NCBI GenBank assembly: GCA_944392975.1
Contig: CALXYN010000001.1
Coordinates: 1 to 64,000 of the forward strand
DNA length: 64,000 nucleotides
From: an uncultured Spirochaetaceae bacterium
GTDB taxonomy: Bacteria; Spirochaetota; Spirochaetia; Sphaerochaetales; Sphaerochaetaceae
Direction of reading: 5' to 3'
How positions within the stretch are numbered: position 1 is the stretch's first letter; every line of letters begins with the position of its first letter. A program made the translations under genes and the position numbers. Below, one piece after another: positions 1 through 64,000 of the stretch. The notes beneath the pieces were generated by a model. The model saw only the letters and a program-made list of their open reading frames with translations, made no database searches and had not been told where the DNA came from.

Positions 1-312
1 CAAAGCGATGAAAGAGACAGAGAGCGTCACAGGAAGGCGTGCTGCTATTAATTCTCTTATCTCTGCACCTCCTGCACTCCGCCCCCAATCTCCAGTAATG
101 AATGAAAAAAGAAACGATACATAGCGTGTGAAGAATGGCTCATTAAGTCCTGCCATTTCCTGATACGCTTCAACTTCACTCTCTGTGGCATCTTCAGAAA
201 GAATGTATGAAGAACTGTCTCCCGAAGAAAAAGCAATGCAGGAGAAAACCAGAAAGGAGACGATAAGCATCGTCAAAGGTACTGTTAATATTCGTCTCCA
301 GATTCTTTCCAT
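1..312 (-). CDS. ABC transporter permease (DppB/OppB-like), 5' part only
   Basis: The gene runs off the left edge; about 104 codons are visible. Translation begins MERIWRRILTVPLTMLIVSF, a cytoplasmic arginine-rich start followed by a membrane span. A soluble stretch then resembles the periplasmic region of dipeptide/oligopeptide permeases, including GLNEPFFTRY and a second hydrophobic start ending LPVTLSVSFIAL. It begins 34 nt after the stop of the solute-binding protein gene on the same strand, the usual order for such transporters. The ATG has only a weak ribosome site. Probable role: inner-membrane pore subunit of a peptide or oligosaccharide importer. Substrate cannot be told. Confidence 0.8.
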   Translation of the reverse strand, partial: MERIWRRILTVPLTMLIVSFLVFSCIAFSSGDSSSYILSEDATESEVEAYQEMAGLNEPFFTRYVSFLFSFITGDWGRSAGGAEIRELIAARLPVTLSVSFIAL

Positions 313-346
313 CTGTTGGGATTATATACACATCGGAAGAAATTGG

Positions 347-1825
347 CTAATCCAGAAAAGCATTGCGGAAATGATAGCCATCGGTGAAATCTATATCATA
401 GAGCGAGCTTGAGGAAGCATAAACAGTGGCGTAATGACCGGGAATTATAACTGGAACATACTCCCAGAGTCCTATCTGGGCTCTTTTCCAGATCTCAACA
501 GCATCTTCTATCGATGACGATGAAGCAAGTTCTGAAATCATTGAAGAAAGTTCTTTGTCATCAAAACCGCCAGGCGATGTTGCGAAAAGATACCCCTTCT
601 CAACAGGAAGAACGACGCTCGAAGCTGCAGATACATAGATATCCCAAGAGGAAGGATCCCTTCTTTTTTCCATAAAGGAAGCCCAATCCATGATTATAAT
701 TTCAGTATTTATTCCTTCCTTCTCAAGCTCTGAAGAAAGAGTGATGGCAATCTTATCTATATTAGACAGATTTGAGGAAAGGATGCGTACACCTTCCCCT
801 TCATACGAAGAAGCATCCAAAAATTTCGTCGCAAGCTCTTCATCCTCTCGTCCATAAACATCAAGGGAGGAATCCACACTCCATTTCCCATTCTCCATGT
901 AATCTGAATGCAATGAAAAGCCATAGTCACCATAGCAGGATCTCATCAGTTCTTCTCTGTCAATGAGAAGAGAAATTGCCCTTCTGAAATCCTGATCTCT
1001 GGATATTCCTTCTTTCTTATTGAAAACAATGACAATTGAACCTGTTTCTCCACCTTTATGAAGTTCAATCGAGCTGTTTTTTTCCAGAGAAGGAACATCA
1101 TCTGAAGAGACCATGTCAATGAAATCATACTGACCGCTTTCAAGACCAAGCCGTCTGGTTACAGGGTCTGATACAAAATTATAACGGATCTCATCTATCT
1201 CAGGTTTGTCACCCCAATATTCATCAAAAGCCTTAAGTTCTATATAAGCACCGGTCGCCCATTCGGCGAGAACATAAGGTCCTGTTCCCGGCGCATCGAT
1301 CACAAGACCGTTATCAGTCAACGAGGAAACAGATGACGCAGGAAGCACAACAGCAGCTTGTGGCGATGAAGCCAGCATCAGAGGAAGGAGAGACAGAGAG
1401 GACGAGGCCTCTATGACAATATTATTACCATCTGCATGAAACACGCTCTCCCCGGTTATTTTCCTGGCATTGCTATATACACTGAGCCACCTGTTCAATG
1501 AGGATACTACATCCTCCGGCGTAAGAACGCTTCCATCATGAAAGTGTACATCTTGTTGTAAAGTAAGTACCAATGTATGCCCTGCATCCATTAGCTCATA
1601 AGCAGAAGCCAAGCATGGCACAATATTACCATCTTCATCAATCGAAAGGAGCCGTTCATAGACATTGCCTACTGCAATATTACGTCCTGAAACGGATGAT
1701 GAGACCATTACATCCAGTGTGGGAGGCTCCTGAGCTGTAGCAACAGAGAGAACAGAGCCATCTCGTTCTGCAACACATGAGACAAACAACGTACAAGCAA
1801 TAAGGATGAGCAGAATGCGTCTCAT
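347..1825 (-). CDS. ABC transporter substrate-binding lipoprotein, SBP_bac_5 (peptide/nickel/oligosaccharide) family
   Basis: This 492-residue protein has a lipoprotein signal peptide with a hydrophobic core (residues 3-15) and a lipobox ending at Cys17 (LFVSC). The mature part has family-5 features: QEPPTLDVM near the start, VYERLL, HDGSVLTPEDVVSSLNRW, and GTGPYVLAEWATG in mid-protein. Family members deliver peptides, and sometimes oligosaccharides, to a DppBC-type permease; the permease gene follows directly. A strong AAGGAGG site precedes the ATG. An imperfect rho-independent hairpin separates it from the SDR gene upstream, so it may have its own expression level. Ligand unknown. Confidence 0.88.
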   Translation of the reverse strand: MRRILLILIACTLFVSCVAERDGSVLSVATAQEPPTLDVMVSSSVSGRNIAVGNVYERLLSIDEDGNIVPCLASAYELMDAGHTLVLTLQQDVHFHDGSVLTPEDVVSSLNRWLSVYSNARKITGESVFHADGNNIVIEASSSLSLLPLMLASSPQAAVVLPASSVSSLTDNGLVIDAPGTGPYVLAEWATGAYIELKAFDEYWGDKPEIDEIRYNFVSDPVTRRLGLESGQYDFIDMVSSDDVPSLEKNSSIELHKGGETGSIVIVFNKKEGISRDQDFRRAISLLIDREELMRSCYGDYGFSLHSDYMENGKWSVDSSLDVYGREDEELATKFLDASSYEGEGVRILSSNLSNIDKIAITLSSELEKEGINTEIIIMDWASFMEKRRDPSSWDIYVSAASSVVLPVEKGYLFATSPGGFDDKELSSMISELASSSSIEDAVEIWKRAQIGLWEYVPVIIPGHYATVYASSSSLYDIDFTDGYHFRNAFLD

Positions 1826-1836
1826 CTGGCCTCCTT

Positions 1837-1866
1837 TTAAAAAAGCCTGGGAGAGAAACCCTGGCT
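1837..1866 (-). terminator. Rho-independent terminator after the SDR gene
   Basis: On the minus strand AGCCAGGG pairs with CCCAGGCT (one A-A mismatch) around a 7-nt loop and is followed by TTTTTTAAAA. It lies between the SDR stop and the solute-binding protein start, so it probably attenuates rather than fully ends transcription into the transporter genes. Confidence 0.6.
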
Positions 1867-1886
1867 CTTTTTATATACAGTTTGTT

Positions 1887-2672
1887 TTACTGTGGCTGCT
1901 TGCCAATGTATGCAAGAATACCACCATCGACATAAAGAACATGTCCGTTTACAAAGTTGGAAGCATCTGAAGCAAGGAATACTGCTGGTCCCTGAAGATC
2001 AGATGTCTTTCCCCATCTATGTGCAGGTGTCTTTGCAAGGATAAACTCATTGAACGGATTTCCAGGAACTCTGAGAGGAGCTGTCTGCGGTGTCTCGATG
2101 TATCCAGGTCCAATACCATTGCACTGAATGTTATATTCACCATACTCGGATGCGATGTTTCTTGTAAGCATCTTGAGACCACCCTTTGCAGCTGCATAAG
2201 CGCTGACAGTCTCTCTTCCGAGTTCAGACATCATAGAACAGATGTTGATGATCTTTCCATGTCCCTGCTTGATCATTCCAGGAATAACAGCCTTTGATAC
2301 GATGAAAGGTCCGTTGAGGTCGATATCAATAACCTTGCGGAAATCAGCTGCACTCATCTCAACCATCGGGATTCTCTTGATGATACCAGCGTTATTCACA
2401 AGGATATCAATCTTTCCAAGATCATTGATGATCTTCTCTGTCGTTGCCTGTACCTGAGCTTCATCTGTAACATCACAGACATAACCCTTGGCATCGATTC
2501 CGATTTCCTTATATGAAGCCAGGCCTTTGTCTACAAGCTCCTGGTTGATATCATTGAATGCAATTGCGGCTCCTGCCTTGTGGAATGCTGTCGCAATAGC
2601 GAAACCGATTCCATAGGATGCACCGGTCACCCATGCAACTTTTCCTTCAAGGGAAAAATCTTTCATCTCCAT
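1887..2672 (-). CDS. Short-chain dehydrogenase, gluconate 5-dehydrogenase-like
   Basis: A classical SDR of 261 residues. The NAD(P)-binding motif TGASYGIG is near residue 16, NNAG near residue 93, the catalytic Ser is in ICSMMSE and the Tyr/Lys pair is in SAYAAAKGG. The stretch KRIPMVEMSAADFRKVIDID and the ending ILAKTPAHRWG closely resemble gluconate 5-dehydrogenase / 2-deoxygluconate dehydrogenase proteins, which interconvert keto sugar acids in hexuronate and gluconate breakdown. An AGGAGG site fixes the ATG. The glycosidase gene lies 92 bp upstream on the same strand, with a strong palindrome in between, so the pair probably works on one carbohydrate. Exact substrate is inferred only from similarity. 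Confidence 0.85.
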   Translation of the reverse strand: MEMKDFSLEGKVAWVTGASYGIGFAIATAFHKAGAAIAFNDINQELVDKGLASYKEIGIDAKGYVCDVTDEAQVQATTEKIINDLGKIDILVNNAGIIKRIPMVEMSAADFRKVIDIDLNGPFIVSKAVIPGMIKQGHGKIINICSMMSELGRETVSAYAAAKGGLKMLTRNIASEYGEYNIQCNGIGPGYIETPQTAPLRVPGNPFNEFILAKTPAHRWGKTSDLQGPAVFLASDASNFVNGHVLYVDGGILAYIGKQPQ

Positions 2673-2739
2673 TTTATGCCTCCTGTATCTAAAATACCGA
2701 CAAAAGAAGTCTACAACACCTCTTCCTGTCTTTCAAGAA

Positions 2740-2760
2740 AAACGGAACAATGTTCCGTTT
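2740..2760. promoter_or_regulatory. 21-bp perfect palindrome upstream of the SDR gene (operator candidate)
   Basis: Arms AAACGGAACA and TGTTCCGTTT are exact reverse complements around a single central base. The shape (GGAAC/GTTCC around a central AT step) resembles IclR-family KdgR/UxuR-type operators that control sugar-acid genes. There is no U-run, so a terminator is less likely. The regulator is not in the window. Confidence 0.5.
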
Positions 2761-2764
2761 CTGT

Positions 2765-4186
2765 TTATAGCTTATCAATAAGCATTGAGCATTTTCCCGA
2801 TGGAATCGGAAGAGTCTTCTTCTTGTCATCCTCAAGAATATGGATGGTGAAGTAATAGAGCTTCTCCGACTCAAGCCTGATTTCCCAGCCTCTTACATTC
2901 TTATTGGAAAGAATCGTAATGCTGTTCTTCTTCAAGGAAAGATCCTCTATGCCCATCTCCTCAAGAGACTGCATCGTCCAGTTTACAGTCTTTCTCGGAA
3001 GGGAGATATCCAGTCCGATGATGTTCTCTATCATCAGTGTGATAGAGACAAGACCGAGCATTGGAAGATATCTTCTCTTATTCTCAAAACCCTCTGGAAC
3101 AGATGCAGGACCCTCTGAGCCTGGCTTGTAGATCTCCCAGCAATCTCCCTGCTTCTCTGCATCTGGATGAAGCGTATCGAGAATGAAATACATATGCCTT
3201 ATCGTACATTCGCGCGCAAATACGAATGAACCATAGTTCATGAGTCCTTTGACTATCATATAGATGAAGAAAGATGTGACTCCACCACAGTAGCCATTTC
3301 CATCCTCTGAGAAATAGCGGGAAGAAGCAGGTACTGACGGGAACGGGTTCTCCGTACCGAACTCATTCTCATCTTTCAGCTCGTCGATAAGGAATGATGC
3401 GTACTCATTATTAGGTATTTCCGCAAGCAGTGTCATGAAACATCCGATATGCTTGTTCTTTATTCTCTGCTCGTCTTTATCGAGATCATAATAGAAATGA
3501 TCCTCGCTATCCCACATCATGCCGTTGATTCTAGTTTTCACAGAGAAATAAATTCTCTTATAACGGAAAGCAAGCTCCTTATCATTAAGGATATCTCCGA
3601 TATACGACATGTATAGCGCAAAGACCGCGATTGAAGCATTATAGTCAACAGTGTATTCAGCACCTTCCCGTGGAAGATTTCCCATATGAGTTGCACTGTA
3701 TGGAACACTGTAAAGACCGTTCGGCTTCATGCAGTTTGTCTGTATCCACTGGAAGTATTTCTCCAGAACCGGCACTACTTCCTTCAGTCTCTTCTTGTTT
3801 CCAATCTTGTGGAAAAACACGAACTCCACATATGAAAGAAGAGGAAGGGAAATACCCAATGGATTATCTTCAGAGAATACAGGCTGTCTAGTTGCAATAT
3901 CGTAGCACTCTGCAATCTGACCATCTTCTCCCTGCATTGAGTAGAAGAAATCAATCATTGAATATGGACTATATTGTTGATTGCTATATACCAGGAATAG
4001 GGATGATAAACACGCATCAAAGAGATTTATTACTGATAAATCCCCATGAGTGAAGTAACCTTCAGGGAATACTCCATCCTTCTCACCAGGGTGCCAGACC
4101 TCATCCAGCCATACCCAGGTTCTGTCATACATGTCAACAAAATCCTGATCATAGAAATGAATTCGGGGGACTAAATCTTTTACCAA
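2765..4186 (-). CDS. Glycoside hydrolase of the (alpha/alpha)6-barrel type (MGH1/GH63/trehalase-like)
   Basis: About 473 residues, no signal peptide. Recurrent helical segments contain family-like pieces such as DYNASIAVFALYMSYIGDIL, GMMWDSEDHFYYDLD, NGYCGGVTSFFIYMIVKGL and CWEIYKPGSEGP. These resemble the mannosylglycerate-hydrolase-like and GH63 glucosidases, inverting enzymes that release glucose or related sugars from small alpha-glycosides. Two TTG codons could start it; the one at 4186 is 8 nt from a GCGGAG site, the one at 4192 only 2 nt. It precedes the SDR gene on the same strand. Being cytoplasmic, it probably acts on an imported glycoside. Specificity unknown. Confidence 0.7.
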   Translation of the reverse strand: MVKDLVPRIHFYDQDFVDMYDRTWVWLDEVWHPGEKDGVFPEGYFTHGDLSVINLFDACLSSLFLVYSNQQYSPYSMIDFFYSMQGEDGQIAECYDIATRQPVFSEDNPLGISLPLLSYVEFVFFHKIGNKKRLKEVVPVLEKYFQWIQTNCMKPNGLYSVPYSATHMGNLPREGAEYTVDYNASIAVFALYMSYIGDILNDKELAFRYKRIYFSVKTRINGMMWDSEDHFYYDLDKDEQRIKNKHIGCFMTLLAEIPNNEYASFLIDELKDENEFGTENPFPSVPASSRYFSEDGNGYCGGVTSFFIYMIVKGLMNYGSFVFARECTIRHMYFILDTLHPDAEKQGDCWEIYKPGSEGPASVPEGFENKRRYLPMLGLVSITLMIENIIGLDISLPRKTVNWTMQSLEEMGIEDLSLKKNSITILSNKNVRGWEIRLESEKLYYFTIHILEDDKKKTLPIPSGKCSMLIDKL

Positions 4187-4246
4187 TTCCAAAACTCCGC
4201 AAACTAAGGAAAAATCCCTGCTCTTTGTCCTTAAATCGCATTTTAC

Positions 4247-4275
4247 ATATTATCGCAAGGGTGCTGAGAAGTCAA
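4247..4275 (-). promoter_or_regulatory. Sigma-70 promoter for the glycosidase-SDR genes
   Basis: On the minus strand TTGACT (4270-4275) is followed after exactly 17 bp by TAATAT (4247-4252). This gives a leader of about 50 nt before the TTG start. Confidence 0.6.
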
Positions 4276-4366
4276 ATTGTTTTTTTCTTGCGTTTTCTAT
4301 TGCAGTAAAAAGAATTAGTTAAAAATTATTTTTTTATAGCCTCTTGACTTCTTGCCGGTAACACTA

Positions 4367-5311
4367 TCATTTTCCCCCGCCTTGCAACTTTCCGGCAATC
4401 ATCTCAAGAGCCCCTTTTCTGATCTCAATACTGAATTTCTGTCCTTTATGCGTAAACAGTTCCCCATCACAGTGAGCTTCTATGCATTCTGAAGAGGTCT
4501 CAATTCCTACGCGCTCAGCCCTTACACAGGTAAAAGTCCTTTTATCAGAAACATGAGAGCCCCTGAGAAAAGCAAAGACAGCTTTCAGCAGTCCCTTGCT
4601 TTCAAGAGGAAAATTCGTATACATGACATCCAACAATCCGTCATCGATTTCTGCATCCGGGGCTATCATGAAAGCAGATCCCATCCTCCGTCCATTTGAG
4701 ACTGATACCTGCTGTGTATCGAGGTTAACAACTGCACCATCGATTGTCAGTTTTATGTTATACGGCTTTGGGGGATGGATGAGTATATAAAGAAATGCAA
4801 CAACATAACTCAGCATCCCGTTAATATGCTTATAATCCATTGCCCTGAAATTGACCATCGGCTCAAATCCGAAGCCTGCACCATTTACAAAATACATTCC
4901 GTCCGGATGCTCTGTACCAACACAAAAGCCAACATCAATTTTTCTGGAAATGCCTCTGGCAATAAGCTCGACGGCCTTCTTCTGTTTTGAAGGTATTCCG
5001 GCCATCCAAGAGAAATCATTACCACGGCCAATGGGAATGATACCCATCCTCACACCGCTTACTCCTGATTTCATTATGCCATTCACTGTCTCATTAACAG
5101 TACCATCGCCACCAGCTACCACTATCGTGTCATAACCATATAGAGCCCCTCTTTTCGCGAGGCTCTCTGCATGTCCCGGAGCTCTTGTATATGCGACCGT
5201 GCATTCTCTGGACATATTGCGGAAAAGAGACTGGATTTCTTTAGCTTTCTTTCTTCCGCGCCCCTTAGAAGCATTCGGATTGATTATCAGGAGGATATCC
5301 TTTCTGAGCAT
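4367..5311 (-). CDS. Diacylglycerol/lipid kinase (YegS/DagK family)
   Basis: A 314-residue member of the DAGK catalytic superfamily. The nucleotide-binding start LLIINPNASKGRGRKK is followed by the signature VVAGGDGTVNE near residue 65 and IPIGRGNDFSW near residue 92. These soluble, membrane-associated kinases phosphorylate diacylglycerol or other lipids with ATP and recycle lipid-turnover products. The start lies 9 nt after a TAGAAT -10 with TTGTCG 17 bp upstream and has no Shine-Dalgarno, so the mRNA is nearly leaderless. It is divergent from nagA. The true lipid acceptor cannot be read from sequence. Confidence 0.85.
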   Translation of the reverse strand: MLRKDILLIINPNASKGRGRKKAKEIQSLFRNMSRECTVAYTRAPGHAESLAKRGALYGYDTIVVAGGDGTVNETVNGIMKSGVSGVRMGIIPIGRGNDFSWMAGIPSKQKKAVELIARGISRKIDVGFCVGTEHPDGMYFVNGAGFGFEPMVNFRAMDYKHINGMLSYVVAFLYILIHPPKPYNIKLTIDGAVVNLDTQQVSVSNGRRMGSAFMIAPDAEIDDGLLDVMYTNFPLESKGLLKAVFAFLRGSHVSDKRTFTCVRAERVGIETSSECIEAHCDGELFTHKGQKFSIEIRKGALEMIAGKLQGGGK

Positions 5312-5320
5312 GGCACTACA

Positions 5321-5349
5321 ATTCTAGTAAAACAATAAAGAACCGACAA
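5321..5349 (-). promoter_or_regulatory. Promoter of the lipid kinase gene (near-leaderless)
   Basis: Minus-strand TTGTCG (5344-5349), 17-bp spacer, TAGAAT (5321-5326). The predicted RNA start is about 2-3 nt before the ATG. Confidence 0.55.
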
Positions 5350-5407
5350 CAAAAAAAGCAGATAAAAGGTCTAAACAGGAGAAAAGAATGCCGTTTTTCC
5401 ATTGCAA

Positions 5408-5416
5408 TGGTATACT
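5408..5416 (+). promoter_or_regulatory. Extended -10 element of nagA (leaderless)
   Basis: TGG-TATACT ends 6 nt before the nagA ATG at 5423. The -35 region is weak, as is usual with an extended -10. Confidence 0.5.
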
Positions 5417-5422
5417 CAGGCT

Positions 5423-6559
5423 ATGAAGAAAATAATCAGGAATATAGAAGCCGTCATCGCTGACAGGCTTACCAGAACGGATATCGTCATAGAAGATGGT
5501 GTTTTCGGCTATGAAGGCGGAAAAGCTGAGGAAATCGACGGCAGCAACCTGCTTGCTGTTCCAGGTTTTATAGATACACATATCCATGGAATCGGTGGCT
5601 CAGGCACGGAAGATGGCACAGAAGAAGCGATTCTGAATATGTCATCAGCATTGGCCAAGGCTGGTGTAACCTCCTTCTTCCCTACTATCTATACAGACAC
5701 TATGGAGCGTATAACAATGGATGAGAGAGCCATTGTCAGCGCAGCAGGAAAGGAAAAAGGAGCCTCAATTGCAGGAATCCATATTGAAGGCCCCTTCATT
5801 TCACCTAATAGAATCGGTGCTCAGAATCCGGCAGGGAGGCTTGATCCTGACGAAGCTGCCTTCTCCACCATGCTGGAAAATGGAAAAGGAATGGTGAAAG
5901 CCATGACGATTGCCCCAGAACTTCCGGGTGTTGATAAAATTGCAAAACTTTGCAGTGAAAATGGCATTGTTTTATTAATGGGCCATACAGATGCAAGTTA
6001 TGAAGAAGCCCTGAACGGCATGAAGATGGGCATCAGGCATACTACGCATCTTTTTAACGCAATGTCAGGATTCCAGCATAGAAAGCCTGGTGTTGTCGGA
6101 TGTGCCTTGATGAATAATGCCATGAGTGCAGAGATAATCGCGGATGGAAAGCATGTGAGATCCGATATCGTCAGATTCATCATTGAAACAAAAGGCCCTG
6201 ACAAGGTTACTGTAATCACAGACTCTCTCCGCCCAACAATGCAAGAAGAAGGAAAAAAGACAGCAAATGGTGTGGAAGTTGAAATGGGAGATGGCCTTTG
6301 GGTAACAAAGGGCAGGCCAGAACTTATTCAGGGATCTGCACTGACAATGCATAAGGCATTTGTGAATCTTGTACAGTGGGGATTACCAATAGAGACAGCT
6401 TCTGCTGTAACTGCAACGACTCCTGCAAAAATTTATTCGCTTTCTGATAGAGGAGAGATTATGCCAGGAAAGAGAGCTGACCTTGTTGTAATGGATAGGA
6501 ATCTCAGCATAAAATTCACGATGATCAATGGAGAAATAATATGTGGTACAGCAAACTGA
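5423..6559 (+). CDS. nagA: N-acetylglucosamine-6-phosphate deacetylase
   Basis: Cytoplasmic amidohydrolase of about 378 residues that converts GlcNAc-6-P to GlcN-6-P and acetate in amino-sugar use and cell-wall recycling. Family marks, in order: HIHGIGG metal-binding motif, GVTSFFPTIYTD, HIEGPFISP, GHTDAS, RHTTHLFNAMS and the catalytic Asp in VITDSL. A TTG at 5402 would lengthen it, but that codon lies upstream of the likely -10 box; the ATG at 5423 is 6 nt after TATACT and gives a normal family start (MKKIIRNIEAVIAD). The end overlaps pepD by 19 nt. No nagB is visible nearby. Confidence 0.93.
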   Translation: MKKIIRNIEAVIADRLTRTDIVIEDGVFGYEGGKAEEIDGSNLLAVPGFIDTHIHGIGGSGTEDGTEEAILNMSSALAKAGVTSFFPTIYTDTMERITMDERAIVSAAGKEKGASIAGIHIEGPFISPNRIGAQNPAGRLDPDEAAFSTMLENGKGMVKAMTIAPELPGVDKIAKLCSENGIVLLMGHTDASYEEALNGMKMGIRHTTHLFNAMSGFQHRKPGVVGCALMNNAMSAEIIADGKHVRSDIVRFIIETKGPDKVTVITDSLRPTMQEEGKKTANGVEVEMGDGLWVTKGRPELIQGSALTMHKAFVNLVQWGLPIETASAVTATTPAKIYSLSDRGEIMPGKRADLVVMDRNLSIKFTMINGEIICGTAN

Positions 6560-7968
6560 ATAACAAAAGATTGTGGAAGATCTTCTCGGAGATTTCCGCA
6601 ATTCCAAGAGAAAGTGGAAATGAGAAAGGGATCAGGGAATACCTTCTTTCCTGGGCAAAGGCAAATAAGATAGACGCAGTATCTGATACAAAGGGAAATG
6701 TCTACATGTCAAAACCGGGAACAAAGGGTCTGGAGAATCTTCCTCCTGTTGCACTTCAGGCACATGTTGATATGGTCTGCGTGAAGAAAGAGAACAGTAA
6801 CCATGACTTCACGAAGGATGGCATAAAGATAAAAACAGATGGCGAATATGTGTTTGCTGATGGAACATCACTCGGAGCAGACGACGGAATCGGGGTTGCA
6901 ATCATACTCGACATCTTCTCCGACCCAGATGCAAAGCATGGTCCGATTGAAGGAATCTTCACCGTAGAGGAAGAGACAGGACTTGGCGGAGCATATTCCA
7001 TAGATCCAGAGAAAGTTAAAGCAAGAAGATTGATTAATATCGACAGTGAGGAGGAAGGCCTTCTTTATATCGGGTGCGCAGGCGGTATCGATATCGACGC
7101 ATCAATGAAACTCAAATATGAAAAGGCAACAGGAACTGCACTCTCTGTAAAGGTATCAGGACTCCTTGGAGGACATAGCGGTGGAGAAATCCACAAAGGA
7201 AGAGCAAATGCAATAAGTGTCCTTGCACGCTATCTCGACAGGCTTCCTTCTTTCCAGATTGCCTCGATTTCAGGCGGAACAAGAAGAAATGTCATTCCTT
7301 TCAGTGCAGAAGCTGTAATCACCGTAAATGACAAGGAAGCAGCCCTTTCACAGGCAAAGACGCTCCAGGAAGAGCTAGAAGCAGAGTATAAGATAACGGA
7401 TCCAGGCATCAAACTTTCTGTTACAGAGACAGAGATGCCAGAAATGGCAATAAAGACAAAGAAGAGCCAGAAGATCGCAAACCTTCTCTTCTGTTCTCCA
7501 CATGGAGTGAAAGGTATGAGCGCAGAGCTTCCTGGAATCGTAGAGACTTCAGACAACCTTGCTATCGTATCGATTGAGAAAGATAAGATTCTTGTTGTCT
7601 ATACAGTAAGAAGCAACATTGATTCCAGAAAGATGGAATTAATGTCGGAAATTCTCACGCTTACAGCAGCTTTCGGTTTCAAAGCAAAGGTGTCGAGCGG
7701 TTATCCTTCCTGGGCACCGGATGCAAAATCAAAGCTGGCAAAGGAAGTTGTCTCTGCATACAAGAGCATCACAGGCAAGAAGCTTCAGGTTACAGCAATA
7801 CATGCAGGACTTGAATGCGGAATTATCAATTCCATCATTCCAGAAATGGAATCCGTGTCACTGGGACCAAATCTCTGGAATGTACATTCTGTGAATGAAA
7901 AGGCAGATGTGGCTTCGTCAGAACGCACTGCTGAATTTGTTAAGAAGATGCTTCCAATGCTCAAATAA
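6541..7968 (+). CDS. pepD: Cytosolic dipeptidase of family M20 (PepD, aminoacyl-histidine dipeptidase)
   Basis: 475 residues, the normal length for PepD. The start MWYSKLNNKRLWKIFSEISA matches the family N-terminus, including IPRESGNE, so a real 19-nt overlap with nagA is likely. Metal-site motifs follow: LQAHVDMVC, GTSLGADDGIG, FTVEEETGLGGA, NIDSEEEGLLYIGCAGG and the lid motif GGHSGGEIHKGR. The enzyme hydrolyses a wide range of dipeptides with two zinc ions in the cytoplasm. A GC-rich hairpin directly after the stop probably ends this transcript. Confidence 0.93.
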   Translation: MWYSKLNNKRLWKIFSEISAIPRESGNEKGIREYLLSWAKANKIDAVSDTKGNVYMSKPGTKGLENLPPVALQAHVDMVCVKKENSNHDFTKDGIKIKTDGEYVFADGTSLGADDGIGVAIILDIFSDPDAKHGPIEGIFTVEEETGLGGAYSIDPEKVKARRLINIDSEEEGLLYIGCAGGIDIDASMKLKYEKATGTALSVKVSGLLGGHSGGEIHKGRANAISVLARYLDRLPSFQIASISGGTRRNVIPFSAEAVITVNDKEAALSQAKTLQEELEAEYKITDPGIKLSVTETEMPEMAIKTKKSQKIANLLFCSPHGVKGMSAELPGIVETSDNLAIVSIEKDKILVVYTVRSNIDSRKMELMSEILTLTAAFGFKAKVSSGYPSWAPDAKSKLAKEVVSAYKSITGKKLQVTAIHAGLECGIINSIIPEMESVSLGPNLWNVHSVNEKADVASSERTAEFVKKMLPMLK

Positions 7969-7976
7969 GGAGGAAT

Positions 7977-8001
7977 GAGGGGCTCCGGCCCCTCTTCTGT
8001 T
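7977..8001 (+). terminator. GC-rich hairpin after pepD
   Basis: GAGGGGC pairs perfectly with GCCCCTC around a TCCG loop, followed by TTCTGTT. A plausible rho-independent terminator for the nagA-pepD unit. Confidence 0.55.
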
Positions 8002-8433
8002 ATGCAAAGAGCTGTCAGACTTTCACTTATCACCCCTCTCTATTACTACCCTTCTGAGCTCACAATCGAAAAGGCACTGAAAAAAGCCGATAAGGAAGGA
8101 ATAGGATATGATGCTGTCATCAAATACAGTTTCACAATACAAGATGAAAAACTCGTGATTTCACGTGAAACATCAGGTGAAAGAAGTGGATATACAGAAG
8201 AGGAGAAAAAAGCAATAGAAAGCGGAGAAACAATAGACAGAAAAAAGGGAGAGGATATGGAGATAGCAGCAGGACAATATCTTTTCGAGCAGCTGCCATT
8301 CATTCCAGAAGAAAAGGATCTTTCTCGGCTTATCCTGCCTTACATCAAAAAGAACAAGGGTTCTTTCTTTGTCCGGATATACAAAGAAAGCTTCCTTGAA
8401 TGTATTATGCAGCTTCTCTTCCCCTCTCCATGA
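8002..8433 (+). CDS. Hypothetical protein, family not recognised
   Basis: An open frame of 143 codons starting MQRAVRLSLITPLYYYPSEL. It is soluble and rich in charged residues (TEEEKKAIESGETIDRKKGE in the middle), with a C-terminal part ending FVRIYKESFLECIMQLLFPS. It has no signal peptide and no membrane span. An in-frame ATG farther upstream at 7975 would place the terminator hairpin inside the gene, so 8002 is preferred. No ribosome site is evident. It sits between two recognised genes on the same strand, fills its interval exactly, and carries a near-perfect parS-like 16-mer in its middle. I cannot assign a function. Confidence 0.5.
   Translation: MQRAVRLSLITPLYYYPSELTIEKALKKADKEGIGYDAVIKYSFTIQDEKLVISRETSGERSGYTEEEKKAIESGETIDRKKGEDMEIAAGQYLFEQLPFIPEEKDLSRLILPYIKKNKGSFFVRIYKESFLECIMQLLFPSP
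8157..8172. other. parS-like site (14 of 16 bases)
   Basis: GATTTCACGTGAAACA differs from the perfect parS sites at 14207 and 14481 only in its first two bases. It lies inside the hypothetical gene, and the ParB gene is about 4 kb away. Confidence 0.45.
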
Positions 8434-8441
8434 AGCTTGGT

Positions 8442-8447
8442 TATACT
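8442..8447 (+). promoter_or_regulatory. -10 box of the TraB-family gene (leaderless)
   Basis: TATACT ends 6 nt before the ATG at 8454, the same spacing as at nagA. The -35 is weak. The element lies just after the stop of the preceding gene. Confidence 0.45.
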
Positions 8448-8453
8448 CATGAC

Positions 8454-9644
8454 ATGCAAATTGAAAAAATAAGCGATACTTACCACCATATTACATTCGC
8501 TGACGGAGATGAGGTTTTCCTCATTGGAACAGCACATGTTTCCCAACACAGCGTGGAAGAAGTCGCAGAGACAATAGACAGAGAGAATCCAGACAGGATC
8601 TGCGTTGAACTTGATGCAACCAGACTTTCCAGCAAGACAAAGAAACAGACTTGGGAAAATACGGACATCAGAAAGGTTTTCAAGGAAGGTAAAGGTTTCC
8701 TCCTTCTGGCAAATACAGCACTGGCCTCTTTCCAGCGTAAGCTTGGAGCACAGACAGGAACAGCCCCGGGAGAAGAACTTCTTGGCGCTGTAAAACTGGC
8801 AGAAGAAAAGAAAATACCAATATCGCTGTGTGACAGGGAAATCCAGACAACATTCAGAAGAGCCTGGGCAAAATCATCACTGTGGAACAAATGCAAGCTT
8901 CTTGGAACACTTATATCTGCCGCTTTCTCAAATGAGGAGATTTCAAAAGAAGAACTGGAAGAACTGAAGAACCAGGAAACTCTTGAAGGCTTGCTCAATG
9001 AAGTAGCAAAAGAACTTCCTTCAATAAAAGAAGTCCTCATTGATGAAAGAGACACATACCTTGCTACAAAAATTTACAATTCCCCAGGAAAAAAGAAGGT
9101 TGCTGTAATAGGAGCAGGCCATACAAAAGGAGTCATTTCCACCTTCGAAAAACTGGAGAACAATGGCGAAACAAAGTCGATTGAGGAACTGGATACAGTC
9201 CCAAAAAGCAAAGGTTTCGGCAAAGCTGCAGGATACATCATCCCAACCCTGATTGTCCTTTTACTGGTTATCGGAATCGCAATGAATGGATGGGATCAGG
9301 GGCTAAGGACATTTCTCTACTGGGTACTCGTAAATGCAGCAGGAACACTCATCACCACAATCATTGCAGCAGCTCATCCACTCAATATCCTATGCTGTGC
9401 TGTAACAGCTCCGTTCTTTGCACTGAATCCAGTACTCGGTGTCGGAATGCTTGGAGGTATTCTTGAAGCTACTTTCCGCAAACCAAAAGTAAAGGATTTT
9501 GAGATGCTCAACGATGATGCAATGAAGCTTTCCGGCTGGTATAAGAACAGAATCCTTCATTGTCTTCTTGTTTTCTTCCTAAGTTCCATCGGCAGTATGC
9601 TTGGAACTTTTGTAGCCTTTCCTATACTTATCTCAAGAATATAA
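8454..9644 (+). CDS. TraB/PrgY family protein with C-terminal membrane domain
   Basis: About 396 residues. The N-terminal TraB domain shows FLIGTAHVSQHSVEEVAETI, PDRICVELDATR, ISLCDREIQTTFRRAW and VAVIGAGHTKGV, a conserved His/Glu-containing fold suspected to be hydrolytic. From about residue 265 on there are four or so hydrophobic spans (YIIPTLIVLLLVIGIAM onward) that anchor it in the inner membrane. Relatives include enterococcal PrgY/TraB, which dampen peptide pheromone, and many bacterial and archaeal proteins of unknown function. The earlier in-frame ATG at 8400 lies inside the upstream gene and before the -10, so 8454 is preferred. Biological role here unknown. Confidence 0.85.
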   Translation: MQIEKISDTYHHITFADGDEVFLIGTAHVSQHSVEEVAETIDRENPDRICVELDATRLSSKTKKQTWENTDIRKVFKEGKGFLLLANTALASFQRKLGAQTGTAPGEELLGAVKLAEEKKIPISLCDREIQTTFRRAWAKSSLWNKCKLLGTLISAAFSNEEISKEELEELKNQETLEGLLNEVAKELPSIKEVLIDERDTYLATKIYNSPGKKKVAVIGAGHTKGVISTFEKLENNGETKSIEELDTVPKSKGFGKAAGYIIPTLIVLLLVIGIAMNGWDQGLRTFLYWVLVNAAGTLITTIIAAAHPLNILCCAVTAPFFALNPVLGVGMLGGILEATFRKPKVKDFEMLNDDAMKLSGWYKNRILHCLLVFFLSSIGSMLGTFVAFPILISRI

Positions 9645-9664
9645 TAAGGATGATTTACTAATTT

Positions 9665-11023
9665 TTAATTCCTTACACTGAAAGCCGCTATCAATGCGGC
9701 TTTTATATTGCCGACTTTCTTTACACTAATTGGTAAGCGATGCTTACTATCTGCAGTAAGAACCTCTTCAAATCCCATATCTGCAAGATTCTTCAGCCGC
9801 CGCTCGGAAAACGATACAGGACGAACTTCTCCTGCAAGGGACAGCTCTCCAAAAGCAGCTACGGAAGAACGAAGGGATATACCTTCCTTTGAACTATACA
9901 AAGCAAGAGCAAGAGCCAGTTCAATAGAGACCTCAGAAAGCTTCATTCCACCGGCAACATTAACATAGATATCCTGATCAGAAAGATTAAGTCCTGCATG
10001 CTTCTGCAAGATAGCAGCGACGCGGCTGACACGAGCAGAATCTATTCTGTCTGAGTATATACGCTGATAACCGGATCTCGCAGGAACAACAAGCGCTTGT
10101 ATTTCAACAGAGAAAGTCCTGCTGCCCTCAACAACAGAGGTGAAAGCAATACCAGCAGGAAGAACATTTCCACCCCTTGATGAGAGAAACAAAGAAGAAG
10201 GATCCTTCACTCCATGCAAACCGGTTCCATCCATTGTAAAAAGACCTATTTCATCAACAGATCCGAATCTGTTCTTGCTTGCTCTGAGAAGTCTCATGCC
10301 GGTTTCCGCACTCTCAAAATAAAGAACAGTATCAACAATGTGTTCTACGATCTTTGGACCTGCTATAAGTCCATCTTTAGTAACATGCCCTATGAAGAAA
10401 ACTGCATCTCCAAGTTTCTTTGCGAGAAGTGAAATCTCCATACAGCATACCTTAATCTGATTCGGGGAACCTGATGGGGACGCAATAGAAGCGCTGTAAA
10501 GCGTTTGCAACGAATCAATGACGATATAACAAGGAGAAACCTTTTCAATCGTTTCTAAGAGGGTTTCTAAGCGCGTATCGCAGAAGATAGAAATCTGATC
10601 AGATAGCAATCCTAATCTCTCTGCTCGCATCTTCACCTGTGATGGTGATTCTTCTCCAGAAACATAGAGAACATTGCCATTCTCTGAAAGGGCACTGAGC
10701 ATCTGGAGCATGATGGTACTCTTACCAATTCCTGGCTCACCCCCAACAAGAACTGATGAGGGGCGCATTACCCCTCCACCAAGAACTCTATCAAGCTCCT
10801 CTATTCCAGAAGAGACGCGCATTGCCGCCTCATACGGAACATCAGAAAGCTTCTGTAACGACGCATTCATAACAGGCTGCGGCTCAATCCTGCCCTTCTG
10901 AACGGGAGCTGTCTTCTCTTCATCGAAACTATTCCAGCTGCCACATTCAGGACATCGACCATTCCATTTGTTCTCCACGTGGCCACATTCTCTACAGACG
11001 TATCGTACAGAGCTTTCCTTCAT
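9665..11023 (-). CDS. radA: DNA repair protein RadA
   Basis: 452 residues. Domain order is standard: a C4 zinc finger at residues 10-30 (CRECGHVENKWNGRCPECGSW), a RecA-like ATPase with Walker A GGEPGIGKST near residue 92, the RadA-specific KNRFG motif near residue 248, and a C-terminal Lon-like domain (NVAGGMKLSEVSIELALALA). RadA drives branch migration of recombination intermediates. It is the last gene of the parA-parB-PPIase-radA run, 8 nt after the PPIase stop. Its 3' end doubles as the terminator of the facing gene. Confidence 0.95.
   Translation of the reverse strand: MKESSVRYVCRECGHVENKWNGRCPECGSWNSFDEEKTAPVQKGRIEPQPVMNASLQKLSDVPYEAAMRVSSGIEELDRVLGGGVMRPSSVLVGGEPGIGKSTIMLQMLSALSENGNVLYVSGEESPSQVKMRAERLGLLSDQISIFCDTRLETLLETIEKVSPCYIVIDSLQTLYSASIASPSGSPNQIKVCCMEISLLAKKLGDAVFFIGHVTKDGLIAGPKIVEHIVDTVLYFESAETGMRLLRASKNRFGSVDEIGLFTMDGTGLHGVKDPSSLFLSSRGGNVLPAGIAFTSVVEGSRTFSVEIQALVVPARSGYQRIYSDRIDSARVSRVAAILQKHAGLNLSDQDIYVNVAGGMKLSEVSIELALALALYSSKEGISLRSSVAAFGELSLAGEVRPVSFSERRLKNLADMGFEEVLTADSKHRLPISVKKVGNIKAALIAAFSVRN
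9681..9708 (+). terminator. Terminator of the TraB gene, embedded in the 3' end of radA
   Basis: AAAGCCGC and GCGGCTTT form an 8-bp stem around a 7-nt loop, followed by TATATT. It works for the plus strand but is made of radA's final codons on the minus strand. Confidence 0.6.
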
Positions 11024-11031
11024 TCAAAACC

Positions 11032-11982
11032 TCAGAAATCCAATAGTTCTACATCAAAGATGAGATATGAATCAGGGGGGATAACACCAGGATAACCATA
11101 CTCACCATAGCCAAGCTCAGGAGGGATTATAAGTGTCCTCTTCTCTCCCTTCTTCATCATCTGGAGAGCTTCATTCCATCCCTCGATCACCTGTCCGATG
11201 CGGAATTTTGCAGGTTCATGGCGAATTAGAGACGAGTCAAAAATCTTACCATTGAGAAGAGAACCCTGATAGTGAACTGTTACAGTCTGTCCATACTTTG
11301 GAGAAGCTGTACCTGTACCCGGTTTTGTTATAATATACCTAAGCCCGGTATTGGTTCTTTCTGCGTTTGGATATCTATTTTCGAGTTCTGCTTCAATCTT
11401 TTTTCTTGCATTTGCAAGTTCAGCTTCATGTTTTGCAGTTGCTTCATCACAAAGTTCTGCAAATCTGCTTCCAGAAACCTCAAAATTTTCAGCATCCTCT
11501 CCTTTACAGATTATTCTGATACTTTTAATTTTATCATTTTGCTTGATTTTATTAACAACATCCTGTCCTTCAATTACATGTCCGAATACAGTATGTTTGC
11601 CGTCAAGCCATGGAGTTGGAACATGAGTAATAAAGAACTGGCTTCCATTAGTTCCTGGGCCAGCATTCGCCATTGAAAGAACACCAGGCCCCTCATGCTT
11701 CAGTTCAGGATGGAACTCATCAGGGAATCTATAACCAGGACCTCCTGTCCCATCTCCCTTTGGGCATCCACCTTGAATCATAAAATCGTTGATGACTCTA
11801 TGGAATTTCAAACCATCATAGAAAGGAACGCCAGGATGATCCATATTAAGAACACCTTTTGCTAGTCCCACAAAATTGCAAACTGTCATCGGACACTTTT
11901 TATATTCAAGTTCAAGAAGAATTTCTCCCTTATCTGTATCAATAACGGCGTACATACCGTCTTTAAGATTTGCTGTATCCAT
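11032..11982 (-). CDS. Dual-family peptidyl-prolyl isomerase (cyclophilin-FKBP fusion)
   Basis: 316 residues with two complete isomerase domains. Residues about 10-170 are a cyclophilin: [48 protein letters not shown] charged helical linker follows (about 175-215, [20 protein letters not shown]). Residues about 220-316 are an [54 protein letters not shown]. There is no signal peptide, so it acts in the cytoplasm on protein folding. It sits between parB and radA, with an AGGAG site. Such two-family isomerases are known but uncommon; as I recall some are reported from spirochaetes. Confidence 0.92.
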
Positions 11983-11994
11983 TTTTTACTCCTA

Positions 11995-13020
11995 TTATTC
12001 TGTAAATAATTCTTCTCCACCACTGATGAGGCCGTAAATCCTTTCAAGATCCTGCTGTGAACGGAATTTAATTGTGATTTTTCCCTTTGAAAGTGTTCCT
12101 TTTATATCACAACGAGCACCGACAGCTGAAATAAATTTTTCTACAACCTCTGAAATCTCCGGATCTTCCTCTTTAGAGCCTTTTTTCTGAATGAATTTAT
12201 GTCCTTTATTATATTCATCTGCTAGTTTCTCAGCATCGCGGACAGACAAATCGTTATTTACGATTTTATCGCGGAGAAGAATCTGGTCAGACGGATTTAC
12301 AAGGGAAAGAATTGCCCTTGCATGTCCTGCTGTGATATTCCCGCTAATAACATCATCCTTTATAGCATCATTTAACCCAAGCAATCTGATGGAATTCGCA
12401 ATTGCTGATCTCGATTTTCCGACTTTCTCAGAAACCTCTTCCTGCGTCATTCCCGAACGCTGCATCAAATATTGATATGCAGTAGCCTCTTCAATTGGAT
12501 TAAGATTTTCCCTCTGAATGTTTTCAATCAAGGACATCTGAATCCTTTCTAGCTCAGAAAGTTTGCGGATAATTACTGGAATCTTCTTCAAGCCTGCTTC
12601 CTTTGCAGCTTTAAAACGCCTTTCTCCAGCAATAATCGAATATTTTCCAGGAACTATTTCCTCTACAATTAGAGGCTGAATTATTCCCTGCGATTTAATT
12701 GATTCAGAAAGTTCTGTAATTGATTCCGGGTTAAACGACTTTCTTGGCTGATTAGGATTTGGCGATACAGAAGAAATAGGGACCATTATCGCCTCAATCC
12801 TATCTGGGTTATCCTTTTCAACAACAGGAACATCAACAGATTTTTTCTGCTCTGCAGGTATAGCAACCGATTTCGCTGGTTTGTCTACAGCAGCAGTCTG
12901 AGGTTTTTTTTCACCTGTTGTTCGACTTATTATATTATCTACCTGCTCATCAAGATTGAAATCACCACCAAAGAGAGAGCTTATTCCTCGCCCAAGTCCA
13001 TGTTTTTTATCACTCGACAC
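11995..13020 (-). CDS. parB: Chromosome partitioning protein ParB
   Basis: About 341 residues. It carries the ParB/Srx CTP-binding domain (SPNPNQPRKSF, then IAGERRFKAAKEAGL), the DNA-binding HTH region (MTQEEVSEKVGKSRSAIANSIRLL) and a C-terminal dimer domain. ParB loads at parS and spreads as a CTP-dependent clamp to drive origin segregation. The GTG at 13020 lies 9 nt after AAAGGAGG and starts SSDKKHGLGRGISSLFGG, the standard N-terminus; a TTG at 13041 would swallow the ribosome site. It overlaps parA by 11 nt. Two perfect parS sites lie just upstream of parA. Confidence 0.96.
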   Translation of the reverse strand: MSSDKKHGLGRGISSLFGGDFNLDEQVDNIISRTTGEKKPQTAAVDKPAKSVAIPAEQKKSVDVPVVEKDNPDRIEAIMVPISSVSPNPNQPRKSFNPESITELSESIKSQGIIQPLIVEEIVPGKYSIIAGERRFKAAKEAGLKKIPVIIRKLSELERIQMSLIENIQRENLNPIEEATAYQYLMQRSGMTQEEVSEKVGKSRSAIANSIRLLGLNDAIKDDVISGNITAGHARAILSLVNPSDQILLRDKIVNNDLSVRDAEKLADEYNKGHKFIQKKGSKEEDPEISEVVEKFISAVGARCDIKGTLSKGKITIKFRSQQDLERIYGLISGGEELFTE

Positions 13021-13771
13021 GGTCAACAACCTCCTTTGCAAGTTCTACGAATGCTTTTGTACCAGCATTTGATTTGTCATAATAATTAATAGGAAGCCCA
13101 TGAGATGGTGCTTCAGATATTCTTACAGACCTTGGAATGATTGTTTTAAAAACAAGATCTGGGAAGAATTCAGATATATCCTCAACAACCTGCTGATTAA
13201 GCAAAGCTCGCTTCGAATACATTGTAAAAAGAATTCCCAATACCTTGAGTTTTGTGTTCAAAGACTTCTTTACATTACTGATTGTTCTCATAATCAAGTT
13301 AAGACCTTCCATAGCAAGATACTCACACTGCAAAGGAATGAGAACATAATCAGCCCAAGCAAGAGCATTCATTGTTTCAAGGCCAAGCGATGGCGGACAA
13401 TCAAGCAGTATAAAATCAAAATCACCATCAAGAGATTCAAGCACGGTTTTGAGATAGTATTCGCGGTTGTTTTCATTCACAAGTTCAATAGAAAGACTTG
13501 CGACATCAAGCGAACCAGGAATTAGATACAGATTCTTAAAAATCGTGCTCTGAACAGCCGATGCAGCTGGAACATCACCAACTACAACCTGATAAATATT
13601 CGCCTTCCTAAGATCACCAGAAACAGCACCAGTAAGATTGCACTGGGCATCAAAATCAATAAGAAGAACCTTAAAATTCATATCAGCTAAAGCGGAACCA
13701 AGATTAACCGCAGAAGTGGTTTTTCCTACTCCACCTTTCTGATTATAGAAAATCACTTTTTTAGCTTTCAT
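13010..13771 (-). CDS. parA: Chromosome partitioning ATPase ParA/Soj
   Basis: 253 residues. The deviant Walker A motif NQKGGVGKTT is at residues 10-19, Walker A' is LLIDFDAQCNLTG and Walker B is FILLDCPPSLG. It is an ATP-dependent dimer that binds DNA non-specifically and is released by ParB, moving origins and in relatives modulating DnaA. It is first in the parA-parB-PPIase-radA operon. The ATG has no Shine-Dalgarno but lies 6 nt after TATGGT with ATGACA 17 bp farther up, so it is probably leaderless. It faces the NifU-like gene. Confidence 0.96.
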   Translation of the reverse strand: MKAKKVIFYNQKGGVGKTTSAVNLGSALADMNFKVLLIDFDAQCNLTGAVSGDLRKANIYQVVVGDVPAASAVQSTIFKNLYLIPGSLDVASLSIELVNENNREYYLKTVLESLDGDFDFILLDCPPSLGLETMNALAWADYVLIPLQCEYLAMEGLNLIMRTISNVKKSLNTKLKVLGILFTMYSKRALLNQQVVEDISEFFPDLVFKTIIPRSVRISEAPSHGLPINYYDKSNAGTKAFVELAKEVVDRVE

Positions 13772-13777
13772 ATTTCA

Positions 13778-13806
13778 ACCATACACTGATAACAAAGTCT
13801 TGTCAT
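13778..13806 (-). promoter_or_regulatory. Promoter of parA (leaderless)
   Basis: Minus-strand ATGACA (13801-13806), 17-bp spacer, TATGGT (13778-13783), then 6 nt to the ATG. Confidence 0.55.
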
Positions 13807-13839
13807 TATCAGAATTTAACAAAAGACAAAGAAAGTTTC

Positions 13840-13868
13840 TTGACCTCAACTACAACGAACTGTATCTT
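13840..13868 (+). promoter_or_regulatory. Promoter of the NifU-like gene
   Basis: TTGACC (13840-13845), 17-bp spacer, TATCTT (13863-13868). An AGGAGG ribosome site follows before the ATG at 13891. Confidence 0.6.
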
Positions 13869-13890
13869 ATCTTACAGGAGGAGATCATCC

Positions 13891-14154
13891 ATGGATACAA
13901 ATACAAATCTTGAAAAATCCATAACAGATGCCATCAATGCGATTCGTCCTGCATTGCAGAACGATGGCGGAGATATTGAATTCATAAAATATGATAGCGA
14001 ATCGAAAAATGTACATGTAAAGCTCAAAGGAGCTTGTGCTGGATGCCCAATGAGTCAGTTAACCCTCACAAATGGCGTACAGAGATATATAAGAGAAACA
14101 GTCGATAACGAAATCACAGTAATCAACGACGATCAGATTTCTAGCTATTTTTAA
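13891..14154 (+). CDS. NifU-like C-terminal domain protein (Fe-S cluster carrier, NfuA type)
   Basis: 87 residues, a single Nfu domain: INAIRPALQNDGGDIEFIKYD followed by the CxxC pair in LKGACAGCPMSQLTL. Two such proteins together hold a [4Fe-4S] cluster and pass it to target enzymes. The ATG at 13891 has a strong AGGAGG; an upstream ATG at 13840 lies within the promoter. It has its own promoter and a terminator with a GAAA tetraloop. Possible clients in the window are endonuclease III, serine dehydratase and cysteine desulfidase. Confidence 0.9.
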   Translation: MDTNTNLEKSITDAINAIRPALQNDGGDIEFIKYDSESKNVHVKLKGACAGCPMSQLTLTNGVQRYIRETVDNEITVINDDQISSYF

Positions 14155-14179
14155 TTCAAACTATCAATAAAATCTTTTA

Positions 14180-14206
14180 TGGCAGCCGAAAGGTTGCCAT
14201 TCTTTT
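14180..14206 (+). terminator. Terminator of the NifU-like gene
   Basis: TGGCAGCC pairs with GGTTGCCA (one G-U) around a GAAA tetraloop, followed by TTCTTTTT. It abuts the first parS site. Confidence 0.75.
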
Positions 14207-14222
14207 TGTTTCACGTGAAACA
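14207..14222. other. parS site 1 (perfect)
   Basis: TGTTTCACGTGAAACA matches the widely conserved ParB-binding palindrome at all 16 positions. It lies 430 bp upstream of parA, beyond the NifU-like gene. Confidence 0.95.
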
Positions 14223-14480
14223 CAAAATCAAACAAAAGAAATTTCGATCTCAACCCAATTAAAGAAATATAATTTACTTTTAAAGCTTTTATCTCAAAAA
14301 AAAGAGTCAAACCATTTCCTAAATCATAAATAAAACTTACGCAAAGAAAATACCAGGACTAAAATAGTCGAACATAATACAGAAATACAAAAACATATTC
14401 AAAATGTTTTCCGGTTAAAAAAATTAAATAGAGTTTGCACATCTCATCAAAACTATTGATAACATCTCAATACAATTTTG

Positions 14481-14496
14481 TGTTTCACGTGAAACA
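14481..14496. other. parS site 2 (perfect)
   Basis: A second exact TGTTTCACGTGAAACA, 274 bp (start to start) from site 1, in the gap between the NifU-like gene and gyrA. Confidence 0.95.
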
Positions 14497-14571
14497 TTAT
14501 ACTTGGCTTTGCTTTGTTCTATAAATATCTTCAAATATATTTCTTTGACTAATACTAGTAGTAATGATAGA

Positions 14572-14669
14572 CTTTGTTTGGTTGATTATCAGGATTATTT
14601 CTGATAGAACATCTTTTAGCGTGCCTTGCAAGTGAAAAACCGCAAATAAACGCTTTAAATGCGGTTTTT
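14572..14669 (+). ncRNA. Possible small RNA ending in a rho-independent terminator
   Basis: A TTGACT at about 14545 with a poor -10 some 15 bp on could start a transcript near 14572. It would fold a 6-bp hairpin (TATCAG/CTGATA, 14587-14606) and end at a strong hairpin (AAAAACCGCA/TGCGGTTTTT, 14635-14669). No gene lies just upstream to need that terminator. The terminator is convincing; the transcript is inference. Confidence 0.3.
14635..14669. terminator. Bidirectional terminator hairpin in the gene-free stretch
   Basis: The 10-base arms AAAAACCGCA and TGCGGTTTTT are exact reverse complements around a 15-nt loop, giving a T-run on either strand. Confidence 0.65.
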
Positions 14670-14921
14670 AGAGGATATATTTCTGTTAATAGAAACAGAT
14701 TACCGGGAACAGTTTTCCAAAAATTCCCTATATAATAGGGTAGAATTTAGCTGATTTTTCAGTTTTTATAAGCAAAATTATTGGAACATCAAATTCTATG
14801 TAAAAACCCAGTAGGAATTTCTTTTTATTTGAAAAATCTGCTTGTAAATCAACAATTTATGCTGTTCTGATTTATCAGTACAGAATCGTGTGGAAATTCT
14901 GGTTATTTTTTATTTATTTTA

Positions 14922-14957
14922 TCAAAAAAAATGCACCTGTCTAATGTAAACAGGTGC
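14922..14957 (-). terminator. Terminator of gyrBA
   Basis: On the minus strand GCACCTGT and ACAGGTGC form an 8-bp stem around a 9-nt loop, followed by a run of T. It lies 22 nt after the gyrA stop. Confidence 0.8.
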
Positions 14958-14979
14958 TAATTTCTTATATTATAAGGAA

Positions 14980-17496
14980 TTATTCTTTATCTTCAGTTGC
15001 TTCTACAGTACTTTCCTCAGAAGCAGCTTCAGGAGTCTGTACCTCTTCATCAGACTCTTCGGCTTCTTGATATGCTGTTACTGCAATAGCATTAACTGAA
15101 TCATCTCTCTTCTTGAATGAAGCAACACGGACACCCATAGCTGCTCTTCCCTGAATTGAGATATCTTTTGCATGAACTCTTATTGTCTGTCCCTTTAATG
15201 TTACGAATACGACATCATCGTCATCACATACGGATACAGCTCCAACAAGACCAGAATCTTCAACAGTATAAATCTTCTGACCCATTGTTCCTCTTCCATG
15301 AGCCATAAACTGATCGAATCTTACCTGTTTTCCTTTACCTTTTTCTGTAACCATAAGGATACGGCGACTGTCATCTACAGCCACAACACCGATTACCTCA
15401 TCATCACCAAGAAGTCTGATACCTCTTACACCATGAGTTGCTCTACCCATTGTTCTGACGTCATCTGCATGAATTCTGAGGCCCTTGCCATTTCTTGTAA
15501 TAATCATAGCATCTTCACCATCTCTGATGAATATTGATTCTACAAGCTCATCTCCCTCATCAAGGATAATGGCTTTGACTCCTCTTGCTTTAGCATTGAT
15601 GAAATCATTAAGCCTTACCTTCTTGGCGACACCAAAACGTGTAACCATAAGCAGGTATGTATCATCCTGGAATGACGGGAAGGTGACAATGGAAGTAACC
15701 TTCTCATTATTCTCAATCTGCAGGAAATTCTTGATGTTTGAACCCTTTGTGGCTTTTGCACCTTCAGGAATCTCGAAAGCCTTGCTGTAATATGCCTTTC
15801 CGAAGTTAGTGACAAACATGATGATATCATGGGAAGAACATACAAAGAGGTGGTCTACAAAATCTCCATCGACAAGCTTTGCTCCGATAGTTCCCTTTCC
15901 TCCACGACCCTGAGCCTTATACTCAGTAGTACTGAGCCTCTTTGCAAATCCTTTCTTGGAAATGCTTATTACTACATCTTCTTTCTTAATGAAATCCTCT
16001 GGAGATGCATCATTGAGCTCCTGTTCGATGATCTCAGTTCTGCGCCTGTCTCCATAAGCTGTTCCAATTGCCCTTATTTCATCCTTAACAACTCCGAGAA
16101 TCTTGTTTCTATCGGAAAGAAGATCCTTGTAGTATGCAATCTTTGCTTCAAGATCTGAAAGTTCATCAAGAATCTTCTCTGTCTCAAGATGAGACAATCT
16201 TCCAAGCTTCATATCGATGATTGCATCGGCCTGGATCTTATCAAGACCAAATGCTTTCTGGAGCTCAAGGGAAGCTACGGTATTATCCTGGCTTTCCTTG
16301 ATTATCCTGATTACCTCATCAATATTCTCAAGGCCAATTTTAAGACCAAGAAGGATGTGAGCCCTTTCTTCAGCTTTCTTTAAATCATATCTTGTACGTC
16401 TCTCAATGACTTCTTCACGATGATCAACATAAATCTGGACCATATCCTTGAGAGTCATCAGTTTTGGGCGTCCCTGATAAATAGCAAGATTATAAGCATT
16501 GAAATTGCTCTGAAGAGCAGTGCGGCTGAAAAGCATGTTCAATACAATATTAGGAACAGCGCCCTGCTTGAGCTCCACTACAACCCTGATACCATCTCGA
16601 CCTGATTCATCACGTACTGCTGCGATATTAGGAATGACACCATCCTTTCTCAGATCATCGATTTTCTTAACAAGTTCTGCCTTATTCACCTGATAAGGAA
16701 GCTCTGTAAAGATGATTGCATCATGGCCCTTATCATTCTCTTCAATCTCATAACGCGAGCGAATGACAATCTTTCCCTTTCCTGTAGTATAAGCATCCAT
16801 GATGCCTTTCTTTCCACAGATGATTCCATAAGAAGGGAAATCCGGTCCTTTGATGTAATCCATCAGTTCCAATGTCGATATTTCAGGGTTATCTATGTAT
16901 GCACAGATACCATCCACAACTTCCAAGAGGTTATGTGGTGCCAGGTTAGTGGCCATACCGACAGCAATACCGGAAGAGCCATTTGTAAGAAGGAATGGGA
17001 AAGCAGCCGGAAGAACTGAAGGCTCTTCAGTTGATCCATCGTAATTAGGAGTGAAATCAACAGTATCCTTCTGTATATCGGTAAGCATTTCCTCACCGAT
17101 CTTGCTCATTCTGGCCTCGGTGTATCTCATAGCTGCAGGAGGATCGCCATCAATGGATCCAAAGTTACCCTGAGGTGCTACAACAGGGTAGCGGAGCGAG
17201 AAATCCTGGCCCAGACGCACAAGGGCATCGTAAACCGATGCATCTCCATGCGGGTGATACTTTCCGAGAACATCACCAACGATACGGGCACACTTCTTAT
17301 TAGGTGAATTATACCTGATTCCAAGTTCCCACATATCGTAGAGAATTCTTCTATGAACCGGTTTCAGACCATCCCTTGCGTCAGGAAGGGCACGACTGAT
17401 GATAACCGACATAGCATAGTTTATATAGCTGGTTTTCATCTCCTCGGAGATGTCCGCTTGCACGATTCGCGGATTAAGTTCCTGATTATCTTCCAT
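14980..17496 (-). CDS. gyrA: DNA gyrase subunit A
   Basis: 838 residues. The N-terminal breakage-reunion domain has catalytic Tyr125 in AAMRYTE, and the C-terminal beta-pinwheel has the GyrA box QGRGGKG that allows DNA wrapping and negative supercoiling. The quinolone-resistance region reads [10 protein letters not shown] (residues 81-90): the position equal to E. coli Ser83 is Ala, while the Asp87 equivalent is kept, so reduced fluoroquinolone sensitivity is expected. The tail is acidic (about 25 residues, rich in Glu). It lies 8 nt after gyrB in one operon and has its own terminator. Confidence 0.97.
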
Positions 17497-17504
17497 ACTG
17501 TACC

Positions 17505-19544
17505 TCAGATATCAAGCGTCCTGACGAAGGTCGCGTTCTGCTCGATGAATTCCCTTCTGGGTTCAACATCTTCACCCATGAGCATGGAGAATACTCTATC
17601 TGCCTGCTCTGCATCTTCAAGATGAACCTTGCCAATCATTCTGGTCTCTGGGTTCATAGTTGTCTCCCAAAGCTGCTCCGGATTCATCTCTCCAAGACCT
17701 TTATAACGCTGGATTGCTACCTTGGATTCATCAATTCCTGGTGCATATTCATCAAGAATCTTTTTCTTATCAACCTCATCGTATGCATAGAAATCCTTCT
17801 TTCCAATAGTAATCTTGTAAAGAGGAGGCATTGCAAAATAGATATATCCTGCTTCTATAAGAGGTCTCATATAGCGGAAGAAGAAGGTGAGTAGGAGTGT
17901 CCTGATATGTGAGCCATCGACATCAGCATCAGCCATGATGATAATCTTGTGATACCTTGCCTTTGTAATATCAAAAGTCTTCTCATTATCATTCTTGTCG
18001 CTATCTTCATCGTCGAAATCACGGCCGGTGTTATTATACCTTGTAATTCCAGCTCCGATAGTCTGAATAACAGGTTCAAGCTTATCGTTATTAAGAACTT
18101 TAGCTTCCTGAGCCTTTTCAACGTTAAGCATCTTTCCCCAGAGAGGAAGGATAGCCTGGAAACGGCTGTCTCTTCCCTGTTTTGCAGAACCACCAGCACT
18201 ATCGCCCTCGACTATGAATACCTCACAGCGGGCCGGATCACGTTCTGTACAATCAGCAAGTTTTCCAGGAAGACCACCACCTTCAGATTTCTTCCTGATA
18301 TTCTCTCTTGCCTTTCTTGCAGCAACACGTCCAAGTGCAGCATTGGTAACCTTATCAAGAAGACGATCTATTGAATCAGGGAATTCATCAAAATAGTTTG
18401 TAAGATTCTCATAAACAAGGGAATCTACAATACCTTTGACATTGGAATTACCCAATTTCATCTTTGTCTGTCCCTCAAACTGAGGATTAGGAATCTTGAC
18501 GGAAATAATTGCCGTAAGTCCTTCTGCTATATCTGAGGATTCAAGACTATCAGGGTACTTCTTCATATATTTGACGCTCTTTTTGAGCTGATTATTCAAA
18601 CATCTTGATAAAGCTGCCCTGAAACCTGAAAGGTGAGTACCACCTTCACGGGTATTGATGTTATTTACGAATGTGTAAATCTTTTCATCATACTTATCGT
18701 TATACTGAAGAGATACTTCAACTGAAACATCATCTTTCTGACACTCAAACGAAATAGGATCAAAAAGCACAGTCTTATATTCGTTAAGGTACTTTACAAA
18801 AGATGAAAGACCGCCTTCTGCATGGAAGGTCTCCGATTTTTCAGGATCTGTACGTTTATCTGTGATTGTAATCGTTATACCTTTATTCAGATATGAAAGC
18901 TCCTTAAAACGAGCTGACAAAGTCTCATAACTGAATGAATTAGGTTCCATTATCTCAAAATCTGGAGTAAATCTTACAATCGTTCCTGTTCTATCAGTAT
19001 CTCCAATAATCTTCACATCACTTTCAGGAATACCTTTATGGTATGTCTGCCTGTAGACATGAGGAGCACGATGAACAGTGACTTCCATCCATGATGAAAG
19101 AGCATTTACACAGGAAACACCTACACCATGAAGTCCACCAGACACCTTATAAGCGTTGTGATCGAATTTTCCTCCTGCATGAAGCTGTGTGAGAACAACC
19201 TCAAGTGAGCTTTTTCCTTCTTCCGGATGGATATCGACAGGAATACCCCTGCCGTTATCCTCTACGGTGCATATCTCCCCATCGCTACCATTCTCAAGAT
19301 ATACTTTGATATCATTGCAGTAACCAGCCATTGCCTCATCTATGGAGTTATCAACAACCTCATAGACAAGATGATGCAAGCCGTCTATACCTGTAGACCC
19401 GATATACATACCTGGTCTAAGACGTACTGCTTCGAGGCCTTTCAGAACTGTGATACCGCTGGAATTGTAATCCTCGCTGGCCTTGATTTCTGCTTCTAGT
19501 TCTGCTTTGTCATGACCTGCGATTTTGAGTTCTTCATTATCCAT
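17505..19544 (-). CDS. gyrB: DNA gyrase subunit B
   Basis: About 679 residues. GHKL ATPase domain: [24 protein letters not shown] and [15 protein letters not shown]. The TOPRIM domain has [15 protein letters not shown] and [16 protein letters not shown]; the C-terminal end has [18 protein letters not shown]. The subunit supplies the ATP-driven gate of gyrase. The ATG at 19544 follows GGAAGG by 6 nt and is preferred over an ATG at 19568. TOPRIM reads [13 protein letters not shown] where many bacteria have LPLRGK. It is divergent from dnaA. Confidence 0.97.
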
Positions 19545-19640
19545 ATGATTCCTTCCAGTCTGATTCATATATCCGTGGCTGAGACCTAATTGAGCAGGTG
19601 TGATAGTCGTAGCCGTATTCGGATTTTTCAGTACTTTTCA

Positions 19641-19669
19641 ATTATACAGCCTGAAGCCTTTTAATTCAA
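19641..19669 (-). promoter_or_regulatory. Promoter of gyrBA
   Basis: Minus-strand TTGAAT (19664-19669), 17-bp spacer ending in TG, and a perfect TATAAT (19641-19646). The leader is about 90 nt, in contrast to the leaderless genes nearby. Confidence 0.7.
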
Positions 19670-19755
19670 GGGAAGCCATAAATTATGATACCTGTTTATC
19701 TCTTTGTTATTAATTAAGTTAAATGTACAATAATTATCTCTGCATCTCTTATTGC

Positions 19756-19784
19756 TTTACGGTTAAACAACCCTTTGATATAAT
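19756..19784 (+). promoter_or_regulatory. Promoter of dnaA (near-leaderless)
   Basis: TTTACG (19756-19761), 17-bp spacer ending TGA, then TATAAT (19779-19784). The predicted RNA start is 3-4 nt before the ATG at 19795. No DnaA box is visible in this dnaA-gyrB interval. Confidence 0.65.
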
Positions 19785-19794
19785 CTCCGGCAAT

Positions 19795-21141
19795 ATGGAA
19801 AATCTCAAAAATATATGGCAGCAAGCATCATCGCTTCTGGAGGAAACCCTACCTGAATCAAAACGGCAGTGGATAAAGCGTATAAACTTCGAAAAAGAGG
19901 AAAACGGAAGAATGATTCTCTCCCTTTCCTCTAACTTCTATAAAGAAACAACAGAAAAAAACTGCAAAGCAGACATTGAGAATACTGTCTCTGAAATTGC
20001 AGGACATGAAATACCGATAGAATTCGTAGTGAACACTGCGAGAAAACCAGTTGTAAAACAGGCCTCAAAGGAAGTTAAAAAAGAAAAAACAGAACCTGTT
20101 TCGCGTAATACGACGCTTAATAAGCAATATTCTTTCGAAAACTTCATCTCTGGAGATAATAGCAGTTTTGCATTCAATGCATGTAAGGTAATTGCTCAGA
20201 ATCCGGGAACTTCTTTCAATCCATGTCTGATTTATGGTGGAGTAGGTCTTGGAAAAACACATCTTCTGGAATCAATCGGAAACTACATTGATGAACATAA
20301 TCCGAAGATGAAAATCATTTATACAACAGCGGAAAGTTTCACTAATGAATTCATTGATTCTCTTCTTTCAAAGGAGAAAATCTCATCATTTAAGACAAAA
20401 TACAGGAATGTGGATGTTCTTCTTATCGATGATATCCATTTTCTTCAGAAGAAAGACTCTACACAGGAAGAGCTTTTCCATACATTCAACGAACTATATG
20501 ACAATCACAAGCAGATTGTACTTACATGTGATCGTCCTATAACGGAATTAACAGATATAACTGACAGATTGAAAACAAGATTCAGGAAAGGTCTTAATGT
20601 TGATTTGCAGCCACCAGCATATGAAACAAGAATGGCCATCGCGATGCAGAAATGCAGGGAAAAAGGTTATCAGATAGATCAGAAAGTACTTGAATACATC
20701 TGCCAGAATGTAAATACAAATGTCAGGGATCTTGAAGGTGCTCTTACAACTCTCAGTTCTTTTGCAACTCTTGTAGGAAAACCTGTTACTCTTGATATAG
20801 CAAAAGAGCAATTGAAGAATTTCATCGTTACTCCAGCAATAAGAAACAGCGATATCTCTATTGATATGATAATCCATAGTACGGCAGCCTATTTTAACGT
20901 AAAAGAATATGATATTAAGGGTAAAAGCAGGAATAAGAACATCACTCTAGCTCGTCATATCTCAATTTATCTTGCTTCTGAACTTACTTCATACTCCCTT
21001 TCAGAGATAGGAAAGATGATGAATGGAAAGGATCACACCACAATCATGTATTCTGTCGAAAAGATAAAATCAATCATCGAAACAGACGATTCTGTAAGAC
21101 AGGCAGTTAATACCATAAAGCAGGATCTTCTTAATTCCTGA
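19795..21141 (+). CDS. dnaA: Chromosomal replication initiator DnaA
   Basis: 448 residues. Domain I starts MENLKNIWQQASSLLEETLP, followed by a linker. The AAA+ domain starts at FENFISGDNSSFAFNACKVI with Walker A GGVGLGKTH and Walker B VLLIDDIHFLQKK. The domain IV helix-turn-helix signature is MMNGKDHTTIMYSVEKI. DnaA-ATP binds boxes in oriC, opens the duplex and loads the helicase. An open frame extends upstream to 19723, but the promoter lies inside it, so the ATG at 19795 is chosen. The boxes it should bind flank its 3' end. Confidence 0.97.
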   Translation: MENLKNIWQQASSLLEETLPESKRQWIKRINFEKEENGRMILSLSSNFYKETTEKNCKADIENTVSEIAGHEIPIEFVVNTARKPVVKQASKEVKKEKTEPVSRNTTLNKQYSFENFISGDNSSFAFNACKVIAQNPGTSFNPCLIYGGVGLGKTHLLESIGNYIDEHNPKMKIIYTTAESFTNEFIDSLLSKEKISSFKTKYRNVDVLLIDDIHFLQKKDSTQEELFHTFNELYDNHKQIVLTCDRPITELTDITDRLKTRFRKGLNVDLQPPAYETRMAIAMQKCREKGYQIDQKVLEYICQNVNTNVRDLEGALTTLSSFATLVGKPVTLDIAKEQLKNFIVTPAIRNSDISIDMIIHSTAAYFNVKEYDIKGKSRNKNITLARHISIYLASELTSYSLSEIGKMMNGKDHTTIMYSVEKIKSIIETDDSVRQAVNTIKQDLLNS

Positions 21142-21142
21142 G

Positions 21143-21379
21143 TTTTCCACAACCGGTGGAAAAACCCTGTGGAAAAGATGTTAATATGCTGTAGAAAGCA
21201 TCTGAAAAAAATGTGAAAAGAGAACGGGTTTTCCACAGCCCGTTTTCTTTTTTCCTTAAATCGGTGGAAAACTGTGGATAAGAATAAAAGTTTTCCACAT
21301 ATTTATCCACAATTCATTTTCTTTAAAGAAAAGAAGATAAATATAGTTTTCCACATTTTCTAGATGCTTACTATTATTA
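21143..21379. other. oriC: Replication origin oriC: DnaA-box cluster and DnaA-trio
   Basis: The dnaA-dnaN gap holds two consensus TTATCCACA boxes (21273-21281 minus, 21303-21311 plus) and five TTTTCCACA boxes (21143, 21229, 21291, 21347 plus; 21168 minus), besides one-mismatch GGTGGAAAA copies at 21156 and 21263. Twelve bases after the last box, TTA-CTA-TTA-TTA (21368-21379) fits the DnaA-trio pattern used for strand unwinding in Bacillus, followed by AT-rich DNA. Gene strands switch outward from here. Confidence 0.9.
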
Positions 21380-21394
21380 CTGCACTCAAAATTA

Positions 21395-21403
21395 TGATAT
21401 ATT
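21395..21403 (+). promoter_or_regulatory. Extended -10 of dnaN
   Basis: TGA-TATATT lies 25 nt before the GTG start. A separate AAGGAG ribosome site follows, so this gene has a short normal leader. Confidence 0.4.
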
Positions 21404-21428
21404 AATGAATAATAAAGGAGTGACTTCT

Positions 21429-22538
21429 GTGAAATTTGTATGCCAGTCCAGCGCGCTCAGAGCCGAAATAGAAATAGCAAACAGCTTTGCAAGTTCTAAA
21501 AACTCATTATCAATATCAAGCAATGTTCTTCTTGAAGCATCTAATGATGCGCTCACTATAAAAGCATCAGACCAGAAAATGGGATTTTCCACTATCATTC
21601 CTATTTCTGTAATGGTTCCAGGTGCTACGACCGTTTATTGCGAAAAGCTTTCTCAGCTTCTCAAAAATACTCCTGACACTGAAATAGAAGTTTCAGAAGA
21701 AAACGGTGTTCTTATCATTAAACCTGCAGATGGAAGCAATTCTTTCCTTATAAACATAAAGACCATAGAAGCATCAAAATTCCCTGAGTTAATAGATATT
21801 GATGAATCTCTTTACTTCTCACTTACTCAGAGAGACTTCTTTGACATGATTGATAAGACTTCCTTTGCTGTTGCAGATGAAGATTCTCGTCATTTCCTTA
21901 CTGGTGTATATATGGAGAAAAAGGATGATGATCTTGTTCTCGTGGCAACTGATGGAAAGAGACTTTCATATGTATGCCGCCATTTTGAACAGGTTCTTCC
22001 AGATTTCATGCCAGCTATCATACCAACAAAGTTCCTTGCTCAGATGAAATCAATAGGTACAGGAGAGGGACTTTTTTCAATCGGAGTCAGAGAAGGATTC
22101 ATATTTGCGGAAATCGGAAACAGAACTATCTATTCAAGTCTTATCCAGGGACCTTATCCTGCATATGAAAAGGTTATTCCAAAAGGACTTGATAACGTCT
22201 GTATACTGAAGAAAGCAGATGCAGAAAAAGCAATCTCCCTTATTTCTATTCTCGTTGAGAGCAAATCAAAACGCATTTATGTAGACCTTTCAGAGAATCT
22301 CATCACATTCTCAAGTGAAAATACAGAATTCGGTGAGAGCAAGCAGTCTTTACCTGCATCTTATACTGGTCCAGATGTAAGAATGTCTTTCAACTGTCAG
22401 CTTCTTCTGACACCAATAAAGAAAATCGATTCTGATTTCATGAAAATAATGTTCAATAAACCATCTTCAGCAATGATATTCACCTCAGAACCAGAAAAGG
22501 ATTACCTTTTTGTTCTGATGCCAATGCAGATACAGTGA
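21429..22538 (+). CDS. dnaN: DNA polymerase III beta sliding clamp
   Basis: About 369 residues in three clamp repeats, ending YLFVLMPMQIQ like other clamps. It encircles DNA and tethers the replicative polymerase. The start is taken as GTG at 21429, 9 nt after AAGGAG, giving the usual family start MKFVCQ; an in-frame ATG at 21405 lies upstream of the ribosome site. The stop overlaps recF by 4 nt (GTGA), indicating translational coupling. Confidence 0.95.
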   Translation: MKFVCQSSALRAEIEIANSFASSKNSLSISSNVLLEASNDALTIKASDQKMGFSTIIPISVMVPGATTVYCEKLSQLLKNTPDTEIEVSEENGVLIIKPADGSNSFLINIKTIEASKFPELIDIDESLYFSLTQRDFFDMIDKTSFAVADEDSRHFLTGVYMEKKDDDLVLVATDGKRLSYVCRHFEQVLPDFMPAIIPTKFLAQMKSIGTGEGLFSIGVREGFIFAEIGNRTIYSSLIQGPYPAYEKVIPKGLDNVCILKKADAEKAISLISILVESKSKRIYVDLSENLITFSSENTEFGESKQSLPASYTGPDVRMSFNCQLLLTPIKKIDSDFMKIMFNKPSSAMIFTSEPEKDYLFVLMPMQIQ

Positions 22539-23623
22539 GATTTCTGACAGTATCGATAAACAATTTCAGGAACATATCCTCCGTGGAAATAAACATTGAT
22601 GCGGAGGATATTGTTCTCACTGGCATAAATGGTCAGGGAAAGACTAATTTCCTTGAAAGCATATATACACTTTGCTACGGATCTTCATTCAGGACAAATC
22701 ATTTAAAGGAGATAATAAAACACGGAACAAATGGTTTTTCTCTTTCTGCTGTAGTAGAGAATGATAATGGAGTAAGGGAAAAATTAAGAATTATATTTTC
22801 AGATGGAAAAAGACAGATAACTATTGATGGAAAGGAAATAAATGACAGAAGAAATCTCATTTACAGCTTTCCATGTATTGTCTTCTCCCATGACGATATT
22901 CTCTTTGTAAAAGGAGAACCTGAAAACAGAAGAAAATTTTTTGATCAGATGATGAGTCTGTATTCTCCTTTTTTCTTTGATTCTCTTCGTTCTTATAGAA
23001 GCATCCTGATGCAGCGTAATGCTGCTGTTAAACAAAAGAATAAGGATATAATCGCATTATATAATAATCGTCTTGCTTCTTTTGGATTGGAGATTATGAA
23101 GGAAAGGGCAGAAGCTGTTTATGGCTTTAATGCAATTTTTCCTGATTTATTTAAAAGAATATCAGGAACAGATATGAATGTAAGCGTAAAGTATCAGCCA
23201 TCCTGGGGAGCTATGGAAGATTCTGGTGAAATAGTGGAATATCTTGAGGAGAATACTGATAGGGATATCATTCTCTCTACAACTACCAGTGGTCCTCATA
23301 GAGACAGGTTTACCGTAATGTGTGATGGAATTCCGTTTTCTTCCATTGGTTCTACCGGACAGATAAGACTTGCCTCAATTCTGTTTCGCATTGCAGAAGC
23401 AGAATATTTTTCTGAAAAAACTGGAAAAAATCCGATGCTTTTAATAGATGATGTCTTGCTTGAGCTTGATAGCAATAAAAGAGGTTTAGTTCTTGAATCT
23501 CTTCCTTCCTATTCTCAGGCTTTTTATACATTTCTTCCAAACGAGAGTTACTTTTCTTCAAAGAGAAAAGATGCTTTATCATATGAAGTAGTGGAAGGAG
23601 CTTTCAGAAATGATAGAAGTTAA
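22535..23623 (+). CDS. recF: DNA replication and repair protein RecF
   Basis: 362 residues. SMC-like ATPase: Walker A GINGQGKTNF near residue 35, signature region FSSIGSTGQIRLASILFRIAE and Walker B LLIDDVLLELD. RecF with RecOR loads RecA at gaps and restarts replication. GTG start overlapping the dnaN stop. The final codons overlap the next gene by 14 nt. Confidence 0.95.
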   Translation: MRFLTVSINNFRNISSVEINIDAEDIVLTGINGQGKTNFLESIYTLCYGSSFRTNHLKEIIKHGTNGFSLSAVVENDNGVREKLRIIFSDGKRQITIDGKEINDRRNLIYSFPCIVFSHDDILFVKGEPENRRKFFDQMMSLYSPFFFDSLRSYRSILMQRNAAVKQKNKDIIALYNNRLASFGLEIMKERAEAVYGFNAIFPDLFKRISGTDMNVSVKYQPSWGAMEDSGEIVEYLEENTDRDIILSTTTSGPHRDRFTVMCDGIPFSSIGSTGQIRLASILFRIAEAEYFSEKTGKNPMLLIDDVLLELDSNKRGLVLESLPSYSQAFYTFLPNESYFSSKRKDALSYEVVEGAFRNDRS

Positions 23624-23888
23624 GGATATAAAAGATCTTGTAAGAGAATATGTTGATAAGACAGTTTCTCCCGATATCCGCTATCATCGTGAATGGCCAT
23701 TAATTGCAGGGCCTAATTTAAGAAGAGTCACTTCCTTTGCCAAAATGGATGGCAGCACTATATGTATCTATGTTAAAGGTTCTTCTGCAAGAACTATGGT
23801 AATGCTTGAAAAGAGGCGTATTATCTCAGATTTCAATAAGCACTTTTCAGATATAATTGCTGATGACATAAGAATTCTCCGTTTGTAA
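23610..23888 (+). CDS. DUF721 (DciA-like) protein
   Basis: 92 residues, a single DUF721/DciA-type domain: DLVREYVDKTVSPDIRYHREWPLIAG followed by ICIYVKGSSARTMVMLEKRRIISDFN. DciA proteins help load the replicative helicase in bacteria that lack DnaC/DnaI. Its place right after recF near oriC is the common one. The ATG lies 9-10 nt after GGAGC and inside the end of recF. The helicase-loading role is by family and context only. Confidence 0.8.
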   Translation: MIEVKDIKDLVREYVDKTVSPDIRYHREWPLIAGPNLRRVTSFAKMDGSTICIYVKGSSARTMVMLEKRRIISDFNKHFSDIIADDIRILRL

Positions 23889-23910
23889 TAATATATAGGA
23901 ATAATATGGG

Positions 23911-23939
23911 TTGACCTGTGATGCTGTGTTTGTTAGAAT
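23911..23939 (+). promoter_or_regulatory. Strong promoter for rpmH-rnpA
   Basis: TTGACC (23911-23916), exactly 17 bp, TAGAAT (23934-23939). The leader is about 65 nt, with GGAG before the rpmH ATG. Confidence 0.75.
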
Positions 23940-24012
23940 CACATAATTGGGCATAAAGGCAGCCATAATCTGATATTAACCGCTTAAAAGCGATGGATTT
24001 GGAGTATATTAA

Positions 24013-24180
24013 ATGAGTAACAAAGGCAAGAGAACCTATCATCCAAGCAAGATGAAGAGAACAAGAAAGTTCGGTTTCCGTGCAAGAATGGCTACAAAGG
24101 GTGGTCGTCTTGTACTTGCTCGCCGCAGAGCTAAGGGCAGACACAGCCTTACAGCAAGCGATGAGAAGAAGCCTTACTAA
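24013..24180 (+). CDS. rpmH: Ribosomal protein bL34
   Basis: 55 codons, small and very basic: [20 protein letters not shown] followed by [20 protein letters not shown]. It is the last-assembled small protein of the 50S subunit. It is slightly longer than most L34 because of the tail [10 protein letters not shown]. That tail's DNA contains the rnpA start codon, so the last 20 nt encode two proteins. Confidence 0.95.
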
Positions 24181-24523
24181 GATTGAAATCATTAGGAAAA
24201 AAGAAGAAATCAATCGCATTTTCAGGCAGGGAACAGCTTTATCCTGCAGGGGAATGCGATTAATCACTATTAGCAACAATCTGGGTTTTGATCGCATTAT
24301 AGTCATTCCGGCAAAACATTTTGGCAATGCAGTTGAAAGAAACAAGGTTCGTCGCAGAGCCAAGGAAATTTTCCGCAACTATGAAAAGAGAATAAACTCA
24401 GAAAATCCTATGGAAGATAAAGGACAGGATTATGCTCTTGTCCTGTATCCTGGTAAGGTTTCCACCTTTTCCTTGCTTGAGTCCGGTTTTTTAGAACTTC
24501 TGGACAGGTCTAGGCGGAAATAG
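24161..24523 (+). CDS. rnpA: Ribonuclease P protein component
   Basis: 120 residues. The RNR signature is [19 protein letters not shown] near residue 50, with the N-terminal family start [21 protein letters not shown]. It binds the RNase P RNA and helps trim tRNA 5' ends. A longer frame opens at 24080 inside rpmH, but family alignment favours MRRSLTK at 24161. This start overlaps rpmH by 20 nt. No yidD gene follows before yidC. Confidence 0.94.
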
Positions 24524-24601
24524 TTCCCTTTTCTTCTCATCAGCAGAGATTTCCTATTCCAGCTTACGGATACATATCTTTCCATCATTCAAGGAGAAAA
24601 G

Positions 24602-26392
24602 ATGGATAGGAACACCATCATTGCAATTGTTCTGTCAGTTATAGTCATTACAGTTGGTATGACTATTCAGACAGCATTTTTTCCACCGGAAATTCCTGCT
24701 GTTGCAGAAGAAGGAACCGTTGTGGAAACAATTGATGCAACACTTCCAGGAGAATCCGGAAGCAGTATTGAAGCCACGGGAGAGAATCCTGATTCAACTC
24801 CATTCACTGTAACTGCAGGCTCTTATGCAATTACATTCGATCCTAAGGGAGCATCTGTTTCGTCCATAAAACTTACGGAACATCTCGATGGAGAAGAACC
24901 AGTTGAGCTTATTTTCAAGGATGCAGATGATGAGAATGCATTCATGCTTTATGTTGGTGGAGATAAGTCACAGCCTATAGACGCTGTTTTCAGCCATACT
25001 GAGTCTGTTAATTCCAATGGACTTAATATTGTATCATTCACTCGTGATTTTGTAACATCCGATGGTAAGCCATTTACTATCACCAAGCAGTTTGCAATTC
25101 CAGATAATGGTGAATATATGATTCAGCTGTCTGTTGGTATAAAGACACCTGATGGTTCTCCAATACCTCTCAATGTATCTTCCGATATGTATACATTATC
25201 TGTTGGACCACAGATTGGACCATCATTCAGGTCAATTTCCAACAACTATGATTACAGAAGGGTTTCTGTCCGTTACGATGGAAAAGGCAGAAGCGATGCA
25301 AGATTCAATGATGGAGTATTTGTATCCGATTCAGATGAGACAGTTGATTGGATGTCACTTGCTGGAAAGTATTTTGCTTTCATCCTTATTCCAGAAAGTG
25401 ATGGAATAATAGCTTCTGCAGAAGCAATTCAGACGTCAAATGAGACAGGAGTGCCTCAAGAGAATATCATTTATCTTTCACGAAGTGCTTCTGGAGAGTC
25501 TTCTGTACAGGATATGTACTCATTCTATGCAGGACCAAAAGTAAAGAACATTCTTTCTGTTTATGATAATGCGGACGACAATATATTCCGTATAGAAGGA
25601 CATGATCTTACAGAGATACTTGATGGAAGCTGGCTATCCTGGCTGGAGACAATTCTCAACTGGATTCTCCAGTTCTTCTATAAGATCATTCCAAACTATG
25701 GTGTGGCAATTATTCTCCTGACAGTCCTTATAAAACTTCTTTTGCAGCCACTTGCAAAGAAAGGTATGGATTCTACAGCAAAGATGAGTGCTCTTACACC
25801 TAAAATCAATGAGATCAAAGAAAGATATCCAGATGATCCTGAGGCACAGAATGCTGCAATGGCTAAGCTTTACAAGGAAGAGAAAATCAATCCGATGGGT
25901 TCTTGTCTGCCTATGCTTATCCAGTTCCCAATCTTCATTGCTCTTTATGGACTTCTGAATACAAACTTCGAACTTCGTGGATCAATGTTCATTCCAGGAT
26001 GGATTCCTGATCTTTCCATTCCAGATACTATTTTCACACTTTCTTTCTCAATTCCACTTCTTGGTAATCAGATCCATCTTCTGCCTATTCTCTATACCAT
26101 CTCCATGATTTTCTCTATGAAGATTACGCAGATGGGTTCACAGACAACAGCAGGATCTCAGGCTGGAATGATGAATTTCATGACGTATGGAATGCCTATT
26201 ATATTCTTCTTCATAATGTATAACGCTCCATCTGGACTTCTTCTTTACTGGTCAACTGTTAACGTTATATCAATCGGCCAGCAGATTTTTGTAAACAAGA
26301 AGAAAAAGAATGTATATGCAGAGCAGATTGCTGAGCGTGATGCAGAGAAGCTCGCCAAGAAAGAGGCAAAAAGAAAGAACAGGAGAAAGTAA
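24602..26392 (+). CDS. yidC: Membrane protein insertase YidC
   Basis: 596 residues, Gram-negative type. An N-terminal membrane span (residues 5-25) is followed by a large periplasmic domain (about 60-340) and the conserved insertase core with five spans (IIPNYGVAIILLTVLIKLLL through the end) and a basic C-terminal tail (KKNVYAEQIAERDAEKLAKK). It inserts and folds inner-membrane proteins with or without SecYEG. AAGGAG precedes the ATG. It is followed directly by the jag gene. Confidence 0.96.
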   Translation: MDRNTIIAIVLSVIVITVGMTIQTAFFPPEIPAVAEEGTVVETIDATLPGESGSSIEATGENPDSTPFTVTAGSYAITFDPKGASVSSIKLTEHLDGEEPVELIFKDADDENAFMLYVGGDKSQPIDAVFSHTESVNSNGLNIVSFTRDFVTSDGKPFTITKQFAIPDNGEYMIQLSVGIKTPDGSPIPLNVSSDMYTLSVGPQIGPSFRSISNNYDYRRVSVRYDGKGRSDARFNDGVFVSDSDETVDWMSLAGKYFAFILIPESDGIIASAEAIQTSNETGVPQENIIYLSRSASGESSVQDMYSFYAGPKVKNILSVYDNADDNIFRIEGHDLTEILDGSWLSWLETILNWILQFFYKIIPNYGVAIILLTVLIKLLLQPLAKKGMDSTAKMSALTPKINEIKERYPDDPEAQNAAMAKLYKEEKINPMGSCLPMLIQFPIFIALYGLLNTNFELRGSMFIPGWIPDLSIPDTIFTLSFSIPLLGNQIHLLPILYTISMIFSMKITQMGSQTTAGSQAGMMNFMTYGMPIIFFFIMYNAPSGLLLYWSTVNVISIGQQIFVNKKKKNVYAEQIAERDAEKLAKKEAKRKNRRK

Positions 26393-27076
26393 ATGCAGAA
26401 AGAATATGAAGGAAGAACCGAGCAGGAAGCAATAGATAAAGCCATAAGGGAGCTCGGACTTGATCGCGACCAGTTTGATGTTGAAATAGTAGAGAAAGAG
26501 AAGAAAGGTCTCTTCAGAAAGGGAAATGTGAAAATCAGAGTCTACTATGGTTCTGATGAATCAGAGGAAACTGAAGAAAAATATGATGATGAGGTAGTTG
26601 TAGAGGATCACAATCCTGTGCCTCAGAATGATAATGAAAGAAAGATTCTTGAATTTCTTGATACTCTCATTTCAAAGATGGGTTATACAGGACATTCAGT
26701 AATCACTTTCCGTCGCGAATCGAAAATCGGCATAAGTATAGAAAGCGAAGATTCATCAATCATTATTGGACGCAAAGGAAAGAATCTTGATGCTATCCAG
26801 CTTGTCACTAACGTATATGCAGGCAATCTTGATCCTGATATCAAAGTGGTGATAGACAGTGAAAATTACAGGGTAAGGCATGAAGAGCAGATTATCCGTA
26901 ACGCGTACAGGATTGCTGCCGATGTCAGAAGAACAGGACGTTCAAAGCTTCTGGATCCAATGAATCCATTTGAAAGAAGACTTGTTCATACAGCTCTTAA
27001 TGATTTCGATGGTGTTGAAACAAAGAGTGAGGGTGAGGGTCTTTATAAGCAGGTAAGGATACTTCCTAAAAAATGA
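26393..27076 (+). CDS. jag: RNA-binding protein Jag/KhpB
   Basis: 227 residues. Order: Jag-N domain (residues 1-50, EYEGRTEQEAIDKAIRELGL), acidic linker, KH domain (IIIGRKGKNLDAIQLVTNVY near residue 125) and R3H domain (RRLVHTALNDFDGVETKSEGEG). It binds RNA in the cytoplasm and in Firmicutes works with KhpA on cell growth. It begins directly after the yidC stop. The usual neighbour mnmE is not next. Confidence 0.93.
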   Translation: MQKEYEGRTEQEAIDKAIRELGLDRDQFDVEIVEKEKKGLFRKGNVKIRVYYGSDESEETEEKYDDEVVVEDHNPVPQNDNERKILEFLDTLISKMGYTGHSVITFRRESKIGISIESEDSSIIIGRKGKNLDAIQLVTNVYAGNLDPDIKVVIDSENYRVRHEEQIIRNAYRIAADVRRTGRSKLLDPMNPFERRLVHTALNDFDGVETKSEGEGLYKQVRILPKK

Positions 27077-27083
27077 GTAACAT

Positions 27084-27110
27084 GCTCCGGGAAACCGGAG
27101 CAATATTATT
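27084..27110 (+). terminator. Hairpin after jag
   Basis: GCTCCGG pairs with CCGGAGC around GAAA. The tail is only moderately T-rich, so it is a probable weak terminator. Confidence 0.55.
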
Positions 27111-27137
27111 GACAATCAATTTTAATAATGATACTTT
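27109..27137 (+). promoter_or_regulatory. Promoter of the Fur-family regulator and rubrerythrin
   Basis: TTGACA (27109-27114) with an extended -10 TGA-TACTTT (27132-27137) after 17 bp. Confidence 0.55.
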
Positions 27138-27158
27138 ATTGATAACAATTACTAATAA
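27136..27158. promoter_or_regulatory. Candidate PerR/Fur box
   Basis: TTATTGATAAC and ATTACTAATAA form an imperfect dyad (8 of 11 positions) around a central A. It lies between the -10 and the ribosome site of a Fur-family gene, consistent with autorepression. Confidence 0.4.
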
Positions 27159-27167
27159 GGAAAGTTT

Positions 27168-27590
27168 ATGGAAAGAAGGAATACGATGCAGAAAGCATTA
27201 ACATATGAAACTGTCATGTCGTATCCCGGACATCCGAGTGCAGATGATGTTTACCGGATAATATCATCTGAGCACAGTTCGATATCTAAAGCCACGGTCT
27301 ATCGCAATCTTTCACTGCTTTCAGAAGAAGGCAAAATCGGGAGAGTTGAATCATTTGGAAATGGTGAGGTCCATTATGATCACAGACCGGAAAAGCATTA
27401 TCATGGCTATTGCAGGAAATGCGGAAGGGTTGTGGATATTGAATTATCATATGATAATGGCATTATAAATAATGCATTTCCTATGGAAGATGGTTTCAAC
27501 ATCACTTCCCATGAACTTATATTTGAAGGTATCTGCAAAGAATGCAGAGAAAAGGAGAATGACAATGGAACTGAAAGGATCAAGGACTGA
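27168..27590 (+). CDS. Fur-family transcriptional regulator (PerR-like)
   Basis: 140 residues. Winged helix [12 protein letters not shown] followed by [20 protein letters not shown], then the dimer domain with metal-binding [14 protein letters not shown] and two CxxC zinc pairs (CRKC, CKEC). The partner gene is rubrerythrin, so a peroxide sensor (PerR) role is more likely than iron control; this is inferred from context. AAGGA precedes the ATG. The last 26 nt overlap the rubrerythrin gene. Confidence 0.85.
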
Positions 27591-28104
27591 GAAGAACCTC
27601 CAGACGGCATTTGCTGGTGAGAGCCAGGCAAGAAACAAGTATACTTATTTCGCTTCCAAGGCAAAGAAGGAAGGATATGAGCAGATTGCAGCTATCTTCC
27701 TTGAAACAGCAGAAAACGAGAAAGAGCATGCAAAGCTCTGGTTCAAGTATCTTGAAGGTGGAGATATCAAGTCTACACAGGAGAATCTCAAGGCAGCAGC
27801 AGAAGGCGAGAACTATGAGTGGACAGATATGTATGCAGAGTTCGCTAAGGTAGCTGAGGAAGAAGGATTCAAGGAAATTGCAGCAAAGTTCAGAGGTGTT
27901 GCAGCTATTGAGAAGCACCATGAGGAGAGATACCTTGCTCTTCTTAAGAACGTAGAGGAAGGTCTTGTATTCTCAAGAGATGGCGAGATGATCTGGAAGT
28001 GCAGAAACTGCGGACACATTGTTGTTGGCAAGAAGGCACCTGGTATTTGCCCTGTATGTGCACATCCACAGGCTTATTTTGAGCTTGTTGGCCAGAACTA
28101 CTGA
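27565..28104 (+). CDS. rbr: Rubrerythrin
   Basis: 179 residues. The N-terminal ferritin-like diiron domain carries the Glu/His ligands ([42 protein letters not shown]). The C-terminal rubredoxin domain has CRNCG and [11 protein letters not shown]. It reduces hydrogen peroxide in anaerobes using rubredoxin or ferredoxin electrons. The chosen ATG at 27565 follows AAAGGAG and gives the family start [16 protein letters not shown]. Its position within the regulator's last codons implies co-expression. Confidence 0.95.
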
Positions 28105-28125
28105 TTTGTAGAGTGCTGAAAACAG

Positions 28126-28160
28126 CTCCAGCTCCATGATATTCATGAGCTGGAGTTTTC
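28126..28160. terminator. Bidirectional terminator between rubrerythrin and the MerR gene
   Basis: CTCCAGCTC and GAGCTGGAG form a 9-bp stem with a further ATG/CAT pairing inside, followed by TTTTCTATTTTT on the plus strand. It overlaps the last codons of the minus-strand MerR gene. Confidence 0.75.
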
Positions 28161-28949
28161 TATTTTTATACGGATTCTTGTCAGCTTTTTTTCCTCAGTT
28201 ATACCCATCATCGCATATTCTTCATAAGCATCGGAAATGGGTTTGAACCCTTTTTCATCTATTATATTCAGCAGGTTTTTGTAAACTTCATCGAAGTCAG
28301 TGTATTGTTTGTATGTATACATGACTGCATACATTCCCTCTGAAATTGATGAATTTGCTTTTTCATCTGTTTTTATAAAGACACTTGTTATAAATGAGCT
28401 TCTCCCGTTTTTCACATCATCAAGGAGAATTCGTGAACCCTGATTAAGCATACCAGATTTTGAGCTTTCATTTTCCATTGATGAAAGTATCTTACTCCAT
28501 TCTTCTTCCAGTTCCTGATTACTATCATTGATGATTTCATAGATGGAGACACTGTTGAATCTTCTTAATTCAACCTCTCCTTCATTACGTCCTTTTATAT
28601 CATCTATAAGTTCTATGAATGATGATACAGAGCTTTTGATTCTTCTGAGTTCTGCAATACGGTTTTCCAGATTCTTCTCTTCTGAAATAAGTAATTTGAT
28701 GAGGTGATCCAGACTGTCGGCATCGATATATGAACGTATCTGTTCAATCGGAATGCCTATGTTTCTCAAAGTAAGAATTGTATCAAAAGTGTTTATCTGG
28801 CTTGCGGTATAGCATCGATAGCCATTATTGTTTCTTTCTTCAGGAGAGAAGAGCCCTATTTTATCGTAAAAGAAGAGCGTATGTTTACTTACAGAGAAAA
28901 GCGAAGCAAACTCTCCGGTCGTGTAAGTCTTTTCGTATTTTCTGCCCAT
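28143..28949 (-). CDS. MerR-family regulator with effector-binding domain (BmrR-like)
   Basis: 268 residues. MerR helix-turn-helix at about 8-75 (TTGEFASLFSVSKHTLFFYD, NNGYRCYTASQINTFDTI), a coiled linker (NLENRIAELRRIKSSVSSF) and a C-terminal GyrI-like ligand-binding domain. Such regulators twist a long promoter spacer when they bind a drug. It faces a MATE efflux gene across a 21-bp operator. Its own -10 (TATAGT) overlaps that operator and ends 6 nt before the ATG, so the transcript is probably leaderless and autoregulated. Confidence 0.85.
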   Translation of the reverse strand: MGRKYEKTYTTGEFASLFSVSKHTLFFYDKIGLFSPEERNNNGYRCYTASQINTFDTILTLRNIGIPIEQIRSYIDADSLDHLIKLLISEEKNLENRIAELRRIKSSVSSFIELIDDIKGRNEGEVELRRFNSVSIYEIINDSNQELEEEWSKILSSMENESSKSGMLNQGSRILLDDVKNGRSSFITSVFIKTDEKANSSISEGMYAVMYTYKQYTDFDEVYKNLLNIIDEKGFKPISDAYEEYAMMGITEEKKLTRIRIKIENSSS

Positions 28950-28955
28950 ATATTG

Positions 28956-28976
28956 ACTATAGAGTTAATCTATAGT
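28956..28976. promoter_or_regulatory. MerR-type operator
   Basis: ACTATAGA-N5-TCTATAGT is a perfect 8+8 dyad centred between the two divergent genes. It overlaps a TTGACT (28953-28958) directed to the MATE gene and the TATAGT -10 of the regulator. Confidence 0.65.
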
Positions 28977-29002
28977 TTTTCATAGTGGGCAGGAGGAATA
29001 AC

Positions 29003-30376
29003 ATGTCATCGGACAATGCCGAGAGAATGTTTCTCGAAACAAAGCCTGGGCATCTTTTTTTCAAAGCAGCTATTCCAGGAGCATTGGGAATGCTTGCTTC
29101 ATCATTGTATTATCTGTTAGAGGGAATTCTTGTAGGACGCGTTTTAGGAGCAGAACCATTTGCTGCATTTAATCTTGCGATGCCTTTTGTTATCATAAAC
29201 TTTGCTGTTTCAGATATGATTGGTGTCGGTTCTTCTGTTCCTATTGCAATCAAATTGGGACGTGGAGAAAAGGAAGAAGCAAATGTGATTTTCTCAACGG
29301 CCGTGACCCTCATTGTGATATCCGGAATAGTTACAGGGACGCTTCTCTTCGTTTCAGCGCCTTTTCTTTTCAGACTTATGGGTGCTGACGATCATCTTAT
29401 TCCTCTGGCAGTTAAATATCTAAGGATGTATGCATGCTTTTCTCCGCTTACAACCATGGTTTTTGCTGTAGATAACTATCTGAGAATCTGCGGAAAGATA
29501 AAAGGATCACTGATGATGAACATCTGTATGGCTGCAGCTGGTGTAATCTTTGAAGTGTTCTTCCTCATTATCTTGAAAGGTGATATTGCCTCAGCTGCTC
29601 TTGGTACATGTCTTGGCATGAGCTCTGCAGTCCTTGTTACACTCTCATTCTTTGCCAGAGGAAAGATGAACCTCAGATTCAGGGTTCCGAAATTCCATTT
29701 CTCACTTATCAAGACAATTGTCTCTTGCGGCCTTCCAACATTTCTTTCGAATATCTCTGGAAGAATCGTATCGATTATCATGAATACACTGCTTCTCTCA
29801 CTTGGAGGAGCGGATGCTGTCAGTGTCTATGGAATAATCATGTCTGCAGACGGTGTCATAATGCCGCTTATGTATGGTACATGTGACTCATTACAGCCTT
29901 CTGTAGGCTATAATTGGGGAGCTAGGCGTTTTGACAGGGTAGGACAGATAGAGAAATACTGTTTTGGAGCCGGTGCAGTGTTATCGCTTCTTTTTGGAAT
30001 ATTCATATTCACCTTCCCGGATTTTGCAGTCAGCCTTTTCATTGAAGGTGGAAATTCTAATATCCATACGCTTGGAATCGCAGCTTTGAGAATAGCTTCT
30101 TTTGCGTTTATCATCAGATGGATTTTCGTCTGCACACAGTGTTTCATGTCAGCAATTGAAAAGCCTGTGTATGCAGCGGCGATTTCAGTATCAGCAGCTT
30201 TCATATTCCCTATAATCCTCATTATGGCTTTCAGCTCTTTAGGATTGACAGGAATATGGATGAACCTTCCTGTGACATCCCTTCTGACAGCAATCCTTGC
30301 ACTTGTGATTCTCACAAGATACAAGGGTATTGTTAGAAAGGAGAAAGAATCAAAAAGTTTCTCTGATTCTTATTGA
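29003..30376 (+). CDS. MATE-family multidrug efflux transporter
   Basis: About 457 residues with twelve predicted membrane spans in two halves. Typical pieces are AIPGALGMLASSLYYLLEGI, GRVLGAEPFAAFNLAMPFVI and, in the second half, GTCDSLQPSVGYNWGARRF. MATE pumps export cationic compounds in exchange for Na+ or H+. The ATG at 29003 is 6 nt after GGAGG, preferred over one at 28985. The MerR regulator next door suggests drug-inducible expression. The 3' end overlaps the convergent kinase gene by 27 nt. Confidence 0.9.
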   Translation: MSSDNAERMFLETKPGHLFFKAAIPGALGMLASSLYYLLEGILVGRVLGAEPFAAFNLAMPFVIINFAVSDMIGVGSSVPIAIKLGRGEKEEANVIFSTAVTLIVISGIVTGTLLFVSAPFLFRLMGADDHLIPLAVKYLRMYACFSPLTTMVFAVDNYLRICGKIKGSLMMNICMAAAGVIFEVFFLIILKGDIASAALGTCLGMSSAVLVTLSFFARGKMNLRFRVPKFHFSLIKTIVSCGLPTFLSNISGRIVSIIMNTLLLSLGGADAVSVYGIIMSADGVIMPLMYGTCDSLQPSVGYNWGARRFDRVGQIEKYCFGAGAVLSLLFGIFIFTFPDFAVSLFIEGGNSNIHTLGIAALRIASFAFIIRWIFVCTQCFMSAIEKPVYAAAISVSAAFIFPIILIMAFSSLGLTGIWMNLPVTSLLTAILALVILTRYKGIVRKEKESKSFSDSY

Positions 30377-31336
30377 TAGCTCTCTTGCTCTTTCAGGAGT
30401 GAACTGAGCACCAAGTTGGGAGATAATCTCTCCGGCGAGGAAAGAAGCTATTTTACCTGATGTGTCTGGACTGTATCCGTTTATAAGTCCATAAAGGAAG
30501 CCGGCGGCGTATGTATCGCCGGCTCCTGTTGTATCTACAGGTTTTGCAGCTCCATATAGAGGAATCTGTGAGATCTTTCCATTAGCGGATATGTATGAAC
30601 CGTGTCTGCCGTTTTTCACTATGGCAATTGAGCACAGTTTTCCCATAGAACGACAACATTCATAAGCGTCGTAGTTATTGAAAAGGAATCTGGCTTCTTC
30701 ACTGTTTGCGAATACGATATCACAATAGTTTTGCACAAGATCAAGAAAATCTGCACGGTAACGGCCTACTGCAAAAGGATCTGCCAGATCAAAGGCTACT
30801 TTGACATTGTTTTCTTTTGCTATTCTCAAGACCTTCCTGACAGCTCTCCTCTGTTCGTCCGTATCCCACATATATCCTGTGAAATAAAAAAGATCCGCAT
30901 TTCTGGCGCTCTCCTCATTCACATTGCATTCATCAAACAATCTGTTTGCGCCGAGGAATGTGTTCATTGTTCTTTCCCTGTCATCAGTAAGGAGGATGAT
31001 GGATGTTCCGGTTGCTGCCTTGAATGTGATTGTCTCATCCTTTACTCCGTTTTCTATGAGCCTCTGACGATACATCTCTCCATATTCATCATCACCGACT
31101 CCTCCTGCGAGGATTGTCTCCGCTCCTAACATTCTGAGTGTGACCATTGTATTTGGACACGAACCACCACAGGAGATTGTTTTTTTCCTGTTAGCCATGC
31201 ATTGAAGTATCTCAGCACGTTTTTCTTCATCGATAAGAAGCATCGTTCCTTTATGAAGCGATAACTTCTCGAGATCCGTTTCATCTGCAAAACAGAGAAA
31301 ATCTATAAGAGGATTACCTATGCCGTAGATTGCCAT
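30350..31336 (-). CDS. PfkB-family carbohydrate/nucleoside kinase (adenosine kinase-like)
   Basis: 328 residues. N-terminal GNPLID and SCGGSCPNTMVTLRMLG, then the C-terminal PfkB signature VDTTGAGDTYAAGFLYG with the catalytic Asp. The overall pattern (GNPLID, AGGVGDDEYGEMY, YFTGYMW) is that of the adenosine-kinase-like branch, which also contains ribokinases and fructokinases, so the sugar or nucleoside acceptor is uncertain. TATACT ends 7 nt before the ATG; there is no Shine-Dalgarno. The gene starts beside the second DnaA-box cluster. Confidence 0.85.
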   Translation of the reverse strand: MAIYGIGNPLIDFLCFADETDLEKLSLHKGTMLLIDEEKRAEILQCMANRKKTISCGGSCPNTMVTLRMLGAETILAGGVGDDEYGEMYRQRLIENGVKDETITFKAATGTSIILLTDDRERTMNTFLGANRLFDECNVNEESARNADLFYFTGYMWDTDEQRRAVRKVLRIAKENNVKVAFDLADPFAVGRYRADFLDLVQNYCDIVFANSEEARFLFNNYDAYECCRSMGKLCSIAIVKNGRHGSYISANGKISQIPLYGAAKPVDTTGAGDTYAAGFLYGLINGYSPDTSGKIASFLAGEIISQLGAQFTPERARELSIRIRETF

Positions 31337-31343
31337 ATAGAAG

Positions 31344-31349
31344 AGTATA
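31344..31349 (-). promoter_or_regulatory. -10 of the PfkB-family kinase gene (leaderless)
   Basis: Minus-strand TATACT, 7 nt before the ATG. The -35 is weak. The first DnaA boxes begin about 30 bp upstream, where bound DnaA could affect this promoter. Confidence 0.45.
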
Positions 31350-31380
31350 AGGAGTTTCGGGATGTAACGCTATATATGGG

Positions 31381-31652
31381 TTTTCCACAGGTTTTCCACA
31401 CCTCCGTGGAAATGATGTGGAAAAGGTGGAAAACTAAGGTATAAAAGCGTTTGATTGATAAAAATCGGTTATTTGTAATATATAATTTAATTCCTTATAT
31501 TATATAAAAATAGAATAAATTAAAAATGCGTCAATAACATAGGAGTTATATAAGTTCAATTCAGTTCTGATTGTGTATAAAAGGGTGTGGAAAACTAGTT
31601 TTCCCCAGAGTTTTCCACAGGTTTTCCACAGCATAAGTAAAAGTTATCCACA
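31381..31652. other. Second DnaA-box cluster with AT-rich core
   Basis: Seven exact boxes: TTTTCCACA at 31381, 31392, 31611 and 31622 (plus), the same at 31416 and 31586 (minus), and consensus TTATCCACA at 31644. One-mismatch copies lie at 31425 and 31599. The 20-mer TTTTCCACAGGTTTTCCACA occurs twice (31381 and 31611), each holding two boxes 11 bp apart. Between the groups lie about 140 bp of 80% AT (31471-31520 only about 8% GC). No gene lies in the gap 31337-31717. Confidence 0.8.
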
Positions 31653-31717
31653 ACCATATAACTAACAATAGTCACTGTATTTAACTCAGAAAAAAGGAAA
31701 ACACAGTAAAAACATAT

Positions 31718-32737
31718 CTAGTGTCTGATTCCTTCCATATATAGTTCCGCTTCCCTGAAAAGTTCCCGTACATTTCCGGGGAAAGGATGCATGAAAACAG
31801 AATAATCGGATAATCCAAGATCCCTTCCTTTCTGTTTGCTGAATGCCTGCAGTAATTCTGGAATATCTTCTCTGTGTTCCTCCAGGCTCGGCATTCTTAT
31901 CTCTATCCCGGATATCCTGTAATAGAAATCCTTGCGTAGCCGTTTCTCTTCCAAGAGTTCTGTAAGAGTTTTATTTGAAGCAGTTATTAGTCTGAAGGAA
32001 GTTTTCATTACTTTATCTGAACCGAGTCTTCTGAATTCTCCTGAATCCAGAACACGCAGCAGCTTTGTCTGTATTTCCAGTTGCAGATCCTGTATTTCAT
32101 CGAGAAAGAGAGTGGAAGAGTCTGCAGAAGACAGAAGTCCCTCCCTGTTCTCCACTGCTCCAGAGAAAGCTCCTCTGGCATGTCCGAATAATTCACTGTC
32201 TGCGATGCTGGTTGCGAGACAGCCACAGTTTTCCATTACTATCTGCTTGTCATTTGATGAAAGGCTGTGAATCAATTTTGCGGCGAGAGTTTTTCCCGTT
32301 CCTGTTTCTCCTACAATATGTACAGGTATTGATGAATCTATGGCTTTCCTGATTTGCCTTCTTGTTTCTTCCATGATATCAGAACTGCCTGCAAGGGAAT
32401 TCCTGAGAAGTGAAGAAATATAGTCCGATGTTGACAATCGGTCGATAGCCTTTCTTATCTCATATTCTGAAAAGTATTCCTTTAGATATATGGAATGATC
32501 ATTATTCCCTGATGGTTCTTCATGATCGGGGAAGAAAACCAATGATCGTTCTTTTTCTATGATTTTCCTGACAGACTTCTTGTTGGCATCCTCGGAGCGC
32601 AAAAGGATTATATCTTCCTGCTGTACATTCGACTGAAGCCTTTGCAGAGAAGGACAGTTTACCGTCTCCTTGTCGCATAAAAATGGGTATACCCGCTTTG
32701 AAAGGGTACTGCCCAGTGAGAATAAAATGTATCTCAA
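31718..32737 (-). CDS. Sigma-54 activator ATPase domain protein lacking a DNA-binding domain
   Basis: About 339 residues. N-terminal about 110 residues of unrecognised, possibly degenerate receiver sequence. The AAA+ enhancer-binding domain has Walker A VGETGTGKT, the sigma-54 loop GAFSGA (usual GAFTGA), Walker B TLFLDEIQDL, arginine finger RLRKDFYYRI and ends just after PGNVREL. No Fis helix-turn-helix follows. Known HTH-less activators (e.g. Helicobacter FlgR) act from solution. The start is taken as TTG at 32737, 7 nt after AAAAGGAGG; an ATG at 32758 lies upstream of that site. No rpoN is visible here. Confidence 0.8.
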   Translation of the reverse strand: MRYILFSLGSTLSKRVYPFLCDKETVNCPSLQRLQSNVQQEDIILLRSEDANKKSVRKIIEKERSLVFFPDHEEPSGNNDHSIYLKEYFSEYEIRKAIDRLSTSDYISSLLRNSLAGSSDIMEETRRQIRKAIDSSIPVHIVGETGTGKTLAAKLIHSLSSNDKQIVMENCGCLATSIADSELFGHARGAFSGAVENREGLLSSADSSTLFLDEIQDLQLEIQTKLLRVLDSGEFRRLGSDKVMKTSFRLITASNKTLTELLEEKRLRKDFYYRISGIEIRMPSLEEHREDIPELLQAFSKQKGRDLGLSDYSVFMHPFPGNVRELFREAELYMEGIRH

Positions 32738-32858
32738 AAAAATCCCTCCTTTTCCCATAACAATGGAACAAAATCAGAAGGATTTCAAATGAAAATGTAC
32801 TGTTTTCTGTTACTTAATGATGTGGTGTCAGCAATATGAAAAGGATGATTTATGTATT

Positions 32859-33593
32859 TCATCCCTGCATAAGAGTTTGCAAAGAAGAAGCTGTGTATAT
32901 TGCTGCAGTTTCTGCTCGGAGTATGTTTGTGCAGAGTAATACCGGTGTAGCACCATTATTTACAGCTTCATCACATTCTTTATCGGAAAAACCTCCTTCT
33001 GGTCCTATCATGAATGATAGGGGAGAGTCCTGAGATAAATCCTTTACAGCTTCAGAAAGCTTCATTGTTCCGCCTATGGCACTCTGGTGAAGGATAAGCA
33101 GTTTTCCTTCGACCTCTGTCAGTGCCTCTTTGAAGCTTAATGGCCCGACCAGCTCTGGTTCTTTGCTTCCAGACTGCTGTACAGCTTCTCTTATAATCAA
33201 TGAAAATCTTTCCATCTGATGTTTTGAAAGAGGTGACTGTACAAATTCCGTTTCCATCAGGACAATCTTCTTGATGCCCATTTCAGTCAATGCTCTGACC
33301 TCCATTTCATTTTTCTTTCCTTTCAGTACTGAAATGAAGGCTGTGATCGGAGTAAAAGGACCATTGTAAGAAGAAAGGCCATCGAGTAATGTATCCTCCG
33401 GTTTATCTGTTTCTTCCAGCGTGATTGAATCTTCATCGAAAAGAAAAGCCTTGTAGTATATGTCATGGCTGTCTTTTGCCGTGAATATATCATTCACATT
33501 CAGCCTGAGCACACGGAAAAGATAGTTCTTCTCTTTCTGTGACAGCTTATACACACCGCTTTCCGCATTGTTTCTCAAGAGGAATACTCTCAT
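32859..33593 (-). CDS. rsmE: 16S rRNA m3U1498 methyltransferase
   Basis: 244 residues of the RsmE family. N-terminal PUA-like part (HDIYYKAFLF), then a knotted SPOUT domain with ALTEMGIKKIVLMETEFVQ and the SAM-binding FMIGPEGGFSDKECDEA near residue 200. It methylates U1498 of 16S rRNA after 30S assembly. The ATG overlaps the protease gene's stop (ATGA), so the two are translationally coupled. Confidence 0.92.
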   Translation of the reverse strand: MRVFLLRNNAESGVYKLSQKEKNYLFRVLRLNVNDIFTAKDSHDIYYKAFLFDEDSITLEETDKPEDTLLDGLSSYNGPFTPITAFISVLKGKKNEMEVRALTEMGIKKIVLMETEFVQSPLSKHQMERFSLIIREAVQQSGSKEPELVGPLSFKEALTEVEGKLLILHQSAIGGTMKLSEAVKDLSQDSPLSFMIGPEGGFSDKECDEAVNNGATPVLLCTNILRAETAAIYTASSLQTLMQG

Positions 33594-35017
33594 TCGCCGA
33601 AAACCTCCAAAGCCTTTGTTATATACTGATCAAACCAGATATCAGCAACAGGTCTTTCATCATAATCCATTGCGTAGATATATTCGTTGCGAATCAGAAG
33701 TATCAGAATGTCCTCAGGAACACCGCTTTCCTTGTGCTCCTCTGCGAAGGCCTGTATGTTTTCCTTCGTGTAATCAGGGTGGGCTTCAATATATTCTGCG
33801 CAGTGATTATTTTCCATGAATGCTTCAAAAGCTTCCATTTCCTCATCTGTATATTCCGGTTCCTGCACTATTATGTCCGGAGTTATGCCGACTTCATGTA
33901 TGTCGTTACCAGATGGGGTATAGAAATGACCTGTTGTTATCTGTATGAATCCGCCCCTGAATGGTCTTACTTCCTGCGAAATGCCTTTTCCAAAAGTCTG
34001 ACTGCCAAGGACTATTGCTCTTCCGTTATCCATCAGTGCCCCGGTGAGTATCTCGCTTGATGATGCAGTTCCTCCGTTCACAATCAGCATTAATGGCATA
34101 TCTTCCGGAACAAAGACGCTCTTTCCTGCATATACAATATCTTCTGAACGTCCGGAACCCGGTTTGTATTTCGTCTCCAGCATGATACCTTCTGAAAGGA
34201 ACATATCTGCCGTCTCCAGAGCACTCTGGACAGTTCCTCCTCCATTGTTTCTGAGATCAATAATCAGCTTCTTCGCTCCTTCATCAAGAAGCTTTTCAAT
34301 ATCTGCAGCTACAGAAGAGCCCGTTGTCAGCGAGAATGTATATATGGCTATATAACCGATATCATCTGTAAGCATTCCCGAAGATGTGGATGGGGTGGTT
34401 ACGACTTCAGGAATCAGCGAGATATCGAAAACAGCAGTTCCTCTATGGACTGTGAGTGTTATTTCTTCTCCAAGATGACCCTTCATCATTGCAGATGCCT
34501 CTGTAGCTGTCATCTGTGATACATCTTCTCCGTTGATTGCACTGATCATATCCCTAGGTCTCAGTCCGGCTCTGTCAGCAGGACCGCCAGGAAAAGGAGA
34601 TGCGATTATGACCATGTAGCTTTCGGGATCATCGGGATCTGCATATGCGGGATTCATCTTTGTAAGATATGTTCCTATTCCGACATATTCTCCTTCCGTT
34701 GTCTCTTCAAATTCAGCTGCTGTCTCTGCTGGAATAAAATAGGAATACTGATCTCCTAGGGAATCAATCATCGCTCTGATGAGCTCGTTCTCCATTTTCT
34801 CTGTATCGATGTCGTAGAGAAAATCAGTACTCAGATATGCATAGAGATTTCCAAGAGAATATAGAATCTGGGAGATGCTTCTGGAATCTTCTGCGGCTTT
34901 TTCCGCTTCCAGATGCGATGGTTGCTCTGTTATCACCGGAGTGTATTCAGGTGATCCTCCTGCTGTCAGCTGAAACAAGGCAAGGCTGAGAGCAAGAATC
35001 AAGATGGCTTTTCTCAT
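33590..35017 (-). CDS. ctp: S41-family C-terminal processing protease
   Basis: 475 residues. The signal peptide (residues 1-20) ends in LTAGGS with no lipobox Cys, so the product is probably exported and soluble or peripheral. A PDZ domain (about 145-225, GPADRAGLRPRDMISAINGE) precedes the S41 catalytic core: IDLRNNGGGTVQSALE, the serine in VNGGTASSSEIL and the lysine in GSQTFGKGISQ. Tail-specific proteases trim or destroy periplasmic proteins. About 125 C-terminal residues beyond the core are unassigned. The promoter is leaderless (TGA-TATATT, 7 nt from ATG) and divergent from lgt. Confidence 0.9.
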   Translation of the reverse strand: MRKAILILALSLALFQLTAGGSPEYTPVITEQPSHLEAEKAAEDSRSISQILYSLGNLYAYLSTDFLYDIDTEKMENELIRAMIDSLGDQYSYFIPAETAAEFEETTEGEYVGIGTYLTKMNPAYADPDDPESYMVIIASPFPGGPADRAGLRPRDMISAINGEDVSQMTATEASAMMKGHLGEEITLTVHRGTAVFDISLIPEVVTTPSTSSGMLTDDIGYIAIYTFSLTTGSSVAADIEKLLDEGAKKLIIDLRNNGGGTVQSALETADMFLSEGIMLETKYKPGSGRSEDIVYAGKSVFVPEDMPLMLIVNGGTASSSEILTGALMDNGRAIVLGSQTFGKGISQEVRPFRGGFIQITTGHFYTPSGNDIHEVGITPDIIVQEPEYTDEEMEAFEAFMENNHCAEYIEAHPDYTKENIQAFAEEHKESGVPEDILILLIRNEYIYAMDYDERPVADIWFDQYITKALEVFGE

Positions 35018-35024
35018 AATATGG

Positions 35025-35033
35025 AATATATCA
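35025..35033 (-). promoter_or_regulatory. Extended -10 of the protease gene (leaderless)
   Basis: Minus-strand TGA-TATATT ending 7 nt before the ATG at 35017. Confidence 0.5.
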
Positions 35034-35063
35034 CCAAAGAATGCAGAGATGCATCCATCGTGT

Positions 35064-35092
35064 TTGCATCAAGCCACTCATAAGCGTAAACT
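35064..35092 (+). promoter_or_regulatory. Promoter of lgt (leaderless)
   Basis: TTGCAT (35064-35069), 17-bp spacer, TAAACT (35087-35092), 6 nt to ATG. The same -35 hexamer is used by the fructokinase gene. Confidence 0.6.
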
Positions 35093-35098
35093 TAACCC

Positions 35099-36109
35099 AT
35101 GCTTGCATTATTCGTAGACTTTCCTTCTTGGATCAGTCCATATGTAATAAACGGCCTTCCTATCAGATGGTATGCTGTTATGTATCTAGTCGCATTCGGA
35201 ATTGCATATATTCTTTTCCGCTATCAATGCAAGAATGACAGATATCTTCTTATGACAAGCGAAGAGAGCCAGACGTTCTTTTTTTACGGAGTTCTCTGTC
35301 TTCTTATTTTTGCAAGGATATTCTCTGTATTATTCTATAGTGACGGTCTGTATTATCTGACGCATCCCTGGATGATATTCTGGCCTTTCAGAGATGGACA
35401 TTTCGTTGGACTTCCTGGTATGAGCTATCATGGAGGAGTTGTCGGTGCACTTGTTGGCGGTATAATTTTCTGCCATATCTACAAAAAGAAACTTCTGAGA
35501 ATAACCGATACGGTAGTTGCTGGTATTCCACTTGGATATACTTTTGGACGACTTGGTAATTTCATCAATGCAGAACTTTATGGAAGAGTGACGACCGTTC
35601 CTTGGGGAATGGTGTTTCCAACTGCTCCTGGATTTTCTACGAATGAGGAATGGGTCAGGGAAATTGCAGACAAGGTCGGTATTGAATATGTAATCGGAGA
35701 TATAGTTAATCTGCCACGCCATCCATCGCAGTTGTATGAGGCTCTCTTTGAGGGGGTGATTCTTTTCCTCATTCTCTGGTTTCTGGTAAGACCTTGGAAA
35801 CTTAAGAAAAAGCTGCCTGATGGAACTGTTTTTGCATTCTATTTAATGGGTTATGGCCTTTTCAGGTTCTTGATTGAATATTGCAGGCAGCCTGATGCAG
35901 ATATCGGATATGTCATTTCATGGGGAGAGAAGAGTGATAACATAGCACTTTTCCAATCTCTGCTGAATATTTCAAAAGGACAGATTTTCTGCCTGATTAT
36001 GATAGTAGCTGGAGCTGCGCTTTTGGCGTTGCTCCTCTGGAGGTACAGACGTGGATATAGAGAAGAAGCTGACAAGCCTCAGAAACGAGCTGAAAGAAAG
36101 AAGCATTGA
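35099..36109 (+). CDS. lgt: Prolipoprotein diacylglyceryl transferase
   Basis: 336 residues with about seven membrane spans. Family marks: GMSYHGGVVGALVGG, the Lgt signature FGRLGNFINAELYGRV and PRHPSQLYEALFEG. It attaches diacylglycerol from phosphatidylglycerol to the lipobox Cys of prolipoproteins, the first step of lipoprotein maturation; several lipoproteins are coded in this window. It is first in the lgt-aminopeptidase-gpmI run, and its last 59 nt overlap the next gene. Confidence 0.95.
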   Translation: MLALFVDFPSWISPYVINGLPIRWYAVMYLVAFGIAYILFRYQCKNDRYLLMTSEESQTFFFYGVLCLLIFARIFSVLFYSDGLYYLTHPWMIFWPFRDGHFVGLPGMSYHGGVVGALVGGIIFCHIYKKKLLRITDTVVAGIPLGYTFGRLGNFINAELYGRVTTVPWGMVFPTAPGFSTNEEWVREIADKVGIEYVIGDIVNLPRHPSQLYEALFEGVILFLILWFLVRPWKLKKKLPDGTVFAFYLMGYGLFRFLIEYCRQPDADIGYVISWGEKSDNIALFQSLLNISKGQIFCLIMIVAGAALLALLLWRYRRGYREEADKPQKRAERKKH

Positions 36110-37817
36110 TGCTTATCTTGTAACAGGAACTGATCCCCATCAGAGCGAATATGTAGCACCACGATGGAGGACAAGAGCATTTATTTCCGGATTCACCGGA
36201 TCTGCTGGTACTGTAGTCATTACTCAGGATAAAGCACTTTTATGGGTTGACAGCCGCTATTTCATCCAGGCTGAAAAGGAGATTGAGAATACTGAATATG
36301 AGATGATGAAACTTGAGGTGGATGATACTCCTGATCCATACCAGTGGCTGAAGGAAAACCTGGAAAAAGGTGCAAAAGTTGGAGTCGATGCCTCCTCTGT
36401 CTCAATAGCATTGTTTTCATCTCTCTCTGCAGATCTCAAGGAGAAAGGAATCATACTTGAAGCTACAGATGATCTTCTTGATCCCATCTGGGAAAATCGT
36501 CCAGCTGTTCCTTGCACTGAATGTGAGGAAATGAGTCTGGAATATGCTGGGAAGAGTGCGGTGGAGAAGGTTGAGGAAATCAGGAAAAAGCTCAGAAAGA
36601 TGGGACTTCGGTGGACATTCATCGCCTCAATCGATGATATTGCCTGGCTTACAAATCTCCGTGCTGATGATATTCCATGCAATCCAGTTTTTGTTTCTTA
36701 CGCATTTATTTCCCTTACGAAGGCCGTACTTTTCGTTGATAAAAACCGTTTTGCGGAAAAGACACTTCTGCAGCATGTCAAATCCGTCTTTGATATCCGT
36801 CCATATGAGGAGGCTGTAACAGCTCTCAAGTCGTTGGCAAAGGGACCAGGATATTATTCTCCGGAAAAGGTTTCAGAGGTTTTCCATAAGGCGCTTTCCG
36901 GGAAGAACAATCTTCTTGGCAGGGATCTCACAACTGACATGAAGACAAGGAAGAATGAAGCAGAGCTGAGAGGAATGAGGCTTGCTCATATATATGATGC
37001 GGCGGCTTATGTCTCATTTCTGGCAAGACTCGATAGAAATGGAAAATATGATGAGATCGCAATCTCTGATAGACTAGAAGCAGAGAGAAAGCGTATTCCT
37101 GGGTATCTTGGACCATCTTTTAATCCAATTTCCGGTTATAGAGAACATGGCGCAATGTGCCATTACAGTGCTACAAAAGAAAGTTCATCGGAAGTAAACG
37201 GACATGGCCTTCTTGTTCTTGATACAGGTTCACAATTCGAGTTTGGTACTACAGATATAACACGAACACTTCTTTTTGGAGATGAACCAACAGAAGAAGA
37301 GAAGAAAGATTACACACTCGTTCTAAAAGGACATCTTGCACTTTCAAGACAGCGGTTTATCAAAGGGACTAGAGGCGTGCAGCTTGATGCGATAGCAAAA
37401 CAGTTTCTTTGGCAGTATGGAGAGAGTTTCTATCATGGGACCGGGCATGGTGTTGGATGCCGTCTGAATGTCCATGAAGGCCCCTTGAGAATCTCATCAG
37501 CATTGATTGACGTTCCTCTTCTTCCTGGCATGGTAACATCGGATGAACCGGGCCTTTATAAAGAAGGGCGTTATGGCATAAGAATAGAGAATCTTCTTGC
37601 TGTCAAGAAAGATATGAATACGGAGTTCGGAGAATTCTATTCATTCGAAGTCCTTACTCTGGTACCATACGAAAAGAAACTGATAGATATGAGTCTCATC
37701 ACGGATGAGGAACGGAAGCAGATTGATGATTATCATAAGAGGATATATGAAGAGCTTCATGAGCTTGTGGAGCCGGACGTCCTCAGATGGTTATCAGATG
37801 CCACTTCACCGCTTTGA
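36051..37817 (+). CDS. Xaa-Pro aminopeptidase (aminopeptidase P family, M24)
   Basis: 588 residues, the long three-domain form: two creatinase-like N-terminal domains, a pita-bread catalytic domain, and a short C-terminal domain (FEVLTLVPYEKKLID, then DDYHKRIYEEL). Metal ligands lie in LVLDTGSQFEFGTTDITRT, GTGHGVGCRLNVHEGP, TSDEPGLYKEGRYGIRIEN. It removes N-terminal residues that precede proline. The GTG start lies 7 nt after GGAGG inside lgt, giving a 59-nt overlap; the N-terminal match (KKLTSLRNELKERSIDAYLV) supports it. Confidence 0.9.
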   Translation: MDIEKKLTSLRNELKERSIDAYLVTGTDPHQSEYVAPRWRTRAFISGFTGSAGTVVITQDKALLWVDSRYFIQAEKEIENTEYEMMKLEVDDTPDPYQWLKENLEKGAKVGVDASSVSIALFSSLSADLKEKGIILEATDDLLDPIWENRPAVPCTECEEMSLEYAGKSAVEKVEEIRKKLRKMGLRWTFIASIDDIAWLTNLRADDIPCNPVFVSYAFISLTKAVLFVDKNRFAEKTLLQHVKSVFDIRPYEEAVTALKSLAKGPGYYSPEKVSEVFHKALSGKNNLLGRDLTTDMKTRKNEAELRGMRLAHIYDAAAYVSFLARLDRNGKYDEIAISDRLEAERKRIPGYLGPSFNPISGYREHGAMCHYSATKESSSEVNGHGLLVLDTGSQFEFGTTDITRTLLFGDEPTEEEKKDYTLVLKGHLALSRQRFIKGTRGVQLDAIAKQFLWQYGESFYHGTGHGVGCRLNVHEGPLRISSALIDVPLLPGMVTSDEPGLYKEGRYGIRIENLLAVKKDMNTEFGEFYSFEVLTLVPYEKKLIDMSLITDEERKQIDDYHKRIYEELHELVEPDVLRWLSDATSPL

Positions 37818-37858
37818 GACAATCCAGTATATTCCAATTAAAGGAGAAGAAGAGTTTT

Positions 37859-39508
37859 ATGGTTGAACCACTAAAAAAGAATGGTAAGATTCAGCGCAGA
37901 GGACCTGTGATGCTTGTCATCATGGACGGAGTTGGATTTGGAAAGTATAAGGAAGGAGATGCAGTTGCATCTTCTATGACGAAAAATCTCGATGCACTTT
38001 ATGCAACATGTCCATGGACAAAGCTTAAAGCACACGGAACAGCTGTAGGTCTTCCTTCCGATGCTGATATGGGAAACAGCGAAGTCGGACATAATGCAAT
38101 GGGATGCGGAAGGGTTTTTGCACAGGGAGCTAAACTTGTTTCCAATGCCATTACATCTGGCGATATGTTCAAAGGCGCAACCTGGCAGAAGCTTATTGAG
38201 AATGTAAAAAAGAACAATTCTGTTCTTCATTTCATTGGTCTTCTCTCTGATGGCAATGTGCACTCTCATATCGATCATCTGAAGGCAATGGTTGCAGAAG
38301 CGAAGAAGGAAGGAGTCAAGACAGTCCGTGTTCATGCTCTTCTTGATGGTCGTGACGTAGGGGAGGTCTCCGCACTCGATTATTTTGATCCGTTTGCTGA
38401 GTATCTGAAAGAACTCTCTGCAGATGGAACATTCGATGCAGCAATCGCATCCGGCGGTGGAAGAATGGTCATCACTATGGATCGTTACAACGCCGATTGG
38501 GATATGGTGAAGCGCGGTTGGGAGACACATGTCCTTGGTGAAGGAAGAATCTTTGATTCCGCACATGAGGCTATTGAGACACTTAGAAAGGAAACTGGTG
38601 CAATTGACCAGGATCTTCCTCCTTTTGTTGTTGGCAAAGATGGAAAGGCTATCGGAACAATCAATGATGGAGACTCTGTAATACTCTTCAATTTCCGCGG
38701 AGACAGAGCTATTGAGCTTTCCCGCGCTTTCGATGATCCGGATTTCAAAGAGTTCGACAGAAAGAGATGGCCGAAAGTCGAGTATGCAGGAATGATGGAG
38801 TATGATGGAGATCTTCATATTCCTAACCAGTTCCTTGTTTCTCCTCCGGCAATTGACCGCGTTATGGCAGAGTATCTCTGCGCTTCTGGCGTAAAGCAGT
38901 TCTCCATTTCCGAGACACAGAAGTTCGGACATGTCACATACTTCTTCAATGGAAACCGTTCCGGCAAGTTCGATGAAAGCCTTGAGGATTATGTTGAGAT
39001 TCCTTCTGACAAGGTTCCTTTTGAGGAAAGGCCTTGGATGAAGTGTGCTGAGATTACAGATCGTGTGATTGCAGAGATTGAAAGCGGTAAGTGGGATTTC
39101 ATCAAGCTTAACTTCCCTAATGGCGACATGGTTGGACATACTGGTGTATTCGAGGCTGTTGTCTGCTCAATGGAAGCCATGGATCTTCAGATTGGAAGAC
39201 TCAGGGAAGCTATTGAGAAAGCTGGCGGAATCATGGTTGTGACAGCAGATCATGGCAATGCTGATGATATGTATGAACATGACAAGAAGGGTGATGTGAA
39301 GAGAAAGGAAAATGGAGAGCCTAAGGCTAAAACATCACACTCTCTCAATCCAGTTCCATGCATCATCTATGATCCGGAGTACAAGGGCGAGTATTCAAAG
39401 ACACTCAACGAGGGTCTTGGTATTTCATCCATTGCTGCTACATGTATGGATCTTCTTGGATTTGTTCCACCTGCAGATTATGACAAGAGCATAGTGACTC
39501 TTGAATAA
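37859..39508 (+). CDS. gpmI: 2,3-bisphosphoglycerate-independent phosphoglycerate mutase
   Basis: 549 residues of the alkaline-phosphatase superfamily. First metal site VMLVIMDGVGFG, catalytic Ser in DADMGNSEVGHNAMGCGRV, LSDGNVHSHIDHL, LLDGRDV, and second-site NFPNGDMVGHTG with TADHGNADDM near the end. It interconverts 3- and 2-phosphoglycerate in glycolysis with Mn2+. The ATG at 37859 follows AAAGGAG; an upstream ATG (37787) is inside the aminopeptidase gene. A terminator follows 56 nt downstream. Confidence 0.95.
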   Translation: MVEPLKKNGKIQRRGPVMLVIMDGVGFGKYKEGDAVASSMTKNLDALYATCPWTKLKAHGTAVGLPSDADMGNSEVGHNAMGCGRVFAQGAKLVSNAITSGDMFKGATWQKLIENVKKNNSVLHFIGLLSDGNVHSHIDHLKAMVAEAKKEGVKTVRVHALLDGRDVGEVSALDYFDPFAEYLKELSADGTFDAAIASGGGRMVITMDRYNADWDMVKRGWETHVLGEGRIFDSAHEAIETLRKETGAIDQDLPPFVVGKDGKAIGTINDGDSVILFNFRGDRAIELSRAFDDPDFKEFDRKRWPKVEYAGMMEYDGDLHIPNQFLVSPPAIDRVMAEYLCASGVKQFSISETQKFGHVTYFFNGNRSGKFDESLEDYVEIPSDKVPFEERPWMKCAEITDRVIAEIESGKWDFIKLNFPNGDMVGHTGVFEAVVCSMEAMDLQIGRLREAIEKAGGIMVVTADHGNADDMYEHDKKGDVKRKENGEPKAKTSHSLNPVPCIIYDPEYKGEYSKTLNEGLGISSIAATCMDLLGFVPPADYDKSIVTLE

Positions 39509-39564
39509 CAAAAACAGCAGGATAAATAAGGAGAAAATCGTTAATCTCCATTAATCAATTGCAG

Positions 39565-39586
39565 AGCAGGACTACGGTCCTGCTTT
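39565..39586 (+). terminator. Terminator of the lgt-gpmI unit
   Basis: AGCAGGAC and GTCCTGCT form an 8-bp stem around TACG, followed by TTAT. Confidence 0.6.
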
Positions 39587-39851
39587 ATGCATTAAAAATG
39601 CAATGTGAAGTTTTATCGCCTTTATTTGGCGGATTTTGTACTTAATTCTGTTCTTTTTATGTAATAAAACTGTCCTGTTTGTATGTTTAGAGTATCTGTC
39701 ATTATATTCCAGTGATGGATGAAGGAAGCTTTTTAATTATTTATATTTACTGAAATTATTATGGAAAATACTTTTTATTATTTGTTAACAATGTGTTAAG
39801 TTGTGCTTGCGATGTCGCTGTTATGACAGATAATGGAGACAAGGGGTTTTT
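39587..39851 (+). promoter_or_regulatory. Upstream region of the beta-helix lipoprotein gene
   Basis: An AT-rich stretch with no gene. A promoter TTGCGA (39807-39812), 16 bp, GATAAT (39829-39834) is plausible, with AAGGGG before the ATG. A TTGTTAACAA palindrome (39782-39791) and a small CGCC/GGCG hairpin (about 39618-39632) are the only other structures seen. Confidence 0.4.
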
Positions 39852-40994
39852 ATGAAAATTAAAAAGATAATAATAGCAGTGACTATTGTTTTGCTCATCG
39901 CAGCAACAGGATGTTACCAGATACCTGTTTATCTTCCGCCTTTTGGTTTAGATAAAGACACAACGGCTACAGACACATCGTGGTATAAAGCGAGTTCTAA
40001 GAATTATTCACTCAGTACAGTCGGTGATATCAGAGGGCTTGCGGCACTAGTTGATGCTGGAAAAGATTTTGCCGGGAAGACTATTAATCTCAAGAGAGGA
40101 ACGTATGATTTCTCTGATTACCCGGACTTTCAGATTGGCGGTGGTGATAGATTCAATTCAAATGCCAAAAAGGGCTCAGCAAATACGTTTTCTGGAACGC
40201 TCAACGGTAACAATGCCGTAATCCGTGGCCTTTCGATTAACGGAGATGGAACAGGAAAAGAGGACGATTCTTCCTTTGGATTTATTGCTATTGCAGAAAA
40301 TGCTTCAATCAATGATCTTGTTTTCGAAGATTGCACTGTCTCATCCAATGCAAGTGCAACAGGTATTGCTGTTGGTTATGCACTCAATTCCAATATAAGT
40401 GGCATTACCGTGAAAAATAGCAGTGTACAAGGAGCAGAAGCTGTTGGAGCAGTTATCGGAAGATTATACACAACAGGTGGAGGAAATACGTATACGATAG
40501 AAAACTGCAGAAACATTGGTACTTCTGTAATGGTTGATGGATCCTATCATGCAGGCGGAATAGTAGGTTATATAAATCCTGGAGTTATAGATATCAACAC
40601 CCCTACGACAATAGAAAATGATACTGTTATGGTTATTGGCAATGAGGTAGATCTGACAAACGGTGCAAGGATTGAAGCAGAATGTCATAATGGAAGCATA
40701 GTATCAGCTGGCGGTATTACTGGTTCTGTCACGATGCATGATGAAAATGACCTTGCTGTAGTTTTTAAAGACAATACGATAAAACTTAACAGCAGCGGCC
40801 AGATTGAAGCTTCTGGTGGTACTACTGTTTATCGTGGTTATCTTTACGGTTTTGAGCGTTCTTATAAACCAGCCGAGAATATCATAATTCCTAATACAGA
40901 TGGAAACAGGTTAGTACTTGGTGGAGAGGAAACTATGATTGTAGGTCCTAGCTCAGCTGTAAAAGACGGAGAAAAGTATCATATAATCAACTAG
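39852..40994 (+). CDS. Surface or periplasmic lipoprotein with GLUG-like beta-helix repeats
   Basis: 380 residues. The lipoprotein signal has a lipobox ending at Cys21 (IAATGC). From about residue 75 there are repeated beta-helix style units: GTLNGNNAVIRGLSINGDG, GFIAIAENASINDLVFEDCT, TGIAVGYALNSNISGITVKN, GAVIGRL, AGGIVGYINPG and AGGITGSVTM. These G-x-I/V-G turns are typical of GLUG-motif adhesin-like proteins. The protein is anchored in a membrane and may face outward. The exact partner is unknown. It has its own promoter and terminator. Confidence 0.75.
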   Translation: MKIKKIIIAVTIVLLIAATGCYQIPVYLPPFGLDKDTTATDTSWYKASSKNYSLSTVGDIRGLAALVDAGKDFAGKTINLKRGTYDFSDYPDFQIGGGDRFNSNAKKGSANTFSGTLNGNNAVIRGLSINGDGTGKEDDSSFGFIAIAENASINDLVFEDCTVSSNASATGIAVGYALNSNISGITVKNSSVQGAEAVGAVIGRLYTTGGGNTYTIENCRNIGTSVMVDGSYHAGGIVGYINPGVIDINTPTTIENDTVMVIGNEVDLTNGARIEAECHNGSIVSAGGITGSVTMHDENDLAVVFKDNTIKLNSSGQIEASGGTTVYRGYLYGFERSYKPAENIIIPNTDGNRLVLGGEETMIVGPSSAVKDGEKYHIIN

Positions 40995-41011
40995 GTGTTC
41001 GTATATGAAAA

Positions 41012-41038
41012 GGGGCGTCGATTTTAAGACGCCCTCTT
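41012..41038 (+). terminator. Terminator after the beta-helix lipoprotein gene
   Basis: GGGCGTC and GACGCCC pair around an 8-nt loop, followed by TCTTGTG. Confidence 0.65.
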
Positions 41039-41043
41039 GTGTT

Positions 41044-41814
41044 CTAGAATGTTGACTTTGATGTGATTATGAGCATTACGATTCCTGCTATATAGAGAAT
41101 TCCTGAGATTATAGATGGAACTATTACATTGCTCATTGAGAAGAAATTTCCAATCATCATCAATATGAAAGCCGTGGCGCGGCTGATACTGTGAGTGGAT
41201 CTGTCTTTTATAACAGCAGCCAGATATGTTGCTATTGAAATCAGGTATATACAGATCAGTGTAAGCATGAACAAGGCATCGTATGATGATGAGAATATTG
41301 AGAGCGAAGAAAGATCCATTGTTCCTGTATTGAGAGGCATTGCGATGGCTATGAAAAGAGAGGCTGCTATCGAAATCATAAGATAGAGCTTGAGCCTTGA
41401 TGCATTCGTACCGTAGTACTGAACTGCTGTGAATACGAAAACCATGGCAGCTGCTATCATCGCAAAACGTTCTATGATTACAACAGCATTCGGTGAAAGG
41501 ATTGTAATGCCTGTGATATCCGTATAAAGAGGCATAATCATCGTAGATTCAATTGCGATGAATGAAAAAAGCAAAGAGAGCAGGGTGCTGTCAATGCTAT
41601 GCGTCCTGTGTCTTAACCTCATTATGAAGAGAAAGACTATCGACGCGATGATGATTGCCAGTTGTGGTAGATATATCATCAGATATACAAACCATCCAGA
41701 TATCCTTCTCTGCAGGAGAACGACAGTCATGTGAACAAGCATTGCAGAGTACAGTATGGATATCAGCAGCTGGACTATGAGTGCTAAAGAGAATTGCTTT
41801 CTTCTTTCCGGCAT
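41044..41814 (-). CDS. Seven-span membrane protein of unknown function
   Basis: 256 residues, about seven hydrophobic spans (LIVQLLISILYSAMLVHMTV, MIYLPQLAIIIASIVFLFIM and others), basic N-terminus, no soluble domain. The pattern of spans resembles the sensor half of 7TM-type receptors but lacks any output domain, so no name is given. Its ATG overlaps the stop of the symporter gene by one base (TGATG), so the two are made together, and a helper or sensor role for the transporter is possible. It has no family I recognise. Confidence 0.65.
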   Translation of the reverse strand: MPERRKQFSLALIVQLLISILYSAMLVHMTVVLLQRRISGWFVYLMIYLPQLAIIIASIVFLFIMRLRHRTHSIDSTLLSLLFSFIAIESTMIMPLYTDITGITILSPNAVVIIERFAMIAAAMVFVFTAVQYYGTNASRLKLYLMISIAASLFIAIAMPLNTGTMDLSSLSIFSSSYDALFMLTLICIYLISIATYLAAVIKDRSTHSISRATAFILMMIGNFFSMSNVIVPSIISGILYIAGIVMLIITSKSTF

Positions 41815-43061
41815 CAGATTATGTCCCTATATGGAACTTCTGTATCAGTTCCTACAAAAGCAGAGGCTATGCAGTTTCCACATTCGATGATGATTGCGTC
41901 CAGCATTGTTGCAATACCGCATATGACCGGCATGAATGCAATGAGAGCATTCTCTGCTCCATACAGATTAATACCAAGAAGATTCAAAGTGATAACCGTA
42001 ATCATTACACTTTCTGAACCTGTTGAAGCGGCTGAAATGAATGATACAAGAGCAGCAACTGCAGCTGTTGCAGCCACAACTTTTCCAGAAGGAATGCTTT
42101 CTGTTGTAGCCTGGAAAAGAGAAAGCATTGAGATTACCGCAACGAATGTGCTTCCACCTTTTGCTATCACGGAAAGAAGAGGTGTCGCAGTAGAAGCAAT
42201 TCTCTTCTGTACACCCAGATTCTGTCTTGCCGTGCTTTCGCAAAGCGGGATTGTTGCAATGATATTCGATGTCGTCAGCCCCATTATTGCAGGTGCAATT
42301 GATCTATATATGATTTTGTAAGGATTCTTTTTGAATCCTGTGAACACAGCACAGAGAAGTGGAAGTACTATCAAGACGGTCACAGCTGTCGAGATGGCAA
42401 TGAACTTTGCATATTCCGGTACTGCAAACAGTGTTTTTTCCTGATACATCGTAATGAAAAGCGATGCTGAGGAGGCAAATACAATGAAAAATCCGTAAAC
42501 AGAATATGTCCTAGAGATTCTGTACATTACCTCTGAGAAAGAATTCATTGTCGTATATGCTGGTCTTATCACATCAGCAGATGGTTTCATGGCAAGACCC
42601 AGAATCCATGAGATTATTATTACAGGTACGATGAATCTGGTTGTGGAAGCCAGTGTCCACAACGCATTAAGAGGATAGAGTGCACTTGTGGAAGAACTTA
42701 GCATGTATGATACATGTGACATAAGTGTCCCTGGAGCGCTTCCTGCGGAGCTGGTGACAGGAAATGGTTCCGGCTTGAAGATGAAAACCATAGCCGCTGC
42801 CAATGCAAGTACTGCTGTGGAGACGACTGACCAGAGGATTGATGAGAATGCAACCCGTCTTCCTTTTGCATCCTTCATCAAAGATGCTGTTCCATGAGCA
42901 AATGTTATGAAAATGACAGGAATGGCGATTAATACTCCTATTCCAATCAAATAAGAAGATACAGAAGAGAAAATTCCTGACGCGTATGGAGAAGAACCGA
43001 AAAGCAATGCGGTTGCAAGTCCCATAAGCAGGGCTGCGATATATGTTATCCAGGTTTTCAT
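41814..43061 (-). CDS. Dicarboxylate/amino acid:cation symporter (DAACS family)
   Basis: About 415 residues. Eight or so spans with the two re-entrant loops of the family: the serine-rich loop (VTSSAGSAPGTLM region) and the C-terminal ISAASTGSESVMITVI and VICGIATMLDAIIIECGN segments. Transporters of this kind take up glutamate, aspartate, serine or C4-dicarboxylates with Na+ or H+. The ATG at 43061 is 6 nt after TATCCT with TTGACT 17 bp upstream, so a GTG at 43079 is unlikely. The canonical NMDGT motif is not clear (AMLDAI-like), so the substrate is open. Confidence 0.75.
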   Translation of the reverse strand: MKTWITYIAALLMGLATALLFGSSPYASGIFSSVSSYLIGIGVLIAIPVIFITFAHGTASLMKDAKGRRVAFSSILWSVVSTAVLALAAAMVFIFKPEPFPVTSSAGSAPGTLMSHVSYMLSSSTSALYPLNALWTLASTTRFIVPVIIISWILGLAMKPSADVIRPAYTTMNSFSEVMYRISRTYSVYGFFIVFASSASLFITMYQEKTLFAVPEYAKFIAISTAVTVLIVLPLLCAVFTGFKKNPYKIIYRSIAPAIMGLTTSNIIATIPLCESTARQNLGVQKRIASTATPLLSVIAKGGSTFVAVISMLSLFQATTESIPSGKVVAATAAVAALVSFISAASTGSESVMITVITLNLLGINLYGAENALIAFMPVICGIATMLDAIIIECGNCIASAFVGTDTEVPYRDII

Positions 43062-43067
43062 ATTGAG

Positions 43068-43096
43068 AGGATACAGCACCTGTATGCTGTAGTCAA
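43068..43096 (-). promoter_or_regulatory. Promoter of the symporter operon (leaderless)
   Basis: Minus-strand TTGACT (43091-43096), 17 bp, TATCCT (43068-43073), 6 nt to the ATG. Confidence 0.6.
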
Positions 43097-43169
43097 TCTT
43101 GGAGAGCTGTCTTGAAGAAAGGATGTCATATTATATAATTCTTTTTACAGCATAATATTGTTATGACAA

Positions 43170-43205
43170 AACAATGGGTGTAGCGTTGAAACTGCACCCG
43201 TTGTT
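43170..43205 (-). terminator. Terminator of the GH13 gene
   Basis: On the minus strand an 11-bp stem (AACAACGGGTG with CACCCATTGTT, one wobble) is followed by TTGTTTTG-like sequence. It starts right at the GH13 stop codon. Confidence 0.6.
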
Positions 43206-46200
43206 TCATTCATCCTCTTCTTCATTTCTGAGAAGTTCCTTGAGTTTGTATCCACTCTTTGCTTCCTTCTCAAAAAGCTCTTTCACATAGCAGTCAGGTT
43301 CAAACTCCTTGGCTGCCGGCAAAAGGGCGAATGACAGTGCTGAGAGGAGTATTGCTCTCTGCATCTGTTCTTTGTTGTACCAGATTTCACCCTGATACTC
43401 GTTGCACTGCACAAGATTCTGCACACCCTCATCGTTGATTATTGATGTAAAGAGCTCCAGAGCAGAAATGCCTTTCTCATATTTCCTTCCTGCTGCTGTT
43501 AAAATGGCCGCGCCATGCGTTACCGCCCTTCGCTCATTCTCATTGTAATCCATCTTGTTGAATTCATATTCAAAGAAGGCATCAATCAGAAGCCTGTCAG
43601 TCTCTTCCATTGCCCCGATGATGTCTAATCCAGTGGCAAATGGATGAAGGACCAGAGATGAGGCAATAGTGAGTACAAGAGCATTGTCCGCACCAGCCCA
43701 GGCTCCAAAGACCTTGCCTTTCTTGTCGCGGAAGAGGGAAGCAAGTGTCCTGATGAGTTTTATCATCGGCTTTGGTTCAACCTCTACAGGTTTCACAGCT
43801 ATCTGCCCCTTGGCCGGTTCATCCAGAGTCTTATATACTTCCGGAATCGTTGTGTAGCACTCCGCAATTGAGAGCAGAAGATCTCTTTCTCCCTGCTTTG
43901 AAAGCCTGCCTCTGACAAGATCTTCAAGATGCTTCAGTGTTTCCTGTGTGCGAAGCATTTCCATGGCCTTGAAAAGTGGTTCAAGGCGTAGTAGTGCAAC
44001 AGCCTTGGAGATGTTCTTGATTCCTTTCTTGCCAAACATTCTCCATAGTTTCTCATAACTGCCGTCAGTATCTTCTACCTGCCTGATGTTCCAGTAGACT
44101 CTTGCTTCATACCCGCTGAGATGGAAGGAGAAACCTTCATCATAAAGCTGTATGGAAGGAATGATATATGTCAGTCCGTCCGTGAAGCAGTCAAGGAGTG
44201 CATAATTGCGACCGCCAAAAGAGAGGGCAAGATTATCTGCAAGCTTTGTTGTTACTGCTGTTCTTGAGTCCTTGTCCTTTTTCAGTTTTGGAACGGAGAT
44301 GTTGATTGTGCCGCTGCATTCCTCATATCTGTTATTCACAAGAACAAGTGTCCGTTCTGTATCGATTCCATTCACGAAAGCATATACGGATTCTTCCACA
44401 CCGCCATTCTGATTATAGCAGTCATAGAGCTGGAAGTATTCTACTCCAGAGAAGAGGTACCTTCTTCTGAACAGCGGGAATATCCTGCGATAGTGCTCTC
44501 CAACAAGCCAGCCATTCGGCTGCTCATTGTAATAAGCACGTTTGTATTCCATACCATATTTCTCATGGTAACCCTCAATCTGTCCATGTCCCACCATTGG
44601 CAGGCCTGGGAGGGTTGCAAGAAGCGTACATACTGCGAAGTACTTGTCTCCGTCTCCGAATTGAGCAACAGCTGTCTCTTCATCGGGGTTGTTCATGAAG
44701 TTCACGTAGCGCTTGAGGATTTCAGGTTCGAAGATGAGTGTATTCTTGATACCCAGTCTGTACTTCTGGTTTTCCTGGTTCTTGAGCATGTTCATGAATG
44801 CCGAGTTGTAGACTCTGTGCATACCAAGAGTCCTGACGAAATATCCTTCCATCATCCAGAAGGCTTCTGCGAGGAGAAGGGTGTCTGGAACTTCCTGTGC
44901 AACCCTGTCTACGACCTCTCTCCAGAACTCCTGAGGTATCCTGCGGTTGAATTCCTCGTCACTCATGGCATAGCGTGCTCTTCCTGCGATATCTCCACCA
45001 TGACCCGGCTTTGGATACCAGAGGCGCTGTATATGTCGTTTTGCAAGCGTCATCGCAGCATCAAAGCGTATGATAGGGAAGTTTCTTGCAACATGGAGAA
45101 TCTTCTGGATGACGGCTTCCCTTGTCACAGGGTTGAGGTAATCGAGCTGAGCTGTATCATTCCATGGCATGGAAGTTCCATCATTTCCATGGAAGATATA
45201 TCTTGTCTGTCCGTTTCTCTTGTCGCGGAGCATGAATGTGACAGCAGCATCCGTTCTGTCATAGTAATGATCCTCAATCTTCACTTCATAATCTGGATTA
45301 GTGGAAAGATCCGGACCATTGTATGTGTAGGAAGGATATGGAGGCCAATCCTGCTGTACAAAGTAGTCAGGATGCTCATATACCCAGTTTCCATCGATTC
45401 CTGTATGGTTTGGAACCATGTCGGAAGCAAGTCTTATACCTCTTGCCTTGCATCTCTGACGGAGATTATCCAATGCTTCCCAGCCTCCAATTACCGGAGA
45501 AATCTCATAGTCCTTCAAAGAGTATGCAGAAGCTTCGGCATCAGGGTTTCCGCAGAGGTTCTTTATCTTCTTTGACGCTTCTGAACGCTCCCATAGTCCG
45601 ATAAGCCAAAGCGCTGTGAAACCTCTTTCCCGAAGCAGATCAAGTTCTTCATCAGGAATCTGATCAAGCCTTGTTATGGATCTTTTGTATTGCTTTGAGA
45701 GCTGGTCAAGCCAGACAAGGGTGCATTTAGCCATCATTACGACGCGTGGCATCCAGTTTGAATCGTCAGAGAATGCTTCATACTCGTTCAGTTCGCTTTC
45801 CGAGTAATCTATGACCTGAGTGGGGCCGCCGCCACCACCGACTCCGCCTCTGTCCTTCTCTTCCTCATGGATATAATCGAGGGAAGTTTCAAGAAGCTTT
45901 AGCAGTTCTATAGGCAGGAAAGCACTCCATTCACGAAGAATGTATCTTATCTGTTCCTCTAATGAGTTCGGATAAAGACGAGCGGGAAGCTGAAGCATCG
46001 TGAATATGTCATCTGTATTTGGCTGTCCATTCCTTAGATCGTCTTTTACATAGGAGGAGAGTATGCTTGACAATGCCTTGCACTCTGGCGGATAGACAAT
46101 CTGATCCGGAGATACGAAAGGCTTAGAGGCTGCAAGCAGTGCAGGGTTCATCATCAATACCTGGTGGATGAAAAACCCTCTCATGTCCTCTGTCATCCTG

Positions 46201-46577
46201 GTAGCCGCATCGGGCTTTTTCTCTTCAAGAGCAGGAGAAGGAAATGTCCTTGCATAGAATCCAAGTGCTGCTGACAACTCATCGTTTGCAGCAACAGTCG
46301 CAATTCTCCTTGTAAAAAAGTCGCTCTGGCCATCACTCATTCTTGCAGATAGCACAATCTGGTAAATCAGATGGAGTACAGCGGACGCATGAAGCTTTCC
46401 CGGAGATACAAAGCCGCTTTCTGCTCCATTTTTTTTGAGTTCGGAATTATATCTGTAAGCAAGTAGTGATGCTTCTCTGTACAGAAGATCTATGCTCTCA
46501 TCGGTTGGGAATACCGAGCCGTTTATCTTTATTTTATCCCTTGTTAACAGGGGAATTCTTAAATCCCTTTTTTCCAT
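43206..46577 (-). CDS. Very long GH13 (alpha-amylase family) glycosidase
   Basis: 1123 residues, no signal peptide. Residues 1-245 are helical and unassigned, then a linker GGVGGGGG at about 244-251. The GH13 barrel runs about 285-720: region I SDMVPNH (Asp386, His391), nucleophile Asp506 in RFDAAM, acid/base Glu571 in LLLAEAFW. Region IV reads FMNNPDEE (627-634) where the family has NHDE, so the transition-state His is Pro. A beta-domain and a further 300-residue helical C-terminal part follow. Probably cytoplasmic and active on alpha-glucans, possibly storage polysaccharide, or altered in activity. Confidence 0.85.
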   Translation of the reverse strand: MEKRDLRIPLLTRDKIKINGSVFPTDESIDLLYREASLLAYRYNSELKKNGAESGFVSPGKLHASAVLHLIYQIVLSARMSDGQSDFFTRRIATVAANDELSAALGFYARTFPSPALEEKKPDAATRMTEDMRGFFIHQVLMMNPALLAASKPFVSPDQIVYPPECKALSSILSSYVKDDLRNGQPNTDDIFTMLQLPARLYPNSLEEQIRYILREWSAFLPIELLKLLETSLDYIHEEEKDRGGVGGGGGPTQVIDYSESELNEYEAFSDDSNWMPRVVMMAKCTLVWLDQLSKQYKRSITRLDQIPDEELDLLRERGFTALWLIGLWERSEASKKIKNLCGNPDAEASAYSLKDYEISPVIGGWEALDNLRQRCKARGIRLASDMVPNHTGIDGNWVYEHPDYFVQQDWPPYPSYTYNGPDLSTNPDYEVKIEDHYYDRTDAAVTFMLRDKRNGQTRYIFHGNDGTSMPWNDTAQLDYLNPVTREAVIQKILHVARNFPIIRFDAAMTLAKRHIQRLWYPKPGHGGDIAGRARYAMSDEEFNRRIPQEFWREVVDRVAQEVPDTLLLAEAFWMMEGYFVRTLGMHRVYNSAFMNMLKNQENQKYRLGIKNTLIFEPEILKRYVNFMNNPDEETAVAQFGDGDKYFAVCTLLATLPGLPMVGHGQIEGYHEKYGMEYKRAYYNEQPNGWLVGEHYRRIFPLFRRRYLFSGVEYFQLYDCYNQNGGVEESVYAFVNGIDTERTLVLVNNRYEECSGTINISVPKLKKDKDSRTAVTTKLADNLALSFGGRNYALLDCFTDGLTYIIPSIQLYDEGFSFHLSGYEARVYWNIRQVEDTDGSYEKLWRMFGKKGIKNISKAVALLRLEPLFKAMEMLRTQETLKHLEDLVRGRLSKQGERDLLLSIAECYTTIPEVYKTLDEPAKGQIAVKPVEVEPKPMIKLIRTLASLFRDKKGKVFGAWAGADNALVLTIASSLVLHPFATGLDIIGAMEETDRLLIDAFFEYEFNKMDYNENERRAVTHGAAILTAAGRKYEKGISALELFTSIINDEGVQNLVQCNEYQGEIWYNKEQMQRAILLSALSFALLPAAKEFEPDCYVKELFEKEAKSGYKLKELLRNEEEDE

Positions 46578-46651
46578 TCCAGCCCTCTTTTGGTATTGAT
46601 TATCCTACCATAGAAAATAGTCTCTTTTAAGCGTAATTTGCGTATTTGTTA

Positions 46652-47464
46652 CTATCTTGAAGATATAAAAAGACCGAGAAGAGTGAAAACTGTGCCTAGT
46701 GCTGTCATGAGTGTCAGCTCCTCGTTGAGGAAAATGACGGATGCAAGCACCGTGATAACAGGAACAAGATGGATGAATACGCTTGTTTTTACCGCTCCGA
46801 GTTCTCTTACAGCAATGTTCCAAAGGACAAAACACAGAGCAGATGCTGCAACACCAAGGAAAATAAGATTTCCTATGTTCTCGATTGTCAGAACATCCCG
46901 CTGTGTTCCGAAACCATTCCAGAAGATAAGAGGAATCACAATAAATACAAGGCCATAGAGGAATGAACGTCTTGTCGTGAGCGTTTCAGGGTATCCGAAT
47001 GTGCTTATTTTCCTTGAAACAATAGCATATATTCCCCAGATTGCTGCTGCAAGGAGTGCAAGGAAGTCTCCCCAGAGACCTTTTATACTGATATCCAAAG
47101 AGCTGAAACTGATCATTACTATACCTAGAATTGCAACGACAAAGCCAAGAAAAAAGCGCTTGGACTTTTTCTCTCCTGAGAACAGGGCTGTGAAGAAGGG
47201 TGCTGTAGAGACAATAACTCCCGCGTTTGATGCTCCTGTCCAGAGCATTGAAGCGTTTTCAAGAAAGTAATAGAAGAAAATTCCCGTCAATCCTGCAAGA
47301 ATGAAGTATTTCTCCTCTTGCCATCCTTTTGATCTGAGTCTTTCCGGTGAGACGGCAAGAAGGGCTATAAAGCCGATTGCAAACCTGATGAAGAGAATCT
47401 CAACAGGTGTGAATACAGTAAGAAGAATTTTCGTTGAGACGAATGTAAGCCCCCAGATAAGCAC
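46652..47464 (-). CDS. EamA/DMT-family transporter, probable start interrupted by TGA
   Basis: About 270 residues with nine to ten spans in two EamA repeats (TKILLTVFTPVEILFIRFAI; LLAAAIWGIYAIVSRKI), a presumed metabolite exporter. The longest uninterrupted frame starts with GTG at 47464 and has no ribosome site. An ATG at 47497, 9 nt after the pth stop and preceded by GAGG, is in frame and reads MNK-TGA-YIAASLTV-LIWG, the usual family start, but with TGA at 47486-47488. Thus the gene may be a very recent pseudogene, or translated from GTG at a low level. Confidence 0.7.
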   Translation of the reverse strand: MLIWGLTFVSTKILLTVFTPVEILFIRFAIGFIALLAVSPERLRSKGWQEEKYFILAGLTGIFFYYFLENASMLWTGASNAGVIVSTAPFFTALFSGEKKSKRFFLGFVVAILGIVMISFSSLDISIKGLWGDFLALLAAAIWGIYAIVSRKISTFGYPETLTTRRSFLYGLVFIVIPLIFWNGFGTQRDVLTIENIGNLIFLGVAASALCFVLWNIAVRELGAVKTSVFIHLVPVITVLASVIFLNEELTLMTALGTVFTLLGLFISSR

Positions 47465-47506
47465 AGTGAGAGAGGCCGCTATATATCATTTGTTCATTTT
47501 TTTACC

Positions 47507-48034
47507 TCAGACGCTTATTTCTGCTGTGACCGGATTATCTAGCGTATTCATCACAGCATGAAGTTTCGTGAAAAGTGCGGAAAGAGTAATCATCTCATCT
47601 TTCTTGAAAGGAGAAGTGACGTATAATCTCACATCCCCATGCTGAGGCCTGCCAATTCCTATTCTCAGGCGATAAAATGCATCGCTTCCGATGCGCTCTT
47701 TAATGCTTCTGAGTCCATTATGCCCCTGCAAGCCGCCTCCTTTTTGCAGTTTTGCCTTTCCAAGAGGAAGCTCAAGATCATCATGAACAATGAGAATCTC
47801 ATCGGCTTTCAGCTTATAAAATGAGGCAGCTTCCGAAATAGCAGTTCCGGAAAGATTCATCATTGTCATCGGTTTGAGAATCTTCCGACCATTCTCTTCA
47901 TAGAATGCAGAATGGAATTTCACTTTCCATACGGCATTCTGATAGAGATCATCTGCGAACAGAAACCCAGCATTGTGCCTGGTCTCTTTATATTCTTTTC
48001 CCGGATTTCCAAGGAAGGCTATTAATCGAATCAT
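47507..48034 (-). CDS. pth: Peptidyl-tRNA hydrolase
   Basis: 175 residues. Start IRLIAFLGNPGKEYKETRHNAGF with the catalytic His in the RHNAG motif, then MTMMNLSGTAISEAASFY, VHDDLELPLGKAKLQKGGGLQGHNGLRSI. It frees tRNA from prematurely released peptidyl-tRNA. The ATG overlaps the FMN reductase stop by 4 nt. The end is followed at 9 nt by the EamA start region. Confidence 0.95.
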   Translation of the reverse strand: MIRLIAFLGNPGKEYKETRHNAGFLFADDLYQNAVWKVKFHSAFYEENGRKILKPMTMMNLSGTAISEAASFYKLKADEILIVHDDLELPLGKAKLQKGGGLQGHNGLRSIKERIGSDAFYRLRIGIGRPQHGDVRLYVTSPFKKDEMITLSALFTKLHAVMNTLDNPVTAEISV

Positions 48035-48585
48035 ACTCCTATGAATTTAAGGAATAACTCTGCCTGTTTTTCAAGTCTTTCCATGTCTGTATCGGAGATG
48101 TGCAGAGTATCTGAAGAGAAATCTTCGGCAGAAATGCTGATGCCAGTCTCTTCTGCATCCATATGTTCCATTTTCATGAAAACAGCAAATTCTGAAAGTC
48201 TCTTTCTTACATTTGCAGTTGCCATTCTGCCACCAGCTCCGGAGAACGTGACTTTCTTTCCTGTTAATGCCGTGATTCTCTCAGTATCTCCTTTCTCAAG
48301 AGGTCTGGAAAGCCAGTCCAGAAGGTTTTTAAGGCCTCCAGGAATATTGAAATTGTATTCAGGTGAGAAAATCCAGATTCCATCAGAATCAAGAATTTCC
48401 TTCCTTATTCTGCTTACGATCTCCGGGGCAGGAAACTCTATGTCCTGAGAGAAGAAAGGGAGATCTGAATAGTCGAGAAAAGAGACCTCGGCCCTTTCTC
48501 CGATGATCTCTTTTGCAATCTCTGAAAGTGCCTTGTTAAAGGATTTTCTCCTCAACGAGCCGATAATGAAAATGATCTTTTTCAT
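48031..48585 (-). CDS. NADPH-dependent FMN reductase family protein
   Basis: 184 residues, flavodoxin-like: IIFIIGSLRRKSFNKALSEI, LPFFSQDIE, the signature IFSPEYNFNIPGGLKNLLDWLSRP and TFSGAGGRMA. Members reduce FMN, azo dyes or quinones with NAD(P)H; substrate unknown. The ATG has no Shine-Dalgarno but lies 6 nt after an extended -10 TGT-TATTCT (48592-48600), so it likely has its own leaderless promoter within the larger run. Confidence 0.88.
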   Translation of the reverse strand: MKKIIFIIGSLRRKSFNKALSEIAKEIIGERAEVSFLDYSDLPFFSQDIEFPAPEIVSRIRKEILDSDGIWIFSPEYNFNIPGGLKNLLDWLSRPLEKGDTERITALTGKKVTFSGAGGRMATANVRKRLSEFAVFMKMEHMDAEETGISISAEDFSSDTLHISDTDMERLEKQAELFLKFIGV

Positions 48586-48591
48586 GTAAAA

Positions 48592-48600
48592 AGAATAACA
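48592..48600 (-). promoter_or_regulatory. Extended -10 before the FMN reductase gene
   Basis: Minus-strand TGT-TATTCT ending 6 nt before the ATG. The -35 is weak. Confidence 0.4.
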
Positions 48601-48601
48601 C

Positions 48602-49882
48602 TTATTTTTCGAGCATCAGACGGAGAATTTCGATATCCGTCTCCTTCATGCCTTCTTTTCCAACTTTACCGAATGTCTCGATTGTCTTTTCGATGTTTTC
48701 TTTCACAAGACCATCTCCAGATACGAATGTCTTTTTCTCCTCATCTGCCAGTTCGAATCCAAGAATTGCAGCTTCCAGCGCGGAGGATATTTTTGCCGCA
48801 CACGATGCTTTTGCTCCGTCGCATACGATACCGCCAACAGAAGCAAGCGTGTTTGTTATCGAATCAGAGATGATTGAGATATCATTGGTATGAAGGAATG
48901 CGATGCCGGCAGCGGCTCCTGCTGCAGCAGAGACAGCTCCACAGTAAGCGGAGAGTGGACCGATATATTTCTTCTGATGGATTGCAATCAGATTGGAAAC
49001 GGCAAGAGCCCTGAGAATCTCATCTTCGGTTTTCCCCATTGAGTTGCCATATTCAATAACAGGAAGTGATACAGTAAGTCCCTGGTTTCCACTTCCGGAA
49101 TTTATCACTACGGGAAGGGGACAGCCTGACATTCTCGCATCTGAGCCGGCTGCGGCTTTTGCTCTTGCTCTTATACGCACATCGTTCTTGTCGTAATACT
49201 TAAGCAGAGTTTTGCCGACAGATACACCATAGGATGATGAAAGGCCTTCTGCTGCGATTTTCTCATTCAGCTTCCACTGTGTAAGGAGAGCTTCTCTGAC
49301 AGCTTTCAGATCCGAATGCTCTGCATAGTCTATGATTCCTTCTACTGACAGATAGCTTTTTCTTTCATCCTCGTCAGCGATATTGTTCTTGCTGCTTTCT
49401 CTTCTGGAGATTATCTTTCCATTCTTCATCAGCAAAGAAATCTCATTGTGACAATCAACAATGGAAGCAGTTGCTGTCTCATCTCCCTTTCTGACTGTGA
49501 CCGAGATGAAAAGACCAGGAACACCTTCCTGAAGTTCTGTGCGGCAAATGCCTTTTGCTATAAGCTCTTCCGTCTTTTTCCTGTCCTCGTCAGTTATTTC
49601 TGAAAGGACTTCCAGCGCTTTGTTTGCATTTCCACCAACTATGCCCAGTATTGCAGCAGTCTCAATCCCTTTCATTCCTCCGGAGTTTGGTACGGTCACA
49701 CCTTTGACGTTTTTCACGATATTCCCGCTGCAGGCAACAGTCACTGAATCCGGCATGGCACCAAGAGTTTTTCTTGCTGTCGCTGCTGCTAGTGCAATTG
49801 CAATAGGTTCTGTGCAGCCAAGTGCGGGTTTTAGTTCATCGATTAATATGCTGTCATAAATACTGTACAAGCTTTTCATCAT
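48602..49882 (-). CDS. L-cysteine desulfidase family protein (CyuA/CdsB, UPF0597)
   Basis: 426 residues. It begins with the conserved ELKPALGCTEPIAIALAAA and has the cluster-binding Cys and glycine-rich motifs (SGNIVKNVKGVTVPNSGGMKG-like segment, SGCPLPVVINSGSGNQGLT), a fold related to serine dehydratase. Members contain [4Fe-4S] and break L-cysteine to pyruvate, ammonia and H2S. It may start at either of two adjacent ATGs (49882 or 49879) after GGAGAG. It overlaps the dipeptidase gene, which could supply free cysteine. Confidence 0.85.
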   Translation of the reverse strand: MMKSLYSIYDSILIDELKPALGCTEPIAIALAAATARKTLGAMPDSVTVACSGNIVKNVKGVTVPNSGGMKGIETAAILGIVGGNANKALEVLSEITDEDRKKTEELIAKGICRTELQEGVPGLFISVTVRKGDETATASIVDCHNEISLLMKNGKIISRRESSKNNIADEDERKSYLSVEGIIDYAEHSDLKAVREALLTQWKLNEKIAAEGLSSSYGVSVGKTLLKYYDKNDVRIRARAKAAAGSDARMSGCPLPVVINSGSGNQGLTVSLPVIEYGNSMGKTEDEILRALAVSNLIAIHQKKYIGPLSAYCGAVSAAAGAAAGIAFLHTNDISIISDSITNTLASVGGIVCDGAKASCAAKISSALEAAILGFELADEEKKTFVSGDGLVKENIEKTIETFGKVGKEGMKETDIEILRLMLEK

Positions 49883-51174
49883 ATCTCTCCATCAAGATAT
49901 TCAAGGGCTTCTGTATAGATGAGGAAGCCGTTCTTCATTCTTTCGATATGTACGGATTCATTTCTTTGGTGAGCTCTTCCCTGTCCTTGCGGAAACGGGG
50001 GAGTAGCATTGCCAAGAGGAGACCCCATGCCATACGCAATTGCCTTCTGCATTACACGGGCGTAAGTCCCACCTGCCATCACATAAGGAGGTTTGTTGCT
50101 GCCATATACTCTGTTCGCGATGTCATTCAAATGCATGATCATGCTGTCAGGTTCTACTCGGTATCCTGCAGTTGAGGACAGAATGGAGGCATTGAACTTC
50201 TTTTTCAGGGTTTCTGCCACATCAGAGGCATTTGCTGAGAGTGGGAGTCTGATGCTCAATGTGCACACAAGCTCTCTGCTTTCTGTGCGCACCTTTGTCA
50301 CTACAGCTGTCAGACGGCCTGATTCATCATCTTCTGTAGCAATTGACAGACCACTTCCATAGAAATCAGGAAACATGGAGATGTACTTTTCAATTACATC
50401 ATCTCTTATTCCGGACTCTGAAAGTTTTCTCATGAGGTTCAAAACCGCATCTTCTCCTCCATCGGGAGTTGCCGGATGTCTGCCTTTTCCTTCTGCTTGT
50501 ATTGTTCCTTTGATAGTCTCAGCTTCCGCATCATCTATTACGGAAGCATTGCTTTTGCTGTTTATCGATATGATTTCAGATGAGGAGAACGGTATTCTTA
50601 TTTCTGCTTTCACTGACCCTTTCTCGCCATATGCGACAGGAAATCCTGAATCAGGAACGAGTGTCAGGTCTGCCCTGTCATCCTCTTCGAACGCCATTGC
50701 TACATCCGGCATACCAATCTCTTCTGCTGATCCAATCCGCAGAAGAAAATCATTTTTAGGTTGCCATCCATTTTCCAGAAGATATCTGAATGCAAAGAGC
50801 ACAGCAATCCCTGCTCCTTTATTGTCTGTGCTTCCTCTGCCTACGAGATGATCTTCTTTCTGATAAAGATCGAAAGGGTCTCTTTCCCATTCGCCTTCTA
50901 CAGGAACTACATCACCATGACAGGCAACGGCTATTGACTTGCCACCTTCTGTTCCTCTGATCTTTCCTTCCGCAAAGACATTGTTTACAAGGCGTGTCTC
51001 CATGCCTGTTTTCTTCATCTCCGCTTCCATAAAGCGAAGCATTTCAAGATTGTCTCTGCCGAAGGGAAGACCGTCCTTTCCTGGCACGGCTACACTTTTG
51101 AAAGCAACGTAGCGTTTGAGCGTCTCTATATACTCTTCAAGATGTCTGTTCCACCAAGCTGTCTTTTCTTCCAT
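49879..51174 (-). CDS. Dipeptidase PepV-like (M20 family)
   Basis: About 431 residues. Metal-site order: VACHGDVVPVEGEW, GRGSTDNKGAGIAVLFA, GSAEEIGMPDVAMAFEED and a C-terminal GGTYARVMQKAIAYG. PepV removes single residues from dipeptides in the cytoplasm. The ATG at 51174 is 6 nt after GGAG; an earlier ATG at 51186 would include it. Located between the solute-binding protein gene and cyuA, suggesting peptide-derived cysteine catabolism. It is distinct from the PepD-type enzyme at 6.5 kb. Confidence 0.85.
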   Translation of the reverse strand: MEEKTAWWNRHLEEYIETLKRYVAFKSVAVPGKDGLPFGRDNLEMLRFMEAEMKKTGMETRLVNNVFAEGKIRGTEGGKSIAVACHGDVVPVEGEWERDPFDLYQKEDHLVGRGSTDNKGAGIAVLFAFRYLLENGWQPKNDFLLRIGSAEEIGMPDVAMAFEEDDRADLTLVPDSGFPVAYGEKGSVKAEIRIPFSSSEIISINSKSNASVIDDAEAETIKGTIQAEGKGRHPATPDGGEDAVLNLMRKLSESGIRDDVIEKYISMFPDFYGSGLSIATEDDESGRLTAVVTKVRTESRELVCTLSIRLPLSANASDVAETLKKKFNASILSSTAGYRVEPDSMIMHLNDIANRVYGSNKPPYVMAGGTYARVMQKAIAYGMGSPLGNATPPFPQGQGRAHQRNESVHIERMKNGFLIYTEALEYLDGEI

Positions 51175-51207
51175 ATAGTACTCCATAAAAGGACGGTTCC
51201 ATCAGTT

Positions 51208-52785
51208 TCAGTAGAGAAGGTTATTCTCTTCTGCGACCTTTATTGCTTCTTCTTCCCATGCAAGGCCACCAAGCTCATCGAACTGCTTGATGAATGCTGC
51301 CCAGTTCTCCGGAGTAAGCTCTCTGTTTCCAGATGCAAACTCAGCAAGAGACTGCTCATAGAAGCGCTGCAGGTCTCCGCTTGGGAGCGGGAGGATATCA
51401 ACACCGGGCTGCTTGATCCAAGGACACTGCTGCATCTCGCGGAGAGTTGTGAGTGCAGACATTTCCTTTCCTGATACAGCTGTGGTGTAGGATGGATATC
51501 TTGACTGAAGCTCTGCTTCTCCCCAGTAGAATGCAAGACCCTTGAGCTGGAGAAGTGGCTGAGCTGCACTCTGGCCGAATCCGAGTGATGGATCAGGAAG
51601 ACCTTCTGTGATAGGTACTCCATTCTCATCAAGTATGAAGTTCACACCTTCTTCTCCCCAGCCAATCATGTAGTATCCAGGACCTGACATCCATTCGAGA
51701 AGCTTTGCAATGTAAGGAAGCTTTCCTTCATCTGCTGCTCTCTGAGAGACAGCAACAACACCACCGTTAACGTTTGTATAAACTCCGACTGCAGACTTTC
51801 CTTCCGGTCCTACAGGTGGGTCAATGACAATCCATTCACCATCTGGGAAGTTTGCATCGAATGGAGCATAGTTGGATTCAGCTGCATATGAAGCATGCTG
51901 CTCTCTCATGATTCCATACTTTCCGGCTTTCCATGCAGCCTTGAAATCATCTTTCTTCTGGCTGAGCCAGTTAGGATCGATTACACCTTCATTGCACATC
52001 TCGATGATGTACTTCATTGCATCGTAGTATTCGGGCTTATGGATGTTGAGGCCAGGATTCTCCTTGGAGAGATCCCATGTTCCGGCACAGCCAAAGGCGC
52101 CGAAGAACGGATCAAGTCTTCTTCCAAGACCTTCTTCGGATGCTGTTATCTCAATAAATGTGCCATAGCCATATGTATCGTCCTTGCCATTTCCATCTGG
52201 ATCGTCATATGTGAAGGCTTTCATTACCTCCATGTATTCATCGAGAGTATGAGGAATCTCGAGACCAAGATTGTCCAGCCAGTCCTTTCTGATAAGAATA
52301 CCCTCATTCTTCTTGATGTCGCCTGTGGAAGCTGTAAGACCATAGACATGACCATCGATTGTCGCATATCTGATTGAGTCCTCGTTGTACATCTTTGCAG
52401 TGCGGTCCGGCATCATCTCGAACATGTCGTCAATTGGTGCAAGAAGTCCCTGTTCTACGAGATGAACCATTGTCGGGCGGCTGAGACTCATCATATCAGG
52501 GAGGCTGTTAGCAGCACCTGCTGCCAGCATCTTCATATCCCTGTCAGTTGCAGAAGAGGGAAGCATTGTAAGTTCCAGGTTGATTCCCAGCTCTTCTCTG
52601 ATGACGTCAAATACAAACCAATCCTCTGGTGGTGGACCAGCTTCAACGATAGCCGGGTTGTACCAGAAAGTAATTGTTGTGAGTCCGTTCTCATCAACAA
52701 GAGGTTCTGATTCTTTTGATCCTCCTGCTGTCAGAATTCCCATTGCCATGATGAGAATCAGTGAGATTGAGAGAATTCTTTTCAT
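51208..52785 (-). CDS. Extracellular solute-binding protein family 1
   Basis: 525 residues. The signal peptide (1-20) ends TAGGSKES with no lipobox Cys, as is frequent in spirochaetal binding proteins. The mature part has a family-1 sugar-binding shape: TTITFWYNPAI, LTMLPSSATDRDMKMLAAG, GLLAPIDDMFEMMPD, DPDGNGKDDTYGYG and the C-terminal LPSGDLQRFYEQSL. It probably feeds a carbohydrate ABC transporter, but no permease or ATPase gene lies beside it. AAAAGGAGG precedes the ATG. It is 12 nt after the URO-D-like gene. Confidence 0.88.
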   Translation of the reverse strand: MKRILSISLILIMAMGILTAGGSKESEPLVDENGLTTITFWYNPAIVEAGPPPEDWFVFDVIREELGINLELTMLPSSATDRDMKMLAAGAANSLPDMMSLSRPTMVHLVEQGLLAPIDDMFEMMPDRTAKMYNEDSIRYATIDGHVYGLTASTGDIKKNEGILIRKDWLDNLGLEIPHTLDEYMEVMKAFTYDDPDGNGKDDTYGYGTFIEITASEEGLGRRLDPFFGAFGCAGTWDLSKENPGLNIHKPEYYDAMKYIIEMCNEGVIDPNWLSQKKDDFKAAWKAGKYGIMREQHASYAAESNYAPFDANFPDGEWIVIDPPVGPEGKSAVGVYTNVNGGVVAVSQRAADEGKLPYIAKLLEWMSGPGYYMIGWGEEGVNFILDENGVPITEGLPDPSLGFGQSAAQPLLQLKGLAFYWGEAELQSRYPSYTTAVSGKEMSALTTLREMQQCPWIKQPGVDILPLPSGDLQRFYEQSLAEFASGNRELTPENWAAFIKQFDELGGLAWEEEAIKVAEENNLLY

Positions 52786-52797
52786 TCTTCCTCCTTT

Positions 52798-53763
52798 TCA
52801 GAGACTGTCCCTTGCAGCCTCTGTAGCTGTTCTTATTCTTTCAACCGGTAAATCAGATCCCAAAGTGCAATCTGCCCCGAGTATGAATTTCTTTCCTTTC
52901 ATCTCTCTCCTGAGTCTGTGTACCTCTTCCCTGATGTCCTCAAGAGAGCCATCTACGATGATACCGCTTCTGTTTTCAAGACCACCAAGAATAGTCTTTC
53001 CAGGGAAAATCCTCTCTCCTTCTTCAATAGAGATGTTGTTTTCATAGATTCCCCAGTTAACAACATCTACATATGGCGCATATGAAGCATATCGTTCCAT
53101 CTCGAGTTTCTTCTTGCACATATGAAGGATTACAGTCTTTCCCATTTCCTTTGCAGTCTGCATTACAAGTTTGTCAAATGGAGCTTCCTCCACTTCAAAT
53201 TCCTCTGCGGTGAACATATCCTTCTCCGCACCAAGAGCTGCATAGTAAATGCCATCGCATCCAGCTTCGAGAACACTCTGGACAAGCAGAGAGAGACCTT
53301 CTGCTATACGTTTCTTTGCATCGAGGTAGGGCTGGGGGTTTTCCCTGTAGAGACCAACCTGGACTCTTCTTATCTCTTCCAGCGCCTGATACTGAGGCCT
53401 CATAGTATGAACAAAAGAGAAAGAGGCTCCATGGATTGTGCAGACTGAAAATGAATCGCCACCGGTTTTGTCCAGGATTGCTTTGACAAGATCTGTCTGA
53501 TGCACGATAAACTCTGATTTCCTTGTAAAAGGTCCGATACGATTGAAATCCTCGGATGTCTTTACCCCCGGATTTGACGGAAACAGGTTTTCGTTCATTA
53601 TCTTGATGATATCTGTATCAGTATCTCTGAAGAATTCCAGATGCTTTTTGACAGCTGCATCTCCATAACGGTAGTCAGGACCGAAATGAATGGAGAAAGA
53701 AGATGGAACAGCTTCTTCTATCTGGCCGTTAAGTGTTTTCTGAACAAGTTCTTTTTTTGTCAT
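52798..53763 (-). CDS. Uroporphyrinogen decarboxylase-fold protein (URO-D/MtaA-like)
   Basis: 321 residues. URO-D-type barrel features: MTKKELVQKTLNGQIEEAVP (family start), CTIHGASFSFVHTM, ILEAGCDGIYYAALGAE-like segment and KTILGGLENRSGIIVDGS. The His/Cys at VILHMCKKK fits zinc-using methyltransferase relatives better than haem synthesis. No haem genes are nearby. It lies upstream of an orphan solute-binding protein, so a demethylation or sugar-linked role is possible. Function not assigned beyond the fold. Confidence 0.75.
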   Translation of the reverse strand: MTKKELVQKTLNGQIEEAVPSSFSIHFGPDYRYGDAAVKKHLEFFRDTDTDIIKIMNENLFPSNPGVKTSEDFNRIGPFTRKSEFIVHQTDLVKAILDKTGGDSFSVCTIHGASFSFVHTMRPQYQALEEIRRVQVGLYRENPQPYLDAKKRIAEGLSLLVQSVLEAGCDGIYYAALGAEKDMFTAEEFEVEEAPFDKLVMQTAKEMGKTVILHMCKKKLEMERYASYAPYVDVVNWGIYENNISIEEGERIFPGKTILGGLENRSGIIVDGSLEDIREEVHRLRREMKGKKFILGADCTLGSDLPVERIRTATEAARDSL

Positions 53764-53853
53764 TATTTTTGTAGCGTCCTTGTAATATCTTTGTAGAATA
53801 TTATTAGCGTGATATATGAATCCTGCAAGGATTATTTTTCGAAAGGAGGCAAT

Positions 53854-55293
53854 ATGGTCAGATGTGATGTTTTTGAACCTTTAAGGTATGAGGGTGGTGG
53901 AAGTCTGGAAATACATGGAGAACGGATTAGCTACCATACTGTAAGCGAAGATACTGTATTTTATGATGGCTGCGGAAAGCCAATAGCATCTGTCTTTTCC
54001 TTCTCGTATTTCAGAAATGATGTCCCTAATCCGGAAAATAGACCTGTAATATTTGCTTTTAATGGTGGCCCCGGGACATCATCGTTCATGCTTCATGCAG
54101 GTTTTCTGGGAACAAAGAGGGTTTCATACTCAGAGGACGTCGACTCAGTTTCCGGACTTCCTCCCTATGCAGTTTCTGATAACATGGATTGCCTTCTGGA
54201 CACTGCAGATATAGTGCTCTACGATCCGGTAGGAACAGGATTCGGAACGCTCCTTGATGAATCAAAGAAAGAGGAGTTCTTCGGCATTGAAAAAGATGCT
54301 GAGATTTTCCTTTGCTTTGTTGAGAAATGGTTGCAGCGATATAACAGATGGCTGAGTCCGAAATACGTCATTGGCGAAAGCTATGGTTGCACAAGAGCTG
54401 CAACAGCTGCTGGCATTGCAACACGGAGAAGCCCTTACAGAAGCTATGATTTTGCCTTTGATGGTATTGTTTTCATTGGCAGTACGGTTACGACAGGAAA
54501 ATATTTTTCCAGAGAAGTTCCTGTAGAACCTTCTGTTCTTAGTATCCCGTCCCTTGCGGCAGTTAACTGGTATCACAATACGGACCACTCAACACCTGTT
54601 GGAAAATGGGTTGAGGAGGCAAAGAATTTTGCTGATTCTGAGTACCTTCTGGCCCTGTATCTTGGAAGAAGACTTGAGGCAGAGAAAAAGGTGGATATAC
54701 AGAAGAAACTGATGTATTACACAGGAGTTTCAGAAGAATATCTGAAGGAACATGGTATGCGTATTGATGTTCTTTCATACAGAAGCGAGGTGATAAAAAA
54801 TAAGGGAAGAAGTGTCTCCAAGCTCGATGCAAGACTTACAAGACCTCTTTATGAGCCTGAGACTGATGAATATACATACTTACGGGATCCGGATGCCATT
54901 TCAAAAGGCAAGTACAATACAGCCTTTGTCTCTGTTCTGCAGGGAAGCATTTTCCCTGTTCTTGGCATTGAGAATTGTCCTCGTCTCTATGTTCCTTCTG
55001 CTCCACTTAATAAGAAATGGGATTATGAAGCTGAGCTTACTACCGCAAAGCATCTTTATAATGCAATGCAGAGGACACCTGGTATGAGAGCCTTCTTCGC
55101 CAGCGGCTATTATGATATGACTACTGAAATCGGTGTGACAGAATACATGCTTGATCATGCTTCTTTGCCATCTGAGAGGGTGTTCCATAAAGGATATTCT
55201 TCAGGTCATATGATTTACATTGGAAATGATACATGCAGGGAGCTTTCTGAGGATATCAGGGTTTTCATTAATGGAAGATGTCCGGTAAAATGA
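53854..55293 (+). CDS. S10-like serine carboxypeptidase family protein
   Basis: About 479 residues. Oxyanion region FAFNGGPGTSSFML, nucleophile Ser in VIGESYG, Asp in GYYDMTTEIG and His in GYSSGHMIYIG, in the right order for the alpha/beta-hydrolase S10 triad. No signal peptide is seen, so it may act in the cytoplasm. It trims C-terminal residues from peptides. The ATG at 53854 has AAAGGAGG; a GTG at 53809 is upstream of it. It is followed by a GntR regulator. Confidence 0.85.
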   Translation: MVRCDVFEPLRYEGGGSLEIHGERISYHTVSEDTVFYDGCGKPIASVFSFSYFRNDVPNPENRPVIFAFNGGPGTSSFMLHAGFLGTKRVSYSEDVDSVSGLPPYAVSDNMDCLLDTADIVLYDPVGTGFGTLLDESKKEEFFGIEKDAEIFLCFVEKWLQRYNRWLSPKYVIGESYGCTRAATAAGIATRRSPYRSYDFAFDGIVFIGSTVTTGKYFSREVPVEPSVLSIPSLAAVNWYHNTDHSTPVGKWVEEAKNFADSEYLLALYLGRRLEAEKKVDIQKKLMYYTGVSEEYLKEHGMRIDVLSYRSEVIKNKGRSVSKLDARLTRPLYEPETDEYTYLRDPDAISKGKYNTAFVSVLQGSIFPVLGIENCPRLYVPSAPLNKKWDYEAELTTAKHLYNAMQRTPGMRAFFASGYYDMTTEIGVTEYMLDHASLPSERVFHKGYSSGHMIYIGNDTCRELSEDIRVFINGRCPVK

Positions 55294-55311
55294 TGGCAAG
55301 GAAAAGCAATA

Positions 55312-55950
55312 ATGGAAAAAGCTGAAAAGAACATGAAGGATAGGATTTATCAGTCAATGCTTTCTGATATCCTTCAGGGAATATATGTTCCGGAGGTGCC
55401 ATTTACAGAGAAAGAGCTTACTGAGAAATACGGGATTTCAAAATCTCCAATCCGTGAAGCTTTAATAGAGCTCTGCAATGAAGGTGTGCTCCGTTCAATC
55501 CCAAGATATGGTTACGAGGTTCTGAGAATCAAGGAAAAGGAAGTCAGGGATGCAAAGGCAACCAGGATTCTTCTTGAATGCGGTGCTCTTGACTGCTATT
55601 TTGATAAACTCACGACTGAGCGTTATGAGGAGCTTTTGGAGACAATCAATGCTCCCAGAGATGAAACAGAAGGCCTGTTGTCACATTGGGACAGAAACAG
55701 CCGTTTCCATATTGCTCTGATGGAAAGCTATGGAAATGAATGTCTTACAGATATCCTCAAGAGGCTCATGATTCTCATGAAAAGAGCATATGCACAGTAC
55801 CAGTACAATAAATGGCAGAAGCTTGGATTTCCAGGAACTGCTACAAATCACAGAGAACTTCTGGAAGCAGTCAGAAATGGCGATAAGGAAAAGGCTGTTT
55901 CAATTCTCCGCCGGGATATAGAATCGTTTGATACATCGTTCCTTTCATGA
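55312..55950 (+). CDS. GntR-family transcriptional regulator (FCD domain)
   Basis: 212 residues. The winged helix (about 10-70) includes FTEKELTEKYGISKSPIREA and GVLRSIPRYGYEV. The C-terminal FCD ligand domain (85-205) carries metal-site His/Asp residues (SRFHIALMESYGNE, ATNHRELLEAVRNG). FadR-type regulators sense organic acids or sugar acids. It lies 18 nt after the S10-like gene and may control it or the divergent run. Confidence 0.88.
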   Translation: MEKAEKNMKDRIYQSMLSDILQGIYVPEVPFTEKELTEKYGISKSPIREALIELCNEGVLRSIPRYGYEVLRIKEKEVRDAKATRILLECGALDCYFDKLTTERYEELLETINAPRDETEGLLSHWDRNSRFHIALMESYGNECLTDILKRLMILMKRAYAQYQYNKWQKLGFPGTATNHRELLEAVRNGDKEKAVSILRRDIESFDTSFLS

Positions 55951-56022
55951 GGTGTTTCCTATTCCTTTCCTCCGCGCCAAAGGAGTAGAATATACGCGTA
56001 CATACGCACATGGAGGTGTAAT

Positions 56023-56433
56023 ATGGCAACAAACAAGGTTAGCGGGGATTTTATCCTCAAGATACTTGTAGGTATTCTTTTTGTTGTTATCGGGATTGAG
56101 GGTATTGCAGATTTCGGTGGAAATGCAATTTATGACGAGCTTGATCAGACATTCGATATAATCGTAGGCGTCGTCCTTCTGGTTGCTGGTCTCCTTCTGA
56201 TTGTTCCTTCATTCATCGGAGGAATAAAGGCTTCTTTCACAAAAGTCTCTACGCTTGTCGTCCTTGTCGCCTGGATTATCTTCATAATACTTGAAGATTT
56301 CATTTACGGACTTGGTGGTCTTAATGGTGATGAATGGTTTTTGTGGCTTGAAGATCTGGTTTACCATCTGCTTATTCTTTACTGCATTTACCGTGTAGCA
56401 ACACCAGCTGTCCGCAAGCTTGGAAATAAGTAA
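56023..56433 (+). CDS. Small four-span membrane protein of unknown function
   Basis: 136 residues with about four spans (ILKILVGILFVVIGIEGIAD, IIVGVVLLVAGLLLIVPSFI, VSTLVVLVAWIIFIILEDFI and LVYHLLILYCIYRVA) and little else. GGAGG precedes the ATG; the gene ends one base before the convergent nth stop. I do not recognise a family. Similar small proteins occur in other spirochaetes as I recall, but I cannot confirm this. Confidence 0.7.
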   Translation: MATNKVSGDFILKILVGILFVVIGIEGIADFGGNAIYDELDQTFDIIVGVVLLVAGLLLIVPSFIGGIKASFTKVSTLVVLVAWIIFIILEDFIYGLGGLNGDEWFLWLEDLVYHLLILYCIYRVATPAVRKLGNK

Positions 56434-57123
56434 TCAACGCTGTCGCTGAACACCTTTTTGGGGACATCTGCCGTTTTCCGGGCATTTTGAACAGAAAGGG
56501 GAGACAGGAGTACATACTTTCTGCCCATAGCGTACAAGGAGCTCGTTAAGAGGTATCCAGAAACGCATGGGCAGTATTTCTCTCAGTCTTCTTTCAGTTT
56601 CTTCCGCACTTTTTGTGTCTACCCAGCCCAGACGGTTGGCAATTTCATGAACGTGGCAGTCAACGCAGATTGCAGCTTTTCCATAACCGAGATTGAGAAC
56701 TAGGGAGGCTGTCTTTATACCGACTCCCGGAAGAGACAGAAGTGTCTGTAGCTCATCGGGGACGATGCCCCCATATTCTTCTATGATGATATTCGCTATC
56801 CTTTTCAGGTCCGTGCCTTTCCTTCTGTAAAATCCTGCCGGTTTGATTGTCTCTGCAATTATTTCACTATCCAGAGAGGCTAGCGTTTGAATATCTGGGG
56901 CAATGGCGAACAAGCGTTTTGAGGCTTCCATTGTGACAGAATCCTTCGTTCTCAGACTGATCAGGGTTGAGACAAGCACTCTGTATGGATCGTTGTTCTC
57001 TTCGGCTATCAAACTGACAGACGGAAGTGGAGAACCGAGACTTTCCAGCGTTCTGCTGAAAGAAACGAATATTTCATCAAGATATTTTTCATCAATCATT
57101 TGTCTTAACGTTGACCAAATCAT
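56434..57123 (-). CDS. nth: Endonuclease III
   Basis: 229 residues. Helix-hairpin-helix LLSLPGVGIKTASLVLN with catalytic Lys, then catalytic Asp in AICVDCHVHEIANRLGW. The C-terminal [4Fe-4S] loop is C-x6-C-x2-C-x5-C (VCTPVSPFCSKC then ENGRC). It removes oxidised pyrimidines and nicks abasic sites. Start taken as the ATG at 57123, 6 nt after a weak -10 TAGCTT; an ATG at 57099 is the alternative. It is divergent from the aromatic fusion gene with only 23 bp between starts. Confidence 0.93.
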   Translation of the reverse strand: MIWSTLRQMIDEKYLDEIFVSFSRTLESLGSPLPSVSLIAEENNDPYRVLVSTLISLRTKDSVTMEASKRLFAIAPDIQTLASLDSEIIAETIKPAGFYRRKGTDLKRIANIIIEEYGGIVPDELQTLLSLPGVGIKTASLVLNLGYGKAAICVDCHVHEIANRLGWVDTKSAEETERRLREILPMRFWIPLNELLVRYGQKVCTPVSPFCSKCPENGRCPQKGVQRQR

Positions 57124-57139
57124 CTGGAAAAGCTAGCGT
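57111..57139 (+). promoter_or_regulatory. Promoter of the DAHP synthase-prephenate dehydratase gene (leaderless)
   Basis: TTGACC (57111-57116), 17 bp, TAGCGT (57134-57139), 7 nt to ATG 57147. The GCTAGC (57132-57137) in its -10 is palindromic and is shared with a weak -10 for the divergent nth. Confidence 0.5.
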
Positions 57140-57146
57140 TCTCCGT

Positions 57147-59066
57147 ATGATTGTAATCCTTAAACAGGGTATTACACCCCAGGAAAAAGATAAAGTAAGG
57201 TCCTTTCTTTCAGAGAAGGGATTCATTGTAAAGGAAATCGTCGGACAGCAGGATACAGTACTTGGTGCTGTGGGCAAGGTTTCCATTGATCCCAGAACTG
57301 TCGAACTGATGCCAGGCGTAAGTTCTGTCGTACCTATCTCCAAACCATACAAACTCGCCTCAAGGGAGATGAAGAAGGAAGATACGATAGTACAGGTTGG
57401 CAAAGTTAAGATTGGTGGTAACAGGGTCGCCGTCATTGCCGGTCCTTGTGCTGTCGAGAATTATGACCAGATAATGACAATTGCCGAATCTGTCAGGGAA
57501 GCTGGAGCCGTAATGCTTCGTGGTGGTGCTTTCAAGCCGCGTACAAGCCCTTATGCTTTCCAGGGTCTTGGAGAGGAGGGGCTGAAGCTTCTCAGAAAAG
57601 CAGGAGATGCTTTTGATATGCCTATTACCACGGAAGTTGTATCTCCGTCGGATGTGCAGATGATGGCAGGGTATGTGGATATGTTCCAGATTGGTGCTAG
57701 GAACATGCAGAACTTCGAACTTCTGAAGGAAGTTGGAAAGACTGGTATGCCAGTACTTCTCAAAAGAGGCCTTTCTGCAACCATTGAGGAATGGTTGATG
57801 GCCGCAGAGTATCTGATGGCATCCGGTACTGATCAGGTTGTTCTCTGTGAACGAGGTATAAGAACATTTGAGAAGGCTACGAGAAATACGCTGGACTGTT
57901 CGGCAATCCCTGTGGTGCAGAAGCTTACACATCTGCCGGTAATCGGAGATCCCTCTCATGCAACAGGTATTCGCGACATGGTTGCACCGATGAGCCTTGC
58001 GATTATCGCATCTGGAGCATCGGGCGTTATCGTTGAAGTTCACAACTGTCCGGAAAAGGCACTTTCGGATGGACCGCAGTCTCTTTATCCTTCACAGTTC
58101 AAAAAGCTTGTTCATGACATTCAGGCGCTCTGTCCTGTCGTTGGAAAGAGCCTTGAGAAGATTCCGCGTGTCCTTCCGCAGTCGATGAAGACACAGAAAG
58201 AGGAGAAGGCAGCGGACATGTCATCTGTGGTTGTTGCATTCCAGGGAGTGAGGGGTGCATTCTCCGAACTTGCTGCCAGAAGGTCCTTTGATGAAGATGT
58301 CTCCCTGCTTCCATGCCATACCTTTGCAGAGACATTTGATGCAGTTTCCTCTGGAAAGGCAAAGTACGGTGTGCTTCCTGTTGAGAACACGCTTGGCGGT
58401 ACTGTCTATGACACGCTTGATTTGCTGGCAATGCATCCCGAACTGACCGTTATTGGAGAACAGCAGGTAAGGGTAATGCATAATCTCATCGTTGTTCCTG
58501 GTACAAAGATGGAGGATATCAAAAAGGTATATTCCCATCCGCAGGGAATACAGCAGTGCCGCGCATTCCTCGAGAAAGAGCTGCCAAATGCTGTCAGTAT
58601 TCCGTTCTTCGATACAGCTGGAGCTGTCGAGTATATTGCAAAGCTTGGTGATAAATCCGTTGCTGCCATTGCCGGTGCTCCTGCCGCTCATTACTACGGT
58701 ATGGAAATCCTCAGACAGGGTATCGAGACCAATGCATCCAATTACACAAGATTCTACATTCTTTCCAGAGAGGAGAATGCAGAGCTTTTCAGATCTCAGG
58801 CAGAGCTTAACAAAGCAGCGCTTTCATTCTCTGTCTCCGATGAGCCAGGTGCGTTGATGGATGTCCTCAAACTCATTGCTGATTATGGTGTGAACATGAC
58901 AAAGCTTGAGTCCCGTCCTATTCCAGGAAAACCATGGGAGTATCTTTTCTTTGTTGAGTTGCAGCTTCCTGCTGATAATGACAAGTTTGATAAGCTTGTG
59001 TCAGAGATCAAGGAAAAGACCACATCCTTCAGGATTCTTGGTGTATATACTTCGGTAATCGGATGA
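57147..59066 (+). CDS. Fused DAHP synthase (type I-beta) and prephenate dehydratase with ACT domain
   Basis: About 639 residues. Residues 1-70 are a ferredoxin-like regulatory domain (MIVILKQGITPQEKDKVRSF). DAHP synthase spans about 80-345: AVIAGPCAVEN, RGGAFKPRTSPYAFQG, DPSHATGIRDMV. After a short linker, prephenate dehydratase runs about 360-550 (FQGVRGAFSELAARR, LPVENTLGGTVYDT, NYTRFYIL). The ACT domain ends the protein (EPGALMDVLKLIADYGVNMT, ESRP). The two activities are the first step of aromatic synthesis and the committed step to phenylalanine; the product of one end can inhibit both. No chorismate mutase domain is present. Confidence 0.92.
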   Translation: MIVILKQGITPQEKDKVRSFLSEKGFIVKEIVGQQDTVLGAVGKVSIDPRTVELMPGVSSVVPISKPYKLASREMKKEDTIVQVGKVKIGGNRVAVIAGPCAVENYDQIMTIAESVREAGAVMLRGGAFKPRTSPYAFQGLGEEGLKLLRKAGDAFDMPITTEVVSPSDVQMMAGYVDMFQIGARNMQNFELLKEVGKTGMPVLLKRGLSATIEEWLMAAEYLMASGTDQVVLCERGIRTFEKATRNTLDCSAIPVVQKLTHLPVIGDPSHATGIRDMVAPMSLAIIASGASGVIVEVHNCPEKALSDGPQSLYPSQFKKLVHDIQALCPVVGKSLEKIPRVLPQSMKTQKEEKAADMSSVVVAFQGVRGAFSELAARRSFDEDVSLLPCHTFAETFDAVSSGKAKYGVLPVENTLGGTVYDTLDLLAMHPELTVIGEQQVRVMHNLIVVPGTKMEDIKKVYSHPQGIQQCRAFLEKELPNAVSIPFFDTAGAVEYIAKLGDKSVAAIAGAPAAHYYGMEILRQGIETNASNYTRFYILSREENAELFRSQAELNKAALSFSVSDEPGALMDVLKLIADYGVNMTKLESRPIPGKPWEYLFFVELQLPADNDKFDKLVSEIKEKTTSFRILGVYTSVIG

Positions 59067-59587
59067 TAGCTAGGCCATATGACCGTGTGATGCTTTTCAT
59101 GGGAGTTCTCTCTGTGAGGGAATTCCCTGCATCGCTGAAAAAGGAGCTTGAGGATTTATTTGGCCCGATAGTTCTGCAGACAGAACCTTTTCCTTTTGAC
59201 TTCACAACATATTATGTGCCGGAGATGGGAGAAGGCATCAAACGATTCTTCATTGCCTTTGAGAATCTTATCTCTCCGGATGCGCTCCCTGACGTTAAAA
59301 CAGTGACAAATGAAATCGAAGAAAGATATTCTGAAGATGGAGGACGGAAGATAAATCTTGATCCAGGACTCATCACGGAAGGGAATATCATTCTTGCGAC
59401 GACTAAAAACAGATCTCACAGAATAGCAATCGGCAAGTCCCTCTATGCAGAGGTCACCCTTATTTACCACAGTCATGGATTTGAATCTTTTCCATGGACC
59501 TATGCAGATTACCGTTCAGAAGAGGTTCAGAAGACATTGCTTTTGTTTCGTAAGCAGTACTTATCATTAAGGAAATTGACCAGATAG
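59063..59587 (+). CDS. DUF4416 family protein
   Basis: 174 residues; recognised by DRVMLFMGVLSVREFPASLK, FDFTTYYVPEMGEGIKRFF and KINLDPGLITEGNIILATTK. The family is found mainly in spirochaetes and deltaproteobacteria-like groups and has no known function. The ATG overlaps the preceding stop by 4 nt (ATGA). It is next to the aromatic fusion gene and shares its transcript. The following lipoprotein gene's promoter lies in its last codons. Confidence 0.8.
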   Translation: MIARPYDRVMLFMGVLSVREFPASLKKELEDLFGPIVLQTEPFPFDFTTYYVPEMGEGIKRFFIAFENLISPDALPDVKTVTNEIEERYSEDGGRKINLDPGLITEGNIILATTKNRSHRIAIGKSLYAEVTLIYHSHGFESFPWTYADYRSEEVQKTLLLFRKQYLSLRKLTR

Positions 59588-59604
59588 CCTGTATGAAATG
59601 TATA
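59576..59604 (+). promoter_or_regulatory. Promoter of the small lipoprotein gene (leaderless)
   Basis: TTGACC (59576-59581), 17 bp, TGTATA (59599-59604), 7 nt to ATG. A shifted -10 TATACC (59601-59606) is the alternative. Confidence 0.5.
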
Positions 59605-59611
59605 CCATTAT

Positions 59612-60331
59612 ATGAAGATTTTCCTTCTTCTGCTGATTGGTATCATTTTTCTTTCCTCCTGTTCCTTTGAGCATTGGATAGATGTTCATCTCCTGATTCC
59701 TGAGCCTCATCCATATGAGGTGGCTTTTTCCGAGACCCTTTGGTTCTCTCTTTCGTATTTTGATGGTGAGAAGATTGTCGATAAGCATATTCCCAAAGGA
59801 AAGAGGACGCTGAATGTTCGTGTGAAGGCTGGATCGCTGGCTGTGTTCTCTTTCCGTCCTCTTGGAGAATTGGGTGCTCTCGGGGGCTTTTTCGAACCCG
59901 GGGATGATCACTTTGTGACAATCCTGCCAGAATATGGTTCTTTTGCTGAAATGCTGCTGCGTGCTGCAGAGTACAGGAGCGAACCGGTTTCCAGGCTTTC
60001 CATGAAAAAGGTGCTGTCGTCGGTGCCGGATCTGCAGGCTGTCGATGAATCATCATTCCTGCTTGATATCTTCAATGGTACGCTCGGATATGGAATTTCT
60101 CTCAATGAGAAAACTGCTGTACACTTTGATTCCATTCCTCGTGGAGAGTGGATTTCCGAACGCTATGATATTCCATCATTTTCCGTTGCCTTCAGTGGAG
60201 ATGTTGTCAGTTTCATGCTTTATCCTGGTGTCTACCGCTATGTCCAGAAGGAAATGGAATTGCTTCTTACTATAATCCTCGATGAAAAAGGAGATGCAAG
60301 CATGATGATTTCCAGACTTCCTCTCTGGTGA
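59612..60331 (+). CDS. Lipoprotein of unknown function
   Basis: 239 residues with a short signal and lipobox ending at Cys17 (LSSC). The rest is mostly beta-like with aromatic residues (WFSLSYFDG, FMLYPGVYRYVQ); no family recognised. It lies 24 nt after DUF4416 and 3 nt before the serine dehydratase gene. Probably anchored to a membrane after Lgt modification. Confidence 0.7.
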   Translation: MKIFLLLLIGIIFLSSCSFEHWIDVHLLIPEPHPYEVAFSETLWFSLSYFDGEKIVDKHIPKGKRTLNVRVKAGSLAVFSFRPLGELGALGGFFEPGDDHFVTILPEYGSFAEMLLRAAEYRSEPVSRLSMKKVLSSVPDLQAVDESSFLLDIFNGTLGYGISLNEKTAVHFDSIPRGEWISERYDIPSFSVAFSGDVVSFMLYPGVYRYVQKEMELLLTIILDEKGDASMMISRLPLW

Positions 60332-60334
60332 GAG

Positions 60335-61576
60335 GTGAATATATTGCCAAGATTTGCTAGACTTCAGGCCATGGAATCCCTGAGAGAATTGTATCGTATA
60401 GGCTACGGGCCATCGTCATCCCATACAATGGGTCCAAGAATGGCCACAGAGATGTTCGCGGCATCGCACCCTGAAGCAAAAAAAGTCAAAGCAGAGCTCT
60501 TCGGTTCTCTTGCAGCAACAGGAAAAGGGCATCTTACAGATCAGGCAATCAGGGAGGCTTTTGCTGAAAGGCATATTGAGACGGAGATTTACTGGTTCCC
60601 GGATATAGAGAAACCTTTCCATCCAAATGCTCTTACTATAACGGAACTTCAGCCAGAAGCTGCATCAGAAACCTACTATTCGGTTGGGGGTGGAAAGGTC
60701 GTTCGAGAAGGTGATGAAGCGAGTGCGGTTTTTGAACCTTATCCCAATGATGAAGTGGGAACGATGTCCCGATTATTGAAGTTCTGTGACGAACATGGAT
60801 ATCAGATCTGGGAAACGGCTATCGAATTTGAAGGTGAAGAGATTCTTGATTACATGGCAGAGATATGGTCTGTAATGAAGGATTCAATTAAACGCGGCCT
60901 TGACGCGGAAGGTGTCCTTCCTGGGGGCCTTCATCTGCAGAGAAAGGCCTGTCAGTCCTTTGCCAAATCCAAGGATTTCACTGGTTCATTGGGGAATGCT
61001 GCCCATGCTTTTGCTTTTGCCCTTGCAGTTTCAGAGGAAAATGCGGGAGGTGGAAAAATCGTCACAGCACCTACTTGTGGAAGCTGTGGGGTTCTTCCTG
61101 GAGTCCTTTTCCATCTTATGCAGGAATATGATCTTCCTGAAATAAGGGTTCTCAGAGCTCTTCTTACAGCAGGACTTGTAGGAAATCTTGTTAAGACTAA
61201 TGGTTCAATTTCTGGTGCAGAGGTTGGTTGTCAGGGAGAGATTGGGGTTGCCTGTGCAATGGCTGGTGCTGCTGCGGCTCAGCTTACAGGAGGGACTATC
61301 AGGCAAATTGAGTATGCTGCGGAGATGGGATTGGAACATCATCTTGGGCTTACCTGCGATCCTCTTATGGGGCTTGTGCAGATTCCTTGCATAGAGCGCA
61401 ATGCGATGGCCTGTATGAGAGCCATTGATCACGCAACATATGCCATTATGGGCGATGGCAGACATAAGATATCCTTCGACGATGTCGTTGAGGTGATGAT
61501 GGAAACAGGGCATGCACTTCCTTCTCTTTACAGAGAGACTTCAATGGGTGGTCTTGCCCGTATCCATGAAATATAG
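60335..61576 (+). CDS. sdaA: L-serine ammonia-lyase, iron-sulfur type
   Basis: 413 residues with beta (about 13-160) and alpha (about 190-405) parts in one chain. Family marks: GPSSSHTMGPRMA near the start, TAPTCGSCGVLPG, GCQGEIGVACAMA and CDPLMGLVQIPCIERNA, which supply the [4Fe-4S] cysteines. It turns L-serine into pyruvate and ammonia. The start is uncertain: GTG at 60335, TTG at 60344 (7 nt after GAGGTG) or ATG at 60371 (no ribosome site). Together with CyuA it points to amino-acid catabolism to pyruvate. Confidence 0.92.
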   Translation: MNILPRFARLQAMESLRELYRIGYGPSSSHTMGPRMATEMFAASHPEAKKVKAELFGSLAATGKGHLTDQAIREAFAERHIETEIYWFPDIEKPFHPNALTITELQPEAASETYYSVGGGKVVREGDEASAVFEPYPNDEVGTMSRLLKFCDEHGYQIWETAIEFEGEEILDYMAEIWSVMKDSIKRGLDAEGVLPGGLHLQRKACQSFAKSKDFTGSLGNAAHAFAFALAVSEENAGGGKIVTAPTCGSCGVLPGVLFHLMQEYDLPEIRVLRALLTAGLVGNLVKTNGSISGAEVGCQGEIGVACAMAGAAAAQLTGGTIRQIEYAAEMGLEHHLGLTCDPLMGLVQIPCIERNAMACMRAIDHATYAIMGDGRHKISFDDVVEVMMETGHALPSLYRETSMGGLARIHEI

Positions 61577-61870
61577 TCAGAGCGAGATATCCGTCGGAGA
61601 TTTCGGTACCATCCAGGAAGCCTGTGATGGTAGTTCGTGTCCATGTGTGATGGCAAGAATCACAATCTTCTTTTCGCTTACTCTGCAAAGAAGTCTGTAG
61701 TCTCCAATCCTGTACTGCCAGCGTTTGCTGCCGCCAAGAGAAGTTCCTGTTGTCTTCGGATTGTCCAGAGGAAGAAGGTGGCGGATTATCCAGCCGCGTA
61801 TCAGGGTCGCTGTGATTGCATCAAACCCTTCCAGTTCGTTCTTTGCTCTTATGGAAAGTTCAGTCCTCAT
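61577..61870 (-). CDS. RelE/ParE-family toxin
   Basis: 97 residues, RelE-like: NELEGFDAITATLIRGWIIR, GSKRWQYRIGDYRLLCRV and ILAITHGHE. RelE-type toxins cleave mRNA in the ribosome, ParE-type poison gyrase; I cannot tell which. It follows the antitoxin with an 11-nt overlap and faces the serine dehydratase gene end to end (adjacent stops). Confidence 0.82.
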   Translation of the reverse strand: MRTELSIRAKNELEGFDAITATLIRGWIIRHLLPLDNPKTTGTSLGGSKRWQYRIGDYRLLCRVSEKKIVILAITHGHELPSQASWMVPKSPTDISL

Positions 61871-62066
61871 TTTCTGTTATCTCCTCTGTCTGAGGATTCT
61901 TTTTGTATTCTTCCAGTGCCTTTTTATAGGTTTCTAGATCGAAATCCGTTTCAATCCTTGAAAGAACCGTCTGCCTTATCATTTCAGACATATTCATATT
62001 GTTCAGCTCTGCATATTTCCTGAAAAGAACAGCATCTTCATCCGGAATACGAAGTGAGATAATCAT
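61860..62066 (-). CDS. RHH-type antitoxin (RelB/DUF6290-like)
   Basis: 68 residues, starting MIISLRIPDEDAVLFRKYAE, a ribbon-helix-helix type N-terminus, and an acidic C-terminal tail (YKKNPQTEEITENED) that would wrap the toxin. AGGAGG is 7 nt before the ATG at 62066; a longer frame opens at 62180 but is not supported. Gene order antitoxin-toxin with overlap is standard; it should repress its own promoter. Confidence 0.82.
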   Translation of the reverse strand: MIISLRIPDEDAVLFRKYAELNNMNMSEMIRQTVLSRIETDFDLETYKKALEEYKKNPQTEEITENED

Positions 62067-62124
62067 CCGAGAACCTCCTGAATTACAGAGTATTACAACA
62101 TCAGTTCGTTTGCAATATTTTTCA

Positions 62125-62997
62125 TCAGCTGAACATTTCAGGATTATAAAGAGGGATTGCGCCCTTACTGGATACGACATAATCTGCTACAGCTGTCGCT
62201 TTCTCCAGGGCTTCCTCATTTGAAAGCTCTTTTACATAACGGAAGAAGAGATATGCAGCAGAGAGGCTGTCGCCTGCTCCGACAGTATCTACGACTTTCA
62301 TTTTTGAGCAGTCCTTGTGAATCACAGGAGATTCGGTTGTGTAGCAGTCAGAGCCATGTTTTCCTCTTGTCAAAAGAAGTGTCTCGATTGCTGTGTTCTC
62401 TCTCAACCAGCTGAAAAGCTCATCGCCTGATGGAGCATCAAGACCGGCAACAGCTCCGACAATATCTATTTCATCTTCATTTATTTTCAGGATTGTCGCT
62501 TTATCCAGGCAGAAACCGATGAGTTCTGAGCTATAGAAGTCTTTTCTTATGTTGATGTCAACGAACACTTCCTTTGGGGCGCATTCTCCAAGAAGTCTCT
62601 CGAGTGTCAGGAAAGATGTCGTGCTTCGGAGTGCCAGTGTACCGAAATAGATGATTGAATCATCTCCGATACGCTCAATGTCTTCTTCGTATAGTTCTAT
62701 TCTGTCCCATGCGGAAGGATAGTTGAATTCATAATCTGCATCTTTTCCTTTCATTGTGATGGAGGCAATTCCAGTAGGAGTCTTATCGAGTATGGAAATG
62801 AAAGAAGCATCAATGCCAAGCTTTTCTATGATACGGAATGCTTCTCTTCCAAGTTCGTCGTTGCCGACTGCTCCTATGATGGCACTTTCTCCTCCCAGCT
62901 GCCTGAAATGGGCGGCGACGTTAAGAGGTGCGCCACCAAGTGTATATGTATCCTCGAATTTATCGAAAAGTATTTCACCGAAAGAATAGAGCTTCAT
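62125..62997 (-). CDS. PfkB-family sugar kinase (fructokinase-like)
   Basis: 290 residues. Start KLYSFGEILFDKF, then GGAPLNVAAHFRQLGGESAI with FDKF-type fructokinase context, GAVGNDELGREAF, and the C-terminal anion-hole signature VDTVGAGDSLSAAYLFFRYV with catalytic Asp. It is shorter than ribokinases, as fructokinases are. The ATG is 6 nt after TAGCAT with TTGCAT 17 bp upstream and has no ribosome site. Confidence 0.88.
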   Translation of the reverse strand: MKLYSFGEILFDKFEDTYTLGGAPLNVAAHFRQLGGESAIIGAVGNDELGREAFRIIEKLGIDASFISILDKTPTGIASITMKGKDADYEFNYPSAWDRIELYEEDIERIGDDSIIYFGTLALRSTTSFLTLERLLGECAPKEVFVDINIRKDFYSSELIGFCLDKATILKINEDEIDIVGAVAGLDAPSGDELFSWLRENTAIETLLLTRGKHGSDCYTTESPVIHKDCSKMKVVDTVGAGDSLSAAYLFFRYVKELSNEEALEKATAVADYVVSSKGAIPLYNPEMFS

Positions 62998-63003
62998 GTT
63001 TCA

Positions 63004-63032
63004 ATGCTATCAAGAAAGATATTGCCATGCAA
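63004..63032 (-). promoter_or_regulatory. Promoter of the fructokinase gene (leaderless)
   Basis: Minus-strand TTGCAT (63027-63032), 17 bp, TAGCAT (63004-63009), 6 nt to ATG. It lies between the leuS terminator and the kinase start. Confidence 0.6.
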
Positions 63033-63034
63033 TT

Positions 63035-63073
63035 TTAAAAGAAAAAGCCATCAAAGATTTTCCTCTGATGGCT
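63035..63073 (-). terminator. Terminator of leuS
   Basis: Minus-strand AGCCATCA pairs with TGATGGCT around a 12-nt loop, then TTTTTCTTTT. It ends about 25 nt after the leuS stop. Confidence 0.8.
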
Positions 63074-63093
63074 CCATTTTGAGTGGAATATTC

Positions 63094-64000
63094 TTATTTA
63101 ACTACAATGTTTACAAGCTTTCCAGGTACGACGATTTCCTTTACAACTGTCTTTCCGGCAATCCAGCCCTGGATTTTCTCGTTTGACTTTGCCTTTTCAA
63201 GCATTGCGTCTTTTTCTGCATCCCGTGGCATCTGCAGCTTTGCTCTTACCTTGCCATTGACCTGTACGACTATTTCAATCTCATCGTCGATTGTCTTTGC
63301 CTCATCGTACTCCGGCCATTGAACAAGAGCTACCGATGGTTCGTGTCCAAGCATTTCCCAGAGCTCCTCTGCAAGATGCGGTGTATATGGAGAGAGCAGG
63401 AGAGTGAGATCTTCCATAGCTTTCTTTGGTATTACATCAAGTTTGTTGAGCTCATTCACGAATACCATCATCTGGCTGATAGCTGTATTGAAAGCCAGAG
63501 TCTCCGTATCCTCTGTGACCTTCTTGATAGTCTTGTTGAGAAGTTTATCAAGCTCTGGAGAGAGTGAAACATTCTCAATCTTCTTCTCTGTCGCAATTCT
63601 CCATATTCTGTCGAGGAAGCGATAGACACCTATGAATCCATTGGTTGCCCATGGCTTCGATTCTCTCAGAGGACCCATGAACATCTCATACATCCTGACA
63701 CTGTCTGCACCATAATTTCTGATGAAATCATCCGGATTGATGACGTTCTTGAGAGACTTTGACATCTTTGCAATGACCTGTGTCAGCTCTTCTCCAGTTT
63801 CCTTGTCGAAGTATTTTCCATCCTTTTCCTCTACAAGATCTGTGGGAACGAGACTCTTGTTAGGTCTCTGGTATGCAAAAGAGGTAATCATTCCCTGATT
63901 TACAAGAGCATGGAATGGTTCTGAAGTGGATACAAGTCCCAGATCATAGAGTACTTTATGCCAGAATCTGGAGTAGAGAAGGTGAAGTACAGCATGCTCA
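63094..64000 (-). CDS. leuS: Leucyl-tRNA synthetase, C-terminal part only
   Basis: The gene continues past the right edge; about 302 codons are present. It begins [20 protein letters not shown], followed by [12 protein letters not shown], the class I motif KMSKS (in [15 protein letters not shown]), and the anticodon-binding domain ([16 protein letters not shown] and [12 protein letters not shown]). It charges tRNA-Leu. A strong terminator lies after its stop. Confidence 0.94.

Follow-up and report, generated by a model that had tools for sequence, protein, structure and literature searches.

A family-wide DnaA-box element of fixed geometry downstream of dnaA in gut Spirochaetales, probably a control site for starting chromosome replication

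What is a second dense cluster of DnaA boxes doing in a spirochaete chromosome some 10 kb from the replication origin? The question is raised by a window of 64,000 nucleotides (the whole stretch analysed, positions 1 to 64,000 of contig CALXYN010000001.1 from an uncultured Spirochaetaceae bacterium). A sequence-only reading had reported seven exact DnaA boxes at 31381–31652, a duplicated 20-mer, an 11-bp step between boxes, and a density matching that of the dnaA–dnaN oriC about 10 kb away. A motif scan bears out each of these points. The boxes (TTWTCCACA) start at 31381, 31392, 31416 (minus strand), 31586 (minus strand), 31611, 31622 and 31644; the 20-mer TTTTCCACAGGTTTTCCACA occurs twice, 230 bp apart from start to start; the 11-bp step is found in both box pairs; and each site has seven exact boxes, with 10.2 kb between the element and the dnaA–dnaN boxes. 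The interior is indeed AT-rich, at about 76% AT; the 80% given earlier was a slight overstatement or referred to a narrower segment. The neighbours are, as described, a PfkB kinase and a sigma-54 AAA+ protein with no match to an HTH domain. The features of the element are as follows.

31368–31379, plus strand: outer motif CGCTATATATGG, which precedes the first box by 13 bp, an offset shared by most loci
31381–31389, plus strand: DnaA box L1 (TTTTCCACA), left pair
31392–31400, plus strand: DnaA box L2, 11 bp after L1
31416–31424, minus strand: inverted DnaA box, position −130 from TTATATAA
31487–31512, no strand assigned: core element A, a degenerate dyad with the family form TAATTCTTT-N7-AAAGAATTA
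31546–31553, no strand assigned: core element B, the palindrome TTATATAA, at distances of 165 bp from L1 on its left and 65 bp from R1 on its right
31572–31580, minus strand: weaker DnaA box TTATACACA
31586–31594, minus strand: inverted DnaA box, position +40 from TTATATAA
31600–31608, plus strand: degenerate box TTTTCCCCA, within the 11-bp lattice
31611–31619, plus strand: DnaA box R1, right pair
31622–31630, plus strand: DnaA box R2, 11 bp after R1
31644–31652, plus strand: DnaA box R4 (TTATCCACA), 22 bp after R2 on the same lattice

Exact sites number 97 in the 2.07-Mb assembly, a density at which about 0.013 would be expected per 272 bp, and they are clustered only at the element (7) and between dnaA and dnaN (7, 21143–21355). 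The relaxed motif TTWTNCACA gives 23 sites in the window against 6.06 expected, a number reached in none of 100 shuffles. Rfam contains no structured-RNA match for the element, and a structured RNA was rejected on that ground; the inverted boxes are taken to explain the RNA fold z-score of −4.2, which is given no weight as evidence. A mobile or plasmid origin was likewise rejected, since no plasmid match was found. The motif CACTATATATAG(T/G) flanks the element at −13 (31368–31379 in the window, and the right flanks of loci L018, L016, L007 and L017), and one subclade has a palindromic copy on the far side as well.

Synteny of the cluster in related genomes had been proposed as a check. A PfkB search led to gut Spirochaetales MAGs, Ca. 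Ornithospirochaeta, Bullifex porci and Ca. Aphodenecus. The element is recovered throughout the family while its flanking genes vary. After addition of closed genomes the collection comprises 87 elements, of which 59 share less than 75% identity with one another; these roughly 59 non-redundant loci come from Ca. Ornithospirochaeta, Bullifex, Ca. Aphodenecus and the closed genomes, of about 3.5 Mb, of another genus. Element scores are bimodal, with hardly any between 23 and 27. Every copy is found 8.5–16.3 kb downstream of dnaA, and all share one orientation, which may simply have been inherited with the gene order. Within the window's genus, 22 of 48 genomes match the exact pair–gap–pair pattern, and aligned copies keep a fixed register. 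Pattern searches restricted to TTWTCCACA missed the sister genera, whose boxes are TTTTCAACA or TTATGCACA.

A class-wide search with B and the right pair matched about 9 of some 303 genomes outside the family, with scattered gaps, compared with about 4 for a reversed control. Thus there is no evidence of the element outside the family, although a pattern that detects only about half of the elements inside it cannot prove their absence elsewhere. At L028 (13393–13716), a locus of another family, pfkB and a sigma-54 gene enclose two TTATCCACA-containing pairs with a spacing of 212 bp. The locus lacks TTATATAA, the sequence of element B, and is possibly a distant relative of the element. A single MAG, G050, has two copies (L042 and L043) beside two copies of pfkB, reflecting either a duplication or a mixed bin.

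The layout common to the family consists of two head-to-tail box pairs with an 11-bp step, about 230 bp apart, with A and B in between. Because the collection of 59 allowed boxes only near the expected lattice, the independent tests of spacing are a four-box scan and the motif search that yielded B. The scan required two pairs at 11 bp and left the pair-to-pair distance free from 150 to 319; 70 loci, some of them same-species duplicates, score at least 29 of 32, whereas the best scores of shuffled sequences are 21–26. Among these 70 the distance is 230 bp in 34, 229 in 8, 231 in 6, 228 in 4 and 232 in 2, so that 54 lie within 228–232 bp; 12 have 208 bp, and four have other values. A spacing of 230 bp would correspond to about 22 helical turns and 208 bp to about 20. 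Outside A, B and the boxes, spacer identity is 0.33, against 0.30 expected from composition. Since the spacer has diverged almost to randomness, the spacing is kept by selection and not by shortage of time.

The interior contains two further fixed points. In nearly all loci B, with the form [TC]TATATA[AG], has an offset of +165 (±2) relative to the first box and of −64 or −65 relative to the right pair. Where the pair spacing differs, the offsets become 154/−54, 143/−65 and 132/−65, which are 11-bp steps. Anchoring the alignment on B reveals the dyad A about 50 bp upstream. In several genera B extends to TTAAAAGTTATATAAGTTTTTAA; a genome search for the strict form AAASTTATATAA, which differs from the window's own B, returned nothing.

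Whether DnaA is the protein that reads these boxes can be judged by comparison with the origin, for which the features in the window are:

19723–21141, plus strand: dnaA, recognition helix NGKDHTTIMYS
21143–21355, no strand assigned: oriC DnaA boxes between dnaA and dnaN, the reference site with seven exact boxes
21368–21379, plus strand: DnaA-trio run TTACTATTATTA, separated from the last oriC box by 12 bp

The box form changes from group to group, and does so alike at oriC and at the element: TTWTCCACA in Ornithospirochaeta, TTTTCAACA in Bullifex and Aphodenecus, and the TTATGCACA type in another group. Over 48 genomes, letters 5 and 6 of the boxes at the two sites are correlated with r = 0.80 (CC), 0.81 (CA) and 0.82 (GC), a co-variation at the level of clades with few independent events behind these values. 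The recognition helix of DnaA varies in parallel (NGKDHTTIMYS, FDRDHSTITHS, YLNKDHTSVRYS and GGKNHTTVMY). Because the boxes of the element co-vary both with those of the origin and with this helix, the sequences indicate that DnaA is almost certainly its ligand.

A DnaA-binding cluster adjoining AT-rich DNA could itself be an origin, as had been suggested. In the window, dnaA is accompanied by dnaN and recF, with gyrB/gyrA upstream. The far end of dnaA–dnaN regions is formed by a box and, after a spacer of 12 bp, DnaA-trios, matching the published box-to-trio spacing of 10–13 bp (PMC8287927). Runs of at least four trios beside a box occur in 40 of 62 dnaA–dnaN regions but in only 1 of 59 elements. 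GC skew inside the window is dominated by gene orientation, and the skew check that had been proposed was made in four closed relatives. There the cumulative minimum falls 6.3–6.6 kb after the dnaA start and the element lies at about 16 kb; skew is a coarse measure on its own and places the switch only nearer to dnaA–dnaN than to the element. Because trios are present at dnaA–dnaN and absent at the element, and because the skew switches near dnaA–dnaN, the element is not the main origin. The proposal of a second origin found no support and was rejected on the same two grounds. The element resembles an oriC with a basal unwinding system in that its boxes adjoin AT-rich DNA, but it lacks the box followed by trios at about 10–13 bp and lies away from the skew switch.

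There remains the idea that the origin is bipartite with the element as its far part, or that the element is an auxiliary origin that unwinds at its AT core. Its box density and AT core resemble those of oriC, its side of dnaA and its orientation never vary, and the B. subtilis origin is bipartite (PMC5295017). However, dnaA–dnaN alone combines boxes, the 12-bp spacer and trios; in the closed genomes the skew is already positive, that is, leading-strand-like, at 5–15 kb, between dnaA and the element; and 8–14 kb with many genes separate the element from the origin. With trio runs so rare among elements, an origin function of either kind is unlikely. Within oriC itself (21229–21355 in the window, and in relatives), two boxes are 118–119 bp apart in most close relatives checked and 126 bp apart in L004.

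The element could instead serve an adjacent gene. DnaA is a known transcription factor, and in the window the element lies just upstream of the pfkB start (31336, the first box being at 31381), as would befit a DnaA-controlled promoter of pfkB or another neighbour. Yet pfkB and the sigma-54 gene are missing beside many copies: the flanks are pfkB and the sigma-54 gene in the window, rbr and the sigma-54 gene, perR and rsmE, or rsmE and ctp elsewhere, and a murA-like gene and a GGDEF gene (both named from sequence by eye) in the closed genomes. A two-ended geometry of 230 bp would also be unusual for a promoter. We consider this explanation very unlikely, and a local promoter was rejected because the neighbours turn over while the element stays.

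The element is origin-proximal, occurs once per genome and is fixed in geometry, as a centromere-like or segregation site near the origin might be. Perfect parS sites (TGTTTCACGTGAAACA) occur in the window only at 14207–14222 and 14481–14496, however, and the boxes of the element follow DnaA specificity; the element has no parS sequence. It is extremely unlikely that it acts in segregation, and the centromere reading was rejected because the parS sites are elsewhere. The parS pair adjoins gyrA, 5–6 kb upstream of dnaA, and is likely to be the ParB centromere.

The sequence comparisons thus leave the element as, probably, a control site for starting chromosome replication. A role in titrating or regulating DnaA is well supported by family-wide conservation, by co-variation of its boxes with oriC and the DnaA helix, and by its independence of neighbours; the head-to-head boxes of DARS type are not generally conserved. 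DnaA-modulating chromosomal sites have been worked out mainly in E. coli (datA and DARS) and more loosely in B. subtilis. The DARS core consists of head-to-head DnaA boxes I and II together with box III (PMC10380432). E. coli DARS1 and DARS2 are, like the window element, non-coding DnaA-box sites with inverted boxes, and DARS2 has bending-protein sites. In the window the inverted boxes face the direct pairs, at −130 and +40 from B, as might suit a reactivation site where inverted boxes exchange ADP-DnaA to ATP-DnaA and so promote initiation. By the exact-motif criterion, however, inverted boxes occupy these positions in only 15/59 and 11/59 elements, while the direct pairs are near-universal; a DARS-like role is improbable.

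Closer parallels lie elsewhere. In datA, boxes are combined with an IHF site, their spacing is important and a loop has been postulated; its minimal form spans 187 bp and comprises boxes 2, 3 and 7 plus one IHF site (PMC10380432). Like datA, the element is a non-coding cluster of several DnaA boxes that lies outside oriC yet close to it; in both, boxes surround an interior site and spacing is important. The element differs in its two direct pairs about 230 bp apart around A and B and shares no sequence or locus homology with datA. The two fixed palindromes are candidates for a bending site, and there is one gene for an HU/IHF-family protein, with no link between gene and palindromes. In B. subtilis, deletion of six DnaA-box clusters leads to early initiation (PMC5295017). 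The element is likewise a cluster of consensus boxes outside oriC, but a single one, with strict geometry and core palindromes conserved across the family. The best reading of these comparisons is an element of its own design that may be likened to datA or the B. subtilis clusters in its working.

Because the DnaA arrays end a fixed-length AT-rich core with two palindromes, the arrangement suggests a looped nucleoprotein complex. We lean, though not strongly, towards a dedicated chromosomal DnaA-binding control site, a partner of the origin but distinct from it, that titrates or inactivates DnaA in a loop after initiation. DnaA would bind the two in-phase head-to-tail arrays, each on an 11-bp lattice and separated by about 22 helical turns. 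A partner, possibly the one HU/IHF-family protein, would bend or bind the AT-rich core with A and B and so bring the arrays together in a loop. Lying 8–16 kb downstream of dnaA, the site would be copied moments after initiation, and the doubled site could tie up ATP-DnaA or cause it to hydrolyse ATP, thereby limiting re-initiation. What the sequences show are the sites, their geometry, conservation throughout the family, co-variation with DnaA and a main origin elsewhere; the loop, its protein partner and a negative sign of control are what we infer. No match to Hda was found above the cut-off in a MAG that is 95% complete; this, the near-origin position and the single HU/IHF-family protein would fit a post-initiation sink or inactivator of DnaA.

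It is possible, though we think it rather unlikely, that the element is neither datA, DARS nor a simple titration site but a distinct class of origin-companion element. Here a DnaA loop, locked at about 22 helical turns, would enclose two palindromes to which a putative dedicated partner binds, and its function might be, for example, obligate post-initiation shut-off of DnaA without Hda, or remote activation of oriC.

A literature search, in which subscription journals were thinly covered, found no description of DnaA-box clusters in spirochaetes or Sphaerochaeta. If the proposed role is true, a single element with base-pair-level geometry, present family-wide and co-evolving with the DNA-binding helix of DnaA, would provide a strong case in another phylum. 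With it one can also test how bacteria that lack Hda keep re-initiation in check, and dozens of aligned natural variants could be used to dissect how DnaA arrays cooperate at a distance. The DnaA proteins themselves form a natural specificity series in which recognition-helix changes accompany box changes at positions 5–6. Relative to the window, the C-termini from L050, L070, L065 and L079 show D to N, HTT to HST or HTS, and a one-residue deletion.
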